This document shows positions 1 through 64,000 of a stretch of DNA of 64,000 nt, one piece after another. Under the pieces are notes generated by a model, which made no database searches, was not told the DNA's origin, and saw only the letters and a program-made list of their open reading frames with translations. Numbering within the stretch: the stretch's first letter is position 1; each line of letters opens with the position of its first letter. Source of the DNA: Chryseobacterium arthrosphaerae (lineage in GTDB: Bacteria; Bacteroidota; Bacteroidia; Flavobacteriales; Weeksellaceae); contig NZ_MAYG01000012.1 in the NCBI RefSeq assembly GCF_001684965.1, positions 620,001 to 684,000 on the forward strand, in the 5' to 3' direction. The position numbers were made by a program, and so were the translations under genes.

Positions 1-853
1 GCTTCAGGAAGATTATCTGACGACCAACAGCAGGATTACCTATGCAGAACAGGAATACAGAAGACAGAGAGAACTTTTTGATAACGATGCCGGAGCAAAG
101 AAAAATCTTCAGAGTGCAGATGCAGAACTGAAAACATTAAGAACCAAAAGAGCATCTCTCCTGAAGCAGCTTCAGATGATGGGAATAAGCCCCGGAAAAG
201 TCAGTAACGGAAATATGAAATCAGGATTGGTGATCACTTCGCCGATCAGTGGGACCATCAGTAGTATTACAGCGCAGATAGGAAGTTATGTGGATATTTC
301 TTCACCCGTCGCTACGGTCATAGATAACGGTTCCATTCACCTGGATCTTCAGGTATTTGAAAAAGACCTTCCCAAAATGAAAGTAGGGCAGATTGTTCAT
401 TTTAAACTGACGAATAACCCCGAAACAGAATACGATGCCAAAATTTACAGCATAGGCTCTTCTTTTGAAAATGAAAGCAAGACCATCTCTATGCACTGTG
501 AAGTGATAGGAAATAAGTCCGGACTGATCGACGGAATGAATATCACAGGTATCGTAAGCCTTGATAAAAGCACCACACCCGCTGTACCTACCGAGGCCAT
601 TGTGGAAGCAGACGGTAAATATTATGTTTTTATTCAGACAGATAAAAAAGCAGAGGAAGAACATGACGAAAAAGGAAAGCCACATCCGAAAACCTTAAAC
701 TTCGAGAAAATTGAAGTGGTAAAAGGAACTTCAGATATGGGATATACAGCGATCACACCCGTAGGTAACATTCCGGATAATGCTGAAATTGTGGTGAAAG
801 GAGCCTTTTTTGTGAATGCCAAATTGGTGAATTCCGGGGAGCATGAACATTAA
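1..853 (+). CDS. RND efflux periplasmic adaptor (HlyD/CusB-like), 3' part
   Basis: This is the C-terminal part of a membrane-fusion adaptor linking an inner-membrane RND pump to a TolC-type channel. The reading frame is open from base 2, so the gene begins before the window; the ATG at 176 is internal. The visible N-terminal stretch is Lys/Gln/Leu-rich like the alpha-hairpin coiled coil. It is followed by a lipoyl-type half with the motif SPISGTISSITAQIGSYVD, then beta-barrel and membrane-proximal domains. The last residues, GEHEH, and an internal HDEKGKPHP stretch are His-rich, which fits a metal substrate. The CDF and P1B exporters downstream support heavy-metal efflux. The specific metal is inferred, not shown. 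Confidence 0.85.
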   Translation, partial: LQEDYLTTNSRITYAEQEYRRQRELFDNDAGAKKNLQSADAELKTLRTKRASLLKQLQMMGISPGKVSNGNMKSGLVITSPISGTISSITAQIGSYVDISSPVATVIDNGSIHLDLQVFEKDLPKMKVGQIVHFKLTNNPETEYDAKIYSIGSSFENESKTISMHCEVIGNKSGLIDGMNITGIVSLDKSTTPAVPTEAIVEADGKYYVFIQTDKKAEEEHDEKGKPHPKTLNFEKIEVVKGTSDMGYTAITPVGNIPDNAEIVVKGAFFVNAKLVNSGEHEH

Positions 854-877
854 TGAATCCGCTCAATGTCGATTTTT

Positions 878-992
878 ATGCGTAAATTAGAACTGTTTAC
901 GGACTTATTATAAAAACCGGCCGGAAGAAAGTAAAGATGATCTTACGAAACATCTGAACCTTTTATCTGATAAGAGACTAAGATGGTTTTAA
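878..992 (+). pseudogene. possible degenerate short gene (frameshifted)
   Basis: Between the adaptor and the bestrophin gene, an ATG at 878 opens a short frame (MRKLELFTDLL) that stops at once. A different frame then continues as a charged helical peptide ending DKRLRWF at a TAA at 990-992. Joining the two needs one frameshift near 905-912. The product would be about 37 residues and resembles nothing I can name. It may be a decayed small gene or chance coding potential. Confidence 0.2.
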
Positions 993-1030
993 AAAATAAT
1001 GTTTTTATAATATTTAATACATGACCTTTT

Positions 1031-1912
1031 ATGCTATTAAACAAAAAAATATCAGTCTGGTATTTCATCCGTGAAATAAAATCCCAAATTCTGTTCATTG
1101 GAATATTTGCTGTGGTCATTGGCCTTTTGGATATGCTGCCATGGTTTCGGAAAATATCCCTTCCCCTGAATATTCCGGCACTTTTAGGAACGGCAGTATC
1201 GCTGTTGCTGGCTTTCCGTACTTCCCAATCCTACGAAAGATGGTGGGAAGCAAGAACGGTGTGGGGAGCTATTGTCAATGATTCCAGAACCTTTGTAAGG
1301 CTTATTATACAGTTTATGCCTGCAGGAGATGAAAAAACGGTAAAAGATTTTGCAGAAAGACAGATCATCTGGACCTATGCCCTTGGCGAATCGCTCAGAA
1401 AACTGCCATTTTCAGAAAAGGTACAGCAGTATATCGTACAGCATCAGATCAAGGCTGTAAATATTCCGAATGCACTCCTGGATGCACATTCCAGACAGTT
1501 GAAAGATATTGCGGTTTCCCAGGGACTGACCGACTTTCAGCAAATGCAGCTGAATGACATCATTACCAGACTTTGTGACAGCATGGGAAAATGCGAAAGG
1601 CTGAAGAATACGGTATTTCCAAGATCTTACAGTGTATTGGTACATATCCTGATCTATGTGTTTGCTGTTATCCTGCCTTTTGGGCTTGACGATTCACAGC
1701 TGGCCGTTGAGATCCTGGTCACATTCCTGATCCCGATTGTATTCATTGCAATAGAGAAAACGTCAATCATTATGCAGGACCCGTTTGAAAACAGACCCGT
1801 GGATACTCCGGTGACCTCTTTGGCACAAACCATTGAAATCAATATCCGCCAGATGATTGGAGAACAGAATGTTCCTTTAAAAAAAGAAAATACATCTTAC
1901 TATGAAATGTAA
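1031..1912 (+). CDS. bestrophin-like membrane protein
   Basis: The 293-residue protein fits the bacterial bestrophin family (YneE-like), which forms pentameric ion channels in the inner membrane. The N-terminus shows the family pattern: a basic start, a first membrane segment near residues 18-40, then LLAFRTSQSYERWWEARTVW around residues 58-77, a hallmark stretch. Further hydrophobic segments lie around residues 203-245, and the end contains the conserved acidic DPFENRP-like sequence. It is followed after 18 bp by the CDF gene and then the Fur-family gene, so the three are probably one transcript. The ion carried and any link to metal resistance are inferred from position only. Confidence 0.85.
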   Translation: MLLNKKISVWYFIREIKSQILFIGIFAVVIGLLDMLPWFRKISLPLNIPALLGTAVSLLLAFRTSQSYERWWEARTVWGAIVNDSRTFVRLIIQFMPAGDEKTVKDFAERQIIWTYALGESLRKLPFSEKVQQYIVQHQIKAVNIPNALLDAHSRQLKDIAVSQGLTDFQQMQLNDIITRLCDSMGKCERLKNTVFPRSYSVLVHILIYVFAVILPFGLDDSQLAVEILVTFLIPIVFIAIEKTSIIMQDPFENRPVDTPVTSLAQTIEINIRQMIGEQNVPLKKENTSYYEM

Positions 1913-1930
1913 TTAAACCATAAAAATAAT

Positions 1931-2833
1931 ATGGAAACTACCCCGACACCAATACAGACTCCCTCTGCTGCAGGCAGACATAAAAAGAACCTCCTGATCG
2001 TACTTTGCCTCAGCGGTACCTATCTCATTGCTGAGGTGATAGGAGGAATAGTGACCAACAGTCTTGCGCTTCTGGCAGATGCTGCTCATATGCTCACCGA
2101 TGTTGTAGGATTATTACTGGCATTCATTGCCATTAAAATAGGAGAAAAAAAAGCAGATCCCTCCAGAACATACGGCTATTACCGTACGGAAATATTAGCG
2201 GCAGTCATCAATGCAGTCGTATTATTAGGAATCTCTGTCTATGTTTTATTTGAAGCCTATCAGCGTTTTCAGAATCCGCCGGAAGTACAGAGCAAGTCGA
2301 TGCTGATCGTAGCTGGGATTGGATTGATTGTAAACATTGCAGGAATGATGATCCTGAGAAAAGATTCTGAAGGCAGCCTGAATATGAAAGGAGCTTACTT
2401 TGAAGTTCTTTCAGATATGTTAACATCAGTTGGCGTTATGATTGCAGGAGTTATCATGTTGACAACCGGCTGGTATTATGCCGATCCTTTGATCTCTGCA
2501 GCCATCGGATTATTGATCTTTCCAAGAACATGGAGGCTTTTAAAAGAAGCGGTCAATGTTTTACTGGAAGGAACCCCAAAAGACGTGGATATCCATGGGT
2601 TGAGAAAATCACTGGAGGAAATTCCGGGGGTGAAAAATATCCATGATCTTCACGTATGGTCCCTTACCTCAGGAGTCAACGCTATGAGTGCCCATGTGGT
2701 GAAAGAAACCGGCACTTCACAAAATCAGCTGTTGAAAACCCTGACGGAGAAAACAGTGAATACATTTAAGATAAGTCACACAACTTTTCAGATAGAAGAT
2801 GAAGGCTACGAAGAAAATGAAGCCCATCTGTAA
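1931..2833 (+). CDS. CDF-family divalent cation exporter (CzcD/ZitB-like)
   Basis: The 300-residue protein is a cation diffusion facilitator that exchanges cytoplasmic Zn(II), Cd(II) or Co(II) for protons. Six membrane segments span roughly residues 20-205. The metal site in TM2 is visible as LADAAHMLTDVVGL (HxxxD), and its TM5 partner as YFEVLSDMLTSVG. The cytoplasmic C-terminal domain (about 210-295) contains the usual DLHVWSLTSG motif. It sits between the bestrophin gene and the Fur-family gene with 18-bp spacers on each side, which suggests one operon. CDF specificity cannot be read reliably from sequence; zinc or cadmium is likely given the downstream ATPase. Confidence 0.92.
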   Translation: METTPTPIQTPSAAGRHKKNLLIVLCLSGTYLIAEVIGGIVTNSLALLADAAHMLTDVVGLLLAFIAIKIGEKKADPSRTYGYYRTEILAAVINAVVLLGISVYVLFEAYQRFQNPPEVQSKSMLIVAGIGLIVNIAGMMILRKDSEGSLNMKGAYFEVLSDMLTSVGVMIAGVIMLTTGWYYADPLISAAIGLLIFPRTWRLLKEAVNVLLEGTPKDVDIHGLRKSLEEIPGVKNIHDLHVWSLTSGVNAMSAHVVKETGTSQNQLLKTLTEKTVNTFKISHTTFQIEDEGYEENEAHL

Positions 2834-2851
2834 CATTCAAATTGTGGAAAC

Positions 2852-3271
2852 ATGAAAAAAGATATAGAGAACAAACTCATTGATAAAAATACCAAACCTA
2901 CCAGCATGAGAATTCTGGTGTATGATTTTTTAAGTTCCCAGGAAGCAGCCCTGTCTCTTTCTGAAATAGAAAATCATTTCGACAATGCAGACCGCATTAC
3001 GATTTACAGAACCTTAAAAACCTTTGAAGAAAAAGGGATTGTTCACAGCATACAGGAAAACACAACTACAAAGTATAAGCTATGCGAGGATGATTGTGAT
3101 GAAAAAACACATAAAGACTGGCACCTGCACTTCTATTGTAAAATATGTAAGCAGACCACCTGTAAAGAAGATATTTCCTTCCCAGAAAATATACAGACCA
3201 ATTTCAGGATCGATGAAATAAGGCTCTTTGCCAAAGGAATCTGCGAAAACTGTCTTGAAAGTTTGCAATAG
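2852..3271 (+). CDS. Fur-family metalloregulator (Zur-like)
   Basis: The 139-residue protein has the Fur fold: an N-terminal winged helix (about 1-85) with the recognition segment DRITIYRTLKTFEEKGIVH, then a dimerisation and metal domain. The metal region reads HLHFYCKICKQTTC, and a second CxxC (GICENC) lies near the C-terminus, so a structural Zn(Cys)4 site is likely. Placement inside a zinc/cadmium efflux cluster favours a Zur-like or peroxide-type role over iron regulation, but this is an inference from context. It may autoregulate the operon and the ATPase gene 44 bp downstream. Confidence 0.85.
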   Translation: MKKDIENKLIDKNTKPTSMRILVYDFLSSQEAALSLSEIENHFDNADRITIYRTLKTFEEKGIVHSIQENTTTKYKLCEDDCDEKTHKDWHLHFYCKICKQTTCKEDISFPENIQTNFRIDEIRLFAKGICENCLESLQ

Positions 3272-3291
3272 CATTGCATCAGTCTCAACCC

Positions 3292-3299
3292 TAAATTTG
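3292..3299 (+). promoter_or_regulatory. candidate -7 box for the P1B ATPase gene
   Basis: TAAATTTG matches the Bacteroidota -7 consensus TAnnTTTG and ends 16 bp before the ATPase start codon. TTG triplets occur upstream at 3263-3265 and 3274-3276, but their spacers (26 and 15 bp) are not ideal. The ATPase may therefore be transcribed apart from the fur-like gene. Confidence 0.4.
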
Positions 3300-3315
3300 T
3301 ATAAAAATATCAGTT

Positions 3316-5298
3316 ATGGAAAAATGCTGTAGTACAACCCCGGAAAAACCAGATACAAAAGCCCACGCACACAATCATTCAGAAGGAGACGGCCATGACC
3401 ATGACGGGCATGATCACTCCCATGATACCGGCGATCAGACCATCTTCCGGATGTTTCTTCCGGCGATTATATCTTTTGTCATCCTGCTATTGGGAATCGC
3501 TTTTGATAATTATATAAAACCGGCATGGTTTACAGGCTGGGTACGGTTAGTGTGGTTCCTGGCGGCTTATATCCCTGTCGGATTCCCTGTCCTGAAAGAT
3601 GCCTTTAAAAGTATCACCAAAGGAGATGTGTTTTCTGAATTCTTCCTGATGAGCATTGCAACCATTGGTGCGTTTGCCATTGGAGAATATCCTGAAGGAG
3701 TAGCTGTAATGCTGTTTTATGCTGTAGGTGAAGTATTTCAGTCTATGGCAGTCACCAGGGCAAAAGGAAACATAAAAGCCTTACTGGACCAGCGTCCCGA
3801 TGAGGTGACCATCATGGAAAATAATCAGCCAAAAGCAATTAAAGCAAAAGAAGCGAAAGTAGGAGACGTTATTCAGCTGAAGCCTGGTGAAAAACTGGCG
3901 CTGGATGGTGAACTGATTTCAGATTCAGCGTCGTTCAATACGGCAGCGCTGACAGGGGAAAGTAAACCCGATACTAAAAATAAAGGTGAAGCAGTACTGG
4001 CAGGAATGATCAATATGAACAGTATTGCCCTTGTAAAGGTTACCACTGCCTATGAAGACAGCAAACTGAGCAAAATACTGGAACTGGTACAGAATGCTAC
4101 AGCGCAGAAAGCCCCTACGGAACTGTTCATCAGAAAATTTGCCAAAGTGTATACACCAATTGTTGTAGCCCTGGCAATAGCAATCTGTTTACTGCCTTAT
4201 TTCTTTGTCAGCGATTATCAGTTCAGGGATTGGCTGTACAGAGCATTGATCTTCCTTGTGATCTCTTGCCCTTGTGCCCTGGTCATCTCTATTCCGTTAG
4301 GGTATTTCGGTGGAATAGGCGCGGCAAGCCGTAATGGAATCCTGTTTAAGGGAAGTAATTTCCTGGACAGTATTGCAGAAATCCAGAATGTGGTAATGGA
4401 TAAAACCGGAACCATGACGGAAGGAGTCTTCAAAGTTCAGGAAGTAAGCATCAGTCCTGAATTTAATAAAGATGAAATCCTTCAGCTGGTAAACGTTCTT
4501 GAAAGCAAAAGTACCCACCCGGTAGCTACAGCGATTCACAATTACGTAGGCGATATCAATTATACTGTTCCATTGGAAAACGTAGAAGAAATTGCAGGAC
4601 ATGGGCTGAAAGCAACAGTGAACGGTAAAGAACTTCTGGTGGGGAATTTTAAGCTGATGGATAAATTTAATATCCGCTATGACCTCAACCATGCCAATAT
4701 TGTTTACACCCTTATTGCGATAGCCTATGACCGGAAATTTGCAGGGTATATCACCATTGCAGACAGCATAAAAGAAGATGCCAAAGCCACAGTAGACAAT
4801 CTGCATAAAATGAATGTAAAAGCCACCATGCTGAGTGGAGATAAAAGTACAGTAGTGAAATATGTTGCCGATCAGCTTGGTATAGACAATGCATTCGGAG
4901 ATTTGCTTCCGGAAGATAAAGTAAACAAAGTCAAAGAGATCAAAGCAAAAAATCAAACCGTGGCCTTCGTTGGGGACGGAGTGAATGATGCCCCTGTAGT
5001 AGCCTTGAGTGATGTAGGGATTGCCATGGGAGGTCTGGGAAGTGATGCTACCATTGAAACGGCAGATGTGGTGATTCAGGATGATAAACCGAGTAAGATT
5101 CCGATGGCAATTAATATCGGGAAACAGACGAAAAAAATCGTTTGGCAGAATATCATCTTAGCTTTTGCCGTAAAAGCTGTTGTGCTCATTCTCGGAGCAG
5201 GAGGTCTGGCCACGATGTGGGAAGCCGTATTTGCTGATGTAGGAGTGGCATTGCTCGCAATTTTAAATGCAGTGAGAATTCAGAGGATGAAATTTTAA
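3316..5298 (+). CDS. P1B-type heavy-metal ATPase (Zn/Cd/Pb exporter, ZntA/CadA-like)
   Basis: The 660-residue protein couples ATP hydrolysis to export of a soft divalent metal across the inner membrane. The N-terminus has no ferredoxin-like HMA domain. It carries a CC pair at residues 4-5 and a His/Asp-rich stretch (about 16-38), a likely zinc-binding tail. The translocation motif C-P-C is at residues 318-320, the phosphorylated Asp is D362 in DKTGTMTEG, and the hinge GDGVNDAPVVALSDVGIAMG is near the C-terminus. The actuator TGES motif is also present. The CPC motif and the neighbouring CDF exporter favour Zn/Cd over Cu. A hairpin terminator follows. Confidence 0.93.
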   Translation: MEKCCSTTPEKPDTKAHAHNHSEGDGHDHDGHDHSHDTGDQTIFRMFLPAIISFVILLLGIAFDNYIKPAWFTGWVRLVWFLAAYIPVGFPVLKDAFKSITKGDVFSEFFLMSIATIGAFAIGEYPEGVAVMLFYAVGEVFQSMAVTRAKGNIKALLDQRPDEVTIMENNQPKAIKAKEAKVGDVIQLKPGEKLALDGELISDSASFNTAALTGESKPDTKNKGEAVLAGMINMNSIALVKVTTAYEDSKLSKILELVQNATAQKAPTELFIRKFAKVYTPIVVALAIAICLLPYFFVSDYQFRDWLYRALIFLVISCPCALVISIPLGYFGGIGAASRNGILFKGSNFLDSIAEIQNVVMDKTGTMTEGVFKVQEVSISPEFNKDEILQLVNVLESKSTHPVATAIHNYVGDINYTVPLENVEEIAGHGLKATVNGKELLVGNFKLMDKFNIRYDLNHANIVYTLIAIAYDRKFAGYITIADSIKEDAKATVDNLHKMNVKATMLSGDKSTVVKYVADQLGIDNAFGDLLPEDKVNKVKEIKAKNQTVAFVGDGVNDAPVVALSDVGIAMGGLGSDATIETADVVIQDDKPSKIPMAINIGKQTKKIVWQNIILAFAVKAVVLILGAGGLATMWEAVFADVGVALLAILNAVRIQRMKF

Positions 5299-5334
5299 AA
5301 GAATCATAAACACAAACTAAATTATATTCAATAA

Positions 5335-5366
5335 GAGCTTTGCTGATTTCAGCGAAGCTTTTTTTT
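5335..5366 (+). terminator. intrinsic terminator after the metal cluster
   Basis: AGCTTTGCTGA (5336-5346) pairs with TCAGCGAAGCT (5349-5359) with one G-U pair, and is followed by an uninterrupted T run to 5366. It lies 37 bp after the ATPase stop. Confidence 0.8.
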
Positions 5367-5478
5367 AATACCATCTTATTTTTCTATGCCCCTATGTAGT
5401 TAATTTTTTAAACAACATAGACACATACTCTTACCAAATAAATGATTAATTTTTACTGGTGTTTGTTACGATTCTATT

Positions 5479-5546
5479 TCTCCCGCAGATCCGGCATATT
5501 ACAAGATCCTTCATAAAAATCTGCGTAATCTGCAAAATCAGCGAGC
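5479..5546. repeat. imperfect interspersed inverted repeat, copy 1
   Basis: It begins TCTCCCGCAGATC and ends AATCTGCAAAATCAGCGAG, a decayed inverted repeat of its start. The same architecture, better preserved, is at 41330-41443. It is intergenic and non-coding. Confidence 0.45.
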
Positions 5547-5876
5547 AATAAAAGTATGCACTCTTAAATTTTATCGGAGGAAAAACCTTGTGTCTTCTCC
5601 CAATAATTAAAAAAAGCCCCACCACATCAGGCAAAGCTTTATGAACAAGATTAAATTTTATATAAAGAACTAAATTTTATTGGGATGATCAGCCATGTAA
5701 GATGACCTGAAGTGCAGAACCAAATTTCGGAATAATACCTTAATGATAACAGATACAGTTTGGCCAATTTTATAGGTAACAGTTGAAATGCATTGATGCA
5801 TAGGATCAAATCGTGAAAGCCTGGAAATGATCAATGACATTCATCATAAATGAAGCATAAAACAATTTTGAAGTAG

Positions 5877-5884
5877 TATATTTG
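5877..5884 (+). promoter_or_regulatory. -7 promoter box of the first small Cys protein
   Basis: TATATTTG matches TAnnTTTG exactly and ends 15 bp before the proposed TTG start at 5900. No good -33 TTG is seen at the usual 19-21 bp spacing. Confidence 0.45.
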
Positions 5885-5899
5885 TAGCAGAGAACAAAA

Positions 5900-6265
5900 T
5901 TGTTGAAGGCATTAATTTCCATATTCATCATTTTTACTGTTGCAATACGCCCCGTGTTGCCACTGGTAAATTATGCGGTGAACTATGACTATATCGTGAA
6001 AAATCTTTGTGAAAAGAGAGATATCCCACAGTCAACGTGTAAAGGAAAATGCTATGTGGAAAAAGAACTGGCCAAGACAGAAAAACAATCCAACAGTTCT
6101 CAAACCATAAAAATTGCAGGATTAGATGCCTTTATTTCTCATGACATATTTTCCTTTTCACATCAGTTGAATCTGGAACGGTCTGTAAACGATCCTTGTT
6201 CAGACCATATCAGTTCTCATTCTTCAGAATACTTTTCCAGGGTATTTCATCCTCCTTTAGTTTAA
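5900..6265 (+). CDS. small membrane protein with C-x(9)-C-x-GKCY motif (paralog 1)
   Basis: The 121-residue protein begins with a TTG codon; no ATG is available nearby, and the TAnnTTTG box just upstream supports this start. One hydrophobic segment (about 1-24) is followed by LVNYAVNYDYIVKNLC and then CKGKCYVEKELAKT. Three cysteines (C37, C47, C51) and the GKCY core are shared with the paralog at 8302-8670. The rest is Ser-rich and unconserved. I do not know its function. The SCO, YHS, SOD and MbnP/MbnH genes around both copies suggest an envelope metal or redox role, which is inference. Confidence 0.7.
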   Translation: MLKALISIFIIFTVAIRPVLPLVNYAVNYDYIVKNLCEKRDIPQSTCKGKCYVEKELAKTEKQSNSSQTIKIAGLDAFISHDIFSFSHQLNLERSVNDPCSDHISSHSSEYFSRVFHPPLV

Positions 6266-6524
6266 TTTCAGCTTTAAACTAAATTTTTAGTTTTATTTTG
6301 AAAGCTTTTCAGACCTTATTGAAAAGTTATTGGGATAGTTTACGCCTAGGAGTAAAATTGCTATTTTCTAAGATGCGATAAGTCAATTTGGTGTATGAAC
6401 TTCATCTCAGCTCCTGAAAGTTTTCGGAATATTTTAAAATAAACTGTTGTCTATGGTTTGATCTCCTTCGGAGTTTGAAGCCAGGATATCTATTTAACAT
6501 TATTAATTAAAATTTAACATCAAT

Positions 6525-6800
6525 ATGAAATCTCCGGTTATACTGACTGCCCTGCTGTCAATAGTATTATTTTCATGTGCCAAAGAAATCCCTCAGGTAA
6601 AGCATAAGAGCAATATGAGCTCTACAAAAGAAAATATCACAAATGTACAGGTAGCAAATGAAGAAGATCCCATCTGCCATATGAAAACTGCAGAATTTCT
6701 GAAAGATACTGCGGTGTACAAAAATAAAACGTATGGTTTTTGCAGTGCTTACTGTAAAGATGAATTCAAACAAAATCCTGAAAAATATGCCCAAAAATAA
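6525..6800 (+). CDS. YHS-domain lipoprotein
   Basis: The 91-residue product has a lipoprotein signal (SIVLFSC, C18) and a C-terminal YHS domain (about 48-90). YHS domains are short metal-binding modules found in copper and other metal transport proteins. Visible features are DPICHMKTAEF, YGFCSAYC and the ending KDEFKQNPEKYA, all typical. The gene overlaps the following SCO gene by 14 bp, so the two are translationally coupled and likely act together in periplasmic copper handling. The substrate metal is inferred. Confidence 0.85.
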   Translation: MKSPVILTALLSIVLFSCAKEIPQVKHKSNMSSTKENITNVQVANEEDPICHMKTAEFLKDTAVYKNKTYGFCSAYCKDEFKQNPEKYAQK

Positions 6801-7464
6801 TAAGACGAATAACAAAAGAAAAGTAATTATGCCCATTGCGGTGATTGCTTTGCTTTTTCTGGGAATAGGCATAGGAATGAGCTACTTCAAAAAGAACCTG
6901 TATACGGTGATGAAGGTTCCGGATTTTGAACTTACGGATCAGAATAATAAGAAAATTACCAATAAAGATATGCTGGGAAAAGTATATCTCGTGGAATTTT
7001 TCTTCAGTAAATGTCCTACCATCTGCCCTGTGATGAATACCAATATGAAGGCTATACAAAGCCAGATCAATGATCCCAATTTCGGAATTATCTCCATCAG
7101 CATAGATCCGGAAAATGACACTCCTGAAGCCCTGAAAGAACATGCTCAGAAGATAGGGGCAAAATCTCCTGACTGGCATTTTTTAACAGGTGACAGAGGA
7201 TATATCGGAAAACTTGCAGATCAGTTTAATATCTACGTAGGAGATAAGGAAGACGAAGCGGAAAGTCTGAACCACAGCGGTATGATTGCTTTGGTAGATC
7301 AGGAAGGAAACATCCGCTGTAGATACAATAAAGATAATATGCCGATCCTGTATTATTCAGGGCTGAATTATGATGATCCGGAAGGCAAAACTCCCCGCCT
7401 GAATGGGAAATATCATCCGGACAGGGAAATTCTGATTGAAGATATTAAGAAATTATTGAAATAG
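6787..7464 (+). CDS. SCO1/SenC-family copper chaperone or thiol-disulfide protein
   Basis: SCO proteins are membrane-anchored thioredoxin-fold proteins that help assemble the CuA site of cytochrome oxidase or act as thiol reductases. With the start at 6787 the protein has 225 residues. The frame is open upstream to 6733, but that would run far into the YHS gene. One N-terminal membrane anchor (about 13-34) is followed by the thioredoxin-like domain. The copper motif is FSKCPTICP (C76, C80), and the conserved downstream His is H163 in SLNHSGM. All three ligands are intact. It overlaps the YHS gene and precedes an exported SOD gene. Confidence 0.88.
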   Translation: MPKNNKTNNKRKVIMPIAVIALLFLGIGIGMSYFKKNLYTVMKVPDFELTDQNNKKITNKDMLGKVYLVEFFFSKCPTICPVMNTNMKAIQSQINDPNFGIISISIDPENDTPEALKEHAQKIGAKSPDWHFLTGDRGYIGKLADQFNIYVGDKEDEAESLNHSGMIALVDQEGNIRCRYNKDNMPILYYSGLNYDDPEGKTPRLNGKYHPDREILIEDIKKLLK

Positions 7465-7622
7465 TGAAGAGGGGAGCGCAGCAGGAAGAACATCCAGCCC
7501 ATAAAGCTCTGATGATTTTTGATGTAAAGGTAAATAGAGGTTGAAGCAGTTATACATTGAAATAAATCACTCTCATCTTTCAGCCTAATAGAAAACATTG
7601 TTCAACCATAAACAAAAAAGTT

Positions 7623-8297
7623 ATGAAGATTATGAAAATAGCTGCCTTAAGCGCAGTTTTCGCGGCCCAGTTTGCATTGGCTCAGTTTAAGCAGACACCT
7701 CTGCCATATGCTTATAATGCTTTGGAAGGGAATATTGATGCCCAAACGATGGAAATTCATTATTCAAAACATGCGGCAGCGTATGTAGCCAACCTGAATA
7801 AAGCCATTGCAGGAACTCCACAGGAAAAAGAAACATTGTTTCAGATTCTTTCAAATGTTTCAAAACTGCCGCCTGCAGTGAGAAATAATGCAGGAGGACA
7901 TTACAACCACGAGTTGTTCTGGACTGTTCTTACTCCCCAGAAAAATACACAGCCTTCCGCAAAATTAGCAAAAGCGATCACTGAAACTTTCGGAAGCATG
8001 GATGCTTTTAAAGAAAAGATGGCTAAAGCCGGAGCAGACCGTTTCGGATCAGGATGGGCATGGCTTTCTGTGGATAAAAACGGAAAACTATTCATTTCTT
8101 CTACTCCCAATCAGGACAATCCTTTGATGGATGTAGTGGAAGAAAAAGGAACCCCTATCTTCGGAATTGATGTCTGGGAACATGCTTATTATTTAAAATA
8201 TCAGAATAAAAGAGCAGACTATCTTACCGCTATCTGGAACGTCACCAACTGGAAAGAGATCAGCAGAAGATACGATGAAGCTGTAAGTAAAAAATAA
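7623..8297 (+). CDS. sodA: exported Fe/Mn-family superoxide dismutase
   Basis: The 224-residue protein dismutates superoxide. Unlike most family members it starts with a signal peptide (about 1-20, ending ALAQ), so it should act in the periplasm. The metal ligands are all visible: H46, H96 (HYNHELFW), D183 and H187 (DVWEHAYY). The glycine-rich NNAGGHYNH and a Gln in [10 protein letters not shown] (Q164) are the pattern of manganese or cambialistic enzymes rather than strict iron enzymes. The next gene starts 4 bp after the stop. The symbol reflects the family; iron use is not excluded. Confidence 0.9.
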
Positions 8298-8301
8298 GCT
8301 G

Positions 8302-8670
8302 GTGAAATTTCTTTACGGCATACTCTTTACCTTTTATATGGTGTTCAGACCTCTGATACCGCTGGTGGAGTATGCCGTAAATTATGATTACATTGTCAAC
8401 ACGCTGTGTGTGAATAAAAGCAAGCCTGAGATTCACTGCAACGGAAAATGTTACCTCAGCAAACAGCTGGCAAAGACCGGCGATTCGGAATCTTCACCTT
8501 TACAAAAATCAAAGAATTCAGGGCAGAAAATCCTTGATATCTACATTCTTCCTGAAATTACAGAAATTTCTGCTTCTGAGAAATTTCCATTTTTCAATTT
8601 TCATTTTATTTATGAAACAGCTTATTCTTTTCTGTTTCTGAAACATATTTTCAAGCCACCGGTTTTTTAA
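8302..8670 (+). CDS. small membrane protein with C-x(9)-C-x-GKCY motif (paralog 2)
   Basis: The 122-residue paralog of 5900-6265 starts with GTG, 4 bp after the SOD stop, so it is very probably translated from the SOD transcript. It has a hydrophobic N-terminus (about 1-22), then LVEYAVNYDYIVNTLC and HCNGKCYLSKQLAKTG; cysteines C36, C46 and C50 match those of the first copy. The C-terminal half is aromatic-rich and ends FKPPVF, similar to FHPPLV in paralog 1. Function unknown; operon linkage to SOD suggests a role in envelope metal supply or redox protection. Confidence 0.75.
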   Translation: MKFLYGILFTFYMVFRPLIPLVEYAVNYDYIVNTLCVNKSKPEIHCNGKCYLSKQLAKTGDSESSPLQKSKNSGQKILDIYILPEITEISASEKFPFFNFHFIYETAYSFLFLKHIFKPPVF

Positions 8671-8782
8671 GTTACTTATATCATTATTCAATCACAAAAG
8701 GGTCAACGCATTTTCTTAGTACATCAACAGTTTAAGATGATGCCTTAGACTGGGCACGGGCATATATTAAATTCAAAGATTT

Positions 8783-8854
8783 AAAACTTAAGTGCCTTCT
8801 TATACATACAGCATTTCACTTAAATAAACTTAAGTGTTAAAACTTATGTGCCTT
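8783..8854. repeat. pair of 16-bp direct repeats
   Basis: AAAACTTAAGTGCCTT (8783-8798) recurs at 8839-8854 with one mismatch (ACTTATGTG), and ACTTAAGTG also occurs between them near 8829-8836. They lie in the leader region of the MbnP operon and could be operator half-sites or a short dispersed repeat. Confidence 0.35.
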
Positions 8855-8916
8855 TGGTGGTTAAAAAACAACGCTGTTACAGCAATTCAAAATCAATTCA
8901 ACTTAAAAAATCAACA

Positions 8917-9747
8917 ATGAAAATTTATAAATTTTTATCACTATTCTTTATTGCCTTTACTTTGTTCACCGTATCATCCTGTGATAGCAGCAGGGATGAT
9001 GAAAATCCGCAGGATACCACGCCGGGAAATATTCAGATCAAATTTGAAAACGGGTTTAATAATCTGGGAAATATCGTTTTAAACCAGACGGTACAGACTT
9101 CCTCAAAGGGACAAAAGCATAATTTCTCTTCCTTAAAATATGTCGTAAGTAATATCACCCTGATCGATGAAGGCGGAAATGAGTTCAGATACAATGAAAA
9201 CAATCCTGATAAAGGAGCTTTTATCATAGACCAGGCAGATGCGGTTGCCGGAGTGGTGTATCTGAATTTAGACGGAATTCCGAAAAATAATTATAAGAAG
9301 ATCAGATTCGGATTGGGAGTCAGCCAGAAAGCGTATCTGCTGGGCCAGGACGGACAGGCAGAATTCTGGACCAAAGCCAAGCAGAAAGGAATGTCATGGT
9401 CATGGGCTGCAGGGTATGTGTTTGTAAAACTTGAAGGAAAATACGGTGCGGATTCAGCAGCTAAGGAATTTATGAATCATACGGGAAACATGGGAAATAC
9501 AGCAGCCAATAATACCCCGGATCTATACCGTGAGATTACGTTGAACCTCCCGGTTACCGCAAGAGTTACCGGAAAGATCAGGCCTTCCATTCATATCCTG
9601 GCAGATCTGAATCAGTTTTTAAGTGGTGATAAAGCTCTTACCCTTACATCAGCCAATGATATGATGATGGGGTCCAGCCAGCATCTTGTAGATGTCACCA
9701 ATAACCTTACCAAGATGTTTAAAGTAGATCACGTTCACAATGATTAA
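8917..9747 (+). CDS. MbnP-family copper-binding lipoprotein
   Basis: MbnP proteins are periplasmic copper binders, related to MopE/CorA, whose copper site can include a tryptophan oxidised to kynurenine by the di-haem enzyme MbnH. I chose ATG 8917 (276 residues) because it gives a clean lipoprotein signal with C22 (FTVSSC); the upstream extension to 8848 has no signal character. The domain runs from about residue 38 (IQIKFENGFNN) to 255. The segment with W151, W161 and W163 followed by AAGYVFVKLEG is the likely site region. The C-terminus is HVHND. It overlaps the MbnH gene by 8 bp, which strongly supports a functional pair. Confidence 0.85.
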   Translation: MKIYKFLSLFFIAFTLFTVSSCDSSRDDENPQDTTPGNIQIKFENGFNNLGNIVLNQTVQTSSKGQKHNFSSLKYVVSNITLIDEGGNEFRYNENNPDKGAFIIDQADAVAGVVYLNLDGIPKNNYKKIRFGLGVSQKAYLLGQDGQAEFWTKAKQKGMSWSWAAGYVFVKLEGKYGADSAAKEFMNHTGNMGNTAANNTPDLYREITLNLPVTARVTGKIRPSIHILADLNQFLSGDKALTLTSANDMMMGSSQHLVDVTNNLTKMFKVDHVHND

Positions 9748-10789
9748 TTTTTCAATTAAAATGATGCTGGCTGTGCTCATGATACTTTTAGGCTGTATTT
9801 CCTGTTCTGATGAGGTTATACAGCCGCTGGAGAAAGATGAGGCTTACCATTTGCAGTTTCCCGCTTACTTTCCGGAAATGTCTTTTGATCAGTCTTCAAA
9901 CCCGGTCACCAGAAACGGGGTAGAGCTGGGAAGAAAATTATTCTATGAAGGAAGGCTTTCCAGAAACAACACCATCTCATGCGGGTTTTGTCATATCCAG
10001 GAAAATGCTTTTACCCATCATGGTCATACGGTAAGCCACGGTGTGGATGACAGGATCGGGATCAGGAATGCACCCCCTATACAGAATATGGCTTTTTTGA
10101 AAAAATATATGTGGGACGGGGTGATCCATGATCTGAATCAACAGGCAATCAGCCCTATTACAGACGTAAATGAAATGGACAGCTCTATACCTGAAGCCAT
10201 CTCAAAGCTCAAAAATGATCAGAAATATAAAAAACTTTTCAGGGAAGCTTATGGAGATGAAACCATTACAGGAGAAAGGATTTTAAAGGCACTTTCACAG
10301 TTTATGGCCACACTGGTTTCAGCAGATTCAAAATATGACCGGTTCAGGCAGGGGCGGGAGCAGTTTACCCCGGAAGAATCCCAGGGCATGGCATTGTTTA
10401 ATCAGAAATGCGCATCCTGTCATAGTGGAGAGCTTTTTACAGATGAAAGCTTCAGAAATACGGGAATGTATTACAATACTGAGTTTAAAGATGCGGGCCG
10501 CTACCGGGTCACCCTTGATCAGGCTGACTGGATGAAGTTCCGGGTTCCAAGCCTGAGGAATATAGAATATACCAAACCTTATATGCATGACGGAAGATTT
10601 TATACCCTGGAAGCAGTCCTCAATTTCTATTCGGATCATGTGGAAGATAATCCAAACCTTGATCCGCAGCTGAGACAAAACGGACGTACGGGAATTGCAA
10701 TGAACAGCCAGGAAAAACAGCTGATCATAGCTTTCCTGAAAACACTGTCCGATAAAAGCTTTATATCCAATCCAAAATTTGCAGAATAA
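9740..10789 (+). CDS. MbnH-like di-haem cytochrome c peroxidase-family lipoprotein
   Basis: The 349-residue protein belongs to the bacterial di-haem cytochrome c peroxidase/MauG superfamily. Two CxxCH haem motifs are present, CGFCH (C81, C84, H85) and CASCH (C224, C227, H228). The N-terminus has a lipoprotein-like signal with Cys at 19 and 22. Its 8-bp overlap with an MbnP gene marks it as the MbnH type, which oxidises a tryptophan in MbnP rather than acting as a simple peroxidase. This assignment follows from family and context. The next gene starts at the base after the stop codon. Confidence 0.88.
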   Translation: MINFSIKMMLAVLMILLGCISCSDEVIQPLEKDEAYHLQFPAYFPEMSFDQSSNPVTRNGVELGRKLFYEGRLSRNNTISCGFCHIQENAFTHHGHTVSHGVDDRIGIRNAPPIQNMAFLKKYMWDGVIHDLNQQAISPITDVNEMDSSIPEAISKLKNDQKYKKLFREAYGDETITGERILKALSQFMATLVSADSKYDRFRQGREQFTPEESQGMALFNQKCASCHSGELFTDESFRNTGMYYNTEFKDAGRYRVTLDQADWMKFRVPSLRNIEYTKPYMHDGRFYTLEAVLNFYSDHVEDNPNLDPQLRQNGRTGIAMNSQEKQLIIAFLKTLSDKSFISNPKFAE

Positions 10790-11749
10790 ATGAGAGAAAA
10801 CATGAAGAAGATAATATTGATAATATGCCTGGTCTTATTTAACCTGAATAAGGCCAATACCGTAAGAGACAGTATTTATATTACTCCTGAAAGCTATAGC
10901 AGGATCAGTTTTTATGATGATTGTGATGCCTGTGGTTGTGCTGCAGGAAACGGGTCATCCGGTTTTGAATCTTTACTGAACCCACAATTTATAGGAGTCA
11001 AATATTTTGCACAGCATTATAAGGCCAAAGAGAATTTATTTGTCAAAGACCTCACTCAGGATCAGTATTTCAATACACTGCAGATCTGGGGTAAAATTCC
11101 GGTGACGGAAAAACTGAGTGTATATGCCAGTCTGCCATTTCATTTTCACGAAAAAAAGACCACGCAGGGCGATATCAGAATCAATGGAATCGGTGACCTG
11201 AATCTGATGGGAATTTACAGGCTGGTGAAGTCAGGGGATAATTTCCATCAACTGAGCGGAGGCCTCGGCGTGAAAGTGCCTCTGGGTAAATTTGATGAAA
11301 AAGGAATATCAGGCGTCAACCCGAGCTTTCAGTTGGGAACAGGCAGCTGGGATTATCAGGCAGCTTTGAACTATAAATTTCAAAAAAATAAAATAGCCGT
11401 ATTGATCAATACCGATTACACCATTAAAACTGAAAACAAAAAACATTACCGCTTCGGAAACCAATGGAATTATGCAGCCACCGGTTTCTATCAGCTCTCA
11501 GGAAATGAAAAAACCATATTTTCTGCTAAAACCGGGCTTCAGGGGGAAGTGTATGCACAGAATAAACAGTTTGGGGAAGGCTTGCCCAATACTGCAGGAA
11601 GTGCATTATATGGAAAACTGGGATTTGAAGCCTCTTATAAAAGGTTCAGCCTGGGAAGTGAAGTGATGCTCCCGTTATATACCCATCTTGCCGGAGGAGA
11701 CATTGAGGCAAAATCAAGGTTCAGCGTGTTCCTGAATATTGGAATATAA
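10790..11749 (+). CDS. outer-membrane beta-barrel protein with N-terminal CxxCxC motif
   Basis: The 319-residue protein has a signal peptide (about 1-23). Its body alternates short amphipathic beta strands with turns and ends with an aromatic/hydrophobic strand (RFSVFLNIGI), typical of a transporter-type outer-membrane beta-barrel. Just after the signal peptide sits DDCDACGCAAGNG (C45, C48, C50), a compact candidate metal site. It abuts the MbnH stop directly, so it is the third gene of the MbnP-MbnH operon. Its role is unassigned; an outer-membrane route for copper or a copper ligand is a reasonable guess. A weaker alternative start is ATG 10802. Confidence 0.75.
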   Translation: MRENMKKIILIICLVLFNLNKANTVRDSIYITPESYSRISFYDDCDACGCAAGNGSSGFESLLNPQFIGVKYFAQHYKAKENLFVKDLTQDQYFNTLQIWGKIPVTEKLSVYASLPFHFHEKKTTQGDIRINGIGDLNLMGIYRLVKSGDNFHQLSGGLGVKVPLGKFDEKGISGVNPSFQLGTGSWDYQAALNYKFQKNKIAVLINTDYTIKTENKKHYRFGNQWNYAATGFYQLSGNEKTIFSAKTGLQGEVYAQNKQFGEGLPNTAGSALYGKLGFEASYKRFSLGSEVMLPLYTHLAGGDIEAKSRFSVFLNIGI

Positions 11750-11820
11750 CGGATCTTGTAAAAAACATTTTTCCTGTCATGAATGAAAGAGTAAAGAATC
11801 TGAACATTGATGACTGATAC

Positions 11821-11856
11821 AAAAGGCTGTTTCATTATTGGGGCAGCCTTCTTTCT
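11821..11856 (+). terminator. candidate terminator after the MbnP operon
   Basis: AAGGCTG (11823-11829) pairs with CAGCCTT (11844-11850), followed by a weak T-rich tail interrupted by C. Confidence 0.4.
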
Positions 11857-12001
11857 GATTGGGGCATAAAGTTAAATATAATGACCGGTGCAGACAGTGA
11901 TTTTCATCGTTTTATTTCTTTATTAAAACCGTTTTTTACAGCCTTCTGATATATAATATTGTAAATCATTTTGTTGATAACAGGATATAGCAATAATTTT
12001 C

Positions 12002-12009
12002 TATCTTTG
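12002..12009 (+). promoter_or_regulatory. -7 promoter box of the cobalamin operon
   Basis: TATCTTTG matches TAnnTTTG and would place the transcript start just before the riboswitch. The nearest TTG triplets (11971-11976) are about 25 bp away, longer than usual. Confidence 0.5.
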
Positions 12010-12013
12010 CCGG

Positions 12014-12172
12014 AGTTTGGTGAGCCGTAAAAAGCTCTTAAAAGGGAATCCGGTGAAAATCCGGGACAGACCCGCTGCTGTAAGCTCCGCACCAAAGTTT
12101 TTGAAGAATATATCCACTGTTTTTTAATGGGAAGGATTTCAAAAATGGAGTAAGTCAGAAGACCTGCCAGAA
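12014..12172 (+). promoter_or_regulatory. cobalamin (B12) riboswitch
   Basis: The leader shows the conserved cobalamin aptamer landmarks in order: a GGTGAGCC-like first stem, AAAAGGGAATCCGGTGAAA, TCCGGGACAGACCCGC, CTGTAAGC, and the B12-box element AGTCAGAAGACCTGCC near 12154-12169. It lies upstream of a BtuB-like receptor gene and should shut the operon off when cobalamin is plentiful. The expression platform is probably between 12170 and the start codon at 12298. Confidence 0.95.
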
Positions 12173-12297
12173 AAATTAAACGTTTGACGCTTTCGTGGAA
12201 TAAAGCTTAGGACACCAATGATTCTGTGCAGTGACTGCTGTGCTTTGTCGTTGCGTTCTTATATCCATTAGCGTCATCATTATCCCTGAATGAGCTA

Positions 12298-14334
12298 ATG
12301 GTGGCAAAACTGATTACATCTCAATTTCATAAAATTGTTTTCACCGCTTCGGTGTTAACCTCTCACTTTTTGTTTTCCCAAACAAAGAAAAAAGACACTC
12401 TGGATGCAGAGACCATTAAGGTTATCAGTCTCTACAAAAAGAATTTTAAAGAAATTATTCCTGCTCAAATCCTACAGGGAGAAGAACTTGAAAGGCTTAA
12501 CAGTCATTCTGTAGCGGATGCGCTGCGGTATTTTTCAGGAGTCCAGATCAAAGACTATGGAGGTATCGGAGGCTTAAAAACCATCAACATCCGCAGCATG
12601 GGAAGCCAGCATGTGGGCGTATTCTATGATGGGATCCAACTGGGGAATGCACAAAATGGCCTTGTTGACCTGGGAAGGTATTCGTTGGATGACCTGGAAG
12701 AAATATCGCTGTACAACGGGCAGAAAAGTGAAATTTTTCAACCCGCAAAAGATTTCGGTTCATCAGGATCAATCTATCTGCAGCCTAAAACACCTGTATT
12801 CAAAGGAAACAGGAAAACAAATCTGGTCATAAGGGCAAAAAGTGCTTCCATAGATCTTTTCAACCCTTCATTCCGCCTGGAACAGAAAATCTCAGACAGG
12901 ATTTCCTCAAGTTTCAGCGGAGAATTTATGCAAAGTGACGGAATTTACAGATTCCGTTACGCCAAAAAATACCCTGACGGGCAGCAGGCTTATGATACAA
13001 TTGCCAGGAGACAGGATTCGGATATTAAAGCCAAACGTTTTGAAACTTCTGTCAATGGAATATTCAATAACGGAAGCTGGAATGTAAGAGGGTACGGGTA
13101 TATTTCAGACCGTGGAATGCCTGCACCTATTGTTAATGGGCGCTTTGGAGGCCGGGGAGCAAGACTTTCGGATGAAAATTATTTCGTACAGGCCCATCTG
13201 AGAAAAAAGCTGTTCCCAAAATTTGAAACCCAGCTGAAAGCAAAATTTGCCTACGATTATACCCATTTCATGGATACCGTTCGTTCGCAATCTATCATTT
13301 ATACGGATAATGTCTATATTCAAAGGGAAGTATATCTTTCTTCTTCCAATATCTATTCTATCACTCCGAATTGGGATGTCAGTCTGAACGGAGATTTCCA
13401 GTACAATAATCTGGATGCCAATCTGGACAATTTCTCTTATCCTACCCGTTATACAACATTAGTAGCCTTGGCAACCACATACCAGTGGAACAGGTTTAAA
13501 ATTCTGGGAAGCCTTTTGGGAACATTCACTTTTGAAGAAGTAGAAAAGAACAAAAGACCCGGAGACAGAAGAGAATGGACGCCTGCTGTATTTATGAGCT
13601 ATCAGCCTGAGATTATTCCTGAGCTTACCCTTAGGGCTTTTTATAAAAAGATTTTCAGACTGCCAACCTTCAATGATCTTTATTATACCAATATCGGAAA
13701 TACGTACCTGAGACCGGAATTTACCAGTCAGTATGATGTAGGGTTTACCTATAGAAAGAACTATAACATCAACAGTTTCTTCAAATTCTTTTATGCTAAA
13801 GTTGACGGCTACTACAATAAAGTACAGGATAAAATTGTAGCGGCTCCCAATGGAAGTATGTTCCGCTGGCTGATGATGAATCTTGGGCTGGTGGAGATCA
13901 TGGGAGCAGATGTGAACGTCCAGACTGAAATGCAGCTTGGAAAAGTAAGATTGAGACCGTTACTTTCCTACACGTATCAAAGTGCGAGAGATATGAGCGA
14001 TCCGGAAGATACGTTCTACCGTAATCAGATTCCTTATACGCCATGGCATAACGGATCATTCAGCCTTATGGCAGACTATAAAGACTGGAGTTTCAATTAC
14101 AGTGCCATCTATGTGGGGAAACGGTATGATGTGAACCAGGATAATATTCAGTACAATTATGTGCAGCCCTGGTATACCCATGATCTGTCTGTTCAGAAGA
14201 AATTCAACTGGGCAAATCATCAGTTTAAAGTGAGCCTGGAGATGAATAATATCTTCAATCAATACTATGATGTAGTGATCAACTATCCGATGCCCGGAAG
14301 AAATTTTAAACTTATTCTAAACTTCACCCTATGA
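12298..14334 (+). CDS. btuB: BtuB-like TonB-dependent cobalamin receptor
   Basis: The 678-residue outer-membrane receptor imports vitamin B12 or other corrinoids using TonB energy. A signal peptide (about 1-28, ending FLFSQ) is followed by a plug domain (about 45-160) with the pattern VADALRYFSGVQIKDYGG, IRSMGSQHVGVFYDG and SLYNGQ, then a 22-strand barrel that ends in an aromatic residue-rich strand (NFKLILNFTL). It lacks the N-terminal carboxypeptidase-like extension of SusC proteins. The B12 riboswitch just upstream makes the substrate assignment strong. Its stop overlaps the next gene by 4 bp. Confidence 0.93.
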   Translation: MVAKLITSQFHKIVFTASVLTSHFLFSQTKKKDTLDAETIKVISLYKKNFKEIIPAQILQGEELERLNSHSVADALRYFSGVQIKDYGGIGGLKTINIRSMGSQHVGVFYDGIQLGNAQNGLVDLGRYSLDDLEEISLYNGQKSEIFQPAKDFGSSGSIYLQPKTPVFKGNRKTNLVIRAKSASIDLFNPSFRLEQKISDRISSSFSGEFMQSDGIYRFRYAKKYPDGQQAYDTIARRQDSDIKAKRFETSVNGIFNNGSWNVRGYGYISDRGMPAPIVNGRFGGRGARLSDENYFVQAHLRKKLFPKFETQLKAKFAYDYTHFMDTVRSQSIIYTDNVYIQREVYLSSSNIYSITPNWDVSLNGDFQYNNLDANLDNFSYPTRYTTLVALATTYQWNRFKILGSLLGTFTFEEVEKNKRPGDRREWTPAVFMSYQPEIIPELTLRAFYKKIFRLPTFNDLYYTNIGNTYLRPEFTSQYDVGFTYRKNYNINSFFKFFYAKVDGYYNKVQDKIVAAPNGSMFRWLMMNLGLVEIMGADVNVQTEMQLGKVRLRPLLSYTYQSARDMSDPEDTFYRNQIPYTPWHNGSFSLMADYKDWSFNYSAIYVGKRYDVNQDNIQYNYVQPWYTHDLSVQKKFNWANHQFKVSLEMNNIFNQYYDVVINYPMPGRNFKLILNFTL

Positions 14335-15464
14335 GAAAACTAAACTTTTATTTTTTATTTCTTGTATTGGCTTTTCTTACTTCATGCCGTACCGATGATA
14401 TCATCGTACGTCAGGAAGTGGTAGAAGGATTACCTTCAGAAAATACCGCAATAAAAGGATTCTACATGTTGAATGAAGGGAATATGGGAAGTAATAAATG
14501 TACCCTTGACTTTTTCGATTATACCAAAGGAACCTATTACAGGAATATCTATGCGGAAATCAACCCGAATGTAGTGAAAGAGCTGGGGGATGTAGGAAAT
14601 GATATCAAAGTCTACGGCAGCAAACTGTATATTGTCGTCAATGTTTCCAACAAAATTGAAGTACTGGATGCCAGAACGGCTAAACGAATTACTTCCATTC
14701 CGTTGCAGAACTGCAGGTATTTAGCCTTCAAAGACGGAAAAGCCTATGCCAGCAGCTATGCAGGACCTGTAGCGATCAATCCCAAAGCCCCTAAGGGAAA
14801 AGTAGTGGAAATTGATACCGCTTCTCTTGCTATTCAGCGTGAAGTTGTCGTAGGATATCAGCCCGAAGATATGGAAATCGTAGGGAATCAATTATTTGTT
14901 GCCAATTCCGGAGGCTATAAAGCTCCCGATTATGATAATACCATTTCTGTAATAGATTTAAACAGTTTTACGGAAATCCGGAAAATAGATGTTGCCATCA
15001 ATCTTCATCACATTAAGAAAGACAATTATGGGGATCTGTATGTGAGTTCAAGAGGAGATTATTATACAGTTCCTTCCAGTTTATATCTGGTAGACGCCGC
15101 AACAGGAATGGTGAAAAAGGACTTCCATCTCGCAGTAAGCGAAATGACGATTGTGAATGATAAACTTTATTTCTACGGAAATGAATTCAATTACAATACC
15201 CACAGCTATAAAAAAACCTTCGGGATCATAGACGTGAAAACCGAAGAGATTATTGCCAACCACATTTTTGATCAGGAATACGAGAATGCGATTAAAACAC
15301 CTTACGGAATCGCAGTTAACCCAATCACAGAAGATATCTATATAACGGATGCCAGAAATTACGTATCCATGGGTTTTGTGTATTGCTTTGATAAAAACGG
15401 GCATTTCAGATGGAAGACAGAAGGAGGGAATATTCCTGCCCACTTCGCTTTTTTATACAAATAA
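14331..15464 (+). CDS. YncE/DUF5074-type beta-propeller lipoprotein (BtuG-like)
   Basis: The 377-residue lipoprotein (FLTSC, C19) has repeated propeller-blade segments such as LYIVVNVSNKIEVLDARTA and LFVANSGG...NTISVIDLN, the YncE-like pattern. In Bacteroides, BtuG is a surface propeller lipoprotein that binds B12 very tightly and partners BtuB. A propeller lipoprotein overlapping btuB by 4 bp under a B12 riboswitch is therefore a good BtuG-like candidate. The functional match is inferred from fold and context; sequence identity to BtuG cannot be judged here. Confidence 0.8.
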   Translation: MRKLNFYFLFLVLAFLTSCRTDDIIVRQEVVEGLPSENTAIKGFYMLNEGNMGSNKCTLDFFDYTKGTYYRNIYAEINPNVVKELGDVGNDIKVYGSKLYIVVNVSNKIEVLDARTAKRITSIPLQNCRYLAFKDGKAYASSYAGPVAINPKAPKGKVVEIDTASLAIQREVVVGYQPEDMEIVGNQLFVANSGGYKAPDYDNTISVIDLNSFTEIRKIDVAINLHHIKKDNYGDLYVSSRGDYYTVPSSLYLVDAATGMVKKDFHLAVSEMTIVNDKLYFYGNEFNYNTHSYKKTFGIIDVKTEEIIANHIFDQEYENAIKTPYGIAVNPITEDIYITDARNYVSMGFVYCFDKNGHFRWKTEGGNIPAHFAFLYK

Positions 15465-15478
15465 TCAAATTTTAAGAA

Positions 15479-16672
15479 ATGAGAAGAAATACCTTTACTT
15501 ATTTAAAAATCGGGGTTTTATCATGCCTTCTTGCAGGAGTGACAGCCTGTAAGCATAATGATGAGGACGAGTTTACATTTAGCGGACTCGATGATTCCTA
15601 TTCTATTGAGCGGTTAAAAGTTCTGACCATTCCTACCAATGCTTCAGGATCCGTTACATGGAGCATCAATGATTCTGTTATCTCCCAGAGTTCAGCGCTT
15701 GAGTTTATCAGCCCGAAGGCAAATGCCTATCCTCTGACTTTAAAAATCAATAATAAAGGAAACGAACAGGTTTACCATTCTAAAATAGTCGTTACCAAAG
15801 AAAAAGTACCTTACAGTAAATATATTGCCAAAGTATTGGATTTTCGGCCTGCTGTAGGACAGTTTATGAATGAAATCCCCGAATATACTCCCGGGAATAC
15901 TGCTGCCAATATGCTTCAGAAAGCGAACGAATCTCTGGTGGGAGGGAACTCTACCATGATCAGTCTGGGAGGCTATGGCGGATACGTTGTTTTCGGTTTT
16001 GATCATACTGTTCCGAATCTTAATGGAAGAGACTTTAAGGTTCTTGGCAATGCATTCTTTGGAAATGATGCCAGTGAGCCGCGTTCAGGATCCTGTGAAC
16101 CGGGAATCATTATGGTGGCCTACGACAGAAACAAAAACGGTAAACCCGATAATGATGAATGGTACGAAATTGCCGGTAGTGAATATTTCAAAAACACAAC
16201 CGTAAAAAATTACAGCATTACCTATTATAAGCCCGATGAAAACAAACCTCCGGTCCCCGGAAGCGAATTCTGGCAGACCGATGTGGAATATATCAAATGG
16301 ACCGATAACCTCGGGAATAAGGGCTTTAAAACAAAAAATACATTTCACGCACAGAGCTATTATCCTTTATGGTTCGCAGATCCTTCTTACAGCTTTTCGG
16401 GGACCAGGCTGGCCAACAATTTTTATGATCAGAACGGTGACGGATCCTATTGGGTAGGAAAATCATATGAATTCGGATATGCAGATAATGCACCGAATAA
16501 CGATGAGGCCTCCAATATCGATATTTCCTGGGCTGTAGACAGCAGTGGAAGGTATGTGAAACTTCCGGGTATCGATTTTATGAAAATATATACCGGAGTC
16601 AACCAGGAAGCCGGCTGGCTGGGTGAAGTTTCCACAGAAGTTGCGGGAGCGTATGATTTACATCTCAAATAA
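15479..16672 (+). CDS. surface lipoprotein of the cobalamin operon, unknown domain
   Basis: The 397-residue lipoprotein (LAGVTAC, C24) has an Ig-like or PKD-like N-terminal domain (about 35-110, with WSINDSVISQSSALEF) followed by a larger beta-rich domain. That domain has motifs MISLGGYGGYVVFGFDH and GNAFFGNDASEPRSGSCEPG, then DEWYEIAGSEY. It starts 14 bp after the propeller gene and precedes the T9SS propeller gene, so it belongs to the B12-regulated operon. I cannot name the second domain; a corrinoid-binding or scavenging accessory role is inferred from operon membership. Confidence 0.75.
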   Translation: MRRNTFTYLKIGVLSCLLAGVTACKHNDEDEFTFSGLDDSYSIERLKVLTIPTNASGSVTWSINDSVISQSSALEFISPKANAYPLTLKINNKGNEQVYHSKIVVTKEKVPYSKYIAKVLDFRPAVGQFMNEIPEYTPGNTAANMLQKANESLVGGNSTMISLGGYGGYVVFGFDHTVPNLNGRDFKVLGNAFFGNDASEPRSGSCEPGIIMVAYDRNKNGKPDNDEWYEIAGSEYFKNTTVKNYSITYYKPDENKPPVPGSEFWQTDVEYIKWTDNLGNKGFKTKNTFHAQSYYPLWFADPSYSFSGTRLANNFYDQNGDGSYWVGKSYEFGYADNAPNNDEASNIDISWAVDSSGRYVKLPGIDFMKIYTGVNQEAGWLGEVSTEVAGAYDLHLK

Positions 16673-16708
16673 TAATTCAACAATACAATTTATTTAATTT
16701 AATAGAAA

Positions 16709-18967
16709 ATGAAAAAGTTTTATGTTTTTATCATACTTTTTCTGTTTGCATGTTTATCAAATGCACAGATAAAAGTTCAGGGTGTGCCCCGAAATGATAT
16801 TTCAGGGATCAGTAAGCTGAATACCACTACGATCAGTTTTTCTGATATTCAGTATTGGGTAGGTTCAGGATCGAACCAGGCTGCTTTTGTGGTACAGTGG
16901 AATGACAGTAAGAATCCTGATGCTCTGGTATGGGGATTTAAATGGGATGGAAATGCCACAGGAGAAGATATGCTGAAAGCTATTGCCAAAGCAGATCACA
17001 GATTATTTACACTGCTTTATCAGGGAACGCAATTCGGATCAGCGGTCGGAGGAATAGGTTTTGACCTGAACGGGCAGAATACCAATGCACTGATCAAAAG
17101 CGGGAATACCACTTATCCCCTGTATCCGGTGAATGGTTTTGTAAATACAACGGCATATGATTTTGACAGCTACACAATTATGGATGCCGCAAATGATCAC
17201 TGGCAATCCGGATGGACTGTCAACGGATACTGGTCTTACTGGGTAAAAAATCCTGCCGATGCAGATTTTGGATATTCTAATGTAGGGGCTTCTTCACGTA
17301 CATTGGAAAATGGCTCATGGGATGTCTGGAATTTTAACGTCGGATTCAATGAAACTCCGGTTTCATCAACAATTACTCCGGTTTCCCCATATGTAACTGC
17401 CACCAACTTTACCAACGGATATTTTTTGGTGAATGAAGAATGGTTTGGCCATACCAACGGTTCTGTAAACTTCATCGACAATAATGGGCAGATCAATTAC
17501 CGTGTATACAGCAATGTAAACAATAACCAGGCTTTCGGAGCAACCACGCAATATGGAACGATCTACGGAGACAAATTCTATTTTGTATCCAAACAGGCTG
17601 CTGACGGAGGAGATACCCAATATACCCCTGGTGGGAGATTGGTAGTTGCCAATGCTCAGACCATGCAGAAAATTGCTGGTTTCAACAATATTGGAGGTGG
17701 TGACGGAAGATCATTTGTAGGAGTGAACGAACATAAAGGATATATCGGTACTTCTACCGGAATCGTACTCTTTAATATCGACAATATGCAGGTAGGTACT
17801 CTGATTGCCGGAACAGGAGGCAGCGGTCAGATAGGAAATATGATCCGTACCTCACAATATGTATTTGCAGTAAAACAAAATGTGGGAATTTTGGTGATTA
17901 ACCCCAATACGGATACTGTAGTAAGTACTATTGCCGGAGGTTTCTACTCCGTTGTTCAGGCTAAAGATGGAAGTGTCTGGGGAATTCAGGAACAGAAGCT
18001 TGTCAATATCAATCCCACTACTTTTGCCACACAGGAGTATAATATTCCTACCACCAAATATTTCGGAGATTGGGGTGCATGGAATGCAGGCAGGTTTACA
18101 GCAAGTAATAAAGAAAATGCTTTATACTGGATCAATTCAGTAAGCGCATGGGCTTCAGGATCACAGATTGTAAGATTTGATGTTACGGCTAAAACATTTA
18201 ATGAAAACTTTGCCGCTATTCCGGGACAGACAGGTCAGTATAAGCAAATTCCTTATGGTGCGGCACTTCGTGTAAATCCTGCTACCGGAGAACTTGTTTT
18301 GAATACAACGGAAAGCGGATATGGGGCTCACTTTCAGAAAAACTGGATTCATACCTACAATATGTCAGGCACTCTTACCAACACCAAAGTTTTGAATGAT
18401 TACTATTGGTTCCCTTCCATAGCAGTTTTTACCAATAATTCGGTTCCTGTTGTAAGCAATACTCTGCCTTCGCAGGTTACAGCCGGAAGTACTACAAGCA
18501 TTGATTTGAAATCCATAGTTTCAGATGCAGATAATATGGAAATATCAGTTGTAAAATCGATCAGATCAAACAGCAATCCTGCGGTAGTTTCTGCTGTGAT
18601 TAATACTGATGATGAACTGGTTCTGTCGCCACTTGCTTCAGGAACATCTGATATTGTGCTTAGCTTTAATTCAAATGGTAAGATTGTGGAGAAAACGCTT
18701 ACCGTGAACAGTACGACATCTACTTTAGCTACTGCTGAAGTTAAAAAACTTGAATTCAGTATCTATCCGAATCCGGTTATCGATATACTTTATATCAAAA
18801 CACAGGAGAAAATCCAGAACGTTTCCATTTATGATGCTTCAGGCAGAACAGTTAATGCACCGCTGAACAACGGCCAGGTCAATATGAGTATGCTGCCAAA
18901 AGGAATGTATATCCTGAAAGCGGTAACTGATAAAGCGGTATATCAGCAGAAACTGATTAAAAAATAA
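16709..18967 (+). CDS. DUF5074-like propeller protein with T9SS type A sorting domain
   Basis: The 752-residue protein has a signal peptide (about 1-19, NAQ). An N-terminal domain (about 20-160; TISFSDIQYWVGSG, VWGFKWDGNATGEDMLKAI) is followed by a YncE-like propeller (about 230-580). A linker domain follows, and then a C-terminal T9SS type A sorting domain (about 680-752) with FSIYPNPVIDILYIK and LPKGMYILKAVTDKAVYQQKLIKK-type ending. It should be exported by the Por secretion system and anchored or released at the surface. As the last gene of the riboswitch operon it probably binds corrinoid outside the cell, which is inference. Confidence 0.82.
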   Translation: MKKFYVFIILFLFACLSNAQIKVQGVPRNDISGISKLNTTTISFSDIQYWVGSGSNQAAFVVQWNDSKNPDALVWGFKWDGNATGEDMLKAIAKADHRLFTLLYQGTQFGSAVGGIGFDLNGQNTNALIKSGNTTYPLYPVNGFVNTTAYDFDSYTIMDAANDHWQSGWTVNGYWSYWVKNPADADFGYSNVGASSRTLENGSWDVWNFNVGFNETPVSSTITPVSPYVTATNFTNGYFLVNEEWFGHTNGSVNFIDNNGQINYRVYSNVNNNQAFGATTQYGTIYGDKFYFVSKQAADGGDTQYTPGGRLVVANAQTMQKIAGFNNIGGGDGRSFVGVNEHKGYIGTSTGIVLFNIDNMQVGTLIAGTGGSGQIGNMIRTSQYVFAVKQNVGILVINPNTDTVVSTIAGGFYSVVQAKDGSVWGIQEQKLVNINPTTFATQEYNIPTTKYFGDWGAWNAGRFTASNKENALYWINSVSAWASGSQIVRFDVTAKTFNENFAAIPGQTGQYKQIPYGAALRVNPATGELVLNTTESGYGAHFQKNWIHTYNMSGTLTNTKVLNDYYWFPSIAVFTNNSVPVVSNTLPSQVTAGSTTSIDLKSIVSDADNMEISVVKSIRSNSNPAVVSAVINTDDELVLSPLASGTSDIVLSFNSNGKIVEKTLTVNSTTSTLATAEVKKLEFSIYPNPVIDILYIKTQEKIQNVSIYDASGRTVNAPLNNGQVNMSMLPKGMYILKAVTDKAVYQQKLIKK

Positions 18968-18997
18968 TTATAAACACCACTTATCTTATTTTATATA

Positions 18998-19030
18998 GCC
19001 CCGGCCAATACATTGGCCGGGGCGTTTTAT
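18998..19030 (+). terminator. strong intrinsic terminator of the cobalamin operon
   Basis: GCCCCGGCCAA (18998-19008) and TTGGCCGGGGC (19013-19023) form a perfect 11-bp GC-rich stem with a 4-base loop, followed by GTTTTATT. Confidence 0.88.
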
Positions 19031-19062
19031 TGTAAAAATGGGTAGGTACATATTCTAAATGA

Positions 19063-19090
19063 AACCGGCAGACTTTTAAGTCTGCCGGTT
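19063..19090 (-). terminator. intrinsic terminator of the first T9SS paralog gene
   Basis: AACCGGCAGACTT (19063-19075) is an inverted repeat of AAGTCTGCCGGTT (19078-19090), just past the stop codon of the minus-strand gene at 19103. Confidence 0.7.
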
Positions 19091-19102
19091 CAGGTCTCTC
19101 GT

Positions 19103-19891
19103 TTATTTAATAATAATTTTTCTGGAGTAGGTTTTGCCTTCTTTCGTCTTAAGATTCATAATGTAAACACCATCCGGCTGTCTGGTCTCAAATGTATTGG
19201 ATTTGAGTTGGGTGCGGAATACCTCTTTTCCTGAAGTATTGGTCAGAGTAACTTCAGAACCTTCTGCAGGAATATTTTTGTCAAGAGTGATCTGCCCGCC
19301 TTCATGATGTGCCGTAAAGTTGATATACGGATCTTTGTACTGATATCCATAATACACCCTAAGCTCACCACCAAGGCTCAATAGTCCTGCGTTGGCATTG
19401 ATCTTAATACGGTCAAACGGAATATTCATGGTAAGCTCAATCTCCCCTTTGCTCGGATCACCGGCGTTAAGCTTCAGGATATTATTGTTGAGGTTGGTAT
19501 AGTCATTATTCGAAACATCTCCATTGAATGTTTCAATAGATACCCCTCCCAGAACCTGGGCAGTAAGGGGAGTACCATTTGAACCGATCCCGATCACAAG
19601 CTTATTGGTGTTATTATTGATATTGCTGGCAGGAAAGATCAGTGTCTGTTCCGTTCTTGCCAGTAATCCTATGGAAACCTGTAGCGTAGAATAATCGTTT
19701 TCGTTACTTCCTATGGCATTCAGAGGATTCAATACTCCACAGCCGATACAGATGCCGTATACCTGGCTGGTTTGGTTGTTTGCATAAATTTTGGTAATCT
19801 GTGCCGAAGACACAGCACTCATCAGGAACAGGAAAGATGCAGACAGAGCTGCTTTAATTGCATGCTGTCTCACTAATAAATTGTTTTTCAT
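19103..19891 (-). CDS. secreted protein with T9SS type A-like C-terminus (paralog A)
   Basis: The 262-residue protein has a signal peptide (about 1-30, VSSAQ). Its central beta-rich domain contains a CIGCGVLNPLNAIGSNENDYSTL segment, and the C-terminal region (about 195-262) reads like a T9SS sorting domain: ITLDKNIPAEGSEVTLTN, SGKEVFRTQL, GVYIMNLKTKEGKTYSRKIIIK-like ending. It is a close paralog of the next upstream gene at 20097-20870. Each has its own terminator hairpin. The central domain is unnamed; a surface adhesin or lectin-like role is possible but not shown. Confidence 0.75.
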   Translation of the reverse strand: MKNNLLVRQHAIKAALSASFLFLMSAVSSAQITKIYANNQTSQVYGICIGCGVLNPLNAIGSNENDYSTLQVSIGLLARTEQTLIFPASNINNNTNKLVIGIGSNGTPLTAQVLGGVSIETFNGDVSNNDYTNLNNNILKLNAGDPSKGEIELTMNIPFDRIKINANAGLLSLGGELRVYYGYQYKDPYINFTAHHEGGQITLDKNIPAEGSEVTLTNTSGKEVFRTQLKSNTFETRQPDGVYIMNLKTKEGKTYSRKIIIK

Positions 19892-20060
19892 AGGGGTAAA
19901 ATTTTAAGATTTAGTTTTTTGTAAAATTACACATAAATTGATTATGTTAGTTACTTTATTTCAATTTTTGGTGATATTTAAATATTTGTATTATATAAAA
20001 TATATTTATTGTTTTTTATTTAATTTTTGCTTTATTGACTCTTAAATACCCTAAAAAAAA

Positions 20061-20083
20061 CCGGCAGACTTTCAATCTGCCGG
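20061..20083 (-). terminator. intrinsic terminator of the second T9SS paralog gene
   Basis: CCGGCAGA (20061-20068) pairs with TCTGCCGG (20076-20083). The A run at 20053-20060 becomes a T run on the minus strand, so the hairpin serves the gene at 20097-20870. The sequence is nearly the same as the hairpin after paralog A. Confidence 0.8.
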
Positions 20084-20096
20084 CTGTGGATATCAT

Positions 20097-20870
20097 TTAT
20101 TTAACAATAATTTTACGCGAATAGGTTTTACCATCTTTCGTCTGAACAGTCATAAAGTAAATTCCTTCCTGCTGCCTGGTGTCAAATGTTTTTGCTCCCA
20201 GCTTTGTGCGGTATACTTCTTTTCCGGAAAGATTGGTAAGAGCTACTTCAGCACCTTCCAGCGGAATATTGGCGTCAAGGGTAATCTGTCCCGCCTGGCT
20301 GTGAGCCATGATATTGACTAATGGATCCTGGTAAGCGTAATAAATTCTGAATCCTCCTCCAAGGCTCAGCACTCCTCCCGTTAAGCCTATCCTGATTCCG
20401 TCATAGGGTTTTTCAGGTTTGAATTCCACTGTACCTCTGTTAGGAGTTGCTCCCAGCTTAAGAAGGCTTACATCAATTGTTCTGCGGTCTTCATTGGAAG
20501 TTCCGCCATTCATGGTTTCAAGAGTTACCCCACTTAATAATTGTACAGATAAAGGAATGTTGTCTGTCCCGATGCCTACTACCAGTCTCGTATCTGATCT
20601 CAGATCAGGGAAGATTAAGGTTTGCTGGATACCGCCTAATAATGCAGTTCCCAATACCATCGTTGAGTAATCATCCTCATTGTTCCCGATTGCATTGAGT
20701 GGGTTTTCTACACGGCAGCCTAAACATGCTACTCCGAATACCCCGGAGCTTTGGGCGTGGGAATAAATTCTGTTTTGAGCAAATGATAAAGTGCCGGTTG
20801 AGATCAGAAACAAAGCAATGAATGCTGCTTTAAATGAGCGTTGCTTTCTCAAAAGTAAATTAAATTTCAT
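20097..20870 (-). CDS. secreted protein with T9SS type A-like C-terminus (paralog B)
   Basis: The 257-residue protein has a signal peptide (about 1-31, LSFAQ), then SGVFGVACLGCRVENPLNAIGNNEDDYSTM, matching the CxGC...NPLNAIG(S/N)NE(N/D)DYST core of paralog A. The end is a T9SS-like sorting region (SGKEVYRTKL, GIYFMTVQTKDGKTYSRKI). Gene and terminator were evidently duplicated together. The two CxGC cysteines are conserved in both copies. No known domain name can be given; export to the surface by T9SS is inferred from the C-terminus. Confidence 0.75.
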   Translation of the reverse strand: MKFNLLLRKQRSFKAAFIALFLISTGTLSFAQNRIYSHAQSSGVFGVACLGCRVENPLNAIGNNEDDYSTMVLGTALLGGIQQTLIFPDLRSDTRLVVGIGTDNIPLSVQLLSGVTLETMNGGTSNEDRRTIDVSLLKLGATPNRGTVEFKPEKPYDGIRIGLTGGVLSLGGGFRIYYAYQDPLVNIMAHSQAGQITLDANIPLEGAEVALTNLSGKEVYRTKLGAKTFDTRQQEGIYFMTVQTKDGKTYSRKIIVK

Positions 20871-21065
20871 GTTATTTATAATTTGGATGAATAGTTTTAG
20901 TCAAATTTAAGGATTAAAAGGAATAGTAAAAAATAATATTTCCATTTTTGGTGATTATTTTAATTTTATTTCTATTTTAATAAAATATAAAATGATTTTG
21001 TGTAAAAATTATTATTAAATAACTGGTAATGTGAATTTTTTTATTACAAATAAAAACGAGGTAGT

Positions 21066-21247
21066 TTAGACAGGTACAAGAGTTGGAGGATGCTATTGTT
21101 TATATTGACGGAATTGAAATTAACGCAAAGTTTCTATCATCCTTAAAAAACAAACATTCAAATGACCTTTCTTGCGTTTTTTAATCTTTATTTTACTTAG
21201 CAAAAATAGTGTACGTTTTGTGCTGCTCCCCAGCTTTTGAACCTGAT
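21066..21247 (+). repeat. dispersed repeat family, copy A (internally deleted)
   Basis: It shares GAATTGAAATTAACGCAAAG, an ACATTCAAATGACCTTTC segment, AATAGTGTAC and CCCAGCTTTTGAACCTG with copies at 22874-23053 (+) and 61661-61951 (-). Compared with the 61-kb copy it lacks about 110 bp in the middle. It is non-coding here. Confidence 0.65.
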
Positions 21248-21332
21248 CCGAAGTTTCTTCAGTTCATAAGAATCTTTTGCTCCCGGAATACAATATTGAA
21301 ATCATTTTCAGGTATTTTCACTCAACAGAATC

Positions 21333-21360
21333 TTGTAGCGATCCCCAATTTTTGAACCTG
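21333..21360 (+). repeat. terminal fragment of the dispersed repeat
   Basis: CCCCAATTTTTGAACCTG repeats the end signature of the dispersed repeat about 110 bp after copy A. Confidence 0.45.
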
Positions 21361-21519
21361 GCTATCTGAAAAATAAGAAAATAATAATTTAAAGCGTTCG
21401 TAATCGCTTACCATAATGTAAAGAAACAGCACTGAATATTTTACCAACTTTTTGAGACTGACCAAAAAAAATATGTAATAGGAAAGTAAAACAGTTGGGA
21501 ATAAAAGAATATATAAACG

Positions 21520-21548
21520 AAAAAAGGACTTTCGAAAAAGTCCTTTTT
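21520..21548 (-). terminator. terminator of the rpsT/tRNA-Glu transcript
   Basis: AAAAAGGACTT (21521-21531) and AAGTCCTTTTT (21538-21548) form a perfect stem; read on the minus strand the distal arm runs into a T-rich tract. It directly follows the last tRNA-Glu. Confidence 0.75.
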
Positions 21549-21550
21549 GG

Positions 21551-21622
21551 TAGCCCGTAGGGGAATCGAACCCCTCTTACCAGAATGAAAATCTGAGGTC
21601 CTAACCGATAGACGAACGGGCC
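21551..21622 (-). tRNA. tRNA-Glu (anticodon UUC), copy 1
   Basis: The cloverleaf can be read on the minus strand: acceptor GGCCCGT/ACGGGCT (a G1-U72 pair), anticodon stem CAGA/TCTG with loop TTTTCAT giving anticodon TTC, and T arm GGGGTTCGATTCCCC. It is identical to copies 2 and 3. In this copy CCA happens to follow the discriminator base in the DNA. Confidence 0.93.
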
Positions 21623-21686
21623 CTCTATCTTCCATTACCGAAGTAATGTGTTAGCTTTGTTTTTATAAGTGTCAACTCTTAGTTTG

Positions 21687-21758
21687 TAGCCCGTAGGGGA
21701 ATCGAACCCCTCTTACCAGAATGAAAATCTGAGGTCCTAACCGATAGACGAACGGGCC
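21687..21758 (-). tRNA. tRNA-Glu (anticodon UUC), copy 2
   Basis: The 72 bases are identical to copy 1, with the same TTTTCAT anticodon loop and GGGGTTCGATTCCCC T arm. CCA is not encoded. It is separated by 64 bp from copy 1 and 84 bp from copy 3. Confidence 0.93.
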
Positions 21759-21842
21759 GGTTAGATTGTTTTAAAAGAATAGCTTTTCTACTTTATCTTT
21801 AAAAAACCACTGATTGTATACAGTGGCTTTTCAAGATATCAG

Positions 21843-21914
21843 TAGCCCGTAGGGGAATCGAACCCCTCTTACCAGAATGAAAATCTGAGGTCCTAACCGA
21901 TAGACGAACGGGCC
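21843..21914 (-). tRNA. tRNA-Glu (anticodon UUC), copy 3
   Basis: The 72 bases are identical to copies 1 and 2. It lies 10 bp after the rpsT stop codon on the same strand, so it is likely processed from an rpsT-tRNA transcript. Confidence 0.93.
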
Positions 21915-21924
21915 AGCTATGCTT

Positions 21925-22179
21925 TTACGCTAATTTATTAACGTGTTTTGTCAATTTGCTTTTCAAGTTAGCAGCTTTGTTCTTGTGGATAATGTTTTTC
22001 TTAGCTAATTTATCCAATAAAGCGATAACCTTCGGCAGTTGTTCTGTAGCAGCAGCTTTGTTCTCTTCATTTCTTAGAGCTTTCAATGCTGTTCTAGCAG
22101 TCTTGTGATAATATCTGTTACGAAGTCTTCTAGTTTCGTTTTGTCTGATTCTCTTTAGTGCTGATTTATGATTTGCCAT
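21925..22179 (-). CDS. rpsT: 30S ribosomal protein S20
   Basis: The 84-residue protein begins [20 protein letters not shown], the standard S20 N-terminus; the frame is open 7 codons upstream (to 22200) but that extension is not part of the family. It is Lys/Arg/Ala-rich and all-helical and binds 16S rRNA early in 30S assembly. Three tRNA-Glu genes follow on the same strand within 10-375 bp and share its apparent terminator. Confidence 0.97.
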
Positions 22180-22245
22180 ATCGTTCAAATGTGAGTGCAA
22201 AACTATAAACTTTTTTTTAAACTACCAAATTTATTTTTAAAAAAT

Positions 22246-22566
22246 TTAATTTTCTTCTGATAGATACTTTCTGAGTTTATTTATTGCCTGTTCTATTTTT
22301 AAATTTTCTTGTTCTTTTTCTAATTTTTTGATCGTATTTCCCAGCATGATCAGTGCATTGTTCCATTCTCCAGTGGTATTGGTGAAAGTAAGTCCGTCAA
22401 TTGTTACTTCAAAAGCAACCCTTTCTCCAGTCCTGTAAAGTCGGAAACTGATTTTATCATCTCTGCCTGTAATCCCGTCTTCATTGATTTGTAAATCATA
22501 ACTTTTTGGGTTAGAGTGGATTTTCTTAAAAAGCAATTTCGCTTCTTGTATCTTTAAATCCGGCAT
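22246..22566 (-). CDS. hypothetical protein with C-terminal coiled coil
   Basis: The 106-residue protein is soluble and has no signal peptide. The first part (about 1-75) is predicted beta-rich, with SYDLQINEDGITGRDDKISFRLYRTG; the C-terminal 30 residues are Lys/Glu/Leu-rich and probably helical. A TATATTTG promoter box lies upstream on the minus strand (22675-22682). The next gene downstream is rpsT, 67 bp away. I do not recognise the family. Confidence 0.6.
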   Translation of the reverse strand: MPDLKIQEAKLLFKKIHSNPKSYDLQINEDGITGRDDKISFRLYRTGERVAFEVTIDGLTFTNTTGEWNNALIMLGNTIKKLEKEQENLKIEQAINKLRKYLSEEN

Positions 22567-22674
22567 GATATAAAATTTGGTAGCCTGTAGTCAACTACAA
22601 ACAATGATTTATCAATAATATTTTTCATCTGTGTTGCCATATCCGGGTGACCGATTATGGCTAAAATTTTTTTG

Positions 22675-22682
22675 CAAATATA
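22675..22682 (-). promoter_or_regulatory. -7 promoter box upstream of the 106-residue protein
   Basis: CAAATATA on the plus strand reads TATATTTG on the minus strand, an exact TAnnTTTG match about 110 bp before the ATG. Confidence 0.4.
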
Positions 22683-22873
22683 ATGCTTTTGTCATATATA
22701 ATGGAATACGAATCAATTTTTACAGTAAAAATAAGTGGATTTCTATCACAGCAGGGAGTAATTACCATATTTTCAGAATGCTATAATGCAGCGCTGTTTG
22801 TCATTTTATCAGGGCTGTCATCAGATATTTAATGTATATTCTTTATATTACTGTAAGAGTATCCTGAATAATT

Positions 22874-23053
22874 CTGGACCAGTTGTAAAAGTTGCGGGAT
22901 ACTATTATTTATATTGATGAAAATTGAATTAACGCAAAAGTTTCTATGACCTTATTTCTATTCCTGAAGGTGCAAAGAATGGAATCAATGATTCGTGGAT
23001 ACAAAAAAAATAGTGTACGTCTTATACTGTTCCCCGGTTTTGGGAACCTGATC
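22874..23053 (+). repeat. dispersed repeat family, copy B
   Basis: From CTGGACCAGTTGTAAAAGTT through TTGAATTAACGCAAAAGTTT and CCTGAAGGTGCAAAGAATGG to AATAGTGTAC and the ...TTTTGGGAACCTGATC end, it aligns with copies A and C. Stop codons and indels in all frames show it is not coding now. It fills most of the 565-bp spacer between 22566 and the tRNA at 23132; I see no gene in that spacer. Confidence 0.65.
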
Positions 23054-23090
23054 TATGATTCTGATCGTAAAGAAGAGAAGGAAACAGACA

Positions 23091-23122
23091 TAAAAAAACC
23101 TTTAACGAATCCGTTAAAGGTT
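23091..23122 (-). terminator. terminator of the single tRNA-Glu
   Basis: AACCTTTAACG (23097-23107) and CGTTAAAGGTT (23112-23122) form a perfect 11-bp stem. The plus-strand A run before it becomes a T run on the minus strand, 9 bp after the tRNA. Confidence 0.85.
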
Positions 23123-23131
23123 TTGTAAAGG

Positions 23132-23203
23132 TAGCCTATAGGGGAATCGAACCCCTGTTGCAAGAATGAAAATCTTGAGTCCTGACCACTAGACGAATAG
23201 GCC
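23132..23203 (-). tRNA. tRNA-Glu (anticodon UUC), divergent copy 4
   Basis: Minus-strand cloverleaf: acceptor GGCCTAT/ATAGGCT, anticodon stem CAAGA/TCTTG with loop TTTTCAT (anticodon TTC), T arm GGGGTTCGATTCCCC. It differs from the three identical upstream copies in the acceptor, D and anticodon stems but has the same anticodon. It carries its own terminator. Confidence 0.93.
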
Positions 23204-23262
23204 AAATTTTGAGGTTGCAAAAGTAAAAATTAACTTTTAAACTTCAAAATTATTTTTTTAAA

Positions 23263-24549
23263 TTATTTATATATTTTCTGTATTACGGTGTTTTTGATGC
23301 CTTTAGCCTCAAGTTCTTTTTGAAGTTTTACAGCATCCTCCAAAGTATATACTTTTCCATAGGTATAGTAAAATACGCCGTTGTCTTTATTTCTTTCCAC
23401 ATCTTTCAGGTTCTGAACGATGTAAGAATTTCCGTTCAGCTTATCCCCTGCATAAACTTCTATGGTATAATATCCCATGCTGATTCGCTGGTTAGGCATG
23501 AAACCTACGGCAAAGGCATTTCTGAATCCGGCATCTTTGGCTGTTTTAAGATTGATGTCTTTTACAGAAGCCATATTGGTGACTGCATAGTAATATTTGT
23601 ACTGTCCGTTTTCTTTAATGGTAAGAATATAGCTCAATCCTTTAAGGGCAGGATCATTTTCGTTGTATTTCGTAGGAGAGCTCATCAGTAGGATTCTGAA
23701 ATCATTTTTCAGCGGAACTTCTGCCGGCTTTTCAGGTTCCTGCTTTTTGATGGCAATAGATCCTCCGGTTTTTCTGTCAATGGCTTTCTTATAATCAATA
23801 ATGGCATTGTAGATACTCTCTGCAATTTCGCTCTGTCCTTTTTCCGAAGCAATATAGTGGCTTTCTTCCGGGTGATTGATGAATCCGGTTTCTATAAGCA
23901 CAGAAGGCATGGCATTCATACGGAGAACGTGAAGATTCTTCTGGAAAACTCCTCTGGAAAATCTCTTATCTTTATTCACAAAGTTATCTTCTACCAATCC
24001 TCCCAAAAGAAGACTTGATTCCAGATATTTGCTCTGCTGAAGTTTCAGTGCTATTAAAGATTCCGGGGAATCCGGGTTGTAAGATCCGAAGATCTGCTTA
24101 TCTTTTTCATCCAGAAAGATCACGTCATTTTCTCTTTTGGCTACCTCAAGGTTCTCGTTATTCTGGTTTGGCCCCTGTACATAAGTTTCCGTTCCGTAGG
24201 CTGTAGGTCTTGCTGAAGAATTACAGTGAATAGATATGAACAGGTCTGCTTTACTTCTGTTGGCCAGGTTGGTTCTGTCAGACAGGGAAGGGTATTCATC
24301 AATTTTACGGGTGTATATTACCTTGAAGTCTCTGTTTTTTTCAAGCATGGCTCCCACCTTTAAGGTAATGGCAAGCGTAATATCTTTTTCTGCGATTCTT
24401 CCTATGTCTGAATAGGTCCTGTTGGCCCCGTGATCACTTCCTCCGTGTCCTGCATCCAAAACAAGGGTAAACTTCTTCTGAGAGAAAATAAAGTTGCTGA
24501 TAAGGATAAGGAGAAATGATAAAATTATTTTAAAATTTTGTTTGTGCAT
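23263..24549 (-). CDS. N-acetylmuramoyl-L-alanine amidase (Amidase_3) with C-terminal SPOR-like region
   Basis: The 428-residue protein cleaves the amide bond between muramic acid and the peptide stem in peptidoglycan. A signal peptide (about 1-23) is followed by the zinc amidase domain (about 27-250): H35 in VLDAGHGGSDHG, E54 in AEKDITLA, H108 in SIHCNSS, and the catalytic Glu in LIETGFINHPEE. The C-terminal part (about 285-428) has two repeats ending in a SPOR-like KVYTLEDAVKLQKELEAKG. It is divergent from the LptD-like gene with 53 bp between start codons. Confidence 0.92.
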   Translation of the reverse strand: MHKQNFKIILSFLLILISNFIFSQKKFTLVLDAGHGGSDHGANRTYSDIGRIAEKDITLAITLKVGAMLEKNRDFKVIYTRKIDEYPSLSDRTNLANRSKADLFISIHCNSSARPTAYGTETYVQGPNQNNENLEVAKRENDVIFLDEKDKQIFGSYNPDSPESLIALKLQQSKYLESSLLLGGLVEDNFVNKDKRFSRGVFQKNLHVLRMNAMPSVLIETGFINHPEESHYIASEKGQSEIAESIYNAIIDYKKAIDRKTGGSIAIKKQEPEKPAEVPLKNDFRILLMSSPTKYNENDPALKGLSYILTIKENGQYKYYYAVTNMASVKDINLKTAKDAGFRNAFAVGFMPNQRISMGYYTIEVYAGDKLNGNSYIVQNLKDVERNKDNGVFYYTYGKVYTLEDAVKLQKELEAKGIKNTVIQKIYK

Positions 24550-24602
24550 CTTACAGTTATAAAAATTATATTAATTTTGGGCCTTAATTATATAGAATAA
24601 AA

Positions 24603-27188
24603 TTGGCCAAAACCGTCCTCAAAAATATATTACAAATTTTAATTATCCTAATTTTTAACAATTTTTTAGCACAGAAAACTCCTGAAAAATTGCCTAAAAA
24701 TGCGGTTAATGATACTATTTCCAAAAAGGATACCATAGTTGTAAAAAAAGAAACGTTGGATGATGTTCTCCGTACAAAAGCGGACGACCAGCGCAGAGAC
24801 ATCCCTAAAAAGATGACATTCCTGAATAAGAATGCACAGGTAAAATATCAGGATATGCAGATTGATGCAGATTATATCTCCATTGATGATAATAAAAACC
24901 TGATCTACGCCAGAGGAAAGCAGGATTCTTTAGGAAAGATCATCGAACCTGTAATTACGACCCAGGCAGGAAAGAAATACGAAACCAACGAATTCAGTTA
25001 TAATACGAAGACTAAGCAGGCCATCGCCTTCAATGCAAGAACTGAAGAAAGTGAAGGAGTGATCATTGCCAAGAAAACAAAAAAATATAACGATTCTGTT
25101 TTCGCAATGGTAAAAGCAGATTATACCACAGACGATTATTTTATCAAGAAAAAAGATACGGCTGCGGATTACTTTATGAGAGCTTACAACATCAAGCTTC
25201 TTAAAACCAAAACGAAATCCCAGATCGTTACCGGCCCTATTCAGATGTTTATAGAGCAGGTACCTACGCCTCTTTACCTTCCATTTGCCATCTTACCGTT
25301 TTCAGATAAAAGAGCAGCAGGTATTCTTATTCCCAGTTTCGGGGAAAGGGAAGATGTAGGTTTCTTCCTGAACGGGATAGGTTATTATCAGCCGATCGGG
25401 GAACATTTTGACCTTAAAGTCCTTGCTGATATTTATACGAAAGGAAGCTGGAACCTGCGTCCGCAGATGAATTATCAGAAGAAATACCGCTATTCCGGAA
25501 CCTTCAATGCAGATATCGGAACCATGGTGAGAGGGATCAAAGGATTGGAAGATTATACCAGAAACAGTACATACAGGATCAACTGGACGCATTCACAGGA
25601 TGCAAAAGCCAATCCATTCCTTACATTCAGTGCTTCCGTAGACATTGTAAGTACGAAATTCTACAACAATCCACTGAACAACAATTATATTTTCAATCAG
25701 AATGTATTGAATACCCAGCAGAACTCTACGGTAACGCTTACCAAAAGATTTCTGAAACTTCCGGTAACAATTACGGGAACAGCCTCTTATTCCCAGAACT
25801 TTGCCACCGGATTGGCAGACCTTCGTCTTCCGCAGATGAACGTAGCAGTGAATCAGTTCTACCTGTTCAAATCAAAAACAGGAGTAAGATCAGGGCTTCT
25901 TGAAAATATTACCGTCAATACAGGATTCAACCTGACCAATTTTGTGAATACTCAGGAAAATGAGCTCTTTAAAAAAGAAATGTGGGATAAAATGCAGACC
26001 GGGCTTAAAAATAATATTGCCATTGCAACCAATACCACACTGGCGAAATATTTCACATTCAGTTTAAGTGCCAATATTGACAATGCCTTAACGACCAAAA
26101 CGCTGAACAGGTATTATGATCCTGTAAAAGCAGTTACAGTAGATGAAATCAATAAAAAGTTTGCCGGATATTCTACTTTCTCTACTACGGCAAGTATCCA
26201 GACGACCCTTTACGGGCAGATGGATTTTAAAAAAGGATCTGCTATTGAAGCAATCAGACATATGGTGACTCCAAGTATCGGGTTTACCTATTCTCCCGAC
26301 TTCTCCAGTCCTAATTTCGGATACTATAAAAACTATTATAATGCGAACGGAGCCCTTACCCCATATTCTATTTTTGAGAAAGGTATTGTGGGAAGTCCTC
26401 AAAGCGGAATGGTGGGAGCTCTGGGTTTCAATATCGGAAACAACGTAGAAATGAAAGTCAGATCTAAAAGTGATTCTACGGGAGTAAAGAAGGTTAAGAT
26501 CTTCGAATCTTTGAACCTTTCAGGGAATTATAACTTTGCGGCCAAAGATCACCCATGGTCAATTATTACCATCAACGGGCAATCTTCATTCCTTAACGGT
26601 AAACTGACGGTTAATACGAGTCTTTCCCTTGATCCGTATAAAATTGAATTTATTCCGGGACAGGACACAGGAATCAGAACAGAAAAATTCGGGGCCTTCA
26701 GTGTACAGGGATTCAACGTACAGATGTCTTATCCTCTGAGCAGCGAAATTTTTGGAGAGAAAACGGAATATGCTAAAAAGTATTCTAAAAAAGGAGAAGT
26801 CCGGAATGAGAATTACTATTTTGATGATGATAATTATGCCCATTTTGATCAGGCCTGGACTTTGAATATCAATGCCAACTATGCCTACTCAAAAGGACTG
26901 AACAGATTTGGAAGCAAAATTGCATCCGTAGGTCTTGACGGAAGTATCAAGCTTACCCCTTTCTGGAATATCAACGGTAGTACACACTATGACCTCGTGA
27001 CCAAGCAGCTGGCTTATACAAGAATCGGTTTTGCCAGGGATCAGCGAAGTTTTACCATCAATTTCAACTGGGTTCCTTTCGGTCAGTATAAGGTATATGA
27101 TTTCTTTATCGGGATCAAAGCCAATATCTTAAGTGATGCATTGAAATATAAAGACAGAAGCTTTACACAGCCGAATGCACCTTTCTAA
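24603..27188 (+). CDS. LptD-like LPS assembly outer-membrane protein
   Basis: The 861-residue protein probably inserts LPS into the outer leaflet of the outer membrane. It uses a TTG start; no ATG follows until well past the hydrophobic leader (LKNILQILIILIFNNFLAQ), so the signal peptide requires this start. An N-terminal LptA/OstA-like domain (about 70-190, NAQVKYQDMQIDADYISID) is followed by a long beta-barrel ending in NFNWVPFGQYKVYDFFIGI-type strands. Its size fits the Bacteroidota LptD-like family. The gene shares a short divergent promoter region with the amidase gene. Confidence 0.85.
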   Translation: MAKTVLKNILQILIILIFNNFLAQKTPEKLPKNAVNDTISKKDTIVVKKETLDDVLRTKADDQRRDIPKKMTFLNKNAQVKYQDMQIDADYISIDDNKNLIYARGKQDSLGKIIEPVITTQAGKKYETNEFSYNTKTKQAIAFNARTEESEGVIIAKKTKKYNDSVFAMVKADYTTDDYFIKKKDTAADYFMRAYNIKLLKTKTKSQIVTGPIQMFIEQVPTPLYLPFAILPFSDKRAAGILIPSFGEREDVGFFLNGIGYYQPIGEHFDLKVLADIYTKGSWNLRPQMNYQKKYRYSGTFNADIGTMVRGIKGLEDYTRNSTYRINWTHSQDAKANPFLTFSASVDIVSTKFYNNPLNNNYIFNQNVLNTQQNSTVTLTKRFLKLPVTITGTASYSQNFATGLADLRLPQMNVAVNQFYLFKSKTGVRSGLLENITVNTGFNLTNFVNTQENELFKKEMWDKMQTGLKNNIAIATNTTLAKYFTFSLSANIDNALTTKTLNRYYDPVKAVTVDEINKKFAGYSTFSTTASIQTTLYGQMDFKKGSAIEAIRHMVTPSIGFTYSPDFSSPNFGYYKNYYNANGALTPYSIFEKGIVGSPQSGMVGALGFNIGNNVEMKVRSKSDSTGVKKVKIFESLNLSGNYNFAAKDHPWSIITINGQSSFLNGKLTVNTSLSLDPYKIEFIPGQDTGIRTEKFGAFSVQGFNVQMSYPLSSEIFGEKTEYAKKYSKKGEVRNENYYFDDDNYAHFDQAWTLNINANYAYSKGLNRFGSKIASVGLDGSIKLTPFWNINGSTHYDLVTKQLAYTRIGFARDQRSFTINFNWVPFGQYKVYDFFIGIKANILSDALKYKDRSFTQPNAPF

Positions 27189-27195
27189 TATCAGA

Positions 27196-27226
27196 TTGGC
27201 ATTTGAGAATATAAATTTTATATTTG
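27196..27226 (+). promoter_or_regulatory. Bacteroidota-type promoter of the RidA gene
   Basis: TTG (27196-27198), a 20-bp spacer and TATATTTG (27219-27226) match the TTG-N19-21-TAnnTTTG consensus. The start codon is about 80 bp downstream. Confidence 0.65.
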
Positions 27227-27307
27227 CAACCAAAATAAATTCTAACTAAATTACCGTTTAGAAAGTAGATGGTGATTGTATAAGATCAAAAAAATTAAAT
27301 ATCCGCT

Positions 27308-27688
27308 ATGAAACAAGTAATCAACACAGTGAACGCTCCTGCAGCAATCGGGCCTTATTCACAAGCTAATATGGCAAACGGAGTATTGTATATCTCCGGA
27401 CAGATTCCTGTAGATCCTGCAACTGGTAAACTGGTAGAAGGAATTGAAAAAGAAACGCACCAGGTAATGAAAAACCTTGAAGCAATTCTTACAGAAGCCG
27501 GAATGACTTTTAAAAACGTTGTAAAGGCTACAATTTTCCTTAAGAGTATGGATGATTTTGCTGTAATGAATGATATTTATGCGTCTTATTTAGATGCGGA
27601 AAGCTATCCTGCACGTGAAACGGTACAGGTGTCCTGCTTACCTAAAAATGTGGATATCGAAATCTCTATGATCGCACATCAGGATTAA
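27308..27688 (+). CDS. ridA: RidA-family reactive intermediate deaminase
   Basis: The 126-residue protein belongs to the RidA/YjgF/UK114 family, which hydrolyses reactive enamine/imine products of PLP enzymes such as threonine dehydratase. Signatures are APAAIGPYSQA near the N-terminus, LYISGQIPVDP, and ARETVQVSCLPKNVDIEI with the substrate-binding Arg. Length is normal for the trimeric family. The stop codon overlaps the ATG of the next gene (TAATG), so the two are coupled. Confidence 0.95.
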   Translation: MKQVINTVNAPAAIGPYSQANMANGVLYISGQIPVDPATGKLVEGIEKETHQVMKNLEAILTEAGMTFKNVVKATIFLKSMDDFAVMNDIYASYLDAESYPARETVQVSCLPKNVDIEISMIAHQD

Positions 27689-28143
27689 TGAATTTTATAA
27701 GAAATACAATTGCGGTGCTTGTAGGCCTTGGGATAGCCGGGCTTATTATTACTCTTGGTATAAGGGCTTTTCCGCAATGGGTAACTTTTGAAGCGTTTGC
27801 TCCTTTCGAGCATTGGCAAAGGTTTCTTTTCAGTATGAAAGATGATAAGGCATTTTTCGGTTTCCTGCTGTTTATTTCCGGACTGGGAACAACAATAGGA
27901 GGGGTGGCAACAGCTATTATCGTTAAATATGCCAAAGTAGCCTATGCTATTCTGATTGGCTTTATCATGCTTTTCATTGCGATGTTGGATGTTATTATTT
28001 TCCCTTATCATCCTACATTTTATAAGATTTCCATCTTCCTTACTTTCTTCCCGTTTTCATGGATCGGGGGTAAGATCGTAGAAGTGATCTACGAAAGAAA
28101 CAAGAAGAAAATGATCGCTGAAAAAATGAATAAACCTAAATAA
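27688..28143 (+). CDS. four-helix integral membrane protein of unknown function
   Basis: The 151-residue protein has four hydrophobic segments (about 4-26, 50-72, 80-100, 105-130) and a basic C-terminal tail (NKKKMIAEKMNKPK). There is no signal peptide beyond the first membrane helix and no recognisable catalytic motif. It overlaps the ridA stop by one base. A strong bidirectional hairpin follows. Function unknown. Confidence 0.75.
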   Translation: MNFIRNTIAVLVGLGIAGLIITLGIRAFPQWVTFEAFAPFEHWQRFLFSMKDDKAFFGFLLFISGLGTTIGGVATAIIVKYAKVAYAILIGFIMLFIAMLDVIIFPYHPTFYKISIFLTFFPFSWIGGKIVEVIYERNKKKMIAEKMNKPK

Positions 28144-28158
28144 AAAAATAAAATAATA

Positions 28159-28190
28159 AAAAAACGCTGCAGATATCTGCAGCGTTTTTT
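28159..28190. terminator. bidirectional intrinsic terminator
   Basis: AAAAAACGCTGCAG pairs perfectly with CTGCAGCGTTTTTT around ATAT, giving T runs on both strands. It lies between the converging genes ending at 28143 (+) and 28223 (-). Confidence 0.88.
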
Positions 28191-28222
28191 TATTGACAGG
28201 TCAACTGTTGTTCAGTGCCTGA

Positions 28223-29752
28223 TTAAGGCATTTTAAATCCTTTTGTATAAATTCTTCCGTAGTCATCTACAAACTTCACCTGTACATTCCCCTGATATTT
28301 ATCCAGGATCTTTTCTACATCTTTTTGTGAGTTGACCGGTTTTCCGTTAATCTCAATAATGATATAATTGTCTACAATCCCGATTTTAGCCATTTCGCTG
28401 CCTTCAGAAACGTTTTTGGCAACTACACCGCTGTTCAGCCCGTATTCTGTTTTGAATCGCTCGGTAAGAGGTTCAAACTCCGATCCGATTTTTTCGGTTA
28501 CGGAAAGATCAGCTTTGGTTTTTGTAGATGTTCCTCCTTTCTGGTCCTTCAGCGTTACGGTAGTTGTATTTTCTTTACCATCTCTTAAATAGGTGACAAC
28601 AACTTTGTCTCCCGGACGCTTGCTTCCGATAGACATAGACAGGTCAGCGAAGTCTGTCACTGCATAGCTGTCAACTTTGGTAATGATATCTCCTTTTTTC
28701 AGTCCTGCATCCTCGGCACCGCTTTTCTCACCGAATCCTGTGATATAGATTCCGGAACCTACTTTAAGGTTGGTTTTAAACTGTCTGTTGTATCCTGCCA
28801 CCAACTGATCATTGGATAGATCTAATGACTGAACACCCAGGAAGCCTCTCTGTACAATTCCGAATTTCTTGATGTCTTCAACAATTTTTCTTGCCAGGTT
28901 AGCAGGAACAGCAAATCCGTATCCCTGATAGTATCCTGTAGTAGACTGAATCGCAGAGTTGATCCCGATAAGGTCTCCGTTGGTATTCACCAATGCTCCT
29001 CCGGAGTTCCCAGGGTTGATCGCAGCATCGGTCTGAATAAAGCTTTCAATAGGATTGGCTGCTTTACCCTGGCTTCCCAGGATTCCGATTCCTCTTCCTT
29101 TAGCAGAGACAATACCTGCCGTTACGGTAGAATTAAGCCCAAGCGGGTTTCCTACGGCAAGCACCCATTGTCCTACTTCAATATTGTCTGAGTTCGCAAA
29201 ATTCAGGTAAGGAAGACCTTTTTCTTCAATTTTCAGTAACGAAATATCTGTGTTAGGGTCGGTTCCTACCAAAGTAGCGATATATGATTTTTTATTGCTC
29301 AACACAACCTCCAGCTTATTGGCACCTGCCACAACGTGATTGTTAGAGATAATATAACCGTCCGGAGAGATGATTACCCCTGAACCCATTCCTGATGGCA
29401 TATTATCAGGAGCCTGCTGTTGCTTTTGTCTCTGCTGGCCTCTTCCTCCGAAAGGATCTCCGAAGAAAAAGTCAAACAGATCCTGCTCTGAAGCTCTGCT
29501 GGATGTTCTGCTTTGATAATTTTTAATGGTCACTACAGCCGGAACAGTCGTTTTGGCTGCTTTTACAAAATCATCGCCTACTGCTCCTGTATTCATTCCT
29601 ACAAATGAAGCTGTAGGTGCTGCTGTTGTGAAATAAGACTGATCTCCATTGTTGGAACCGTGTCCGAAATATTGTATAGCTCCAACGGTAGTAGCTCCTG
29701 AGATAACTCCAACTACTGCAAATGGTAATAGTTTTTTTAAAGTACTCTTCAT
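28223..29752 (-). CDS. HtrA/DegP (Do-family) periplasmic serine protease
   Basis: The 509-residue protein is a periplasmic protease/chaperone of the envelope stress response. An N-terminal signal or membrane anchor (about 8-28) precedes a trypsin-like domain with catalytic triad H139 (SNNHVVAG), D169 (NTDISLLKI) and S250 (INPGNSGGALVN). Two PDZ domains follow (about 315-410 and 430-505). A Gln-rich loop near residues 105-115 lies before the His. Length is normal for the family. The 372-bp upstream region is shared with the divergent trhO gene. Confidence 0.95.
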   Translation of the reverse strand: MKSTLKKLLPFAVVGVISGATTVGAIQYFGHGSNNGDQSYFTTAAPTASFVGMNTGAVGDDFVKAAKTTVPAVVTIKNYQSRTSSRASEQDLFDFFFGDPFGGRGQQRQKQQQAPDNMPSGMGSGVIISPDGYIISNNHVVAGANKLEVVLSNKKSYIATLVGTDPNTDISLLKIEEKGLPYLNFANSDNIEVGQWVLAVGNPLGLNSTVTAGIVSAKGRGIGILGSQGKAANPIESFIQTDAAINPGNSGGALVNTNGDLIGINSAIQSTTGYYQGYGFAVPANLARKIVEDIKKFGIVQRGFLGVQSLDLSNDQLVAGYNRQFKTNLKVGSGIYITGFGEKSGAEDAGLKKGDIITKVDSYAVTDFADLSMSIGSKRPGDKVVVTYLRDGKENTTTVTLKDQKGGTSTKTKADLSVTEKIGSEFEPLTERFKTEYGLNSGVVAKNVSEGSEMAKIGIVDNYIIIEINGKPVNSQKDVEKILDKYQGNVQVKFVDDYGRIYTKGFKMP

Positions 29753-30124
29753 TGTATATCTTTCTTGTTTATTAATTAATTTCTTTTTTATGTTTTTGAG
29801 TAAACAAATTTAATGTTAAATAAGTAAGCAATTAGTATGCTATGTTTCAATTTTAACTAAAATTTAACTGCTATTATGTCATTTTATACATTATGTCATA
29901 ATGTTGATGTCATAGTTAACAAAACTTAAAAAAATATTAAAGAATCTACGGTAGATACTGCAGCCTGTTAAATCTGTAACAATTGTTCATTTTTATCATT
30001 ACTTTCCTATTTCTGAATCCTTCACTACCGCTTGTTTGTCCTTATCATTACCGCCTATAAATATACTTAATTAAAAATTCCTATCTTTGCAAAAATTATT
30101 TTTCTCACTTAAAACGTTTATAGC
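29753..30124. other. 372-bp divergent intergenic region
   Basis: AT-rich, with no gene seen. It contains the promoter box for the plus-strand gene (30082-30089) and near 29876-29914 a repeated TATGTCAT-like motif (TATGTCATTT, TATGTCATAA, GATGTCATA) that could be an operator for the htrA side. Confidence 0.4.
30082..30089 (+). promoter_or_regulatory. -7 promoter box of trhO
   Basis: TATCTTTG is an exact TAnnTTTG match, 35 bp before the ATG at 30125. A -33 TTG is not seen at normal spacing. Confidence 0.5.
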
Positions 30125-31477
30125 ATGCAACTGTATAACACCTTAAGCGCAGAAGAAAGAGCTCTACTTATTGATGAAGCTGGTAAGGAACGCCTTACAT
30201 TGTCTTTCTATGCGTATGCCAAAATTGAAGATCCCAAAAAATTTCGTGACGACTTATTTATAGCCTGGAATGCCCTTGATGCTCTTGGCCGTATCTATGT
30301 GGCCCATGAAGGAATCAATGCTCAGATGAGTGTTCCTGCAGATCAGTTTGAGGCCTTCCGGGATACGCTTGAAGTATATGACTTTATGAAAGGGATCCGT
30401 TTGAATGTAGCGGTGGAGCAGGACAATCATTCCTTTCTAAAACTGACCATTAAAGTCAGAAACAAAATTGTGGCTGACGGCCTGAACGATGAAACTTTTG
30501 ATGTAACCAACAAAGGAGTTCATTTGGGAGCAAAGGAATTCAACAATATGCTTGAAGATCCGAATACCATCGTTGTTGACTTCAGAAATCACTACGAAAG
30601 TGAAGTAGGACATTTTGAAGGAGCTATTACTCCTGATGTGGAAAACTTCAGAGAAAGCTTACCGATCATCAACGAACAGCTGCAGGATTTTAAAGAAGAT
30701 AAAAACCTTTTGATGTATTGTACAGGCGGAATCCGTTGTGAGAAAGCCAGTGCGTATTTTAAACATCAGGGATTTAAAAATGTATTCCAACTGGAAGGCG
30801 GAATCATTGAATATACCCGTCAGATCAAAGAAGAAGGAATTGAAAGTAAATTCATCGGTAAAAATTTCGTATTTGACCACAGATTAGGGGAAAGGATTAC
30901 GGATGACATTATCGCACAATGCCACCAGTGTGGAAAACCGTGTGATAATCATACCAATTGTGCCAATGATGCCTGTCATCTTTTATTTATCCAGTGTGAT
31001 GAGTGTAAAGCTGCCATGGAGAATACATGTTCTACAGAATGTCTTGAAACAATTCATTTACCTTGGGATGAACAGGTGAAACTGAGAAAAGGCCTTCAGG
31101 TAGGAAATAAAGTATTCAGAAAAGGAAAATCTGATGCGCTGAAGTTTAAAAATTCAGGGGATCTTCCTAAAGCACCTTTGGCAAAAGCTGAAACCAAAAA
31201 CATCCGCCAGAAAATAGCAGTTAAGAAAGTATTGCTTGGAAAGGCCGAGCATTATTATTCAAAATCAAAAATTGCACAGTTCCTGGTTGAGAATGGTGAA
31301 CTTTCGGTAGGAGATAAAGTTTTGATTTCAGGACCTACAACCGGTGAGCAGGAAGTGACCATTACCGAAATCTATGCAAACGGAGGTCCATGTGAAACTG
31401 CAAAAGCAGGAGATCAGATCACTTTTGAACTGCCGTTCAGAGTTCGTTTGTCTGACAGATTATATAAAATTGTATAA
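30125..31477 (+). CDS. trhO: tRNA uridine(34) hydroxylase TrhO with C-terminal extension
   Basis: TrhO makes 5-hydroxyuridine at the tRNA wobble position and has a rhodanese fold. The 450-residue protein has the N-terminal acylphosphatase-like domain (about 20-125), then the rhodanese domain with the active loop C199-T-G-G-I-R204 (MYCTGGIRCEKAS). A Cys-rich zinc-type segment follows (about 263-310, CHQCGKPCDNHTNC, CDECKAAMENTC). The last 100 residues form a Lys-rich, probably beta-barrel domain (GDKVLISGPTTGEQEV) not present in the shortest homologs. Confidence 0.9.
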   Translation: MQLYNTLSAEERALLIDEAGKERLTLSFYAYAKIEDPKKFRDDLFIAWNALDALGRIYVAHEGINAQMSVPADQFEAFRDTLEVYDFMKGIRLNVAVEQDNHSFLKLTIKVRNKIVADGLNDETFDVTNKGVHLGAKEFNNMLEDPNTIVVDFRNHYESEVGHFEGAITPDVENFRESLPIINEQLQDFKEDKNLLMYCTGGIRCEKASAYFKHQGFKNVFQLEGGIIEYTRQIKEEGIESKFIGKNFVFDHRLGERITDDIIAQCHQCGKPCDNHTNCANDACHLLFIQCDECKAAMENTCSTECLETIHLPWDEQVKLRKGLQVGNKVFRKGKSDALKFKNSGDLPKAPLAKAETKNIRQKIAVKKVLLGKAEHYYSKSKIAQFLVENGELSVGDKVLISGPTTGEQEVTITEIYANGGPCETAKAGDQITFELPFRVRLSDRLYKIV

Positions 31478-31529
31478 GCTGTAAGGAAGTTTTAAAATAA
31501 TAAAGCTGCCTTTAAATAATTTAGTCATT

Positions 31530-32105
31530 ATGCTAAAAGCTGAGCTTAGAAAAAAATATATGCAAAAAAGAAAAGCCTTGTCTCGTGATGAGGCTTTCTT
31601 GTTATCTGAAAAGATCTTTCAACATTTCATTACTTATTTTAAACCTAAGACAGGGCAGAAGGTGCATATTTTTATCCCGATTGAAAAGTTTAATGAGATT
31701 GATACCCAAATCTTCATCCAATATTTTTTAGCACAGAATATCCGAGTATATGTGCCTAAGATCGTGGCGGACAAACTTATCAACATTGAAATTTTTCATG
31801 ATACCGTGTTTGAAACCAACAGCTGGGGGATTTCAGAACCGGTTTCCAATGAAGATTCCGGTGAAACATATTTTCATTATGTCATTACTCCTTTATTGTA
31901 TTGTGACAGAAAAGGAAATAGAGTAGGCTATGGAAAAGGTTTTTATGACGGTCTTTTTCAAAGCATCTCACCCGATACAAAAAAAATCGGAGTCAATTAC
32001 TTTGACCCCGATGAATATATTGATGATGTCTGGGAAAATGACATTCCTTTAGACTATTTGGTTACGCCTACTGAAGTACTGTCTTTTTTAAGCGGCTTGG
32101 AATAA
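31530..32105 (+). CDS. 5-formyltetrahydrofolate cyclo-ligase
   Basis: The 191-residue enzyme converts 5-formyl-THF to 5,10-methenyl-THF with ATP. It has the basic start LRKKYMQKRKALS, which binds ATP phosphates, and the family motif NRVGYGKGFYDGLF (GxGxGxYD) near residues 130-143, followed by KIGVNYFD. Length is normal. Its 3' end overlaps by 52 bp, tail to tail, with the convergent lipoprotein gene. Confidence 0.93.
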   Translation: MLKAELRKKYMQKRKALSRDEAFLLSEKIFQHFITYFKPKTGQKVHIFIPIEKFNEIDTQIFIQYFLAQNIRVYVPKIVADKLINIEIFHDTVFETNSWGISEPVSNEDSGETYFHYVITPLLYCDRKGNRVGYGKGFYDGLFQSISPDTKKIGVNYFDPDEYIDDVWENDIPLDYLVTPTEVLSFLSGLE

Positions 32106-32632
32106 AAATCCAGGAAGTAAAACTTAAATTCTTTTTTAAGCTTTGATGTTGACAGCAGGATATACTGTGCATTCTTTTCGAAGCTTCCCAAAGACTTATT
32201 CTTGCTGTCAAAATATTCCACATTGAATTTGGCGTAGTCCAGCGTATCCTTTTTGTAGAATTCTTTATAGACGTTCAGGTTGTTTACCTTTACAGATTTT
32301 ACCTTCATACTGTCAAGTTCCTTGATAAGTCGTTTAAATGTCAAAGAGTCAGGCTTATGGAAGTAGCTTTCCATTTGTGAATAAATGACAGTGTCTATTT
32401 CCGTATTTCTGTTTCCGGAAAGGTATAGTGTAGAAAGATCAAGAAGTTCCTGAACCTTCTGTTTGGTAATCGAATTGATGGCCTGCATACTGTCCATTTG
32501 TACGGCAGGATAGCTTTTCTCATTATTGCTGTTTCGCAGCTTGTCAAGATCGCTTACTTCTGTTTTTTTATTACAGGCAGCTAATAAAACCAGAAGAATG
32601 GTGAAAATTAAAAAGTTATTTATTCTTTTCAT
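32054..32632 (-). CDS. lipoprotein of unknown function
   Basis: The 192-residue protein has a lipoprotein signal (VLLAAC, C20) and a helical middle rich in Asp/Ser/Lys, followed by a beta-rich region (YKKDTLDYAKFNVEYFDS). It lacks domains I recognise. Its start overlaps the end of the 393-residue gene by 17 bp, so the two form an operon. Its own 3' end overlaps the folate gene on the other strand by 52 bp. Confidence 0.75.
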   Translation of the reverse strand: MKRINNFLIFTILLVLLAACNKKTEVSDLDKLRNSNNEKSYPAVQMDSMQAINSITKQKVQELLDLSTLYLSGNRNTEIDTVIYSQMESYFHKPDSLTFKRLIKELDSMKVKSVKVNNLNVYKEFYKKDTLDYAKFNVEYFDSKNKSLGSFEKNAQYILLSTSKLKKEFKFYFLDFYSKPLKKDSTSVGVTK

Positions 32633-33797
32633 CTGTGGAGGTAATTTTAAATTTAATGGAAATGATTTTGCCTTTCGTGTCCTTTTTCATTTCTATTACA
32701 TTCAGATTTTTTAATGATGTAGTAGGAGTGGTTACAAGCGTAATGTATTTTTGTTTATTGAGGCTTTCAATACCATAGGTGTTATTGTCGTACACCTGAT
32801 AGATGACCGCATTATTACTGATCAGATTTTCCAGCTGATTTCTTTTCTGTTTGATGAGGGCTACCTGTTCTTCATTGTTGCCGCCTTTGATATCTTTGAT
32901 AGAGAAATAATAAGCCGCCATTTTATAATCATCCGGTTTGAGCTCTATTTTCTCTTCTTCAGGGGCGTTTTCCAGATTCCTGTTGACTTCCAGAGGCTCG
33001 TAGAAAGGAGCGTTGATCCGCATTTTCAGGTTTTTATCTTTTGTGGAATAATAAAAACACTCTCCGGGCTTTATTTTATACATCAAAGGAGATTCGTTTT
33101 CCTTGATCACCATTATTTCTAACGTGTTGATCACAGAAACACCTCTGTCTTTGTCTATAAAACAATATTTATAAGTTTTTGAAAAAAGTACATCCTTAAA
33201 TCCTAAAATTCCGGTAATGGCAATCAAAACTGAAGTGACCAGTGCCCATGCATTCTTTTTAAAGAAATTTTTTCTGGGTTGCGTAGCTAAAATCTCAACA
33301 TCTCTTTGGATATTCTGATTTGATTTAACTTGTTGGTTGTCAGTATTTGTTTTTTGTAAATCAGTATTTTCGACTGGCTGAATGTCAACTTTTGAAGCCT
33401 GAATTTCAGTTTTTAGAAGATCAGGTGCTGAAGAAACGGTTTTTTCCAGTTCACTGATTTCTTCTTCCTCAAGATCTTCATTTTCCTGCAGCAATTCTCC
33501 GGCAAAAAGATGCTGTTTCTTAAACTCGTACCATGAGTCATAACCTGCATAAATACTCAATAAATTGAGCATGTCTATTCTTGGTAATTTGGTGACCGGT
33601 GAATTTTTAAAATAGGTGTAAAAAGATTTTTCACTGATGTTTCCTTTCGCTTTTTTGCGAAGGTCTTCCTGGAAATATATGATATCTATACCCTTCCACT
33701 TGGAAATATCATCCTGTGAAGGGGTATATTCTTTTAAGTATTGACTCTGGACATCCTTTTTTAGCTGTTCAAAGTGTAATAGATCTAAATCTGTCAA
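32616..33797 (-). CDS. single-span membrane protein with HTH-like N-terminal domain
   Basis: The 393-residue protein starts with a conserved-looking cytoplasmic domain (about 1-95: DISKWKGIDIIYFQEDLRKK, ISEKSFYTYFKNS, DMLNLLSIYAGYDSWYEFKK), which resembles a helix-turn-helix module that senses or binds DNA or a partner. A Glu-rich and Asn/Gln-rich linker follows, then one membrane helix (about 187-206), and a beta-rich periplasmic domain. This layout suggests a transmembrane regulator or signal relay, but I cannot name the family. It overlaps the lipoprotein gene downstream. Confidence 0.65.
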   Translation of the reverse strand: MTDLDLLHFEQLKKDVQSQYLKEYTPSQDDISKWKGIDIIYFQEDLRKKAKGNISEKSFYTYFKNSPVTKLPRIDMLNLLSIYAGYDSWYEFKKQHLFAGELLQENEDLEEEEISELEKTVSSAPDLLKTEIQASKVDIQPVENTDLQKTNTDNQQVKSNQNIQRDVEILATQPRKNFFKKNAWALVTSVLIAITGILGFKDVLFSKTYKYCFIDKDRGVSVINTLEIMVIKENESPLMYKIKPGECFYYSTKDKNLKMRINAPFYEPLEVNRNLENAPEEEKIELKPDDYKMAAYYFSIKDIKGGNNEEQVALIKQKRNQLENLISNNAVIYQVYDNNTYGIESLNKQKYITLVTTPTTSLKNLNVIEMKKDTKGKIISIKFKITSTDEKNK

Positions 33798-33903
33798 TTT
33801 TTCAAAAAATAATTAAATTGTTGATTATCAGTTATGTTTTTTTGTAAAACTATTTTACAAAGGTATTACAATTATTTTTCATAAACAAATTTTCTAACTG
33901 CTC

Positions 33904-33911
33904 TACCTTTG
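33904..33911 (+). promoter_or_regulatory. -7 promoter box of the Ala-rich lipoprotein gene
   Basis: TACCTTTG matches TAnnTTTG, 69 bp before the ATG at 33981. No -33 TTG is seen at normal spacing. Confidence 0.5.
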
Positions 33912-33980
33912 TCTTGTTCAAATAACAGAACAGAAGAAAATTTTATAAAACAATATTAACAAAATTAAATTTAATTTATT

Positions 33981-34322
33981 ATGAAAAAGTCATTATTCGT
34001 AGCTGCTATCGCTGCAATCTCTTTAGTTGCTTGTAAAAAAACTGAAGCTACTTCTACTGAAGGAGCAACTGATTCTGCTGCTGCTCAAGTAGCTGATTCT
34101 GCTGCTGTAGTTACTGATTCTGCTGCTAAAGTTGTTGACTCTGCTGCAACTGCTGCTGTAGGTGCTACTAAAGATGCTGCTGCTGCTACAACTGCTGCTG
34201 GTGCTGAAGTTGCTAAAGATGCTGCTAAAGGTGCTGCTGACGCTGCTAAAGGTGCTGCTGATGCTGCTAAAGGAGCTGCTGATGCTGCTAAAGATGCTGC
34301 AAAAGACGCTGCTAAGAAATAA
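33981..34322 (+). CDS. Ala-rich low-complexity lipoprotein with heptad-like repeats
   Basis: The 113-residue protein has a lipoprotein signal (AISLVAC, C18). The first half has DSAA repeats about every 8 residues (DSAAAQVA, DSAAVVT, DSAAKVV, DSAATAAV). The second half has tandem AKGAADA heptads followed by AKDAAKDAAKK. The alternating Ala, Lys and Asp pattern suggests a long amphipathic helix like LEA-type or apolipoprotein-like proteins. GCT is used for nearly every Ala codon, which leaves an artificial Ser-rich open frame on the other strand. A role in envelope stability or desiccation protection is a guess. Confidence 0.85.
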   Translation: MKKSLFVAAIAAISLVACKKTEATSTEGATDSAAAQVADSAAVVTDSAAKVVDSAATAAVGATKDAAAATTAAGAEVAKDAAKGAADAAKGAADAAKGAADAAKDAAKDAAKK

Positions 34323-34348
34323 TTCTAGCATAAGCTTAACAATAAAAG

Positions 34349-34379
34349 AACCGTTTCACCCAGTGAAACGGTTTTTTTG
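34349..34379 (+). terminator. intrinsic terminator of the Ala-rich lipoprotein gene
   Basis: AACCGTTTCAC (34349-34359) and GTGAAACGGTT (34363-34373) form a perfect stem followed by TTTTTT. The remaining spacer to 34618 shows no gene. Confidence 0.9.
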
Positions 34380-34618
34380 TGCTTTATCATCAACTCTTCT
34401 CATGTTATGATAAACCGAAGTGAAGCAATCTGCAAATAATGAGACAAAGTTTTTTGTTTCACAACATACATGGCTATAAGCTGCCGGGAGATTACTGAAG
34501 CTTAAAAAAGCAATTATTGATCTCGTATTTATCTAAGGTAAATGTATTATGCTGTTGTTGGCTTTCAGTAATTATGACTGATTGTTACTTTCAGTCTTAT
34601 TCTTCCAGCTACCATCCT

Positions 34619-35386
34619 TTATCCTTTCTTCTGCCTCAACGATTCATAGCAGGTAATAGCCACAGCATTGCTCAGGTTCAGGGAATCAATACTTCCGGCC
34701 ATCGGAATCAGTGTGTTTTTCCCTTTTCCGATCCAGAAATCACTTAAACCTGAATGTTCGGTCCCGAATAATACTGCTGAACGTTGTGTAAAATCTCTTT
34801 TATAAAGGTCTTCAGCACTTTCATCCATCAGGGTTGTATAGATATTGAAACGGTTTTTCTGAAGAAACTCCAGGGTTTCCGCATTTTCAGCCTGATAGAC
34901 TTCCATTCCGAAAAGACAGCCTACACTGGATCTGATGACATTAGGATTGTAAAAGTCTGTTTTTCCGTCTGCCACAATAAGAGCATCCACCCCGAATGCT
35001 TCGCAGCTTCTTAAAATAGCTCCAAGATTTCCGGGTTTTTCAACGCCTTCAACAATGATGACCGTAGAGTTATCTTTCGGAATAAATGAAGAAAGGGGTG
35101 TTTCTTTTGCCGTGTATACTCCAATGATTCCTTCAGAACTTCCTCTGTAAGCAATCTTTTCATATACTTTTTCACTTACATAATGGATTTTTCCTTCAGG
35201 AAGCGTTCCTTTAAAGATGTTTTCACAGACAAAGAACTCCACAGGCTCGAAATTGTACTGAATGGCCCTTTCATTTTCCTGCTGTCCTTCAACTACAAAA
35301 ACTTTTGATTTTTTACGGAAACGGTTGTCAGTAAGAAGCTTAGTGACATTTTTTATCTTATCGTTTTGAAAACTTTCTATCAACAT
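34619..35386 (-). CDS. SpoU/TrmH-family RNA 2'-O-methyltransferase
   Basis: The 255-residue enzyme has an N-terminal substrate-binding domain (about 1-95; KKSKVFVVEGQQENERAI) and a C-terminal trefoil-knot SPOUT domain. The three SpoU motifs are visible: PGNLGAILRSCEAFGVDA, VLFGTEHSGLS and IDSLNLSNAVAITCYE. The family methylates 2'-OH groups in tRNA or rRNA using SAM; the N-terminal domain type suggests rRNA (RlmB-like), but the target base is not determinable here. Confidence 0.93.
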   Translation of the reverse strand: MLIESFQNDKIKNVTKLLTDNRFRKKSKVFVVEGQQENERAIQYNFEPVEFFVCENIFKGTLPEGKIHYVSEKVYEKIAYRGSSEGIIGVYTAKETPLSSFIPKDNSTVIIVEGVEKPGNLGAILRSCEAFGVDALIVADGKTDFYNPNVIRSSVGCLFGMEVYQAENAETLEFLQKNRFNIYTTLMDESAEDLYKRDFTQRSAVLFGTEHSGLSDFWIGKGKNTLIPMAGSIDSLNLSNAVAITCYESLRQKKG

Positions 35387-35406
35387 TCCGCAAAATTATG
35401 CAAAAT

Positions 35407-36198
35407 TTATGATTGAATTTCTTTGATTTTGATAAAAAGGCTTTTACCCGTGATCTCAAACGGGGTTTTATTTTTTCTTTTACAATAGATGATAACTACA
35501 GTCAGAACGGCGATCGACAGAAATTTATAGAGATTTCCATAGAAATTTCCGGAAACATTTTCTGATACATTAAAGATTTCCCAGTACAGGTTCATAAAGA
35601 AATGAAGGAATATGGCAGTCCATAAATTATATTTTGATTCAATATAGGCCCATGCAAAAAATATGGATCCGAGAAATGTAATGGCGAATATTTCAGTAAG
35701 CTCTACAAGATCCTGGCTTTGATATAGATGTACCTGTGCAAAAAGTAAAGATCCTGATAATACGGATGATAAAAAGCCCAGCCTGGTAAATCTGTATAAT
35801 ATTCCGATAAGAAAAGCCCGGAAAATGATCTCTTCAAAAAAAGCTGATGAAAGGGTGTTGATAAAGAGGGGCTCCCAATGTATTGTAGGAATTATTTTAA
35901 AATGGATCAGATAGCCGATAAGCATAGGAAGAGTACCGGTAAGGGCCAAAGTGAATCCCTGGATCATGGGTTTGTTTAATGAAAACAGATCCGGAATATT
36001 TCTTTTGGGGAATAGAATTTTTAAAGTAACGATCAATGGGATCAATGTTATTGTATAAGCAGTCACATGGGCTATGGCCTTGCTGTGAAATATGCTTTTT
36101 GAAAAATTCTGGATCGTTTTAAAATAAAAGAAATCGAGGAAATAATAGATTGTAAAACCTAAGATAAAGATGAAAAAGAAGCGGATGTTTTTACTCAT
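35407..36198 (-). CDS. CPBP-family intramembrane metalloprotease
   Basis: The 263-residue polytopic protein has the CPBP (CAAX protease / bacteriocin-processing) motifs: EEIIFRAFLIG (EExxxR), a downstream FAQVHLYQ with His, and FLHFFMNLYWEI (HxxxN). I placed the start at ATG 36198 (MSKNIRFFFI), directly before the first membrane helix; the frame is open to 36285 but the extra 29 residues are polar and unlike the family. It follows the LytTR regulator gene on the same strand. Substrates are unknown. Confidence 0.88.
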   Translation of the reverse strand: MSKNIRFFFIFILGFTIYYFLDFFYFKTIQNFSKSIFHSKAIAHVTAYTITLIPLIVTLKILFPKRNIPDLFSLNKPMIQGFTLALTGTLPMLIGYLIHFKIIPTIHWEPLFINTLSSAFFEEIIFRAFLIGILYRFTRLGFLSSVLSGSLLFAQVHLYQSQDLVELTEIFAITFLGSIFFAWAYIESKYNLWTAIFLHFFMNLYWEIFNVSENVSGNFYGNLYKFLSIAVLTVVIIYCKRKNKTPFEITGKSLFIKIKEIQS

Positions 36199-36291
36199 GT
36201 CTGTTAATTTTGAGCAAAAATGTAGCTTTAAACCGATGCTTTCAAATGAATGTGATGAATGACAAAGAATAGTGACGAATGACAAAAAATA

Positions 36292-37128
36292 TCAATTCTG
36301 CTGTTGTAGCTGGGGGATAATTGAAGGAATAAAACTTCTGGAAACAGGAATTTCAAAGTCAATTTCCGGAAGAATCAATCTGTATCCCTGGGCATTTCCC
36401 TTGAGATTTGTTACTCTCCCAAGATTCACAATATAAGAGCGGTGACATTTTTTGACAGAACCTGTTTCAATCTGATGTAAAGCATTGGATAAACTTATCC
36501 TTATCAGTACTTTTTTTAAGCTGCTATTCTCTAAAAAATAGAATGTACAATAATTTTCCATGGAGCGGACACATAAAAAATCATGCTCTTGGATGGTAAG
36601 CTCTGTATTCTGTGCCGTTATTTTTAACAGGTTCTGCTGTAGCCTGGGAATGGAAGCCGTGAGATGCTGGGAAATATTCTGCGCCGTTTTTTCATTGATA
36701 TTCTTTAAATAGATATACCGTGATAAAATGTATATGACAGAAACTGGAACCCCTACTGCAAGACAATACAGGAACATATAGAAATAATTACCGAGATCCA
36801 GGGCTATATGACTTAAGAATAATGAATTGTAAAAATAAGACACAACAGAGCTCAGGAATAGGATGAAAATTATTTTTAAAAGCTCTGAACCCATATTCCA
36901 GTTGCTGAAACGGAAAGTCATAAGACTGGTAATGAAAAATGCAGTTCCGAAAATAATGCAATAGGGAAAAAGTAATAAAAACTTATAGGGATGTTGAAAG
37001 TTTTCCGTCCCAAAGGGCTGGAAAATGATCAGAAACAAATAGACGGAAATTCCTGCCCCCAGTGAAGAGATGAAAATTTCTCTGAAAGATTCGGACTTCG
37101 GATAAGGGTATAATGCAAAAGAAAACAT
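36292..37128 (-). CDS. membrane-bound LytTR-family transcriptional regulator
   Basis: The 278-residue protein has four membrane segments in its first 145 residues and a C-terminal LytTR DNA-binding domain (about 175-272): LTIQEHDFLCVRSMENYCTFYF, LKKVLIRISLSNALHQIE, KKCHRSYIVNLGRVTNLKGN. It is not a response regulator, because it lacks a receiver domain. Membrane input coupled directly to a LytTR output is a known arrangement in Bacteroidota. It precedes the CPBP protease gene on the same strand, 93 bp upstream of that gene's chosen start. Confidence 0.9.
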   Translation of the reverse strand: MFSFALYPYPKSESFREIFISSLGAGISVYLFLIIFQPFGTENFQHPYKFLLLFPYCIIFGTAFFITSLMTFRFSNWNMGSELLKIIFILFLSSVVSYFYNSLFLSHIALDLGNYFYMFLYCLAVGVPVSVIYILSRYIYLKNINEKTAQNISQHLTASIPRLQQNLLKITAQNTELTIQEHDFLCVRSMENYCTFYFLENSSLKKVLIRISLSNALHQIETGSVKKCHRSYIVNLGRVTNLKGNAQGYRLILPEIDFEIPVSRSFIPSIIPQLQQQN

Positions 37129-37159
37129 AGGCTCTTTTTTATAGGATCCGGCTCTCAGT

Positions 37160-37576
37160 TTACCGGGAAACAGGAGACTGTTCCGGGGATTTTACAAGAA
37201 TAATACTTCCGGTGAAGAGGGAAACGCAGCTTGTTATCCATAGATAATAAGCCGGGCCATAGCCTGTGATAGGGTATTGGTGTCCTGCTTCATCCACCGT
37301 TATTTCTCCTACAGATAAAAAACAGAAAGTGAGCGCCAGTGCCAGAAAACTGATTACTGCTGAAACTTTCGGTTTTTTCATCAAAAGAAGAAAAGCACTT
37401 ATAACAAGAAGAGGATTGGCCATCCATGCGATACCTCCGCCCTGCATTTCTGCCCATCCTAAAAGAAAACAGAATAATCCGGTTACATTATGGTCTTTGG
37501 TATAAACAGCATCAAAAGGCAAGGAGATAAAAAAGATAAGAATGCTTATGATAACGATGGTGTATGTTTTTTTCAT
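37160..37576 (-). CDS. small four-helix membrane protein, unknown function
   Basis: The 138-residue protein has four hydrophobic segments (about 5-22, 50-66, 72-92, 110-128). Motifs such as GWAEMQGGGIAWMANPLL lie in the loops. It has no domain I can name. Its ATG overlaps the stop of the rmuC gene by 4 bp, so it is co-translated with rmuC. The link to RmuC is positional only. Confidence 0.75.
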   Translation of the reverse strand: MKKTYTIVIISILIFFISLPFDAVYTKDHNVTGLFCFLLGWAEMQGGGIAWMANPLLVISAFLLLMKKPKVSAVISFLALALTFCFLSVGEITVDEAGHQYPITGYGPAYYLWITSCVSLFTGSIILVKSPEQSPVSR

Positions 37577-39087
37577 AGGGCCTGATTTTCTGATGGTTCA
37601 ATTAAATTACTGTTGTCTATTAGGCTTGGTGGAAGGTCTTTTTTGTTTTTTATCCCCAGGGATCTTAATTTCTGGGTCTGGATCACCAGGTTGTCATTTC
37701 CGGTATGGAGCTGCTTGTATGCGTCATTAAATACATTTTTAGCCTGATCAAGATTTCTCCCTACTTTTTCAAGATTTTCAACAAAGCCTACAAATTTATC
37801 ATAAAGTTTGGCGCCCCGCTCTGCTATTTCCATGGAATTTCGGTTTTGGTACTCCCTCTTCCACAGGTCGGCAATCAGTTTAAGTGAAGTGATCAGGTTG
37901 CTGGGATTCAGCAATAGAATTCTTCTCTCATAAGCGTAGTTCCAGAGATTCTGGTCTGCCTGCATGGCGGCAATATAAGCCGGTTCGCTCGGAATGAACA
38001 TCATGACAAAATCCAATGATTTACCATAATCATCGTAAGCTTTCTGGCTCAGCTGGGTGATGTGGTTTTTGATGGATCCAAGGTGCTGGTTCAGTTTTAT
38101 GGCATAGAGGTCCGGATCATTTTCGTCAACAAGCTCTGTGAAGGCTGTCAGCGATACTTTGGAATCGATGATGACATTTCTTTCATCCGGATATTTTACC
38201 ACCGCATCGGGACGCATTTTTTTACCGGAAAATTCAGAAAACAGGGCATTGTTGTCTTCATCACGCAGCTCATGTTCCAGAAAATATTCTCTTCCTTTTA
38301 CCAGTCCGGATTTTTCCAGGATGCTTTCCAGGATCATTTCTCCCCAGTTTCCCTGGGTTTTGCTTTCGCCTTTTAATGCCCGGGTGAGTTTTTTAGCATC
38401 ATCGGAGATCTGCTGGTTGAGCTCGGCAAGTTCTTTTACTTTTTCAGCTAGGGAAAAACGTTCTTTATTTTCCTTTTCATAGGCTTCATTGACTTTATTT
38501 TTTAAGTCCGCTATTTTTTCCTGGAACGGGTCGAGGATGGTTTTTAAATTATTTTGATTTAAAGCGGTAAACTTTTCTGTTTTTTCCTCCAGAATTTTAT
38601 TGGCCAGATTTTCAAACTGAAGTTTTGACTCCTCCTGTATTTTAACGATCTCCTCTTTCTGGTTGTTTAAAGACTGCTGAAGGCTCTCGTTCTTTGCCGA
38701 CAGTTCTGAATTTTTGGCAAAAAGATCCTGTTTCTCAATGATATGGGTGTCTATTTGGGAAGTCTGCTTCAGATTGATCTGTTTTAATTCCTGAAACTGG
38801 AGGGTAAGAGAAGAATGTTCGGCAGAGATTTTTGAGAATTCGCTTTTCAGATCGTTCAGCAAGTCCTGCTGTAGCATATTCTGTTCTTTCTCCTGGCTGA
38901 TCTGCTGATGGAGTTCCTGAATTTTCAGATTGGAATTTTCAAGATCAGATTTGTTTTTGATAAACAGCGTATTGAGCTCATCAAAAGAACTTCTTGAAAC
39001 CATTGAGGATTTCAGTGCAAAATATAAAATAATTGCGCCCAATATCCCGCCGGCAATAAATCCAATAATTAAATATATCATCTCCAT
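37573..39087 (-). CDS. rmuC: DNA recombination protein RmuC
   Basis: The 504-residue protein has an N-terminal membrane anchor (about 4-25), a long coiled coil (about 35-225, rich in Gln/Lys/Leu heptads), and the RmuC domain (about 240-450) with GNWGEMILESILEKSGLVKG, RPDAVVKYPDERNVIIDSK and MMFIPSEPAY. RmuC resembles nucleases of the PD-(D/E)xK class and limits inversion-type recombination. Length and domain order are normal. Confidence 0.93.
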   Translation of the reverse strand: MEMIYLIIGFIAGGILGAIILYFALKSSMVSRSSFDELNTLFIKNKSDLENSNLKIQELHQQISQEKEQNMLQQDLLNDLKSEFSKISAEHSSLTLQFQELKQINLKQTSQIDTHIIEKQDLFAKNSELSAKNESLQQSLNNQKEEIVKIQEESKLQFENLANKILEEKTEKFTALNQNNLKTILDPFQEKIADLKNKVNEAYEKENKERFSLAEKVKELAELNQQISDDAKKLTRALKGESKTQGNWGEMILESILEKSGLVKGREYFLEHELRDEDNNALFSEFSGKKMRPDAVVKYPDERNVIIDSKVSLTAFTELVDENDPDLYAIKLNQHLGSIKNHITQLSQKAYDDYGKSLDFVMMFIPSEPAYIAAMQADQNLWNYAYERRILLLNPSNLITSLKLIADLWKREYQNRNSMEIAERGAKLYDKFVGFVENLEKVGRNLDQAKNVFNDAYKQLHTGNDNLVIQTQKLRSLGIKNKKDLPPSLIDNSNLIEPSENQAL

Positions 39088-39286
39088 CTTTCAAAATTAT
39101 GAAAAAAAGCTGGGTGAAAAAATATACTTACAATGCCTGGAAACATAAAATAAGGGTGATCAATGAAAAAGTGTCACAATGAACATGGTTAAATGATAGA
39201 TGTCTTTTTTTAAAAGGCCGTGCTTATTGCCTGAGGTATCCTTTCTTAATTAGAATCGCTATATTTATAGGAAATTTCCGAAGTAT

Positions 39287-39961
39287 ATGAATATTTTGTT
39301 GGTAGAAGATGATCAGAGAATCAGCAACTTCCTGATAAAAGGGCTTTCCGAAGCCGGATACAATATGACGCTGGCTGATTCAGGAGAAAAAGCACGGGAA
39401 CTTATTCATACCTATGATTTTGATATTATTCTGATGGATATTATGCTTCCGGGACTGGATGGAATGCAGCTTACCCAGATCATCCGTTTCAAAGGGAATT
39501 ATACGCCGATACTGGTCTTAAGTGCCTTAAACAGCCCCGATGATAAAATTAAAATGCTGGATCTGGGAGCCGATGATTATTTATCAAAACCCTTTCACTT
39601 TGAAGAGCTGATCTCAAGGATCAAGGCGTTGACCAGAAGAAATAAGCTGAGCTACCAAAAAGAAGATCATTACCTGTCTTGCGGAAATATTACTGTTGAT
39701 ACCGATCTTCATAAAGTGACTCAAAATGACAGAGAGATTGAGTTCTCACCTACAGAATACAAGCTATTCACATTCCTGATGGAGAATAAGAATAAGGTAT
39801 TGAGCAGGACACAGATCTTACATAAGGTCTGGGGAATTGATTTTGATAACAGCACCAATGTGGTAGATGTTTATATTTCCTATGTCCGCAACAAAATAGA
39901 TGAAACTGAACATAAGTTTATCCATACGGTAAAAGGAACAGGGTATTTAATTAAAGACTGA
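39287..39961 (+). CDS. OmpR-family response regulator
   Basis: The 224-residue regulator has a receiver domain (about 1-118) with acidic residues at 8-9, the phosphorylated D51 in ILMDIMLPGLDG, and a Lys in LSKPFHFEEL. The winged-helix output domain (about 128-222) ends VDVYISYVRNKIDETEHKFIHTVKGTGY. It lies 2 bp before its partner kinase gene and upstream of an RND efflux triad, so it likely controls metal or antimicrobial efflux (CusR/CzcR-like). The signal is not known. Confidence 0.95.
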   Translation: MNILLVEDDQRISNFLIKGLSEAGYNMTLADSGEKARELIHTYDFDIILMDIMLPGLDGMQLTQIIRFKGNYTPILVLSALNSPDDKIKMLDLGADDYLSKPFHFEELISRIKALTRRNKLSYQKEDHYLSCGNITVDTDLHKVTQNDREIEFSPTEYKLFTFLMENKNKVLSRTQILHKVWGIDFDNSTNVVDVYISYVRNKIDETEHKFIHTVKGTGYLIKD

Positions 39962-39963
39962 CC

Positions 39964-41325
39964 ATGACTCTCAGAAACAGGTTTACCCTTATTTCGAGCC
40001 TCTCATTCGGCATTGTCTCTATCATCACATCAGCGGTGATATTCTTTGCCTATTATGACAGTACCAAAATCTTTTATTTTGAAAAACTGAGAAATACGGC
40101 CCTTATCTCTGCCATTTATTACCTTGAGAAAGATGAGCTCCCGAAAGACAGACACGCACAGATCAAAAAAGAATATAATCACCTTATTCAAAATAACAGG
40201 GTGGCGGTTTATAATCAGAACAATGAGGTGACCTTCGGGCATAATCTGCAGGATAAAAATATAAAACCAGCTCACTTACAGGCTGTAAGAAATAATAAGG
40301 GCGTACAGTTTATGTCTGATAACCAGTTTTATTATGGGATTTTTTATCCCGACAATCAGGGTGACTTTGTTGTTTTTGTAAAATCTCCGAATGATTCTTT
40401 TCAGTCGCAGATCCTGAGACTGGCCATTATTATGCTTTCGGTACTTGTGATGGGATTGCTGGCGATTTATTTTCTGAGCAGATACCTTTCAAAAGTTGTA
40501 TACAAGCCTGTCTCCAATGTGGTGGAAAGAATTAATAAGGCGGAATACAATAATATCTCAACTGCCATTACGTCAACCAATACCAATGATGAAATTGATG
40601 AGCTGATCAAATCTTACAACAAATTGCTGGGAAGGATTTCTGAAAATGTGCTCCTGCAGCAGAATTTCATCAATTATGTTTCCCACGAATTTAAAACACC
40701 ATTGGCTGCTATTTCCGGAAACCTTGAAGTTTTTGCCCAAAAAGACAGAACTCCTGAAGAGTACCGGAAGGTGGCAAAAGAATCTCTGGATAACGTCTAT
40801 GAGATTGAAAATATCCTTAATAATCTTTTACTGATGTCAGGAATGACCAAGCTTGAAACTTCCCATAAACAGGTAAGGATAGACGAGCTGGTCTGGAAAA
40901 TTTATGAAAAACTGGAAGCCAGGGCAAAAGAAAAGAACTCTTCTATTAAAATACTGCTTCAGGTTACAAAACCTTCTTTACTGGAAATTCCCGGCAACGA
41001 AACCCTGCTGTATTTAGCATTATACAATATTGTTGAAAATGCCATTAAATATTCCTATGATCAGCCGGTAGTGCTTAGATTATCAGAAAAGGGAGATCAG
41101 CTGTGTATTGAGATCAGTGATCAGGGAAGAGGGATTCCTTCAGATGACCTTGTCAAAATAGCTGAAACATTCTACAGAGGAAAAAATGTGGATTCCATTA
41201 AAGGGAGTGGTATCGGTTTGTCACTTTCAAAAAGTATCTTTGATCATCATCATATTGCCATGAATATTGATTCTGTTGTGAACAAAGGAACAACAGTTAC
41301 TCTTATATTTCCGGCCCATTCCTGA
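39964..41325 (+). CDS. sensor histidine kinase
   Basis: The 453-residue kinase has two membrane helices (about 8-32 and 152-174) flanking a periplasmic sensor of about 120 residues. A HAMP-like linker and a HisKA domain follow, with H241 in NYVSHEFKTPLAAISGN. The ATPase domain shows an N box (ALYNIVENAIKYS), EISDQGRGIPSDD and GSGIGLSLSKSI. It pairs with the OmpR-family regulator just upstream. The sensor region has few cysteines or histidines, so metal sensing is not obvious. Confidence 0.94.
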   Translation: MTLRNRFTLISSLSFGIVSIITSAVIFFAYYDSTKIFYFEKLRNTALISAIYYLEKDELPKDRHAQIKKEYNHLIQNNRVAVYNQNNEVTFGHNLQDKNIKPAHLQAVRNNKGVQFMSDNQFYYGIFYPDNQGDFVVFVKSPNDSFQSQILRLAIIMLSVLVMGLLAIYFLSRYLSKVVYKPVSNVVERINKAEYNNISTAITSTNTNDEIDELIKSYNKLLGRISENVLLQQNFINYVSHEFKTPLAAISGNLEVFAQKDRTPEEYRKVAKESLDNVYEIENILNNLLLMSGMTKLETSHKQVRIDELVWKIYEKLEARAKEKNSSIKILLQVTKPSLLEIPGNETLLYLALYNIVENAIKYSYDQPVVLRLSEKGDQLCIEISDQGRGIPSDDLVKIAETFYRGKNVDSIKGSGIGLSLSKSIFDHHHIAMNIDSVVNKGTTVTLIFPAHS

Positions 41326-41329
41326 TTTT

Positions 41330-41443
41330 TCTCCCGCAGGTTTTGCTGATTGAGCAGATTCATGATCTTAGATTAATTTAAAATCTTATTAAAAGCATAT
41401 TCATAATAACGAAATCTGAGTCACCTGCAAAATCTGCGGGAGA
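41330..41443. repeat. interspersed inverted repeat, copy 2
   Basis: TCTCCCGCAG at one end is the reverse complement of CTGCGGGAGA at the other, and both arms contain a TTTTGCTGATT/AATCTGC-type extension. A decayed copy lies at 5479-5546. The pattern resembles REP-like intergenic elements; a terminator role for the kinase gene is possible. Confidence 0.6.
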
Positions 41444-41460
41444 ATAAAAATATTCAATAA

Positions 41461-41508
41461 AAGCGGGTTTTAACCCGCTTACAAAGTACAATCAAAATCC
41501 TTAGGCTT
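41461..41508. repeat. palindromic intergenic element
   Basis: AAGCGGGTT-TT-AACCCGCTT is a perfect 9-bp inverted repeat with a 2-base centre, followed at 41500-41511 by the palindrome GGCTTTAGCC. No T run follows, so it looks more like a REP-type element than a terminator. Confidence 0.5.
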
Positions 41509-41627
41509 TAGCCCAAACATAGCAGTTAAAACATAATTTCAAGAAATAAAAAAAGTTCTAATCAAACTCTAATGTTGGACTAACCGAATTTTAATTTTCT
41601 TTACAATTCCCTCTAATATTAGACAAA

Positions 41628-41635
41628 TAGCTTTG
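41628..41635 (+). promoter_or_regulatory. -7 promoter box of the RND efflux operon
   Basis: TAGCTTTG matches TAnnTTTG and ends 19 bp before the proposed TTG start at 41655. Confidence 0.5.
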
Positions 41636-41654
41636 TGGTCTTAAATAAGAGACC

Positions 41655-42929
41655 TTGAAGAAGATTTTTTTTACACTATTTTATATTCATTGCTTTAGCT
41701 TCTTTTCTGCACAGATTTCCGATACGTTGAAAATCAGCAGACAGGAGGCTGAAGCAGTTTTTCTTACCAGGAACCTGGATATGATTGCCCAGAAACTTGA
41801 GATTTCACAGGCAGAGGCCCGTGCTGTTCAGGCAAAATACTGGCCCAATCCCAAGTTAAGTATCAGCGAAGTCAATCTGTGGAGAACCTATGATATTGAA
41901 GAGCAGCCTGCACTTATAGGAAACTGGGGGAAGAATACCCAGATTTCGGCAGAGATAGAACAGGTGATTCAGACTGCGGGTAAAAGAAGGAAGAACATTG
42001 AGCTGCAAAAAATAGAAGTAGAAGGAGAAAAATATGAATTGCAGGAAGTACTTAGAGAACTCAAAAAAACTTTACGAAATACAATGACGGAGATCCTGTA
42101 CAATCAGGAACAGCAGAAAATCTATCAGGGACAGATTTCTTCTATTGAGAAACTGACTAAATCCTACAACAATCAGTTAAACCTGGGTAATATCAGCAAA
42201 GCAGAATATGTCCGATTAAAAGCTCAGGAAATTGAATTTAAGAAAAAGCTGGTTTCATTACAACAGGAAATTGAAGAGCAGCAGGTAGAACTCAAAGCTC
42301 TAATGATGATTCCGTCCCAATCTTATCTCGTTATTTCAGACTCATTCACGATGCCTGAAAAACAGCTGTCAGAAGTGGAATTGACACAATGGATGGAAAA
42401 AGCGAAAGAAAACCGTCCGGATATCCTGATCTTAAAAAATAAAGAAAAGCATGCCGCTAAAAATCTTGAGATCCAGAATGCAATGAAAACTCCCGATCTG
42501 GCTGTTTCCCTGGGATACGACCGGGGTGGAAATATCATGAAGGATTTCATTGGCCTTGGAGTGTCATTCGATCTTCCCATTTTCGACCGCAATAAAGGCA
42601 ATATCCAGGAAGCTAAACTTGAGATCGAAAAAACTAAGATTGAAACCCGCAAAAATATGCTGAAATCTGAAAATGAAATTGTTTCGGTTTTCAGAAACTA
42701 TATCAGAACGCAGGAGGTCTCGGCAGAAATAGATGAAAACTACGAATCTACATTAGACGGACTGTTGATCAGCCATGAGAAAAATTTCAGGTTAAGAAAT
42801 ATCAGCATGCTTGAATATATGGATTTCCTCGATACCTATATAGGCAATAAAATGATCATTCTGGATACCAAAAAAGAACTTAATCAATACTATGAAAACC
42901 TGCAGTATGTTGTAGGACAAGACTTATAA
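41655..42929 (+). CDS. TolC-family outer-membrane efflux protein
   Basis: The 424-residue protein is the outer-membrane channel of an RND system (CusC/CzcC-like). It starts with TTG; this start includes the whole signal peptide (KKIFFTLFYIHCFSFFSAQ) and sits properly behind the promoter box. Two repeats of long amphipathic helices are visible, for example ISRQEAEAVFLTRNLDMIAQ in the first half and LAVSLGYDRGGNIMKDFIGL plus KLEIEKTKIETRKNMLKSEN in the second. It is followed 3 bp later by the adaptor gene. Confidence 0.9.
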   Translation: MKKIFFTLFYIHCFSFFSAQISDTLKISRQEAEAVFLTRNLDMIAQKLEISQAEARAVQAKYWPNPKLSISEVNLWRTYDIEEQPALIGNWGKNTQISAEIEQVIQTAGKRRKNIELQKIEVEGEKYELQEVLRELKKTLRNTMTEILYNQEQQKIYQGQISSIEKLTKSYNNQLNLGNISKAEYVRLKAQEIEFKKKLVSLQQEIEEQQVELKALMMIPSQSYLVISDSFTMPEKQLSEVELTQWMEKAKENRPDILILKNKEKHAAKNLEIQNAMKTPDLAVSLGYDRGGNIMKDFIGLGVSFDLPIFDRNKGNIQEAKLEIEKTKIETRKNMLKSENEIVSVFRNYIRTQEVSAEIDENYESTLDGLLISHEKNFRLRNISMLEYMDFLDTYIGNKMIILDTKKELNQYYENLQYVVGQDL

Positions 42930-42932
42930 GAT

Positions 42933-44048
42933 ATGAACAAAAATACGACCCGATACATTGCAGCAATTTATCTGTCTGCTCTGGTAGCCTTTACAGGTTG
43001 TGCCGGAAAAAAAGAAAATGAAGAGGCAGATAAAGGTTATTGCATCAGCAAAGAACTTAAGAAAGATATCAAACTGGTAGCAGCAGAGATGCTTCCCATA
43101 GAGGAGAGCATTACACTTACCGGTGAAGTGGAAAGTAATTCAGATAAAACCGTACCCTTTGTAAGTCTTGTGGATGGGGTGGTTACAGATACTTATTTCT
43201 CTTTAGGAGATTATGTGAAAAAAGGGCAGACGCTGGCCAGTGTAAAAAGTACTGCTGTGAACGAAATGCAGGATGATACCCAGACTTTGCAGGCCCAGCT
43301 GGCGGTAGCCAAAAGAAAGCTGTCCTCTGTAGAAGCAATGTATAAAGATGATATTGCTTCTCAGAAAGATCTTCAGGAAGCAAGAGCAGAAGTGTCCATT
43401 TTACAGTCGAATATTTCCAAAACACAGAAAAATATGCAGCTGTATTCGGCGGGAGGCAGCACCATCCAGATCAAGGCACCAGCGGACGGGTATGTTATTT
43501 CAAAGAATATTTCCAAAGGAATGCCTGTTACTGCAGGCGGGGATCAGCTTTTTACCATTTCCAATCTGGACAAAGTATGGGTGATGGCCAATGTGTATGC
43601 TACCAATATGAGACACGTTTATGTAGACCAGCCCGTGGTGGTGAAGACCCTGGCGTATCCCGATGATAGTTTTGCAGGAAAGATCAATACCATATCACAG
43701 GTATTTAATGAGAATGAAAGAGTGCTTAAAGCTAAAATTATTATGGATAATAATGGGATGAAACTTAGACCCGGAATGTCAGCAGATGTTGTCTTACCGG
43801 TTAATTCCCAGAATAAAAGTGCACTGGCTATTCCTGCCAAAGCTTTGATCTTTGACAATAATCAGAGTTATGTAGTGGTGTATAAAAAAGACTGTGAGCT
43901 GGAGATAAGACCGGTAACGGAGATCGCATCCAACAGCCAGTATATTTATGTGGAAGGAAACCTGAGACAAGGTGAAAATGTAATTGCTTCTAACGGACTG
44001 CTGATCTATGAAAACCTGAAAAATCAATTAAATAACTCCAGGAAGTAA
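42933..44048 (+). CDS. RND efflux periplasmic adaptor lipoprotein (CzcB/CusB-like)
   Basis: The 371-residue membrane-fusion protein has a lipoprotein signal (VAFTGC, C23). A lipoyl-type segment (SLVDGVVTDTYFSLGDYVKK), a short helical hairpin (about 105-155) and a return lipoyl half (IQIKAPADGYVISKNISKG) follow. The barrel and membrane-proximal domains end the protein. It connects the TolC-family channel to the RND pump. Its stop codon overlaps the pump ATG by one base (TAATG), so the products are made in step. Confidence 0.92.
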   Translation: MNKNTTRYIAAIYLSALVAFTGCAGKKENEEADKGYCISKELKKDIKLVAAEMLPIEESITLTGEVESNSDKTVPFVSLVDGVVTDTYFSLGDYVKKGQTLASVKSTAVNEMQDDTQTLQAQLAVAKRKLSSVEAMYKDDIASQKDLQEARAEVSILQSNISKTQKNMQLYSAGGSTIQIKAPADGYVISKNISKGMPVTAGGDQLFTISNLDKVWVMANVYATNMRHVYVDQPVVVKTLAYPDDSFAGKINTISQVFNENERVLKAKIIMDNNGMKLRPGMSADVVLPVNSQNKSALAIPAKALIFDNNQSYVVVYKKDCELEIRPVTEIASNSQYIYVEGNLRQGENVIASNGLLIYENLKNQLNNSRK

Positions 44049-47000
44049 TGCGAAAATTTGTACAGAATATAGTTTCCTTCTCTCTGAAAAACTCATTGAT
44101 CGTTCTTTTGGGAACCTTCCTTTTGCTGGCGGGAGGAATCTATTCCTATATCCATACCCCCATTGAAGCCTTTCCGGATGTTACCAATACCAGGGTAAGG
44201 GTCATTACCCAATGGCCCGGGAGAAGTGCTGAGGAAATTGAAAAATTTGTGACCCTGCCGATTTCCAAAGAAATGAATGCCATTCCGAACAAAACATCGG
44301 TACGATCCATTTCCTTATTCGGGTTATCTGTGGTTACGGTGATTTTTGATGATCATGTTGATGATTTTTATGCACAGCAGTACGCCTCCAATAAACTCGG
44401 AAATGTGAATCTTCCGAATGGGGCAGAATACAGTATAGAACCTCCGTCCGGGGCTACCGGTGAGATCTACCGGTACATTATTAAAAGCAAATTACCGATA
44501 AAAGAAGTAACTGCCATACAGGATTGGGTTGTTGAAAGAGAACTTCTGGCGGTTCCCGGAGTAGCAGATGTGGTAAGCTTCGGAGGTGAAGAAAAAACAT
44601 ATGAAATAAAAATTAACCCGACGGAATTACACAATTATGACCTTTCTCCCCTGGATGTGTATGAAGCGGTTTCGAAGAGTAATATCAATGTAGGTGGTGA
44701 TGTAGTGGCAAAAGGTGATCAGGCTTATGTAGTGCGGGGGATTGGTCTTTTAGAGAAAAAAGAAGATATTGAGAATATTCAGATTGAGGTAAAAGGTTCT
44801 ACTCCTATTCTGGTAAAACATGTGGCTGAAGTAAAAGTCTCTGCCAAACCAAGATTGGGACAGGTTGGATACAATAAGGAAAATGATGTGGTGGAAGGCA
44901 TTGTGATCATGCTTCGTGGTGAAAACCCGAGTGAAGTGATTGCAAGGCTGAAAGACAGGATTGAGCAGCTGAACGGAGGAGAACTGCCGGGCGATGTTCA
45001 GATTGTTCCGATCATAGACCGTACGGAATTGGTGAATACAACCGTTAATACAGTTTCCAAGAACCTGATAGAAGGGGTGATCCTGGTTTCTGTTATTGTA
45101 TTTATCTTTCTCTATAACTGGAGAACGACTTTCATTGTAGCATCGGTGATTCCTCTGGCTTTCCTTTTTGCAATTATTATGCTTAAAATTCAGGGGCTTC
45201 CGGCCAATCTGATCTCTATGGGTGCCCTTGATTTCGGCTTATTGCTGGAAGGAACACTCGTAATTGTAGAACATGTATTTGTCGCCCTTGAACATAAAGC
45301 CAAAAAGATCGGATTGCGGAGATTTAACAAAATATCCAAACTGGGAATCATTAAAAAAAGTGCCGGAAGTGTGGCGGGCTACATTTTCTTCGCATTATTG
45401 ATCCTTATTGTTGCCTTGATGCCGATCTTCTCATTCCAGAAAGTTGAAGGGAAGATGTTCTCTCCGCTGGCATTTACATTAGGATATGCATTACTGGGAT
45501 CATTGATTTTGAGTCTCACCTATGTTCCGGCAATGTGTAAGCTTTTACTGACTAAAAATATAGAAGAGAAAGAAAACTTTATTTCAAGATTCTTCAGGGT
45601 GAATATCTATAGGATTTATGAATTCAGTGACCGTCATAAAAAAGGATTTATCATTGGTTTTGTTGCGCTGCTGGCTGTTTGTGGATGGAGATTTTCCAAT
45701 TACGGATCAGAGTTTTTGCCTAAGCTGAATGAAGGGGCGATCTATGTAAGGGCTACACTTCCGAACAGTGTAAATCTTGACGAGTCGGTGAGGCTTACCA
45801 GGGAAATGAAGGAGATCTTAATGAAATATGATGAAGTGAAGTTTGTAATGACGCAGACCGGTCGCCCCAATGACGGAACAGATCCCACCGGATTTTTTAA
45901 TATAGAATTCAATATCCAGCTGAAGCCGGAAAAAGAATGGAAGAAAAAAATATCCAAAGAAGAACTTCTCGAAGAAATGAGGATCTCCCTTGAAAAATAT
46001 CCGGGAATCAATTTTGGATTCAGCCAGCCGATACAGGATAATGTGGAAGAATATGTTGCCGGTGTAAAGGCTCCGTTAGTTATTAAGATCTTCGGAAATG
46101 ATTTGTTTGAGCTTGAAAACTATGCCAATCAGGTTGCGAATTCTATCAGAACCGTCCCGGGAATTGCAGACGTGAATGTATTCAAAAATATTGGACTTCC
46201 GGAATTGAGAATCCAGCTTCATGATTCTAAAATGGCCAAGTATGGGGTTTCAACTGCTGATGCACAGGCTGTTATTGAAATGACAATCGGCGGGCAGGCT
46301 GCTACCAAATTTTACGAAGAGGAAAGAATGTTTGATGTGATGCTCAGATTCGAAAAACAATACCGTGACACCCCGGAAAAGATGGGAAATATTCTCATCC
46401 CGACTCAGGATAATAAAAAGGTGCCACTGAAAGAAATCGCCACCATAGATTACCACACGGGGCCGTCATTTATTTACCGTGAAGGAAACAGCAGATATAT
46501 TGGTGTAGGATTTAATATTGAAGGCCGTGACCTGGGAAGCACTATTCAGGAGGCAAAAGCAAAAGTAGATAAAGAAGTAAAGCTTCCGAAAAATCATAAG
46601 ATGACCTGGGCCGGAGAATTTGAAAGTAAGGAAAGGGCCGCAAAACAGCTGGCAATGGTAGTACCAATCTCCTTAGTTTTAATTCTGATGCTGCTGTATT
46701 TCAACTTCGGAAATATGAAAGACACACTGATTTCATCCATTACACTGGCTTTTGCATTCATCGGAGGATTTTTATCCCTTTGGTTTACGGGAACCATTTT
46801 CGGAATCTCAGCCGGGATAGGATTTATTATCCTTTTCGGGGTGGCAACCATTGACGGTATTGTTCTGATAGGAGTAATGAAAGAAAATCTCCAGAACAGA
46901 ATGTCTCTTAAAGAATCTATTGCCCAGGGAGTTCAAAGCAGGATCCGTCCGGTTGTCATGATTGCGCTGATGGGATCTATGGGGCTTCTTCCTGCAGCAA

Positions 47001-47146
47001 TGTCAAACGGAATGGGATCGGAAATTCAGAAACCTTTAGCCATTATGATCGTAGGGGGACTGATTATTTGTATGTTGTTATCTTTTACGGTATTACCAAT
47101 TATTTTCCATTATGCCTATCGTAAAAAGCATAAGGAAACCCTATAG
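44048..47146 (+). CDS. CzcA/CusA-family heavy-metal RND pump
   Basis: The 1032-residue proton antiporter exports metal from periplasm or cytoplasm. Twelve membrane segments flank two large periplasmic loops. The TM4 proton-relay motif is DFGLLLEGTLVIVEH: D395, E401 and E408 align with D402, D408 and E415 of CzcA, so the middle Asp is replaced by Glu. The N-terminus (PIEAFPDVTNTRVRVITQWPG) and VTLPISKEMNAI are family hallmarks. The pump is downstream of a two-component system. Metal specificity (Co/Zn/Cd or Cu/Ag) is not certain. Confidence 0.93.
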   Translation: MRKFVQNIVSFSLKNSLIVLLGTFLLLAGGIYSYIHTPIEAFPDVTNTRVRVITQWPGRSAEEIEKFVTLPISKEMNAIPNKTSVRSISLFGLSVVTVIFDDHVDDFYAQQYASNKLGNVNLPNGAEYSIEPPSGATGEIYRYIIKSKLPIKEVTAIQDWVVERELLAVPGVADVVSFGGEEKTYEIKINPTELHNYDLSPLDVYEAVSKSNINVGGDVVAKGDQAYVVRGIGLLEKKEDIENIQIEVKGSTPILVKHVAEVKVSAKPRLGQVGYNKENDVVEGIVIMLRGENPSEVIARLKDRIEQLNGGELPGDVQIVPIIDRTELVNTTVNTVSKNLIEGVILVSVIVFIFLYNWRTTFIVASVIPLAFLFAIIMLKIQGLPANLISMGALDFGLLLEGTLVIVEHVFVALEHKAKKIGLRRFNKISKLGIIKKSAGSVAGYIFFALLILIVALMPIFSFQKVEGKMFSPLAFTLGYALLGSLILSLTYVPAMCKLLLTKNIEEKENFISRFFRVNIYRIYEFSDRHKKGFIIGFVALLAVCGWRFSNYGSEFLPKLNEGAIYVRATLPNSVNLDESVRLTREMKEILMKYDEVKFVMTQTGRPNDGTDPTGFFNIEFNIQLKPEKEWKKKISKEELLEEMRISLEKYPGINFGFSQPIQDNVEEYVAGVKAPLVIKIFGNDLFELENYANQVANSIRTVPGIADVNVFKNIGLPELRIQLHDSKMAKYGVSTADAQAVIEMTIGGQAATKFYEEERMFDVMLRFEKQYRDTPEKMGNILIPTQDNKKVPLKEIATIDYHTGPSFIYREGNSRYIGVGFNIEGRDLGSTIQEAKAKVDKEVKLPKNHKMTWAGEFESKERAAKQLAMVVPISLVLILMLLYFNFGNMKDTLISSITLAFAFIGGFLSLWFTGTIFGISAGIGFIILFGVATIDGIVLIGVMKENLQNRMSLKESIAQGVQSRIRPVVMIALMGSMGLLPAAMSNGMGSEIQKPLAIMIVGGLIICMLLSFTVLPIIFHYAYRKKHKETL

Positions 47147-47170
47147 TTTCTTTTATTTTGTTCATTATCT

Positions 47171-47206
47171 GGCCGGGATCCGTGAGGAAGATCCCGGCCT
47201 TTTTTT
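47171..47206 (+). terminator. intrinsic terminator of the RND operon
   Basis: GGCCGGGAT (47171-47179) and ATCCCGGCC (47191-47199) form a GC-rich stem followed by seven T residues. A weaker hairpin serving the minus-strand gene lies at about 47249-47274 (AAAGCC...GGCTTT). Confidence 0.88.
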
Positions 47207-47301
47207 CTGTTGAATTCCTTTGAGTACCTTGACGGTCATGAAGATAAAAAAGCCGTCTCGCAGGAGAAGGCTTTAGTATCTTTTTTCTTAAAAGAATGAG
47301 T

Positions 47302-47544
47302 TTATGGAATCAGCGGTTCCAGGTCAATAGGGCCAATAGGCTCAAGAATCAGGGGTTTGCACATTGCTGCAGGTTGACAGGTTCCTCCCATGCATATAAA
47401 ATTAGTCATGGTAGTGGTGCCGTCAGGACATCTGATCATGCCTTCACCATGGCATCCCCCGGGACATTCTGCCGGATAGAGAGTTCCTCCAAATACATCT
47501 TTCATTTCAGTTCTTGAAAGTTTTGTAAAATTCATTTTTTTCAT
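47302..47544 (-). CDS. bacteriocin-like peptide with double-glycine leader and six Cys
   Basis: The 80-residue product begins MKKMNFTKLSRTEMKDVFGG, a leader of the GG type that peptidase-containing ABC exporters cleave after the glycine pair (residues 19-20). The 60-residue core has six cysteines (27, 31, 39, 51, 56, 62) and a Pro/Leu/Ile-rich tail. Chryseobacterium genomes often carry such bacteriocin-like genes near the divergent partner type seen at 47802. No maturation or export gene is in this window. Toxin, signalling or other function is not shown. The ATG sits in the context ATTAATCTCATGAA, also present before the gene at 48474. Confidence 0.75.
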   Translation of the reverse strand: MKKMNFTKLSRTEMKDVFGGTLYPAECPGGCHGEGMIRCPDGTTTMTNFICMGGTCQPAAMCKPLILEPIGPIDLEPLIP

Positions 47545-47801
47545 GAGATTAATTTTTAATTATGGTATTAGTTAACTTGCTTACAATGAATAAGGTAAGT
47601 TGAATTACTTATATGCTAAAGTAACTAATTTAATTCATTATAAAAAGAAATATAATTTTAAATTTAAATTTTTTAATAAGTAATATATTGAAATTTAGCT
47701 GATTGAAAAATAAATTGTATATTTATTTCCATATAAAGAGATATAGTAAAGAGGAATCCGAAAATCTTCAAGAGTAGGAGTCAAATTAAACTAAATTAAT
47801 C
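47545..47801. other. 257-bp divergent promoter region between GG-leader peptides
   Basis: Very AT-rich, with several poly-A/T stretches and no gene. A TATATTTA near 47718-47725 is one base off the TAnnTTTG box for the plus-strand peptide. Confidence 0.4.
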
Positions 47802-47969
47802 ATGAAGAATTTAAAAAACTTAAACAGAAAAGAGTTAAAAACTGTTTTAGGAGGGGCGGCATTAGCCTGTGAAGCACCGGTAGATGGACTCTGCCCGGCA
47901 GGATACACATTCTGCAGCAACCCTTATTGCTGTTATCCGCCAAGAAAACCGTACATCTGTATTGATTAA
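47802..47969 (+). CDS. bacteriocin-like peptide with double-glycine leader and six Cys (55 aa)
   Basis: This 55-residue gene is below common ORF cut-offs. It reads MKNLKNLNRKELKTVLGG, a GG-type leader of 18 residues, then a 37-residue core with cysteines at 23, 31, 38, 43, 44 and 53 and the ending PPRKPYICID. Leader features (LNRKELK.VLGG) match the other peptide (LSRTEMK.VFGG), and both cores have exactly six cysteines. A hairpin follows the stop within 10 bp. The function is unknown; it could be a disulfide-rich bacteriocin, a modified peptide or a signal. Confidence 0.8.
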   Translation: MKNLKNLNRKELKTVLGGAALACEAPVDGLCPAGYTFCSNPYCCYPPRKPYICID

Positions 47970-47974
47970 TAAAA

Positions 47975-47996
47975 AAATCCCTCAAATGAGGGATTT
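47975..47996. terminator. hairpin terminator after the 55-residue peptide gene
   Basis: AAATCCCTCA (47975-47984) and TGAGGGATTT (47987-47996) flank two bases. A run of A before it makes it a good minus-strand terminator for the YciI-like gene, and the plus side ends in TTTCTT. Confidence 0.7.
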
Positions 47997-48006
47997 CTTA
48001 TTATGT

Positions 48007-48474
48007 TTAATGATTTTCTTTGGCCACTTCATCATGATGCTTAAGGTACAAAGGCAAAGCTGCGGAACCATACCATGGGAAAATTTCATAGCTGAAAATT
48101 CCGGCCTGAACTGCAGGATCTGTTTTTACCCACTGCTCAGCCTCCTCTTTAGACCGGGTATTGAAAATAAACATACCCCGGTAGTTTTCTTTATTCTTTT
48201 CTAAGAACGGTCCGGCTACAACGATCTTTCCTTCATCTGCCAGTTTGCCGATATTGGCCATGTGTCCTTTCATTACTTCTGCCTTTTTTGCGTTATCCTC
48301 AATTTTGGCAGAGCCTGTGGTAAGCATGACAATAGTATAGGCTTTCATTCCATATTGATCTGCTCCCAGGGAAGTAGCCAGCTCCTGATTGAATTTCGGT
48401 TTCTCCGTTTTCTGCTGTGCGAAAGACAAGCTTGCCATCAGGCAGGGAATTGCCAATACTATTTTTGCTTTCAT
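48007..48474 (-). CDS. exported YciI-like domain protein
   Basis: The 155-residue protein has a signal peptide (about 1-19, LSFAQ) and a YciI/dimeric alpha-beta barrel domain (about 40-140): AYTIVMLTTGS, GHMANIGKLADEGKIVVAGPF, IFNTRSKEEAEQWVKTDPAVQAGIFSYEIFPW. This fold forms dimers with small-molecule binding, but most members are uncharacterised. It ends 4 bp before the pncB stop, both on the minus strand, so it is downstream of pncB in a likely operon. Confidence 0.85.
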   Translation of the reverse strand: MKAKIVLAIPCLMASLSFAQQKTEKPKFNQELATSLGADQYGMKAYTIVMLTTGSAKIEDNAKKAEVMKGHMANIGKLADEGKIVVAGPFLEKNKENYRGMFIFNTRSKEEAEQWVKTDPAVQAGIFSYEIFPWYGSAALPLYLKHHDEVAKENH

Positions 48475-48478
48475 GAGA

Positions 48479-49657
48479 TTAATCTTTTATTCTTAAAAAC
48501 TCTTTAGCCAGTTCAATCATCTTAGGATCACCGGTATATTTACCATGTTCGTCAGAAAGTTTTACAGTAGGGATCCATTCTTTATTGGGAGCCTGTACAC
48601 CAATAAGTTTCATCACAATATTCATTGGTTTTAAACCTACATCATTTGTAAGATTGGTTCCTATTCCGAAAGATATGCCTATTTTGCCTCTGCAGTAGTT
48701 GGTGATCTCTTCTACTTTTTCAAGATTCAGCGCATCGGAGAAAATAATATATTTAAACATCGGATTGATGCCGTTCTTCTGATAGTGAGCAATTGTTTTG
48801 TCGGCAAATTCCAGTGCATCTCCGCTATCGTGACGTACACCGTCAAAAAGCTTGGCAAATTTTTTGTCGAACTGCTGGAAGAAAACATCCGTAGTATAAG
48901 TATCTGAAAGCGCTACTCCAAGATCTCCTCTGTACACATCTACCCAATGCTCTAAAGCCAGTTCGTTCGCCATCTTGAATCCATATTCGGCAGCGTGGAA
49001 CATAAACCATTCGTGGGCATGTGTTCCGATAGGTTTTACTCCGTATTTCATAGCAAAATGAACGTTTGAACTTCCGATGAAAGTAGAATCTTTTTTCTGT
49101 GTCAGAGCTTCCATCACCAGATTCTGTACTTTATAGGAATGTCTTCTTCTGGTTCCGAACTCTGCAAAGGTTACTCCAAGTCTTCCTAATGAATCTGCCT
49201 TTTCGATGGTCTTGTTCATGACAACCTCATTGGAATCCCTTTCCATATGATTCATTTCATAATGGAGTTCACTGATCAGGGCCAGCAACGGAACTTCCCA
49301 AAGAATGGTTCTGTACCAGAGCCCTTCAACCACTACAGACAGATCACCTCCTTCCTGATGGATCTTTACTTCAGAAGGATCATAATGATAGCCTTCCAGA
49401 AAATCAAGATAAGGCAGGTCTATATAAGGGCAGGTTTTAGCCATGAACTTTTTCTCATCCTTGGTAAGTTTGAGTTCTGCCATTTTATTGACAGCTTCTC
49501 TTAATGCTGCATCAAATCCTTCCGGAAAGTGGTGTTTTCCCCTGTTGATAAATTCATATTTTACAATAGAACTTGGGAATAATTTCACCACTGCATTCTG
49601 CATGGTTATTTTATAAAAATCGTTATCTAGTATGGAGTTCAGTCTTACGTCGTTCAT
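48479..49657 (-). CDS. pncB: nicotinate phosphoribosyltransferase
   Basis: The 392-residue enzyme joins nicotinate and PRPP to make nicotinate mononucleotide in NAD salvage. It starts VRLNSILDNDFYKITMQNAV, the substrate-side motif, and contains RRRHSYKVQN with the phosphorylated His, GTHAHEWFM, DVYRGDLGVALSDTY and FSDALNLEKVEEI. Length matches the short bacterial PncB type. A TATATTTG box lies close upstream on the minus strand (49677-49684). Confidence 0.96.
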   Translation of the reverse strand: MNDVRLNSILDNDFYKITMQNAVVKLFPSSIVKYEFINRGKHHFPEGFDAALREAVNKMAELKLTKDEKKFMAKTCPYIDLPYLDFLEGYHYDPSEVKIHQEGGDLSVVVEGLWYRTILWEVPLLALISELHYEMNHMERDSNEVVMNKTIEKADSLGRLGVTFAEFGTRRRHSYKVQNLVMEALTQKKDSTFIGSSNVHFAMKYGVKPIGTHAHEWFMFHAAEYGFKMANELALEHWVDVYRGDLGVALSDTYTTDVFFQQFDKKFAKLFDGVRHDSGDALEFADKTIAHYQKNGINPMFKYIIFSDALNLEKVEEITNYCRGKIGISFGIGTNLTNDVGLKPMNIVMKLIGVQAPNKEWIPTVKLSDEHGKYTGDPKMIELAKEFLRIKD

Positions 49658-49696
49658 AATATGTGTAATTTTAACGCAAATATAAAAATAAAAAAT

Positions 49697-49726
49697 AAAA
49701 TCGCCTAAATGTAAGGCGATTTTTTT
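49697..49726. terminator. terminator for dps (usable on both strands)
   Basis: AAAATCGCCT (49697-49706) and AGGCGATTTT (49714-49723) form a stem with a T run on the plus side and an A run before it, so it works for the minus-strand dps gene. Confidence 0.8.
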
Positions 49727-49752
49727 GAAATATCTTAAAGCTGTTGATAAGC

Positions 49753-50229
49753 TTACTTTCCAAGATAAGAATTGTACATCCAGACTTCTTTCTCCTGTTC
49801 GGTAATATAATCGCTCATCTGAGAATTTGTACCTTCGTCTCCTGCCTGGTCTGTAATGTCAAGAAGCTCTCTCTGCAGATCTATCACCACTTTAAACGAG
49901 CTTAGGATCTGTTCAACACTTTTGGTTCCGTCAGTTACTTCTTTACTTTCTTTAATAGTAGCTACTTTCAGATAATCAGAATAGTTATGGGCAGGGGTAG
50001 CTCCCAATGTCAGAATTCTTTCTGCAATCTCATCAATCTTTAATACAAGGCTATTGTATAATTCTTCAAACTTCGGGTGAAGAGTGAAAAACTGATCCCC
50101 CTTGATGTTCCAGTGGGAACCGCGGGTGTTCTGATAGAATATAGAATAGTTGGCTAACAGGACATTTAGTTTTTCAGAAATCTTTTTGCAGTCGGCATCT
50201 TTAAGACCGATAATACTAGCGTTTTTCAT
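49753..50229 (-). CDS. dps: Dps-family ferritin-like protein
   Basis: The 158-residue protein should form a 12-subunit shell that stores iron and protects DNA from oxidants. It is a four-helix bundle whose intersubunit ferroxidase residues are visible in TRGSHWNIKGDQFFTLHPKFEELYNSLVLKIDEIAERI (split here: SHWN, FTLHPKFEELY, KIDEIAERI). Length is normal. The gene has its own terminator and stands alone. Confidence 0.93.
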   Translation of the reverse strand: MKNASIIGLKDADCKKISEKLNVLLANYSIFYQNTRGSHWNIKGDQFFTLHPKFEELYNSLVLKIDEIAERILTLGATPAHNYSDYLKVATIKESKEVTDGTKSVEQILSSFKVVIDLQRELLDITDQAGDEGTNSQMSDYITEQEKEVWMYNSYLGK

Positions 50230-50370
50230 ATGTATATATTTATTTTTTAGTTTATTTTTTTTCTATCTCAAATTTACGAAATATCGTGCCGAACTGCCAC
50301 GAATATCAATAGATGCTAACTATGGGGAATTTTTTGAAAATAATTTAGATAAATTTGTTTAATATTGCAG

Positions 50371-51943
50371 ATGATCAAGAGCTTTATAACAACGGCGGCC
50401 ATATTTTTCGGGATGTGTCTGGTCTATATGCTTCTTATGCTTTCAGAAACCGAAAACTATTTTACCTACATACTGGATGATGCCTATATTCATCTCGCTA
50501 TCGCCAGGAATTTTGCACAGCATGGGGTGTGGGGAGTAACAGAATATATGTTTTCATCATCATCTTCATCGCCTGCTTTTACTTTTCTTCTGAGTGGTCT
50601 TATCTATATATCCGGAAATAATGAGCTCATTCCCCTGATTTTTAATTTTGTGTGTACTATTCATTATTTATTTTCTGAATGCATATTATGGTCAGTACTA
50701 TCATAAGAACAAAAGAATAGCTGCAAGTATTTTTACACTGCTTTTTACATCGGTTCATCTTCTGCTTTTCTCAGGAGTGGAACATGTGCTGCAGGTAATG
50801 ATGATTGTGATTAATATTTTTTCATTTGAAAAATGGCTGAAATCAGAGTGGAAAAATTCTTATCATGCCGGATGGTTTTGTTTATCCCTTGCCATACTCG
50901 GTCTGATAAGGTTTGAAAGTATGTTTTATTTTCTGGGACTGAGTGTCGTTGCGTTATTGCTCAAAAAAGTAAAACTTGCTGTTCAGATCCTGGTTTTCGG
51001 ATTTGTTCCGATTTTAGTATTTGGTTATTTTACCTATCAGCATACCGGTTATTTGTTTCCTAATTCTGTATTGATAAAAGGGTTGAGGTTTGATTTTTCA
51101 GGGAATTACTTTCAACAGATCCTGGATATCTTTTTGTTTAAAATTGTATACAACCCTTATTTTTATAATGCAGCTTTATTTCCGCTGTTGATTTCAGTGT
51201 ATATGATTGCGAAGGATATCAGACGGAAATTAGGTTTTCAGGAGTTGATTACCAGAAACTTTCTTCTTATTGCATGGATCATCACTTTATTGATGCACAG
51301 TATTTTTAGTCAGCTTACCAATTTTTACAGGTATGAGGCTTATATCCTGACGGGTTTTGCAATGGTGCTGGTTCCGGGATTTAAAAATATTGACCTGGGG
51401 TTGAAACAAAACAGGTTATTGGCCGGGCTTACTCTTTCTTCATTCGCTGCATTAGCTTTAAAGATTGGAATTGTCAGCTTTTTAATCGTGATCGGGAGCA
51501 GGAATATCTACGAACAGCAGATACAGTCGGCGAGGTTTCTGAAAAAATATTATCAACAGTCTAAAGTGGTTGCGAATGATATTGGTGCGATCTGTTACTT
51601 TACAAAGATCCATCTGTTTGACTTTGTGGGACTGGGTTCACAGGAAATAGTTCCTTTCAGAATGCGGAAAAATGAAACAGACGATGAAATTGAAACTTTT
51701 TTAACCGGTTATTTGCCCGAAAATGGATACCAGCTGGCGATTGCTTATGAAGAATGGCTGGACGGCCATGTTCCGGAAAACTGGAAAAAAGTTGCCGAAT
51801 TGAAGATTAAAGGACGCAGTGCTGTATTGGGAAAGAAACATCTGTTTATTTATGCTATAGATCCCGGGATCTGTAATTCTTTAAAACAAAACGTGAAAAA
51901 TTTCAAATGGAATAAAAATGTAATGGTGACTGTTATAGATTAA
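50371..51943 (+). pseudogene. GT-C-like polytopic membrane protein, frameshifted
   Basis: Two overlapping frames make one protein. The first (50371-50706) has a membrane helix, then the acidic loop ILDDAYIHLAIARNFAQHGVWG typical of GT-C glycosyltransferases, and stops early. The second frame (open from 50648 to 51943) continues with about eight membrane helices and a soluble C-terminal region. The combined span of 1573 bp is 524 codons plus one base, so a one-base insertion lies between about 50650 and 50706. A TTTT run at 50671-50674 is a likely place. It may be a real pseudogene, phase variation, or an assembly error. Confidence 0.75.
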
Positions 51944-52333
51944 ATGACTGTAAAAGAACTTTTATAAAAAATAGCTTATTCCATCTTATTGAATTCTTAA
52001 GGGATAGATAACAATTTGTTAATCAATCCCTGGTTGTCTTTTTTTAGCTTTGCCCGTAAGGTATAAACAAATTGATATTGCAGGTCCAATAGCTGAACTT
52101 TCAGGAATTCCTGCCAATATATGAAAGAAGATAATATAGGATGTCTTTTCATTGAACTTTAAATTTTTGATTCTGATCCCTTGCTTAAAATGATTCAACA
52201 ACATAAAAGTGATGCAGGTTTTCGGTTGTTTTGGAAATAAATGAAGAAATATTCTTATAAAATAAAATTTCATAACTGCTTGTCAATTAAAAAAATATTA
52301 CTATTTTTGCAGCCTAAAATAAAAAGCAATTAA
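51944..52333. other. 390-bp spacer before the str operon
   Basis: AT-rich. It holds the str promoter at its right end. A minus-strand open frame at 52019-52273 has no family signature and no promoter, and I do not count it as a gene. Confidence 0.5.
52280..52309 (+). promoter_or_regulatory. str operon promoter (Bacteroidota consensus)
   Basis: TTG (52280-52282), a 19-bp spacer and TATTTTTG (52302-52309) match the Bacteroidota -33/-7 consensus TTG-N19-TAnnTTTG exactly. The rpsL ATG follows 25 bp downstream. Confidence 0.88.
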
Positions 52334-52747
52334 ATGCCTACTATTCAACAATTAGTAAGAAAAGGAAGAGCCACGCTTGCCAAGAAGAGCAAATCGGCTG
52401 CCCTTGATTCTTGTCCACAAAGACGTGGAGTATGTACGAGAGTATATACTACTACACCTAAGAAACCTAACTCTGCACTTAGAAAAGTAGCAAGGGTAAG
52501 ACTTTCTAACGGTAAAGAAGTTAACGCCTATATCCCGGGCGAAGGACATAATCTTCAAGAGCACTCGATAGTATTGGTTAGAGGCGGAAGGGTGAAAGAC
52601 CTACCGGGAGTACGTTACCACATCGTAAGAGGTGCATTAGACACCGCTGGTGTAAATGGAAGAACTCAGAGAAGATCTAAGTACGGAGCTAAGAGACCTA
52701 AACCAGGACAAGCTGCTGCAGCTCCTGCAAAAGGAAAGAAAAAATAA
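52334..52747 (+). CDS. rpsL: 30S ribosomal protein S12
   Basis: The 137-residue S12 protein sits at the decoding centre. It has the family core [12 protein letters not shown], then [20 protein letters not shown] and [29 protein letters not shown]43-equivalent (TPKKPNS) and K88-equivalent regions, which are the usual streptomycin-resistance sites, are unaltered wild-type sequence. It has a basic Ala-rich C-terminal tail. It opens the str operon. Confidence 0.98.
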
Positions 52748-52770
52748 TCATTAAATAAGGTACAGAAGCA

Positions 52771-53247
52771 ATGAGAAAGACAAAAGCGAAAAAAAGACCG
52801 TTGTTACCAGATCCGAAGTTTAATGATCAATTGGTAACGAGATTCGTAAACAACTTAATGCTAGACGGTAAGAAGTCTATCGCATTCAAAATTTTCTATG
52901 ATGCATTAGATATCGTAGAAACTAAAAAAGGAGAAACTGAAAAGACAGCCCTTGAAATCTGGAAAGATGCACTAACAAACGTTATGCCTCACGTAGAAGT
53001 ACGTTCTAGAAGAGTAGGTGGAGCTAACTTCCAGATCCCTATGCCAATCAGAGCTGACAGAAAAATTTCTATGGCAATGAAATGGTTAATTAGCTACTCT
53101 AAAAAGAGAAATGATAAGTCTATGGCTTTGAAATTAGCTAATGAAGTTGTAGCTGCTTCAAGAGAAGAAGGTGCAGCTTTCAAAAAGAAAACTGATACTC
53201 ACAAAATGGCGGAAGCTAACAAAGCGTTTTCACACTTTAAATTCTAA
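52771..53247 (+). CDS. rpsG: 30S ribosomal protein S7
   Basis: The 158-residue S7 protein nucleates assembly of the 30S head by binding 16S rRNA. It starts [20 protein letters not shown] and contains [17 protein letters not shown] and [22 protein letters not shown]. It lies 23 bp after rpsL and 6 bp before fusA. Confidence 0.98.
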
Positions 53248-53253
53248 TCTGAA

Positions 53254-55371
53254 ATGGGTAGAGATCTTAAATTTACAAGAAATATTGGTATTGCTGCTCA
53301 CATTGATGCGGGTAAGACTACCACTACAGAAAGGATTTTATTCTATACAGGGGTAAACCACAAAATTGGAGAGGTTCACGATGGTGCTTCTACAATGGAC
53401 TGGATGGAGCAGGAAGCAGAAAGAGGTATTACTATTACTTCCGCTGCAACTACTTGTTCTTGGAACTTCCCAACGGATCAAGGAAAACCTGTTGCAGATA
53501 CTAAACCTTACCACTTCAACATCATCGATACACCGGGACACGTTGACTTCACTGTAGAGGTAAACAGATCTTTAAGAGTATTGGATGGATTGGTATTCTT
53601 ATTCTCAGCAGTAGATGGAGTAGAGCCTCAGTCTGAAACAAACTGGAGACTTGCTGACAACTACAAAGTTGCTAGAATGGGATTCGTAAACAAAATGGAC
53701 AGACAGGGTGCTGACTTCCTTAACGTGGTAAACCAGGTTAAAGAAATGTTAGGATCTAACGCAGTTCCAATCGTTTTACCAATCGGTGCTGAAGAAGATT
53801 TCAAAGGTGTTGTAGACTTAATTAAAAACAGAGCGATCATCTGGGATGAAGCTGGACAGGGTGCTACTTTCGAGGTAGTTCCAATTCCTGAAGACATGAA
53901 AGATGAAGTTCTTGAATATAGAGAAAAATTAGTAGAAGCTGTTTCTGAATATGACGAAACTTTGATGGAGAAATTCTTTGAAGATCCGGATTCAATTACA
54001 GAAGAAGAAATCAATGCTGCATTGAGAGCTGCTACTATCGATTTATCTATTATCCCAATGACTTGTGGTTCTTCATTCAAGAATAAAGGAGTACAGTTTA
54101 TGTTGGATGCAGTATGTAAATACCTTCCTTCTCCATTGGATAAAGATGATATCAAAGGTACTGATCCAAGAACAGACGCTGAAATTACAAGAAAGCCATC
54201 TGTAGATGAGCCTTTCGCAGCTCTGGCATTTAAGATTGCTACTGACCCGTTCGTGGGAAGATTGGCATTCTTCAGAGCTTACTCTGGAAGACTGGATGCA
54301 GGTTCTTACATCTTGAACACCCGTTCAGGAGATAAAGAAAGAATCTCCAGAATCTATCAGATGCACGCTAACAAGCAAAACCCGGTAGAATATATTGAAG
54401 CTGGTGATATTGGTGCAGCGGTAGGATTCAAGTCTATCAAAACCGGTGATACGATGTGTGATGAGAAAAACCCGATCATTCTTGAATCTATGGTTTTCCC
54501 TGATCCGGTAATTGGTATCGCTGTTGAGCCTAAAACTAAAGCTGACCAGGATAAAATGGGTAACGCTCTAGCTAAATTGGCTGAAGAAGATCCAACGTTT
54601 ACTGTTAGAACTGACGAGGCTTCTGGACAAACGATCATCTCTGGTATGGGTGAGCTTCACTTAGATATCATTGTTGACCGTATGAAGAGAGAATTCAAGG
54701 TTGAAGTAAACCAAGGACAACCTCAGGTAGAGTACAAAGAAAACTTAACAAAAGTTGCCCAGCACAGAGAAGTTTACAAAAAACAATCTGGTGGTAAAGG
54801 TAAATTTGCTGACATTGTATTTGAACTAGGACCTGCAGACGAAGGTAAAGTTGGTTTAGAATTCATCAATGAGATCAAAGGTGGTAACGTTCCTAGAGAA
54901 TTCGTTCCTGCTATTGAAAAAGGATTTAAAGCTGCAATGAAGAACGGTCCATTGGCTGGTTTCGAAGTTGAAGGTATTAAAGTGGTTCTTAAAGATGGAT
55001 CTTTCCACGCGGTGGATTCTGATGCCCTTTCTTTCGAAATGGCTGCTAAGTTAGGATTTAAAGAAGCGGGACGTGCTGCTAAGCCGGTAATTATGGAGCC
55101 TATTATGAAACTGGAAGTTGTAACTCCGGAAGAATATATGGGTAACATCATTGGTGACCTTAACAAGAGAAGAGGTACTATCAGTGGTCAGGAAGAGAAA
55201 AACGGAGCTGTTGTAATCAAAGGTTCTGTTCCACTTTCTGAAATGTTTGGATATGTAACTACTCTAAGAACACTTTCATCAGGAAGAGCTACTTCTTCTA
55301 TGGAATTAGAGAAGTACCAGGCTACTCCACAAAACGTTGCTGAAGAAATCATAGCTAAAGCAAAAGGTTAA
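53254..55371 (+). CDS. fusA: translation elongation factor G
   Basis: The 705-residue GTPase catalyses ribosomal translocation. The G motifs are [13 protein letters not shown], then DTPGHVDFT (G3) and [10 protein letters not shown] (G4). The remaining EF-G domains II-V follow in normal order, with [17 protein letters not shown] in domain III. Length is normal. It belongs to the str operon between rpsG and rpsJ. Confidence 0.98.
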
Positions 55372-55387
55372 TTTTTAAATTAAAGAA

Positions 55388-55693
55388 ATGTCACAAAGAA
55401 TCAGAATAAAACTAAAATCTTACGATTACAACTTGGTAGACAAGTCTGCTGAGAAAATCGTAAAAACGGTAAAGGCTACTGGTGCTGTTGTAAACGGTCC
55501 TATTCCATTACCAACGAATAAGAGAATCTTCACAGTGTTGAGATCTCCGCACGTAAACAAGAAAGCAAGAGAGCAGTTCCAGTTATCAGCTCACAAGAGA
55601 CTGATGGATATCTACTCTTCTTCTTCTAAGACTGTTGATGCTCTAATGAAATTAGAACTTCCTTCAGGTGTAGACGTTGAAATTAAAGTGTGA
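55388..55693 (+). CDS. rpsJ: 30S ribosomal protein S10
   Basis: The 101-residue S10 protein starts [20 protein letters not shown] and has [28 protein letters not shown] (quoted in parts: [26 protein letters not shown]). It is 16 bp after fusA and directly followed by a terminator, so here rpsJ ends the str operon and is not joined to the rplC-led ribosomal genes. Confidence 0.97.
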
Positions 55694-55720
55694 TAACTGC
55701 ATACTTTGCAATGATTATAC

Positions 55721-55750
55721 AATCCGTTCCTTTTCAGGGACGGATTTTTT
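55721..55750 (+). terminator. str operon terminator
   Basis: AATCCGTTCC (55721-55730) pairs with GGGACGGATT (55737-55746), with one G-U pair, and is followed by TTTTT. Confidence 0.85.
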
Positions 55751-55827
55751 GTTTTTATTTTCAAAATGATGGATGCCTGTTTAGATGGATCCAAATATTA
55801 TTGATATTTTTAGCTCAAACTTATACC

Positions 55828-56661
55828 ATGAAAAAACTCATACTCTTATTATTTCCTTTACTGTTGAGTGCACAAACCCATCGCTTTGTATATCTTCTTC
55901 AATACAAAAAAGACTCATTAGCTCAGGATTTTACCAAAGCCAATATGATCCTGGACGTCAATCCTGATGATGTCAGGTTTTATCCTTACTCTTATGCTCA
56001 GACTGATTCTTTGAATATTGTCCGTGGTCAGAGGAGATCAAGATGGGATGATGACCTTCCCGCTATTATAAGGAAGAGAAATTCTTTTGAAAATACCTCA
56101 TTGATTTTGATAAATGATTTTTTTTCTTTGAAATCAACGGATAAGATGAACTGGAAACTGCACAGTGATACAAAAGTTGACGGACAGTATAATCTGCAGA
56201 AAGCCACAACCGATTTTGGAGGCAGGCAATGGATCGCCTGGTTTTGTAAAGACATCAGTTTAAGCGAAGGACCTTATAAATTCCGCGGTCTTCCCGGGCT
56301 TATCTTTGAAATTGAAGATACACACCAGAATTATATTTTTAAACTGGCTAAAAGCATGAAGTTTCCCAAGACCTATGCAACGCCATTCCTGGATAGTTTT
56401 GGTGGAAAGAAGCCTCTTGCTGTGAATGAAAAGACTATTGCCAAAAAACAGCTGGAGCTCTACAATGACCCTCTGCATGATGTTGCAGAAGCATTTAAAT
56501 CAAATACCAATCCTGACAACACCTATTATGTTTTGGGTGTACAGATAAAAAGCCTGGACCAGTTAAAAGGAATGTCTGATGAAAGAAGAAAAATGATGCT
56601 CAGAGAAAACAATCCTATCGAAATTGATAAAGCCGTAAAGTATCCTTTGAATCTAAGATAG
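55828..56661 (+). CDS. GLPGLI-family protein
   Basis: With ATG 55828 the protein has 277 residues and a signal peptide (KKLILLLFPLLLSAQ). The upstream 46 in-frame codons overlap the rpsJ end and terminator, so this start is preferred. It contains the family motif FRGLPGLIFEIED, usual near the middle of this Bacteroidota-specific family, and an aspartate-rich N-terminal part. The family is thought to be periplasmic or surface-exposed; no enzymatic activity is known. Confidence 0.9.
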   Translation: MKKLILLLFPLLLSAQTHRFVYLLQYKKDSLAQDFTKANMILDVNPDDVRFYPYSYAQTDSLNIVRGQRRSRWDDDLPAIIRKRNSFENTSLILINDFFSLKSTDKMNWKLHSDTKVDGQYNLQKATTDFGGRQWIAWFCKDISLSEGPYKFRGLPGLIFEIEDTHQNYIFKLAKSMKFPKTYATPFLDSFGGKKPLAVNEKTIAKKQLELYNDPLHDVAEAFKSNTNPDNTYYVLGVQIKSLDQLKGMSDERRKMMLRENNPIEIDKAVKYPLNLR

Positions 56662-56684
56662 AATTCAAACAACGTACAGATAGT

Positions 56685-56715
56685 ATCCCTCTTTTTTCCG
56701 AAGAGGGATTTTTTG
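56685..56715 (+). terminator. terminator of the GLPGLI gene
   Basis: ATCCCTCTT (56685-56693) and AAGAGGGAT (56701-56709) form the stem, followed by TTTTTT. Confidence 0.85.
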
Positions 56716-56780
56716 TGATTAAATGTGGGAAAAGTGAGATATATCAGACCTTATAATTTATTTAGAATTAATAAAAATAA

Positions 56781-56788
56781 TATTTTTG
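56781..56788 (+). promoter_or_regulatory. -7 promoter box of the siderophore receptor gene
   Basis: TATTTTTG matches TAnnTTTG, 14 bp before the chosen ATG at 56803. Confidence 0.6.
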
Positions 56789-56802
56789 TAAAAAATTATC
56801 AG

Positions 56803-59058
56803 ATGAATAAAGTAGTATCCTTTTCTCTGCTATTATTGGGTGGGGTTCTTGCCAATGCGCAGAAAGTGAATGATTCAGTAAAACACAAGAAAATTGAAGA
56901 AGTAGAACTATTTGGTGAGAAAAAGAAACAACCGCAAGGGCTTGATGCCATTACAAGATTGCCTTTGAAAACCAGAGATCAGATTCAAAGTATTTCAATA
57001 ATCTCCCATAAAGCGATCGAAGAGTTAGGAGCACTTACAGTCACTGATGTTGCCAAAAATGTTCCGGGGGTAACCTTATTTTCAAGTTATGGTGGCGGAA
57101 ACGAAAGTATGTCCATCAGAGGATATCGTGGAGTTCCCGTATTGAAAAATGGTGTTCAACTGGATTCAGATTTCCGTACTGCGGGGATGATTACAGATAT
57201 GCAGGGTGTAGAAAGTATTCAGGTGATCAAAGGATCTGCTGCAATCGGTCAGGGAATCGGAAATGGTTTGGGATCTGCAGGAGGAGTTATTAATGTTGTA
57301 ACGAAAAGACCACAGTTTATTGATCAGACTAATGTAGGATTCCGTTATGGAAGCTGGGATTTTTACAGACCCACCGTAGACTTCCAGAGAGTATTAGATT
57401 CTCAGGGGAAAGTAGCTGTGAGATTCAACGGAGCATACCAAAATAACAATTCATTCAGAAGCCATGTACAGGGAGAAAGAATTTATGTAAATCCGTCTGT
57501 AGCTTTCCGCCCGGATAATAAGACATTAATCAATGTGGAAATGGATTATCTTCATGATAAAAGAACACCGGACAGAGGAACCATCAATCTTGCTCCGGGA
57601 ACTGTTGAAGCATTATATCACATGCCAAAAGGAAAATTTCTAGGATATACATCTGATTATTCAAAAACAGAAACTTTCAACTTTGCTACGACAATCGTTC
57701 GTAACCTTACCGATAAATTAAAAGTAAGAGCAGCTTTCGTTAATTCAGTAAGCAATACTGATTCTGAAGCTTCATCTGTATCATTACCAGCAGGGGAAAC
57801 CAACTATAATATCAGACAGCGTACCATAGGAAAATCGCAGGGTGAAGATATCAATAAAGTACTACAGTTAGACTTCATAGGAGAGCAGATAAAGACAGGA
57901 TTTATTAATCATACTTTCCAGGTTGGATTTGACTGGAGAGAAACAGAAACTTCCTCTACAACTTACGAAGCTTATAAAAATTCAATTGCCCCTGGAAATT
58001 TAATTACTGCTCGTGCTACAAAAATTGGAAATACAACCTACGCTGCTAATCCATTGGATATTTTTGACGTAGTAAACGGAAGTATTCCTAATCAGCTTCC
58101 TGTGAATGTTATTTATAAAAACCTTGGAAGATCAAATGCGGTTTTAACTCCAAGTATCGGGGCAATGGCTCAGGATGTAATGACAATCGGGAAATATGTG
58201 AAGGCACATTTAGGAGTTCGTTACAGCAGATTAAATGGTTCTGCCAACGAATCTGTAGATACATGGAATCCTAATTTCGGATTAATTGTTTCTCCACTTC
58301 CAAATGTGAATGTGTTTGGATCATATACAACAACAACCTCTTTAAGATCTTCTAACAACTTCCTTTTAGACGGAGGTAGAGTAGGTCCGTCAATGACAAA
58401 ACAATGGGAGGCAGGTATTAAATCAGACTGGTTCAATGAGCGCCTGAGATTTAATGTAACAGTATTTGATATTAAAACAGATCACCTTTCTTTCACGATT
58501 CTTGATGAAAACTATAACCCTGTTGTGATCAACAAACAAACAATGTATGGTCTTGCAGGAAATCTTAGAAGAAAAGGAGTGGAAGTAGAATTGATCGGAA
58601 GAATCCTTCCTAATCTTCAGGTGATGTCAGGATGGGCTTATCTGGATGCTCAGTATCAGGACAGCCCAGCTTATATGAATGGCTCAGCACCTATGAATGC
58701 TCCTAAGCATACTGCAAACGGATGGCTGAATTATAAATTCAATCAAGGTACTTTATCAGGACTTGATGTAGGTGCAGGAATTTATTATGTGGGAAAAAGA
58801 CCAGTTGATGAATGGACTCAAAAAACATTTACAGCAGGTCACCTGAACAGTGTGAAGCCAGGAGATAAACCTTTCGACATGCCGGAATATACTACAGTAG
58901 ATGCTCAGGTAGGCTATGCTCTGAAAAACGGAATGGGAATAAGAGTATTCTTTAATAATATTTTTGATAGTGTAGGATACAGCTCTTATTTCAGAGGTGG
59001 GTACATCGATCAGATTCAGCCAAGAAACTTTGCCGTACAGGTGAACTATAAATTCTAA
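56803..59058 (+). CDS. TonB-dependent siderophore receptor
   Basis: The 751-residue receptor imports a ferric siderophore or similar ligand. ATG 56803 was chosen because it follows a -7 promoter box by 14 bp and gives a clean signal peptide (VVSFSLLLLGGVLANAQ); the frame is open to 56725 but that part overlaps the promoter. The plug domain (about 60-170) has IEELGALTVTDVAKNVPG, SIRGYRGVPVLKNGVQLD and VIKGSAAIGQGIGNGLGSAGG. The barrel ends NFAVQVNYKF. Iron context downstream supports the substrate; the exact siderophore is unknown. Confidence 0.9.
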   Translation: MNKVVSFSLLLLGGVLANAQKVNDSVKHKKIEEVELFGEKKKQPQGLDAITRLPLKTRDQIQSISIISHKAIEELGALTVTDVAKNVPGVTLFSSYGGGNESMSIRGYRGVPVLKNGVQLDSDFRTAGMITDMQGVESIQVIKGSAAIGQGIGNGLGSAGGVINVVTKRPQFIDQTNVGFRYGSWDFYRPTVDFQRVLDSQGKVAVRFNGAYQNNNSFRSHVQGERIYVNPSVAFRPDNKTLINVEMDYLHDKRTPDRGTINLAPGTVEALYHMPKGKFLGYTSDYSKTETFNFATTIVRNLTDKLKVRAAFVNSVSNTDSEASSVSLPAGETNYNIRQRTIGKSQGEDINKVLQLDFIGEQIKTGFINHTFQVGFDWRETETSSTTYEAYKNSIAPGNLITARATKIGNTTYAANPLDIFDVVNGSIPNQLPVNVIYKNLGRSNAVLTPSIGAMAQDVMTIGKYVKAHLGVRYSRLNGSANESVDTWNPNFGLIVSPLPNVNVFGSYTTTTSLRSSNNFLLDGGRVGPSMTKQWEAGIKSDWFNERLRFNVTVFDIKTDHLSFTILDENYNPVVINKQTMYGLAGNLRRKGVEVELIGRILPNLQVMSGWAYLDAQYQDSPAYMNGSAPMNAPKHTANGWLNYKFNQGTLSGLDVGAGIYYVGKRPVDEWTQKTFTAGHLNSVKPGDKPFDMPEYTTVDAQVGYALKNGMGIRVFFNNIFDSVGYSSYFRGGYIDQIQPRNFAVQVNYKF

Positions 59059-59075
59059 TCAACAAATCATCAATA

Positions 59076-59693
59076 ATGAAAAGAGTAAAAACAGTATTTT
59101 TTGCATTAGCTCTGGGAGCAGTTGCCATGTCATGTTCAGGAGAAAAGAAAAAAGGAATCGATTATAATCAGTTCAAAACTGAAGTACAGCTTACCCCGGA
59201 TCAGGTGAAGAGCTTCGATGAAATCACGAAAAAGTATCAGGACCTGCAGGAACAGAATTACCAGGCAGCAAAAGCCCAGGGTGGGAATATGGACCGTGTT
59301 GCATTGGGAATTAAAGGAGAAGAGCTGAGAACACAGCAGGCTATTGAAATGGCAAAAGTGCTGGATGGCCCTCAAATGGAAAGATTCAACAAGTTTGTGG
59401 ATGAAAATTCCAGAAAGAGACCCAGATATGATAATGCCCTTTTAGAAAAAATAAAAGCAGAAGCACAGCTTTCAGAAGAAGAATTCAAAGTGGTGAACGC
59501 TGCTAATGACGCTTTCGAAAAAGCTTTCAATGATGCCCATGATGTATACCACGGGAACAATGATCTTGCTAAAGAATACTGGGAAAAATTTGATGCCCAG
59601 AGAAAAGCGGCTATTCAGAAAGCATTGACCCCTGAGCACTATACAAAATTCGAAGAAATTGTGAAGGATGTACAGTTCAAAGGAAGAAAATAA
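59076..59693 (+). CDS. helical lipoprotein of the iron-uptake operon
   Basis: The 205-residue lipoprotein (AVAMSC, C20) is almost all helical, Lys/Glu/Gln/Ala-rich, with repeated short units such as VQLTPDQVKSFDEITKKYQD and AQLSEEEFKVVNAANDAFEK, which resemble Spy/CpxP-type LTPEQ..F segments. Such proteins can be periplasmic chaperones or metal sensors, but the match is weak. It lies 18 bp after the receptor gene and is probably co-transcribed. Confidence 0.75.
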   Translation: MKRVKTVFFALALGAVAMSCSGEKKKGIDYNQFKTEVQLTPDQVKSFDEITKKYQDLQEQNYQAAKAQGGNMDRVALGIKGEELRTQQAIEMAKVLDGPQMERFNKFVDENSRKRPRYDNALLEKIKAEAQLSEEEFKVVNAANDAFEKAFNDAHDVYHGNNDLAKEYWEKFDAQRKAAIQKALTPEHYTKFEEIVKDVQFKGRK

Positions 59694-59773
59694 CTTTAAA
59701 CATTCATATTAATTTTAATTTAAAGAACATTAAGATCGTCAAAGGTCTTAATGTTTTTGTCATTAAGACCCGG

Positions 59774-60970
59774 ATGAAAACATTATTTAAAAGTCTTTAC
59801 AGGAAGAGAAGAAAAAACGAACCGGTTACCAAATACCTGATGTGGCTTTTGCATCTGTGGCTGGGCCTTTTGTCAAGCATTATTGTTTTTATCATGTGTC
59901 TCACCGGTTGTCTGTATGCTTTTAAAAACCAGATCACCGATTTAAGTAACAGGGATAAAATTTACATTACTCCTGTATCAGATAAAGTAAAAAGTCCGGA
60001 TCTGATCCAGGCCGAACTGTTGAAGCAGAATAAAGAGCTTACTTCCTTACTGATTCCTGATGACAAAGGGAAAAGCTATGTCATCGGATACCGTGAAAAT
60101 CAGCTGGACAAAAGTGCCTATTATAACCAGTATACGGGAGAAATCCTGGGACAGCCGGAAGTCAGTTCAGGCAGATTCTTTGAAGCGGTTCTTGATCTGC
60201 ACAGAAACCTTATGATGGGAAATGCCGGCCGTCAGATTGTGGGAGCTTCAGTGCTGATTTTCTGTGTTCTCCTGATCTCCGGGCTCATTCTATGGCTGCC
60301 TAAGAAACTGAAGTTTTTAAAGCAGGGGCTGACGGTCATGTGGAAAGCAAAATTCCAGCGTGTCAATCATGATCTTCATAACACACTTGGCTTTTATACT
60401 TTCCTGATGCTGTTCTTTATTGCAGTGACAGGACTGTACGTGACTTATCCATGGGTAAAAAATGCACTGATTGTAAGTCTGGGAGGATCTTCCATAAGCA
60501 ATATTTCAAAAGAGACAGACAGTGCAGATGATGCTTTCGGCGGACTTCTTGAAGATATGCTTGAGAAACAGGATGAGAAGAAAAATCTGAAAGATGCGGC
60601 TTCCGCTTCTATTGACCGGATTTTGAAAAGCTCCGACCGGCACCTGCCTTATACTGCTGTCACAAGTATAGAGCTTCCCAATAAAGATAATCCGAGGTAC
60701 GTGGTAATAAAGACCAATACGCATAATCTGTTGGGCATGATGTTGCCTGATGAAGTTACTTTTGATAAAACAGGAGCCTTCAAGACCAAAGAATTGTTTT
60801 CTGCGAAACCTTTGAATAAACAGTTCACCTCTCTGGCAAAACCTCTGCATACCGGAGAAATTATGGGGCTGCCAAGTATTATTCTATACTTTCTGGTCTC
60901 CCTTATCGGATGCTCTTTGCCGGTTACAGGATTTCTGATCTGGTGGCACAGGTTCAGAAAAACGAAGTAA
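59774..60970 (+). CDS. PepSY-associated membrane protein (iron-regulated type)
   Basis: The 398-residue protein has four main membrane helices (about 25-52, 148-176, 206-232, 365-392) and two periplasmic PepSY-like segments, with LMWLLHLWLGLLSSIIVFIM and RVNHDLHNTLGFYTFLMLFF. The conserved His residues in the helices (HLWLG, HDLHNTLG, KPLHTGEIMG) may bind haem, as in PepSY ferric-reductase-type proteins that follow siderophore receptors. It sits 81 bp after the lipoprotein gene. Reductase function is inferred from family and context. Confidence 0.85.
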   Translation: MKTLFKSLYRKRRKNEPVTKYLMWLLHLWLGLLSSIIVFIMCLTGCLYAFKNQITDLSNRDKIYITPVSDKVKSPDLIQAELLKQNKELTSLLIPDDKGKSYVIGYRENQLDKSAYYNQYTGEILGQPEVSSGRFFEAVLDLHRNLMMGNAGRQIVGASVLIFCVLLISGLILWLPKKLKFLKQGLTVMWKAKFQRVNHDLHNTLGFYTFLMLFFIAVTGLYVTYPWVKNALIVSLGGSSISNISKETDSADDAFGGLLEDMLEKQDEKKNLKDAASASIDRILKSSDRHLPYTAVTSIELPNKDNPRYVVIKTNTHNLLGMMLPDEVTFDKTGAFKTKELFSAKPLNKQFTSLAKPLHTGEIMGLPSIILYFLVSLIGCSLPVTGFLIWWHRFRKTK

Positions 60971-61066
60971 AAAGATTGGTTTTCCGTTTTTCATACCTCA
61001 TTTTTACTATTCTTTACTCCCGGTTCAGGTTAATTTTATACATTTATTCTCCAAACCACTTATAAT

Positions 61067-61552
61067 ATGGAGCATAAGAATCATAATTTTTTTGAAAAAT
61101 TTTCAAACTGGGCCGTAAAATTTACCGGTAGTCCTTCGGCTTTTTTAGGAGCAATGGCTATTGTTATTGTCTGGGCAATAACAGGGCCTTTTTTTGATTA
61201 TTCAGAAGTCTGGCAGCTGGTGATCAATACAGGTACCACTATCATTACCTTTCTGATGGTTTTTCTTATTCAGAAAGCACAGAATAAAGATTCAAAAGCG
61301 ATACAGATAAAGCTTAACGAGATTATTGCAGCCCATGAGAAAGCAAGCAACAGGATCGTAGATATAGAAGACCTTACAGAAGAAGAGCTGGATCAGCTTC
61401 ATCATTATTATGAAAGGCTGTCAGAACTTGCCAAAAAAGATTCAGACATTCATACCTCGCACTCCATAGATGCTGCGCAGAGAAACCAGGATTATAAATA
61501 TGAATTTTTTAAGAGAAAGCATGAGGAATGGTTGCAGAAAAAACAGCAATAA
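61067..61552 (+). CDS. low-affinity iron permease-like membrane protein
   Basis: The 161-residue protein matches the small bacterial iron-permease-like family (Iron_permease, FET4-related). Two membrane helices (about 24-44 and 52-72) contain GSPSAFLGAMAIVIVWAITG, TGTTIITFLMVFLIQKAQNKD, the family hallmark. The C-terminal half is a charged coiled coil (KASNRIVDIEDLTEEELDQL). Direct iron transport by such short proteins has not been well proved; placement after an iron-uptake set fits an iron role. Confidence 0.88.
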   Translation: MEHKNHNFFEKFSNWAVKFTGSPSAFLGAMAIVIVWAITGPFFDYSEVWQLVINTGTTIITFLMVFLIQKAQNKDSKAIQIKLNEIIAAHEKASNRIVDIEDLTEEELDQLHHYYERLSELAKKDSDIHTSHSIDAAQRNQDYKYEFFKRKHEEWLQKKQQ

Positions 61553-62050
61553 AGGAGATTTTACACATGGAAATATAAGCAACCCGAACGAACGCAGATT
61601 GTATGTTCTGCAATTTATTGCAACTTTCGCATTAAAAAACAATTTAAAGAGAAATAGGACCAGGTTCAAAAACTGAGGATCTTTACAAAATGTACACTAT
61701 TTTTTGTTGAATAAATAAGCTATTAAAAAAACGCAAAGAAAGATCATTTGAATGTTTGATCTTTATGGGAGCAAAGAATGAACGGCTTCGCCGTTGAAGG
61801 AAGAGCATGGCTATATGCACTTCATAAAAATCAATTTCACTGATTACATTCTTTGCACCCTCAGGAATATAAGATAAGGTGATAAAACTTTGCGTTAATT
61901 CAATTCCATCATTACAAACAATAGTTTTCCCAACTTTTGTATCTGCTCCAGAAAATATTGCTAGACGAAGAAAAGTTTTTCTGTAATCCTACAAGGGAGT
62001 TTTTCCCTGTCAGTACGGCTAGGGGATAATTTCGGGCAAATGTGAAAAAT
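61553..62050. other. 498-bp spacer dominated by a dispersed repeat
   Basis: No functional gene is seen. Most of it is copy C of the repeat family (61661-61951), whose minus strand holds a longer open stretch than the other copies but no start codon in the shared part. Confidence 0.5.
61661..61951 (-). repeat. dispersed repeat family, copy C (longest)
   Basis: Its reverse complement aligns with copies A and B from CTGGAGCAGATACAAAAGTT through GGAATTGAATTAACGCAAAG and TTCCTGAGGGTGCAAAGAAT to AATAGTGTAC and the CAGTTTTTGAACCTG end. It includes three nested inverted repeats: GCAAAGAATG/CATTCTTTGC (61771-61780 and 61847-61856), AACGGC/GCCGTT (61781-61795) and AAAGATCA/TGATCTTT (61739-61764). On the minus strand one frame stays open for about 240 bp and encodes no protein I recognise. 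Confidence 0.7.
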
Positions 62051-62545
62051 TTAAAACTGAGTTCCTGTAATTTGTTTAATAGCTTTAGAAAAATCGTTAT
62101 TATATTGAACGGAAAAATATTTATCTAAAGATTGTTTATCAGTTACGTAGAATTCCTGGAACTTTAAGTTTTGTTCACTATTGCCATAGCTTCCAACGGT
62201 ACCATCTCTATATATCCCTGTCTCTTTGGTGTTTGTATGATTATCAAAGAGTATATTAATTGGGGTTCTCTTACCTGATGCGTCAACAAAATAATATTCA
62301 TGTTTTATAAAGCCGTATTGAGGTTTGGCTTTTACTAAAAGTATCCCATTTTCAGGGACTTTATATACTATTTTATTTCCTTCATAAATCATTTCCTGCC
62401 CTTTTAACTGATTAAAAATTATATTAACTTTTCCTCTATAGCCATGAGGGATCAGGTATATTTCAGGCTCAGGTTTTTGCTTTGTACATGAGCTTATTAT
62501 TAACATATATACAATTAATAATACTAAGGTTTTTATATTTTTCAT
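62051..62545 (-). CDS. DUF6843-like lipoprotein
   Basis: The 164-residue lipoprotein (LIISSC, C20) has a beta-rich body starting IYLIPHGYRGKVNIIFNQ, a pattern I associate with DUF6843, a family of unknown function. It lies 15 bp downstream of the 327-residue protein on the same strand, so they are likely one operon. A lipoprotein paired with a signal-less soluble protein could be an immunity protein, but no toxin motif was found to support that. Confidence 0.7.
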   Translation of the reverse strand: MKNIKTLVLLIVYMLIISSCTKQKPEPEIYLIPHGYRGKVNIIFNQLKGQEMIYEGNKIVYKVPENGILLVKAKPQYGFIKHEYYFVDASGKRTPINILFDNHTNTKETGIYRDGTVGSYGNSEQNLKFQEFYVTDKQSLDKYFSVQYNNDFSKAIKQITGTQF

Positions 62546-62560
62546 AAAATTAAATTGTTA

Positions 62561-63544
62561 TTACCAACGTCTTCCTGCTCCTCTTCCGCCAAATGAGCCT
62601 CCTTTTTCTGACTTATCCCTATCATCATAATTCAGAGGAGTGCTTTGCATCATTTTATTCCATTCTTGTATACTGAATATAGTGTTACCCATTTTTATAC
62701 CGGTGAATACTCCATTTTTATCAATAGTGACAGTAAAATTAGCCGTCATCATAGGTCTGTCATTATTTCCCGGTAAACTTGTATAAGGGTTACCATCATA
62801 TGGACTCACCCCAATAAACAGTGCGTTTCCTTTGGTATCCTGGATGAATGTTTCAGCTGCTGGAAATCTGTCTCCGAATTGCTGTGCCATAATATCCAAA
62901 GTTCCCGTTTTCGTATTTTCCGTTAATGAAAATTTAGTTTTGACATCTATATTGGGTGATTTTGGTATCAGCGGATTATGACCTGCCATTGTTGAAGTCC
63001 ACGATATTGTGTTACTGCCATCTTTATTAACCTTATAGACGAAATCAGAAATACTGCCTTTATCATCATCAGCTGTTTTTGTTCCAAACCAAGGATGATG
63101 TGACGGATCTGATTTTGTTACTAAATTGGAATATTTATGAGTGGAAGGATCCATTATATAGCTCTGACTTAATCTGGAAGTAGCGCTCAATGAAGTTGTA
63201 TAGCCTCTTTTTTCTCCATCTCCGGCAAAGCCCATTCCAAAATCTTTAAACGGGGCAAATGCTCTTATGTAAATTGGATATGGCCAGTTATCATTTGTAA
63301 TAGCCTGCGCCATATACCTTCCCGATTTCATATCCAGATAGGTACGCATCTGATCAATGTTCAAAGTCGACATAAAGCTTTTTTCAACTTCTCTGGTCTC
63401 AGGATGATTAATATTGCCGGTTCTTGCCAGGCTTTCCTGAAGCTTTTTAAGCATTAGTTCCGTACTTGAGTTTGAATGATGAGCCGTTGGCCGCTGCGTT
63501 TGCTGGTGAGGTTTACTGTTTTCTACAGGATTTATTGATTTCAT
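62561..63544 (-). CDS. unrecognised soluble protein (possible effector)
   Basis: The 327-residue protein lacks a signal peptide and membrane segments. A His/Gln/Thr-rich, probably disordered N-terminus (about 1-30) is followed by a helix (LMLKKLQESLARTG) and a beta-rich domain with WPYPIYIRAFAPFKDFGMGF, YNLVTKSDPSHHPWFGTKT-like His-rich loop (SDPSHHPWFG) and NTISWTSTMAGHNPLIP. The C-terminus is Gly/Arg-rich (GGSFGGRGAGRRW). I do not know the family. Its lipoprotein neighbour and the unrelated partial gene beyond 63773 give an accessory-gene look. Confidence 0.6.
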   Translation of the reverse strand: MKSINPVENSKPHQQTQRPTAHHSNSSTELMLKKLQESLARTGNINHPETREVEKSFMSTLNIDQMRTYLDMKSGRYMAQAITNDNWPYPIYIRAFAPFKDFGMGFAGDGEKRGYTTSLSATSRLSQSYIMDPSTHKYSNLVTKSDPSHHPWFGTKTADDDKGSISDFVYKVNKDGSNTISWTSTMAGHNPLIPKSPNIDVKTKFSLTENTKTGTLDIMAQQFGDRFPAAETFIQDTKGNALFIGVSPYDGNPYTSLPGNNDRPMMTANFTVTIDKNGVFTGIKMGNTIFSIQEWNKMMQSTPLNYDDRDKSEKGGSFGGRGAGRRW

Positions 63545-63772
63545 ATTTTATTAGTTTTTAAGATTCAAAATTCGCCTTTTTTTAGGAGAATTCCTCGTTT
63601 TTGAGGGGATGATTCCTGTAGTTGCAATAAAGTGTTTTTCCAGAGTTGAGAATACCTTTTACTGTATTTGTAAATGTATTGATATTTTTGGAACGATCAA
63701 AAAAATCCGGATCGGGTGGTTATTTTATCTGTTCAATCTTAGAAACTTTGTGCAGCAAAAAGGTGTTGCTCA

Positions 63773-64000
63773 TTATTCTATTTTTTTGAATATGAAATTA
63801 TATACGTTATATACAATTTCTAAAACATCTTTATCATTTTTGGGTTTTTCCCAGTAACCGTTTGGTGAATCACCTACAAGAGGTTTTGAGAATATCATCT
63901 CCGATTCATCGTGATCAGTAAACAACAAAAAATTATTAAATGTAATATGTCTTCCATCTACTTCAATGGTTCCATTCGTTTCATATAACACCTGTTTTTT
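63773..64000 (-). CDS. partial hypothetical protein (runs off the window)
   Basis: The minus-strand frame is open from the window edge to a stop at 63773; a GTG at 63989-63991 could be internal or the start. The visible 75 residues include NGTIEVDGRHITFNNFLLF, DHDESEMIFSKPLVGD and GYWEKPKNDKDVLEIVYNVY. It is acidic with no membrane segment. Its product is probably a small soluble protein; the family is not recognised. Confidence 0.5.
   Translation of the reverse strand, partial: KKQVLYETNGTIEVDGRHITFNNFLLFTDHDESEMIFSKPLVGDSPNGYWEKPKNDKDVLEIVYNVYNFIFKKIE

Follow-up and report, generated by a model that had tools for sequence, protein, structure and literature searches.

The surface capture of cobamides has been described for Bacteroides, in which a riboswitch-led TonB-dependent receptor, BtuB, is directly followed by a propeller lipoprotein, BtuG (PMC10404256, PMC6143338), and in which BtuG1 (BtuGH) is a single fused protein. 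BtuH2 carries a C-terminal B12-binding domain with the contact residues Q333, N399, F401, H476, Y510, W511, W577, and L578, and additionally three predicted PKD domains (excerpts of PMC8941943). Another secreted domain which is linked to B12 loci, occurs in several bacterial clades and has conserved aromatic residues is DUF4465/BtuJ (PMC12751083, PMC13398666); the aromatics of BtuJ are described as a tyrosine "halo" in excerpts of PMC12751083, and excerpts of PMC13398666 report propellers of family PF16819 in the neighborhood of 40% of the about 900 members of a DUF4465 cluster. Note that membership in such an operon is no proof of binding, because BtuL and BtuK2 of B. theta are encoded in B12 operons and yet did not bind cobalamin, according to the excerpts of PMC12751083.

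The locus described here is part of a window of 64,000 nucleotides (the whole stretch of DNA analysed) from Chryseobacterium arthrosphaerae. It shares with the Bacteroides systems the riboswitch-led receptor gene directly followed by that of a propeller lipoprotein, but has separate genes for the BtuG and BtuH homologues and continues with an additional T9SS two-domain protein (Table 1).

Organization of the operon

The analysis confirms a riboswitch-led, tightly packed set of four genes with a terminator at its end. The cobalamin riboswitch reported in the first-pass annotation is real, as it matches RF00174 over the full model with an E value of 8e-23 and far more than the 31.5 bits of the gathering cut-off, and the start given there (12014) lies 13 bases inside the aptamer. 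Four plus-strand ORFs follow on its 3' side, separated by gaps of -4, +14, and +36 bases, and the placement of a BtuB-like receptor, a BtuG-like propeller lipoprotein, and a further propeller ending in a T9SS tail under this one riboswitch is borne out. The hairpin after the last gene has the highest G-C content among the terminator-like sites of the scanned region, which contains 13 of them versus 6.0 expected; the two plus-strand matches within 12298-18967, at 12509 and 13617, both lie within btuB.

The arrangement was compared with 80 loci encoding the N-terminal domain of the gene 4 product (NTD, see below), which are the 80 best among 202 relatives, most of them from one genus. The exact order BtuB-BtuG-BtuH-fusion is found in 72/80 of them, with a median gap of 31.5 bases before gene 4 (range, -223 to 192), and 78/80 are matched by a riboswitch profile for which nine of the 14 training sequences came from these same loci; since one genus dominates, neither count refers to independent events. 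The four-gene arrangement behind the riboswitch is not due to chance. A transcription of gene 4 alone, its position in the operon being incidental, might be read from promoter-like plus-strand matches at 16629 and 16657 near the junction of genes 3 and 4, though the count of such matches in the region (25 versus 20.7 expected) is near chance. As the kept order, the median gap, and the scan, which found no plus-strand terminator-like site at the junction of these two genes, all speak against it, this possibility is highly improbable, and it was rejected on the order and the absence of such a site.

Table 1. Features of the riboswitch-led locus, in window coordinates.
Feature	Position	Strand	Basis
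Cobalamin riboswitch aptamer RF00174	12001..12185	+	cmscan 96.5 bits, full model 1-189
Gene 1, BtuB-like TonB-dependent receptor, 678 aa	12298..14334	+	Pfam Plug and TonB_dep_Rec_b-barrel
Gene 2, predicted BtuG-type beta-propeller lipoprotein, 377 aa	14331..15464	+	PDB 8blw, DUF5074, lipobox
Gene 3, predicted BtuH-type lipoprotein, 397 aa	15479..16672	+	PDB 8blw/7biz matches; lipobox by eye
BtuH (putative B12-binding) domain of gene 3	15815..16669	+	7biz alignment
Gene 4, predicted exported protein, 752 aa (NTD, DUF5074 propeller, linker, T9SS type A tail)	16709..18967	+	
NTD, residues 42-213 of gene 4, unnamed family	16832..17347	+	Conserved residues (see text)
DUF5074 beta-propeller domain, residues 236-575	17414..18433	+	PF16819; PDB 9s6c, E 5e-10
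Linker, residues 576-684	18434..18760	+	PF13629 alone, 19.8 bits, below cut-off 23
T9SS type A C-terminal sorting domain, residues 685-752 and stop	18761..18967	+	PF18962, TIGR04183
Intrinsic terminator-like hairpin after last gene	18998..19023	+	11 pairs, 9 G-C

The four gene products

The gene 1 product contains both the plug and the barrel of TonB-dependent receptors, and its score against TIGR01779 (TonB-B12) is 115.8 bits, below the equivalog cut-off of 599.7, which is why it is termed BtuB-like, by context. Gene 2, adjoining btuB, codes for a predicted lipoprotein (lipobox LTSC, by eye), of which residues 5-363 match chain B of PDB 8blw, representing BtuG1 (E 2.9e-39), while the chains of BtuG2 and BtuG3 are matched with E values of 4e-13 to 5e-12; with 62.4 bits for DUF5074 (PF16819; cut-off, 27.2), it is by homology a BtuG of the known kind. 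The gene 3 product reaches the cut-off of no Pfam domain; the BtuH domain of 8blw aligns with its residues 113-396 (E 1.6e-69), and 7biz (BtuH2) with residues 113-394 (E 5.8e-43). All eight B12 contacts of BtuH2 are identical in the 7biz alignment (Q128, N191, F193, H290, Y324, W325, W380, and L381), so that a C-terminal B12-binding domain is predicted as in BtuH, whereas the N-terminal part is short and, in place of the three predicted PKD domains, has only a PKD_3 match of 16.6 bits, which stays below the cut-off of 26.3. An unknown domain in gene 3 was thus ruled out, and the initial view that the two middle proteins look uncharacterised does not hold, as they match BtuG1 and BtuH2, both solved B12-binding proteins. 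Separately, a comparison of BtuH with a family of ~480-aa proteins from the other phylum considered below gave 93% probability, but over just 66 columns, and counts as a lead.

Gene 4 encodes a second predicted propeller of the BtuG family, which scores 385.9 to 389.5 bits for DUF5074 (cut-off, 27.2) and resembles the DUF5074 propellers described near B12 genes, with which BtuK of B. theta operon 1 may be compared, but is fused to the NTD and a T9SS tail. Like the type A cargo proteins of the T9SS, it combines a signal peptide with a C-terminal type A sorting domain (PF18962, Por_Secre_tail, 47.3 bits; TIGR04183, 52 bits); the signal peptide ends in SNA before Q (by eye), an AQ site kept in 65/65 orthologues examined, and the genome encodes the motor protein GldM, the T9SS component searched for. 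Among the matches listed in a literature search, no paper on a T9SS cargo in B12 capture was found. The first-pass annotation had correctly recognized the propeller with its type A tail, but had overlooked the separate, unnamed ~170 residues at the N-terminus.

For the protein behind PDB 9s6c, no tie to a B12 operon or to BtuK was found: 13/61 genomes matched, with full-length matches of 26-30% identity, and at 1e-20 the search matched one of 295 genomes. A further search gave 64 proteins, the close ones mostly of ~455-465 aa and without names, and the literature search on 9s6c/BtuK retrieved only the known BtuK paper.

The unnamed domain and its distribution

The NTD is characterized by the conserved residues W50, W64, W75, W79, D96, W175, Y177, R197, D205, and W207 and by the motif WVGxGSNxA ... 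VWGYRWDG ... GYWSYW ... GSWDGW. No family in the Pfam copy scanned matched the NTD of gene 4 or five further NTD proteins, and a profile search against the PDB gave no match of note. PF28005 is listed for the NTD proteins P0007 and P0129; P0007 had no match to it in the Pfam copy scanned, and no paper giving the name was found. In hhalign comparisons, the NTD was rejected as a divergent BtuH (probability 0.2%), and so was its kinship with the other phylum's ~480-aa protein (0.1%). One NTD sequence searched against plasmids gave no match. The likeness to DUF4465/BtuJ lies in being a secreted domain of several clades with conserved aromatics and a link to B12 loci; the conserved core of the NTD differs, and no DUF4465 match was present in gene 4 or the five NTD proteins.

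Eight loci fall outside the exact-order count, namely L008, L069 (broken frames as stored), L080, L082-L084, L086, and L087. L080 and L082 show the order BtuB-BtuG-BtuH-NTD-DUF5074 with the last two as separate genes, for both of which signals of the lipoprotein type were read by eye. In L083 and L084, a DUF5074 gene is accompanied by another one that encodes two NTDs; the T9SS tail is above the Pfam cut-off in both genes of L083, while the NTD gene of L084 reaches 26.4 bits against a cut-off of 27. The NTD gene is the first after the riboswitch in L086, on whose stretch BtuBGH were not found, and stands alone in L087, with no homologue of the window's BtuB, BtuG, or BtuH on its 14-kb stretch. 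The separate NTD genes of L080, L082, L083, L084, and L086 indicate that the NTD does not depend on the fusion. Within the genome of the window, a second cobalamin riboswitch (C1:278787-278974) lies directly 5' of a gene that had been overlooked in the first-pass annotation and whose 370-aa product combines two NTD-like repeats with a T9SS tail; a genome of the same genus (G565) shows the same arrangement. The domain was detected in 8/395 genomes sampled from the window's phylum (E<=0.001) and is missing from four of the seven same-genus genomes listed in that sample, the window's own genome being counted among the seven; given such a patchy occurrence, the genus does not depend on it.

A second NTD-bearing phylum, probably Armatimonadota, has the domain in 34/291 genomes, and 31 of these 34, which again are not independent events, contain a same-strand NTD match 221-2596 bp downstream of RF00174. 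Counted by riboswitch, 33/38 matches (E<=0.001) in the NTD genomes are linked to an NTD versus 0.035 expected, 29 of the 33 being above the gathering cut-off, and five do not adjoin one. Counted by gene, 34/37 have a riboswitch upstream, for which 37 of 60 NTD match rows were kept, one per gene, the other 23 being second pieces of the same genes. The three genomes without a linked pair have their riboswitch on another contig (G035, G244) or no riboswitch match (G126). A narrower view of 1.5-kb flanks, which had given a cobalamin-type riboswitch in 9/30 loci (eight RF00174, one AdoCbl-II), is superseded by these counts. As RF00174 is common in this phylum (246/291 genomes), the NTD is one of several kinds of genes behind it. 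Stand-alone PEP-CTERM proteins with an NTD are encoded there in L087 and L144, and proteins with the domain are also named from Desulfosarcina, Blastopirellula, and Gemmata.

The association of the NTD with riboswitches persists across lineages while the tether changes between lipid, T9SS, and PEP-CTERM, sometimes with two copies of the domain. The first-pass idea of an added capture layer in flavobacteria is plausible as to the surface layer and too narrow as to the taxon, because other Bacteroidota have the modules too, either in lipoproteins or in T9SS proteins, and a second phylum has the NTD with PEP-CTERM tails.

Probable cobamide capture at the cell surface

As judged from homology and gene context, the operon probably represents a B12-repressed apparatus for cobamide capture and import, to which gene 4 would add a further surface capture layer, with the NTD most likely being a surface cobamide-binding domain. 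At low cellular cobamide levels, the riboswitch would permit transcription of btuB-btuG-btuH-(NTD-DUF5074-T9SS) as one unit. By analogy to the characterized B. theta proteins, BtuG would act as a lipid-anchored lid capturing cobamide on BtuB and BtuH as a second lipid-anchored binder feeding BtuG-BtuB. The gene 4 protein would cross the outer membrane via the T9SS, display its BtuG-family propeller together with the NTD, and may serve as a long-reach or polysaccharide-tethered layer passing cobamide to BtuH/BtuG-BtuB. The genome encodes MetH as well as MetE behind a riboswitch, and no match to CbiC was found in it, which fits a scavenger.

It appears somewhat doubtful that the T9SS protein is instead released and carries cobamide in soluble form or on vesicles, in the manner of a proteinaceous "siderophore" for B12. 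T9SS cargo may be either released or anchored (excerpts of PMC10202324), and vesicles of B. theta deliver cobalamin via BtuJ (excerpts of PMC12751083), but excerpts of PMC9143113 describe a covalent attachment to A-LPS as the anchor of type A tails, and the same modules bear lipoprotein-type signals in L080 and L082. Still less favored, and in our view unlikely, is a division of labor in which BtuB-BtuG-BtuH do the B12 work and the co-regulated T9SS protein serves as a surface scaffold or a vesicle factor, its NTD being structural or glycan-binding and having no contact with cobamide. This would correspond to the role of BtuL, which promotes early vesicle release and, like BtuK2, bound no cobalamin (excerpts of PMC12751083), and would agree with the clustering of DUF5074, YncE, and cell-surface proteins in the vesicle proteome of Elizabethkingia (excerpts of PMC9431301) and with the presence of the NTD in PEP-CTERM proteins of many groups. 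However, cobalamin riboswitches precede NTD genes at two sites of the window's genome and in both phyla, and the NTD gene of L087 follows one without a homologue of the window's BtuB, BtuG, or BtuH on its 14-kb stretch, which speaks against this reading.

With middling confidence, this preferred reading may be extended to the NTD as a new class of extracellular domains that bind cobamides, span more than one phylum, and are under cobalamin riboswitch control, present in one or sometimes two copies on a lineage-specific tether (lipid, T9SS, PEP-CTERM, and also dockerin). In Chryseobacterium, Flavobacterium, and their kin, it would be fused to a BtuG-family propeller, yielding a T9SS-displayed double binder which hands cobamide to BtuH/BtuG-BtuB.

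The papers on surface capture that were found deal with lipoproteins of gut Bacteroides, and the BtuB-BtuG-BtuH core is seen here in Chryseobacterium, Flavobacterium, and their kin. Seen in addition to this core are the predicted T9SS-exported layer and an unnamed domain linked to riboswitches in two phyla. If the NTD is indeed a B12 binder, it would shed light on the competition for the vitamin among bacteria outside the gut and suggest a function for many "hypothetical" PEP-CTERM proteins.

Operon organization and identity of the two middle genes

In the 5.05-Mb genome of C. arthrosphaerae (99.94% complete; G000, with contigs C1 and C12), the cobalamin riboswitch is followed by four plus-strand genes separated by intergenic gaps of -4, 14, and 36 bases, and the two plus-strand terminator-like matches within the coding stretch of the operon both lie in btuB.

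Coordinates of the operon, its neighbours and further B12-related features (counted from the window start unless a contig is named)
Feature	Location	Strand	Remarks
MbnP-family protein, MbnH/MauG-like di-heme enzyme, Phenol_MetA_deg-family ORF	8848-11749		Upstream neighbours of the operon
Cobalamin riboswitch	12001-12185	+	96.5 bits
Gene 1, BtuB-like receptor	12298-14334	+	
Gene 2, BtuG lipoprotein	14331-15464	+	
Gene 3, BtuH lipoprotein	15479-16672	+	
Gene 4, T9SS-tailed protein	16709-18967	+	752 aa
Terminator-like hairpin	18998-19023	+	After gene 4; most G-C-rich of such sites in the region scanned
Two ~260-aa proteins	19103-20870	-	Similar by eye; convergent to the operon; T9SS tail matches under cut-off
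Four tRNA-Glu(TTC) genes	21548-23203	-	Three within 370 bases
DUF805b RNA motif	47748-47780		39.7 bits
Second NTD-linked cobalamin riboswitch	C1:278787-278974	-	Directly before gene of 370-aa protein; loci L002, L138 (G000:C1:277603-278974)
Full cobalamin riboswitch	G000:C1 2360414		107 bits; just before 127-aa 4HBT ORF (74.5 bits; L001:1501-2181)
metH profile, two separated matches	G000:C12:769686-774402		TGA within 5' match

The first-pass annotation had regarded the domains of genes 2 and 3 as uncharacterised, a view which has to be abandoned, as both are recognizable from PDB matches. The gene 2 product matches BtuG1 of PDB entry 8blw with an E-value of 2.9e-39 and chains of BtuG2/BtuG3 with values of 4e-13 to 5e-12 (the identities of these entries as BtuG1, BtuG2, and BtuG3 are from an excerpt of PMC10404256). 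Gene 3 contains a BtuH domain at residues 113-396, which matches the fused BtuH domain of BtuG1 (E 1.6e-69) and BtuH2 (PDB 7biz, E 5.8e-43). All eight ligand contacts given for BtuH2 in an excerpt of PMC8941943 (Q333, N399, F401, H476, Y510, W511, W577, L578) are identical in the 7biz alignment, at positions 128, 191, 193, 290, 324, 325, 380, and 381 of gene 3, the chain index being taken by our own count as residue minus 100. BtuG and BtuH are joined in one protein in B. theta BtuG1, whereas they are encoded by two separate genes here.

Modules of the fourth protein

Three modules are recognized in the gene 4 product: an N-terminal domain (NTD, residues 42-213), a DUF5074 propeller (residues 236-575, 389.5 bits in Pfam) and a T9SS type A tail (residues 685-752). 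DUF5074 is also the Pfam family matched by gene 2, at 62 bits. The gene 4 propeller aligns with PDB 9s6c (E 5e-10), for which genome, protein, and literature searches established no link to B12. A connection of DUF5074 with B12 is already in print, since PF16819 propellers have been reported beside DUF4465 B12-binding genes (excerpt of PMC13398666). The AQ signal-peptidase site is kept in all 65 orthologues examined and a cysteine is located near it in 8 of them, which speaks against a lipoprotein. GldM, a T9SS motor protein and the sole T9SS part searched for, is encoded in the genome. In Elizabethkingia vesicles, DUF5074, YncE, and cell-surface proteins share one cluster, according to an excerpt of PMC9431301.

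The NTD has no match in the Pfam release scanned, and its profile returned nothing of note from the PDB (one match, E 1.5). Of two protein searches, one gave 37 proteins and the other, with 8000 candidates scored, gave 198, of which 120 were listed. Most homologues among the matches listed are secreted proteins in which the domain stands alone, and several of them end in PEP-CTERM tails; the named carriers comprise Chryseobacterium, Armatimonadota, Desulfosarcina, Syntrophobacteraceae, Blastopirellula, and Gemmata as well as Omnitrophica, Aureabacteria, and Marinimicrobia MAGs. Three of these listed proteins (P0190, P0200, P0211) also carry PF00404, which we take to be dockerin, representing a fourth kind of NTD tether. 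PF28005.1 is listed for two family members and may correspond to the NTD itself. An alignment of 58 rows shows W75, G76, G85, D96, and Y177 as invariant and W50, W64, W79, W175, W207, and R197 as nearly so; with the more divergent members of the second phylum (described below) added (34 rows), only four columns remain invariant, including the Trp of the GYWSYW motif.

The domain and cobalamin riboswitches in two phyla

The NTD is patchy in the phylum of the window, occurring in 8 of 395 genomes sampled. A search of public genome contigs yielded 202 relatives, the best 80 of which were kept as loci; the eight nearest by NTD are all Chryseobacterium (92-98% identity). Within these 80 loci, 72 show the exact order BtuB-BtuG-BtuH-[NTD+DUF5074], and a T9SS tail was detected by single-sequence search in 71 of the 72 and by Pfam (33.9 bits) in the remaining one, L085. 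When a profile was made from 14 confirmed riboswitch copies, nine of them out of the 80 scored loci, it matched 78 of the 80. The two loci without a match are L046, whose btuB extends beyond the locus end, and L069, with no btuB found on the stretch. RF00174 was found upstream on the plus strand in all nine loci run through cmscan.

The modules of gene 4 come apart in other Bacteroidota. In L080 (titled Prevotella) and L082 (Dysgonomonas), BtuB-BtuG-BtuH is followed by one gene for the NTD and another for DUF5074, each with a lipoprotein-type signal as judged by eye. In L083 and L084, a DUF5074 gene precedes a gene whose product combines two NTDs with Ig-like domains around them; both genes of L083 have tails over the Pfam cut-off, and the NTD gene of L084 reaches 26.4 against a cut-off of 27. 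In L086, the NTD gene directly follows the riboswitch, and its tail match is weak (17.2 bits).

The second phylum came to view with L087, a MAG locus in which a riboswitch of 129 bits is followed first by the gene of a 229-aa NTD protein with a PEP-CTERM-like tail (by eye); homologues of the window's BtuB, BtuG, or BtuH were not found on the stretch. This phylum differs from that of the window, as is evident from the searches, which covered 291 genomes as a whole group versus 395 drawn from a larger one. It is probably Armatimonadota: among the matches listed for the L144 protein, the relatives with names include six Armatimonadota/Armatimonadetes entries (42-57% identity), the three nearest among them; a Syntrophobacteraceae relative follows close behind these nearest entries (54%).

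The NTD is carried by 34 of the 291 genomes. RF00174 was matched at E<=0.001 in 33 of these 34 (above the cut-off in 29), and in 31 of the 34 the NTD lies 221-2596 bp (median 1522) downstream of the riboswitch on the same contig and strand. Counted by riboswitch, 33 of 38 matches are NTD-linked against 0.035 expected under uniform placement, a link far beyond chance, for which a formal probability is meaningless because the genomes are related; the NTD profile involved no selection for riboswitch proximity. With the riboswitch present in 246 of the 291 genomes, the NTD gene is just one of several kinds of gene that follow it in this phylum. A frequent order in 20 stretches fetched from 18 genomes, with exceptions, is riboswitch, pseudopilin-like gene, ~480-aa secreted protein, and NTD. 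Over a short segment, members of the ~480-aa family resemble the core of BtuH (hhalign probability 93% across 66 columns; best single profile match E 1.9e-7), a hint, though no proof, of a shared BtuH-plus-NTD kit. In many of the loci L142-L160, a riboswitch-led operon encodes a pseudopilin-like protein (N_methyl/DUF1559), a ~480-aa secreted protein whose short core is BtuH-like, and a PEP-CTERM protein with the NTD.

B12 genes of the organism and the proposed role in capture

In the 370-aa protein behind the second NTD-linked riboswitch of the genome, the NTD profile matches two repeats weakly (E 7e-16 and 2.5e-6), and the protein ends in a T9SS tail (58 bits); the same arrangement of riboswitch and two-repeat protein recurs in G565, another genome of the genus (tail 51 bits). 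The remaining three cobalamin riboswitches of the genome are located ahead of metE, of another TonB receptor gene, and of an ORF of the 4HBT thioesterase family, the last being an odd target. Since metE and metH are both present and a search of the genome for CbiC gave no match, its gene content fits a scavenger gaining from B12 without depending on it.

Among the titles and abstract openings listed, with few subscription papers covered, no description of the operon, a T9SS B12 protein, or the NTD was found, and the available excerpts of PMC12578637 and PMC6143338 do not mention a T9SS B12 or NTD-type protein. Excerpts of other reports describe a TonB transporter of F. psychrophilum that is preceded by a cobalamin riboswitch (PMC9723704) and PEP-CTERM genes preceded by riboswitches for c-di-GMP rather than cobalamin (PMC12530212).

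By analogy to the operons of B. theta, for which repression via the riboswitch by plentiful cobamide was measured (excerpt of PMC12751083), the operon would be shut down when cobamide is plentiful. BtuG would act as a lid on BtuB, BtuH would bind cobamide and hand it over, and the gene 4 protein, presumably displayed via T9SS, would add two capture modules. Membership in such an operon need not mean B12 binding, as BtuL and BtuK2 of B. theta are proteins of B12 operons without cobalamin binding, according to the same excerpt. The tether varies by lineage while the link between NTD and riboswitch persists, which suggests that the conserved feature is surface ligand capture rather than any one anchor.
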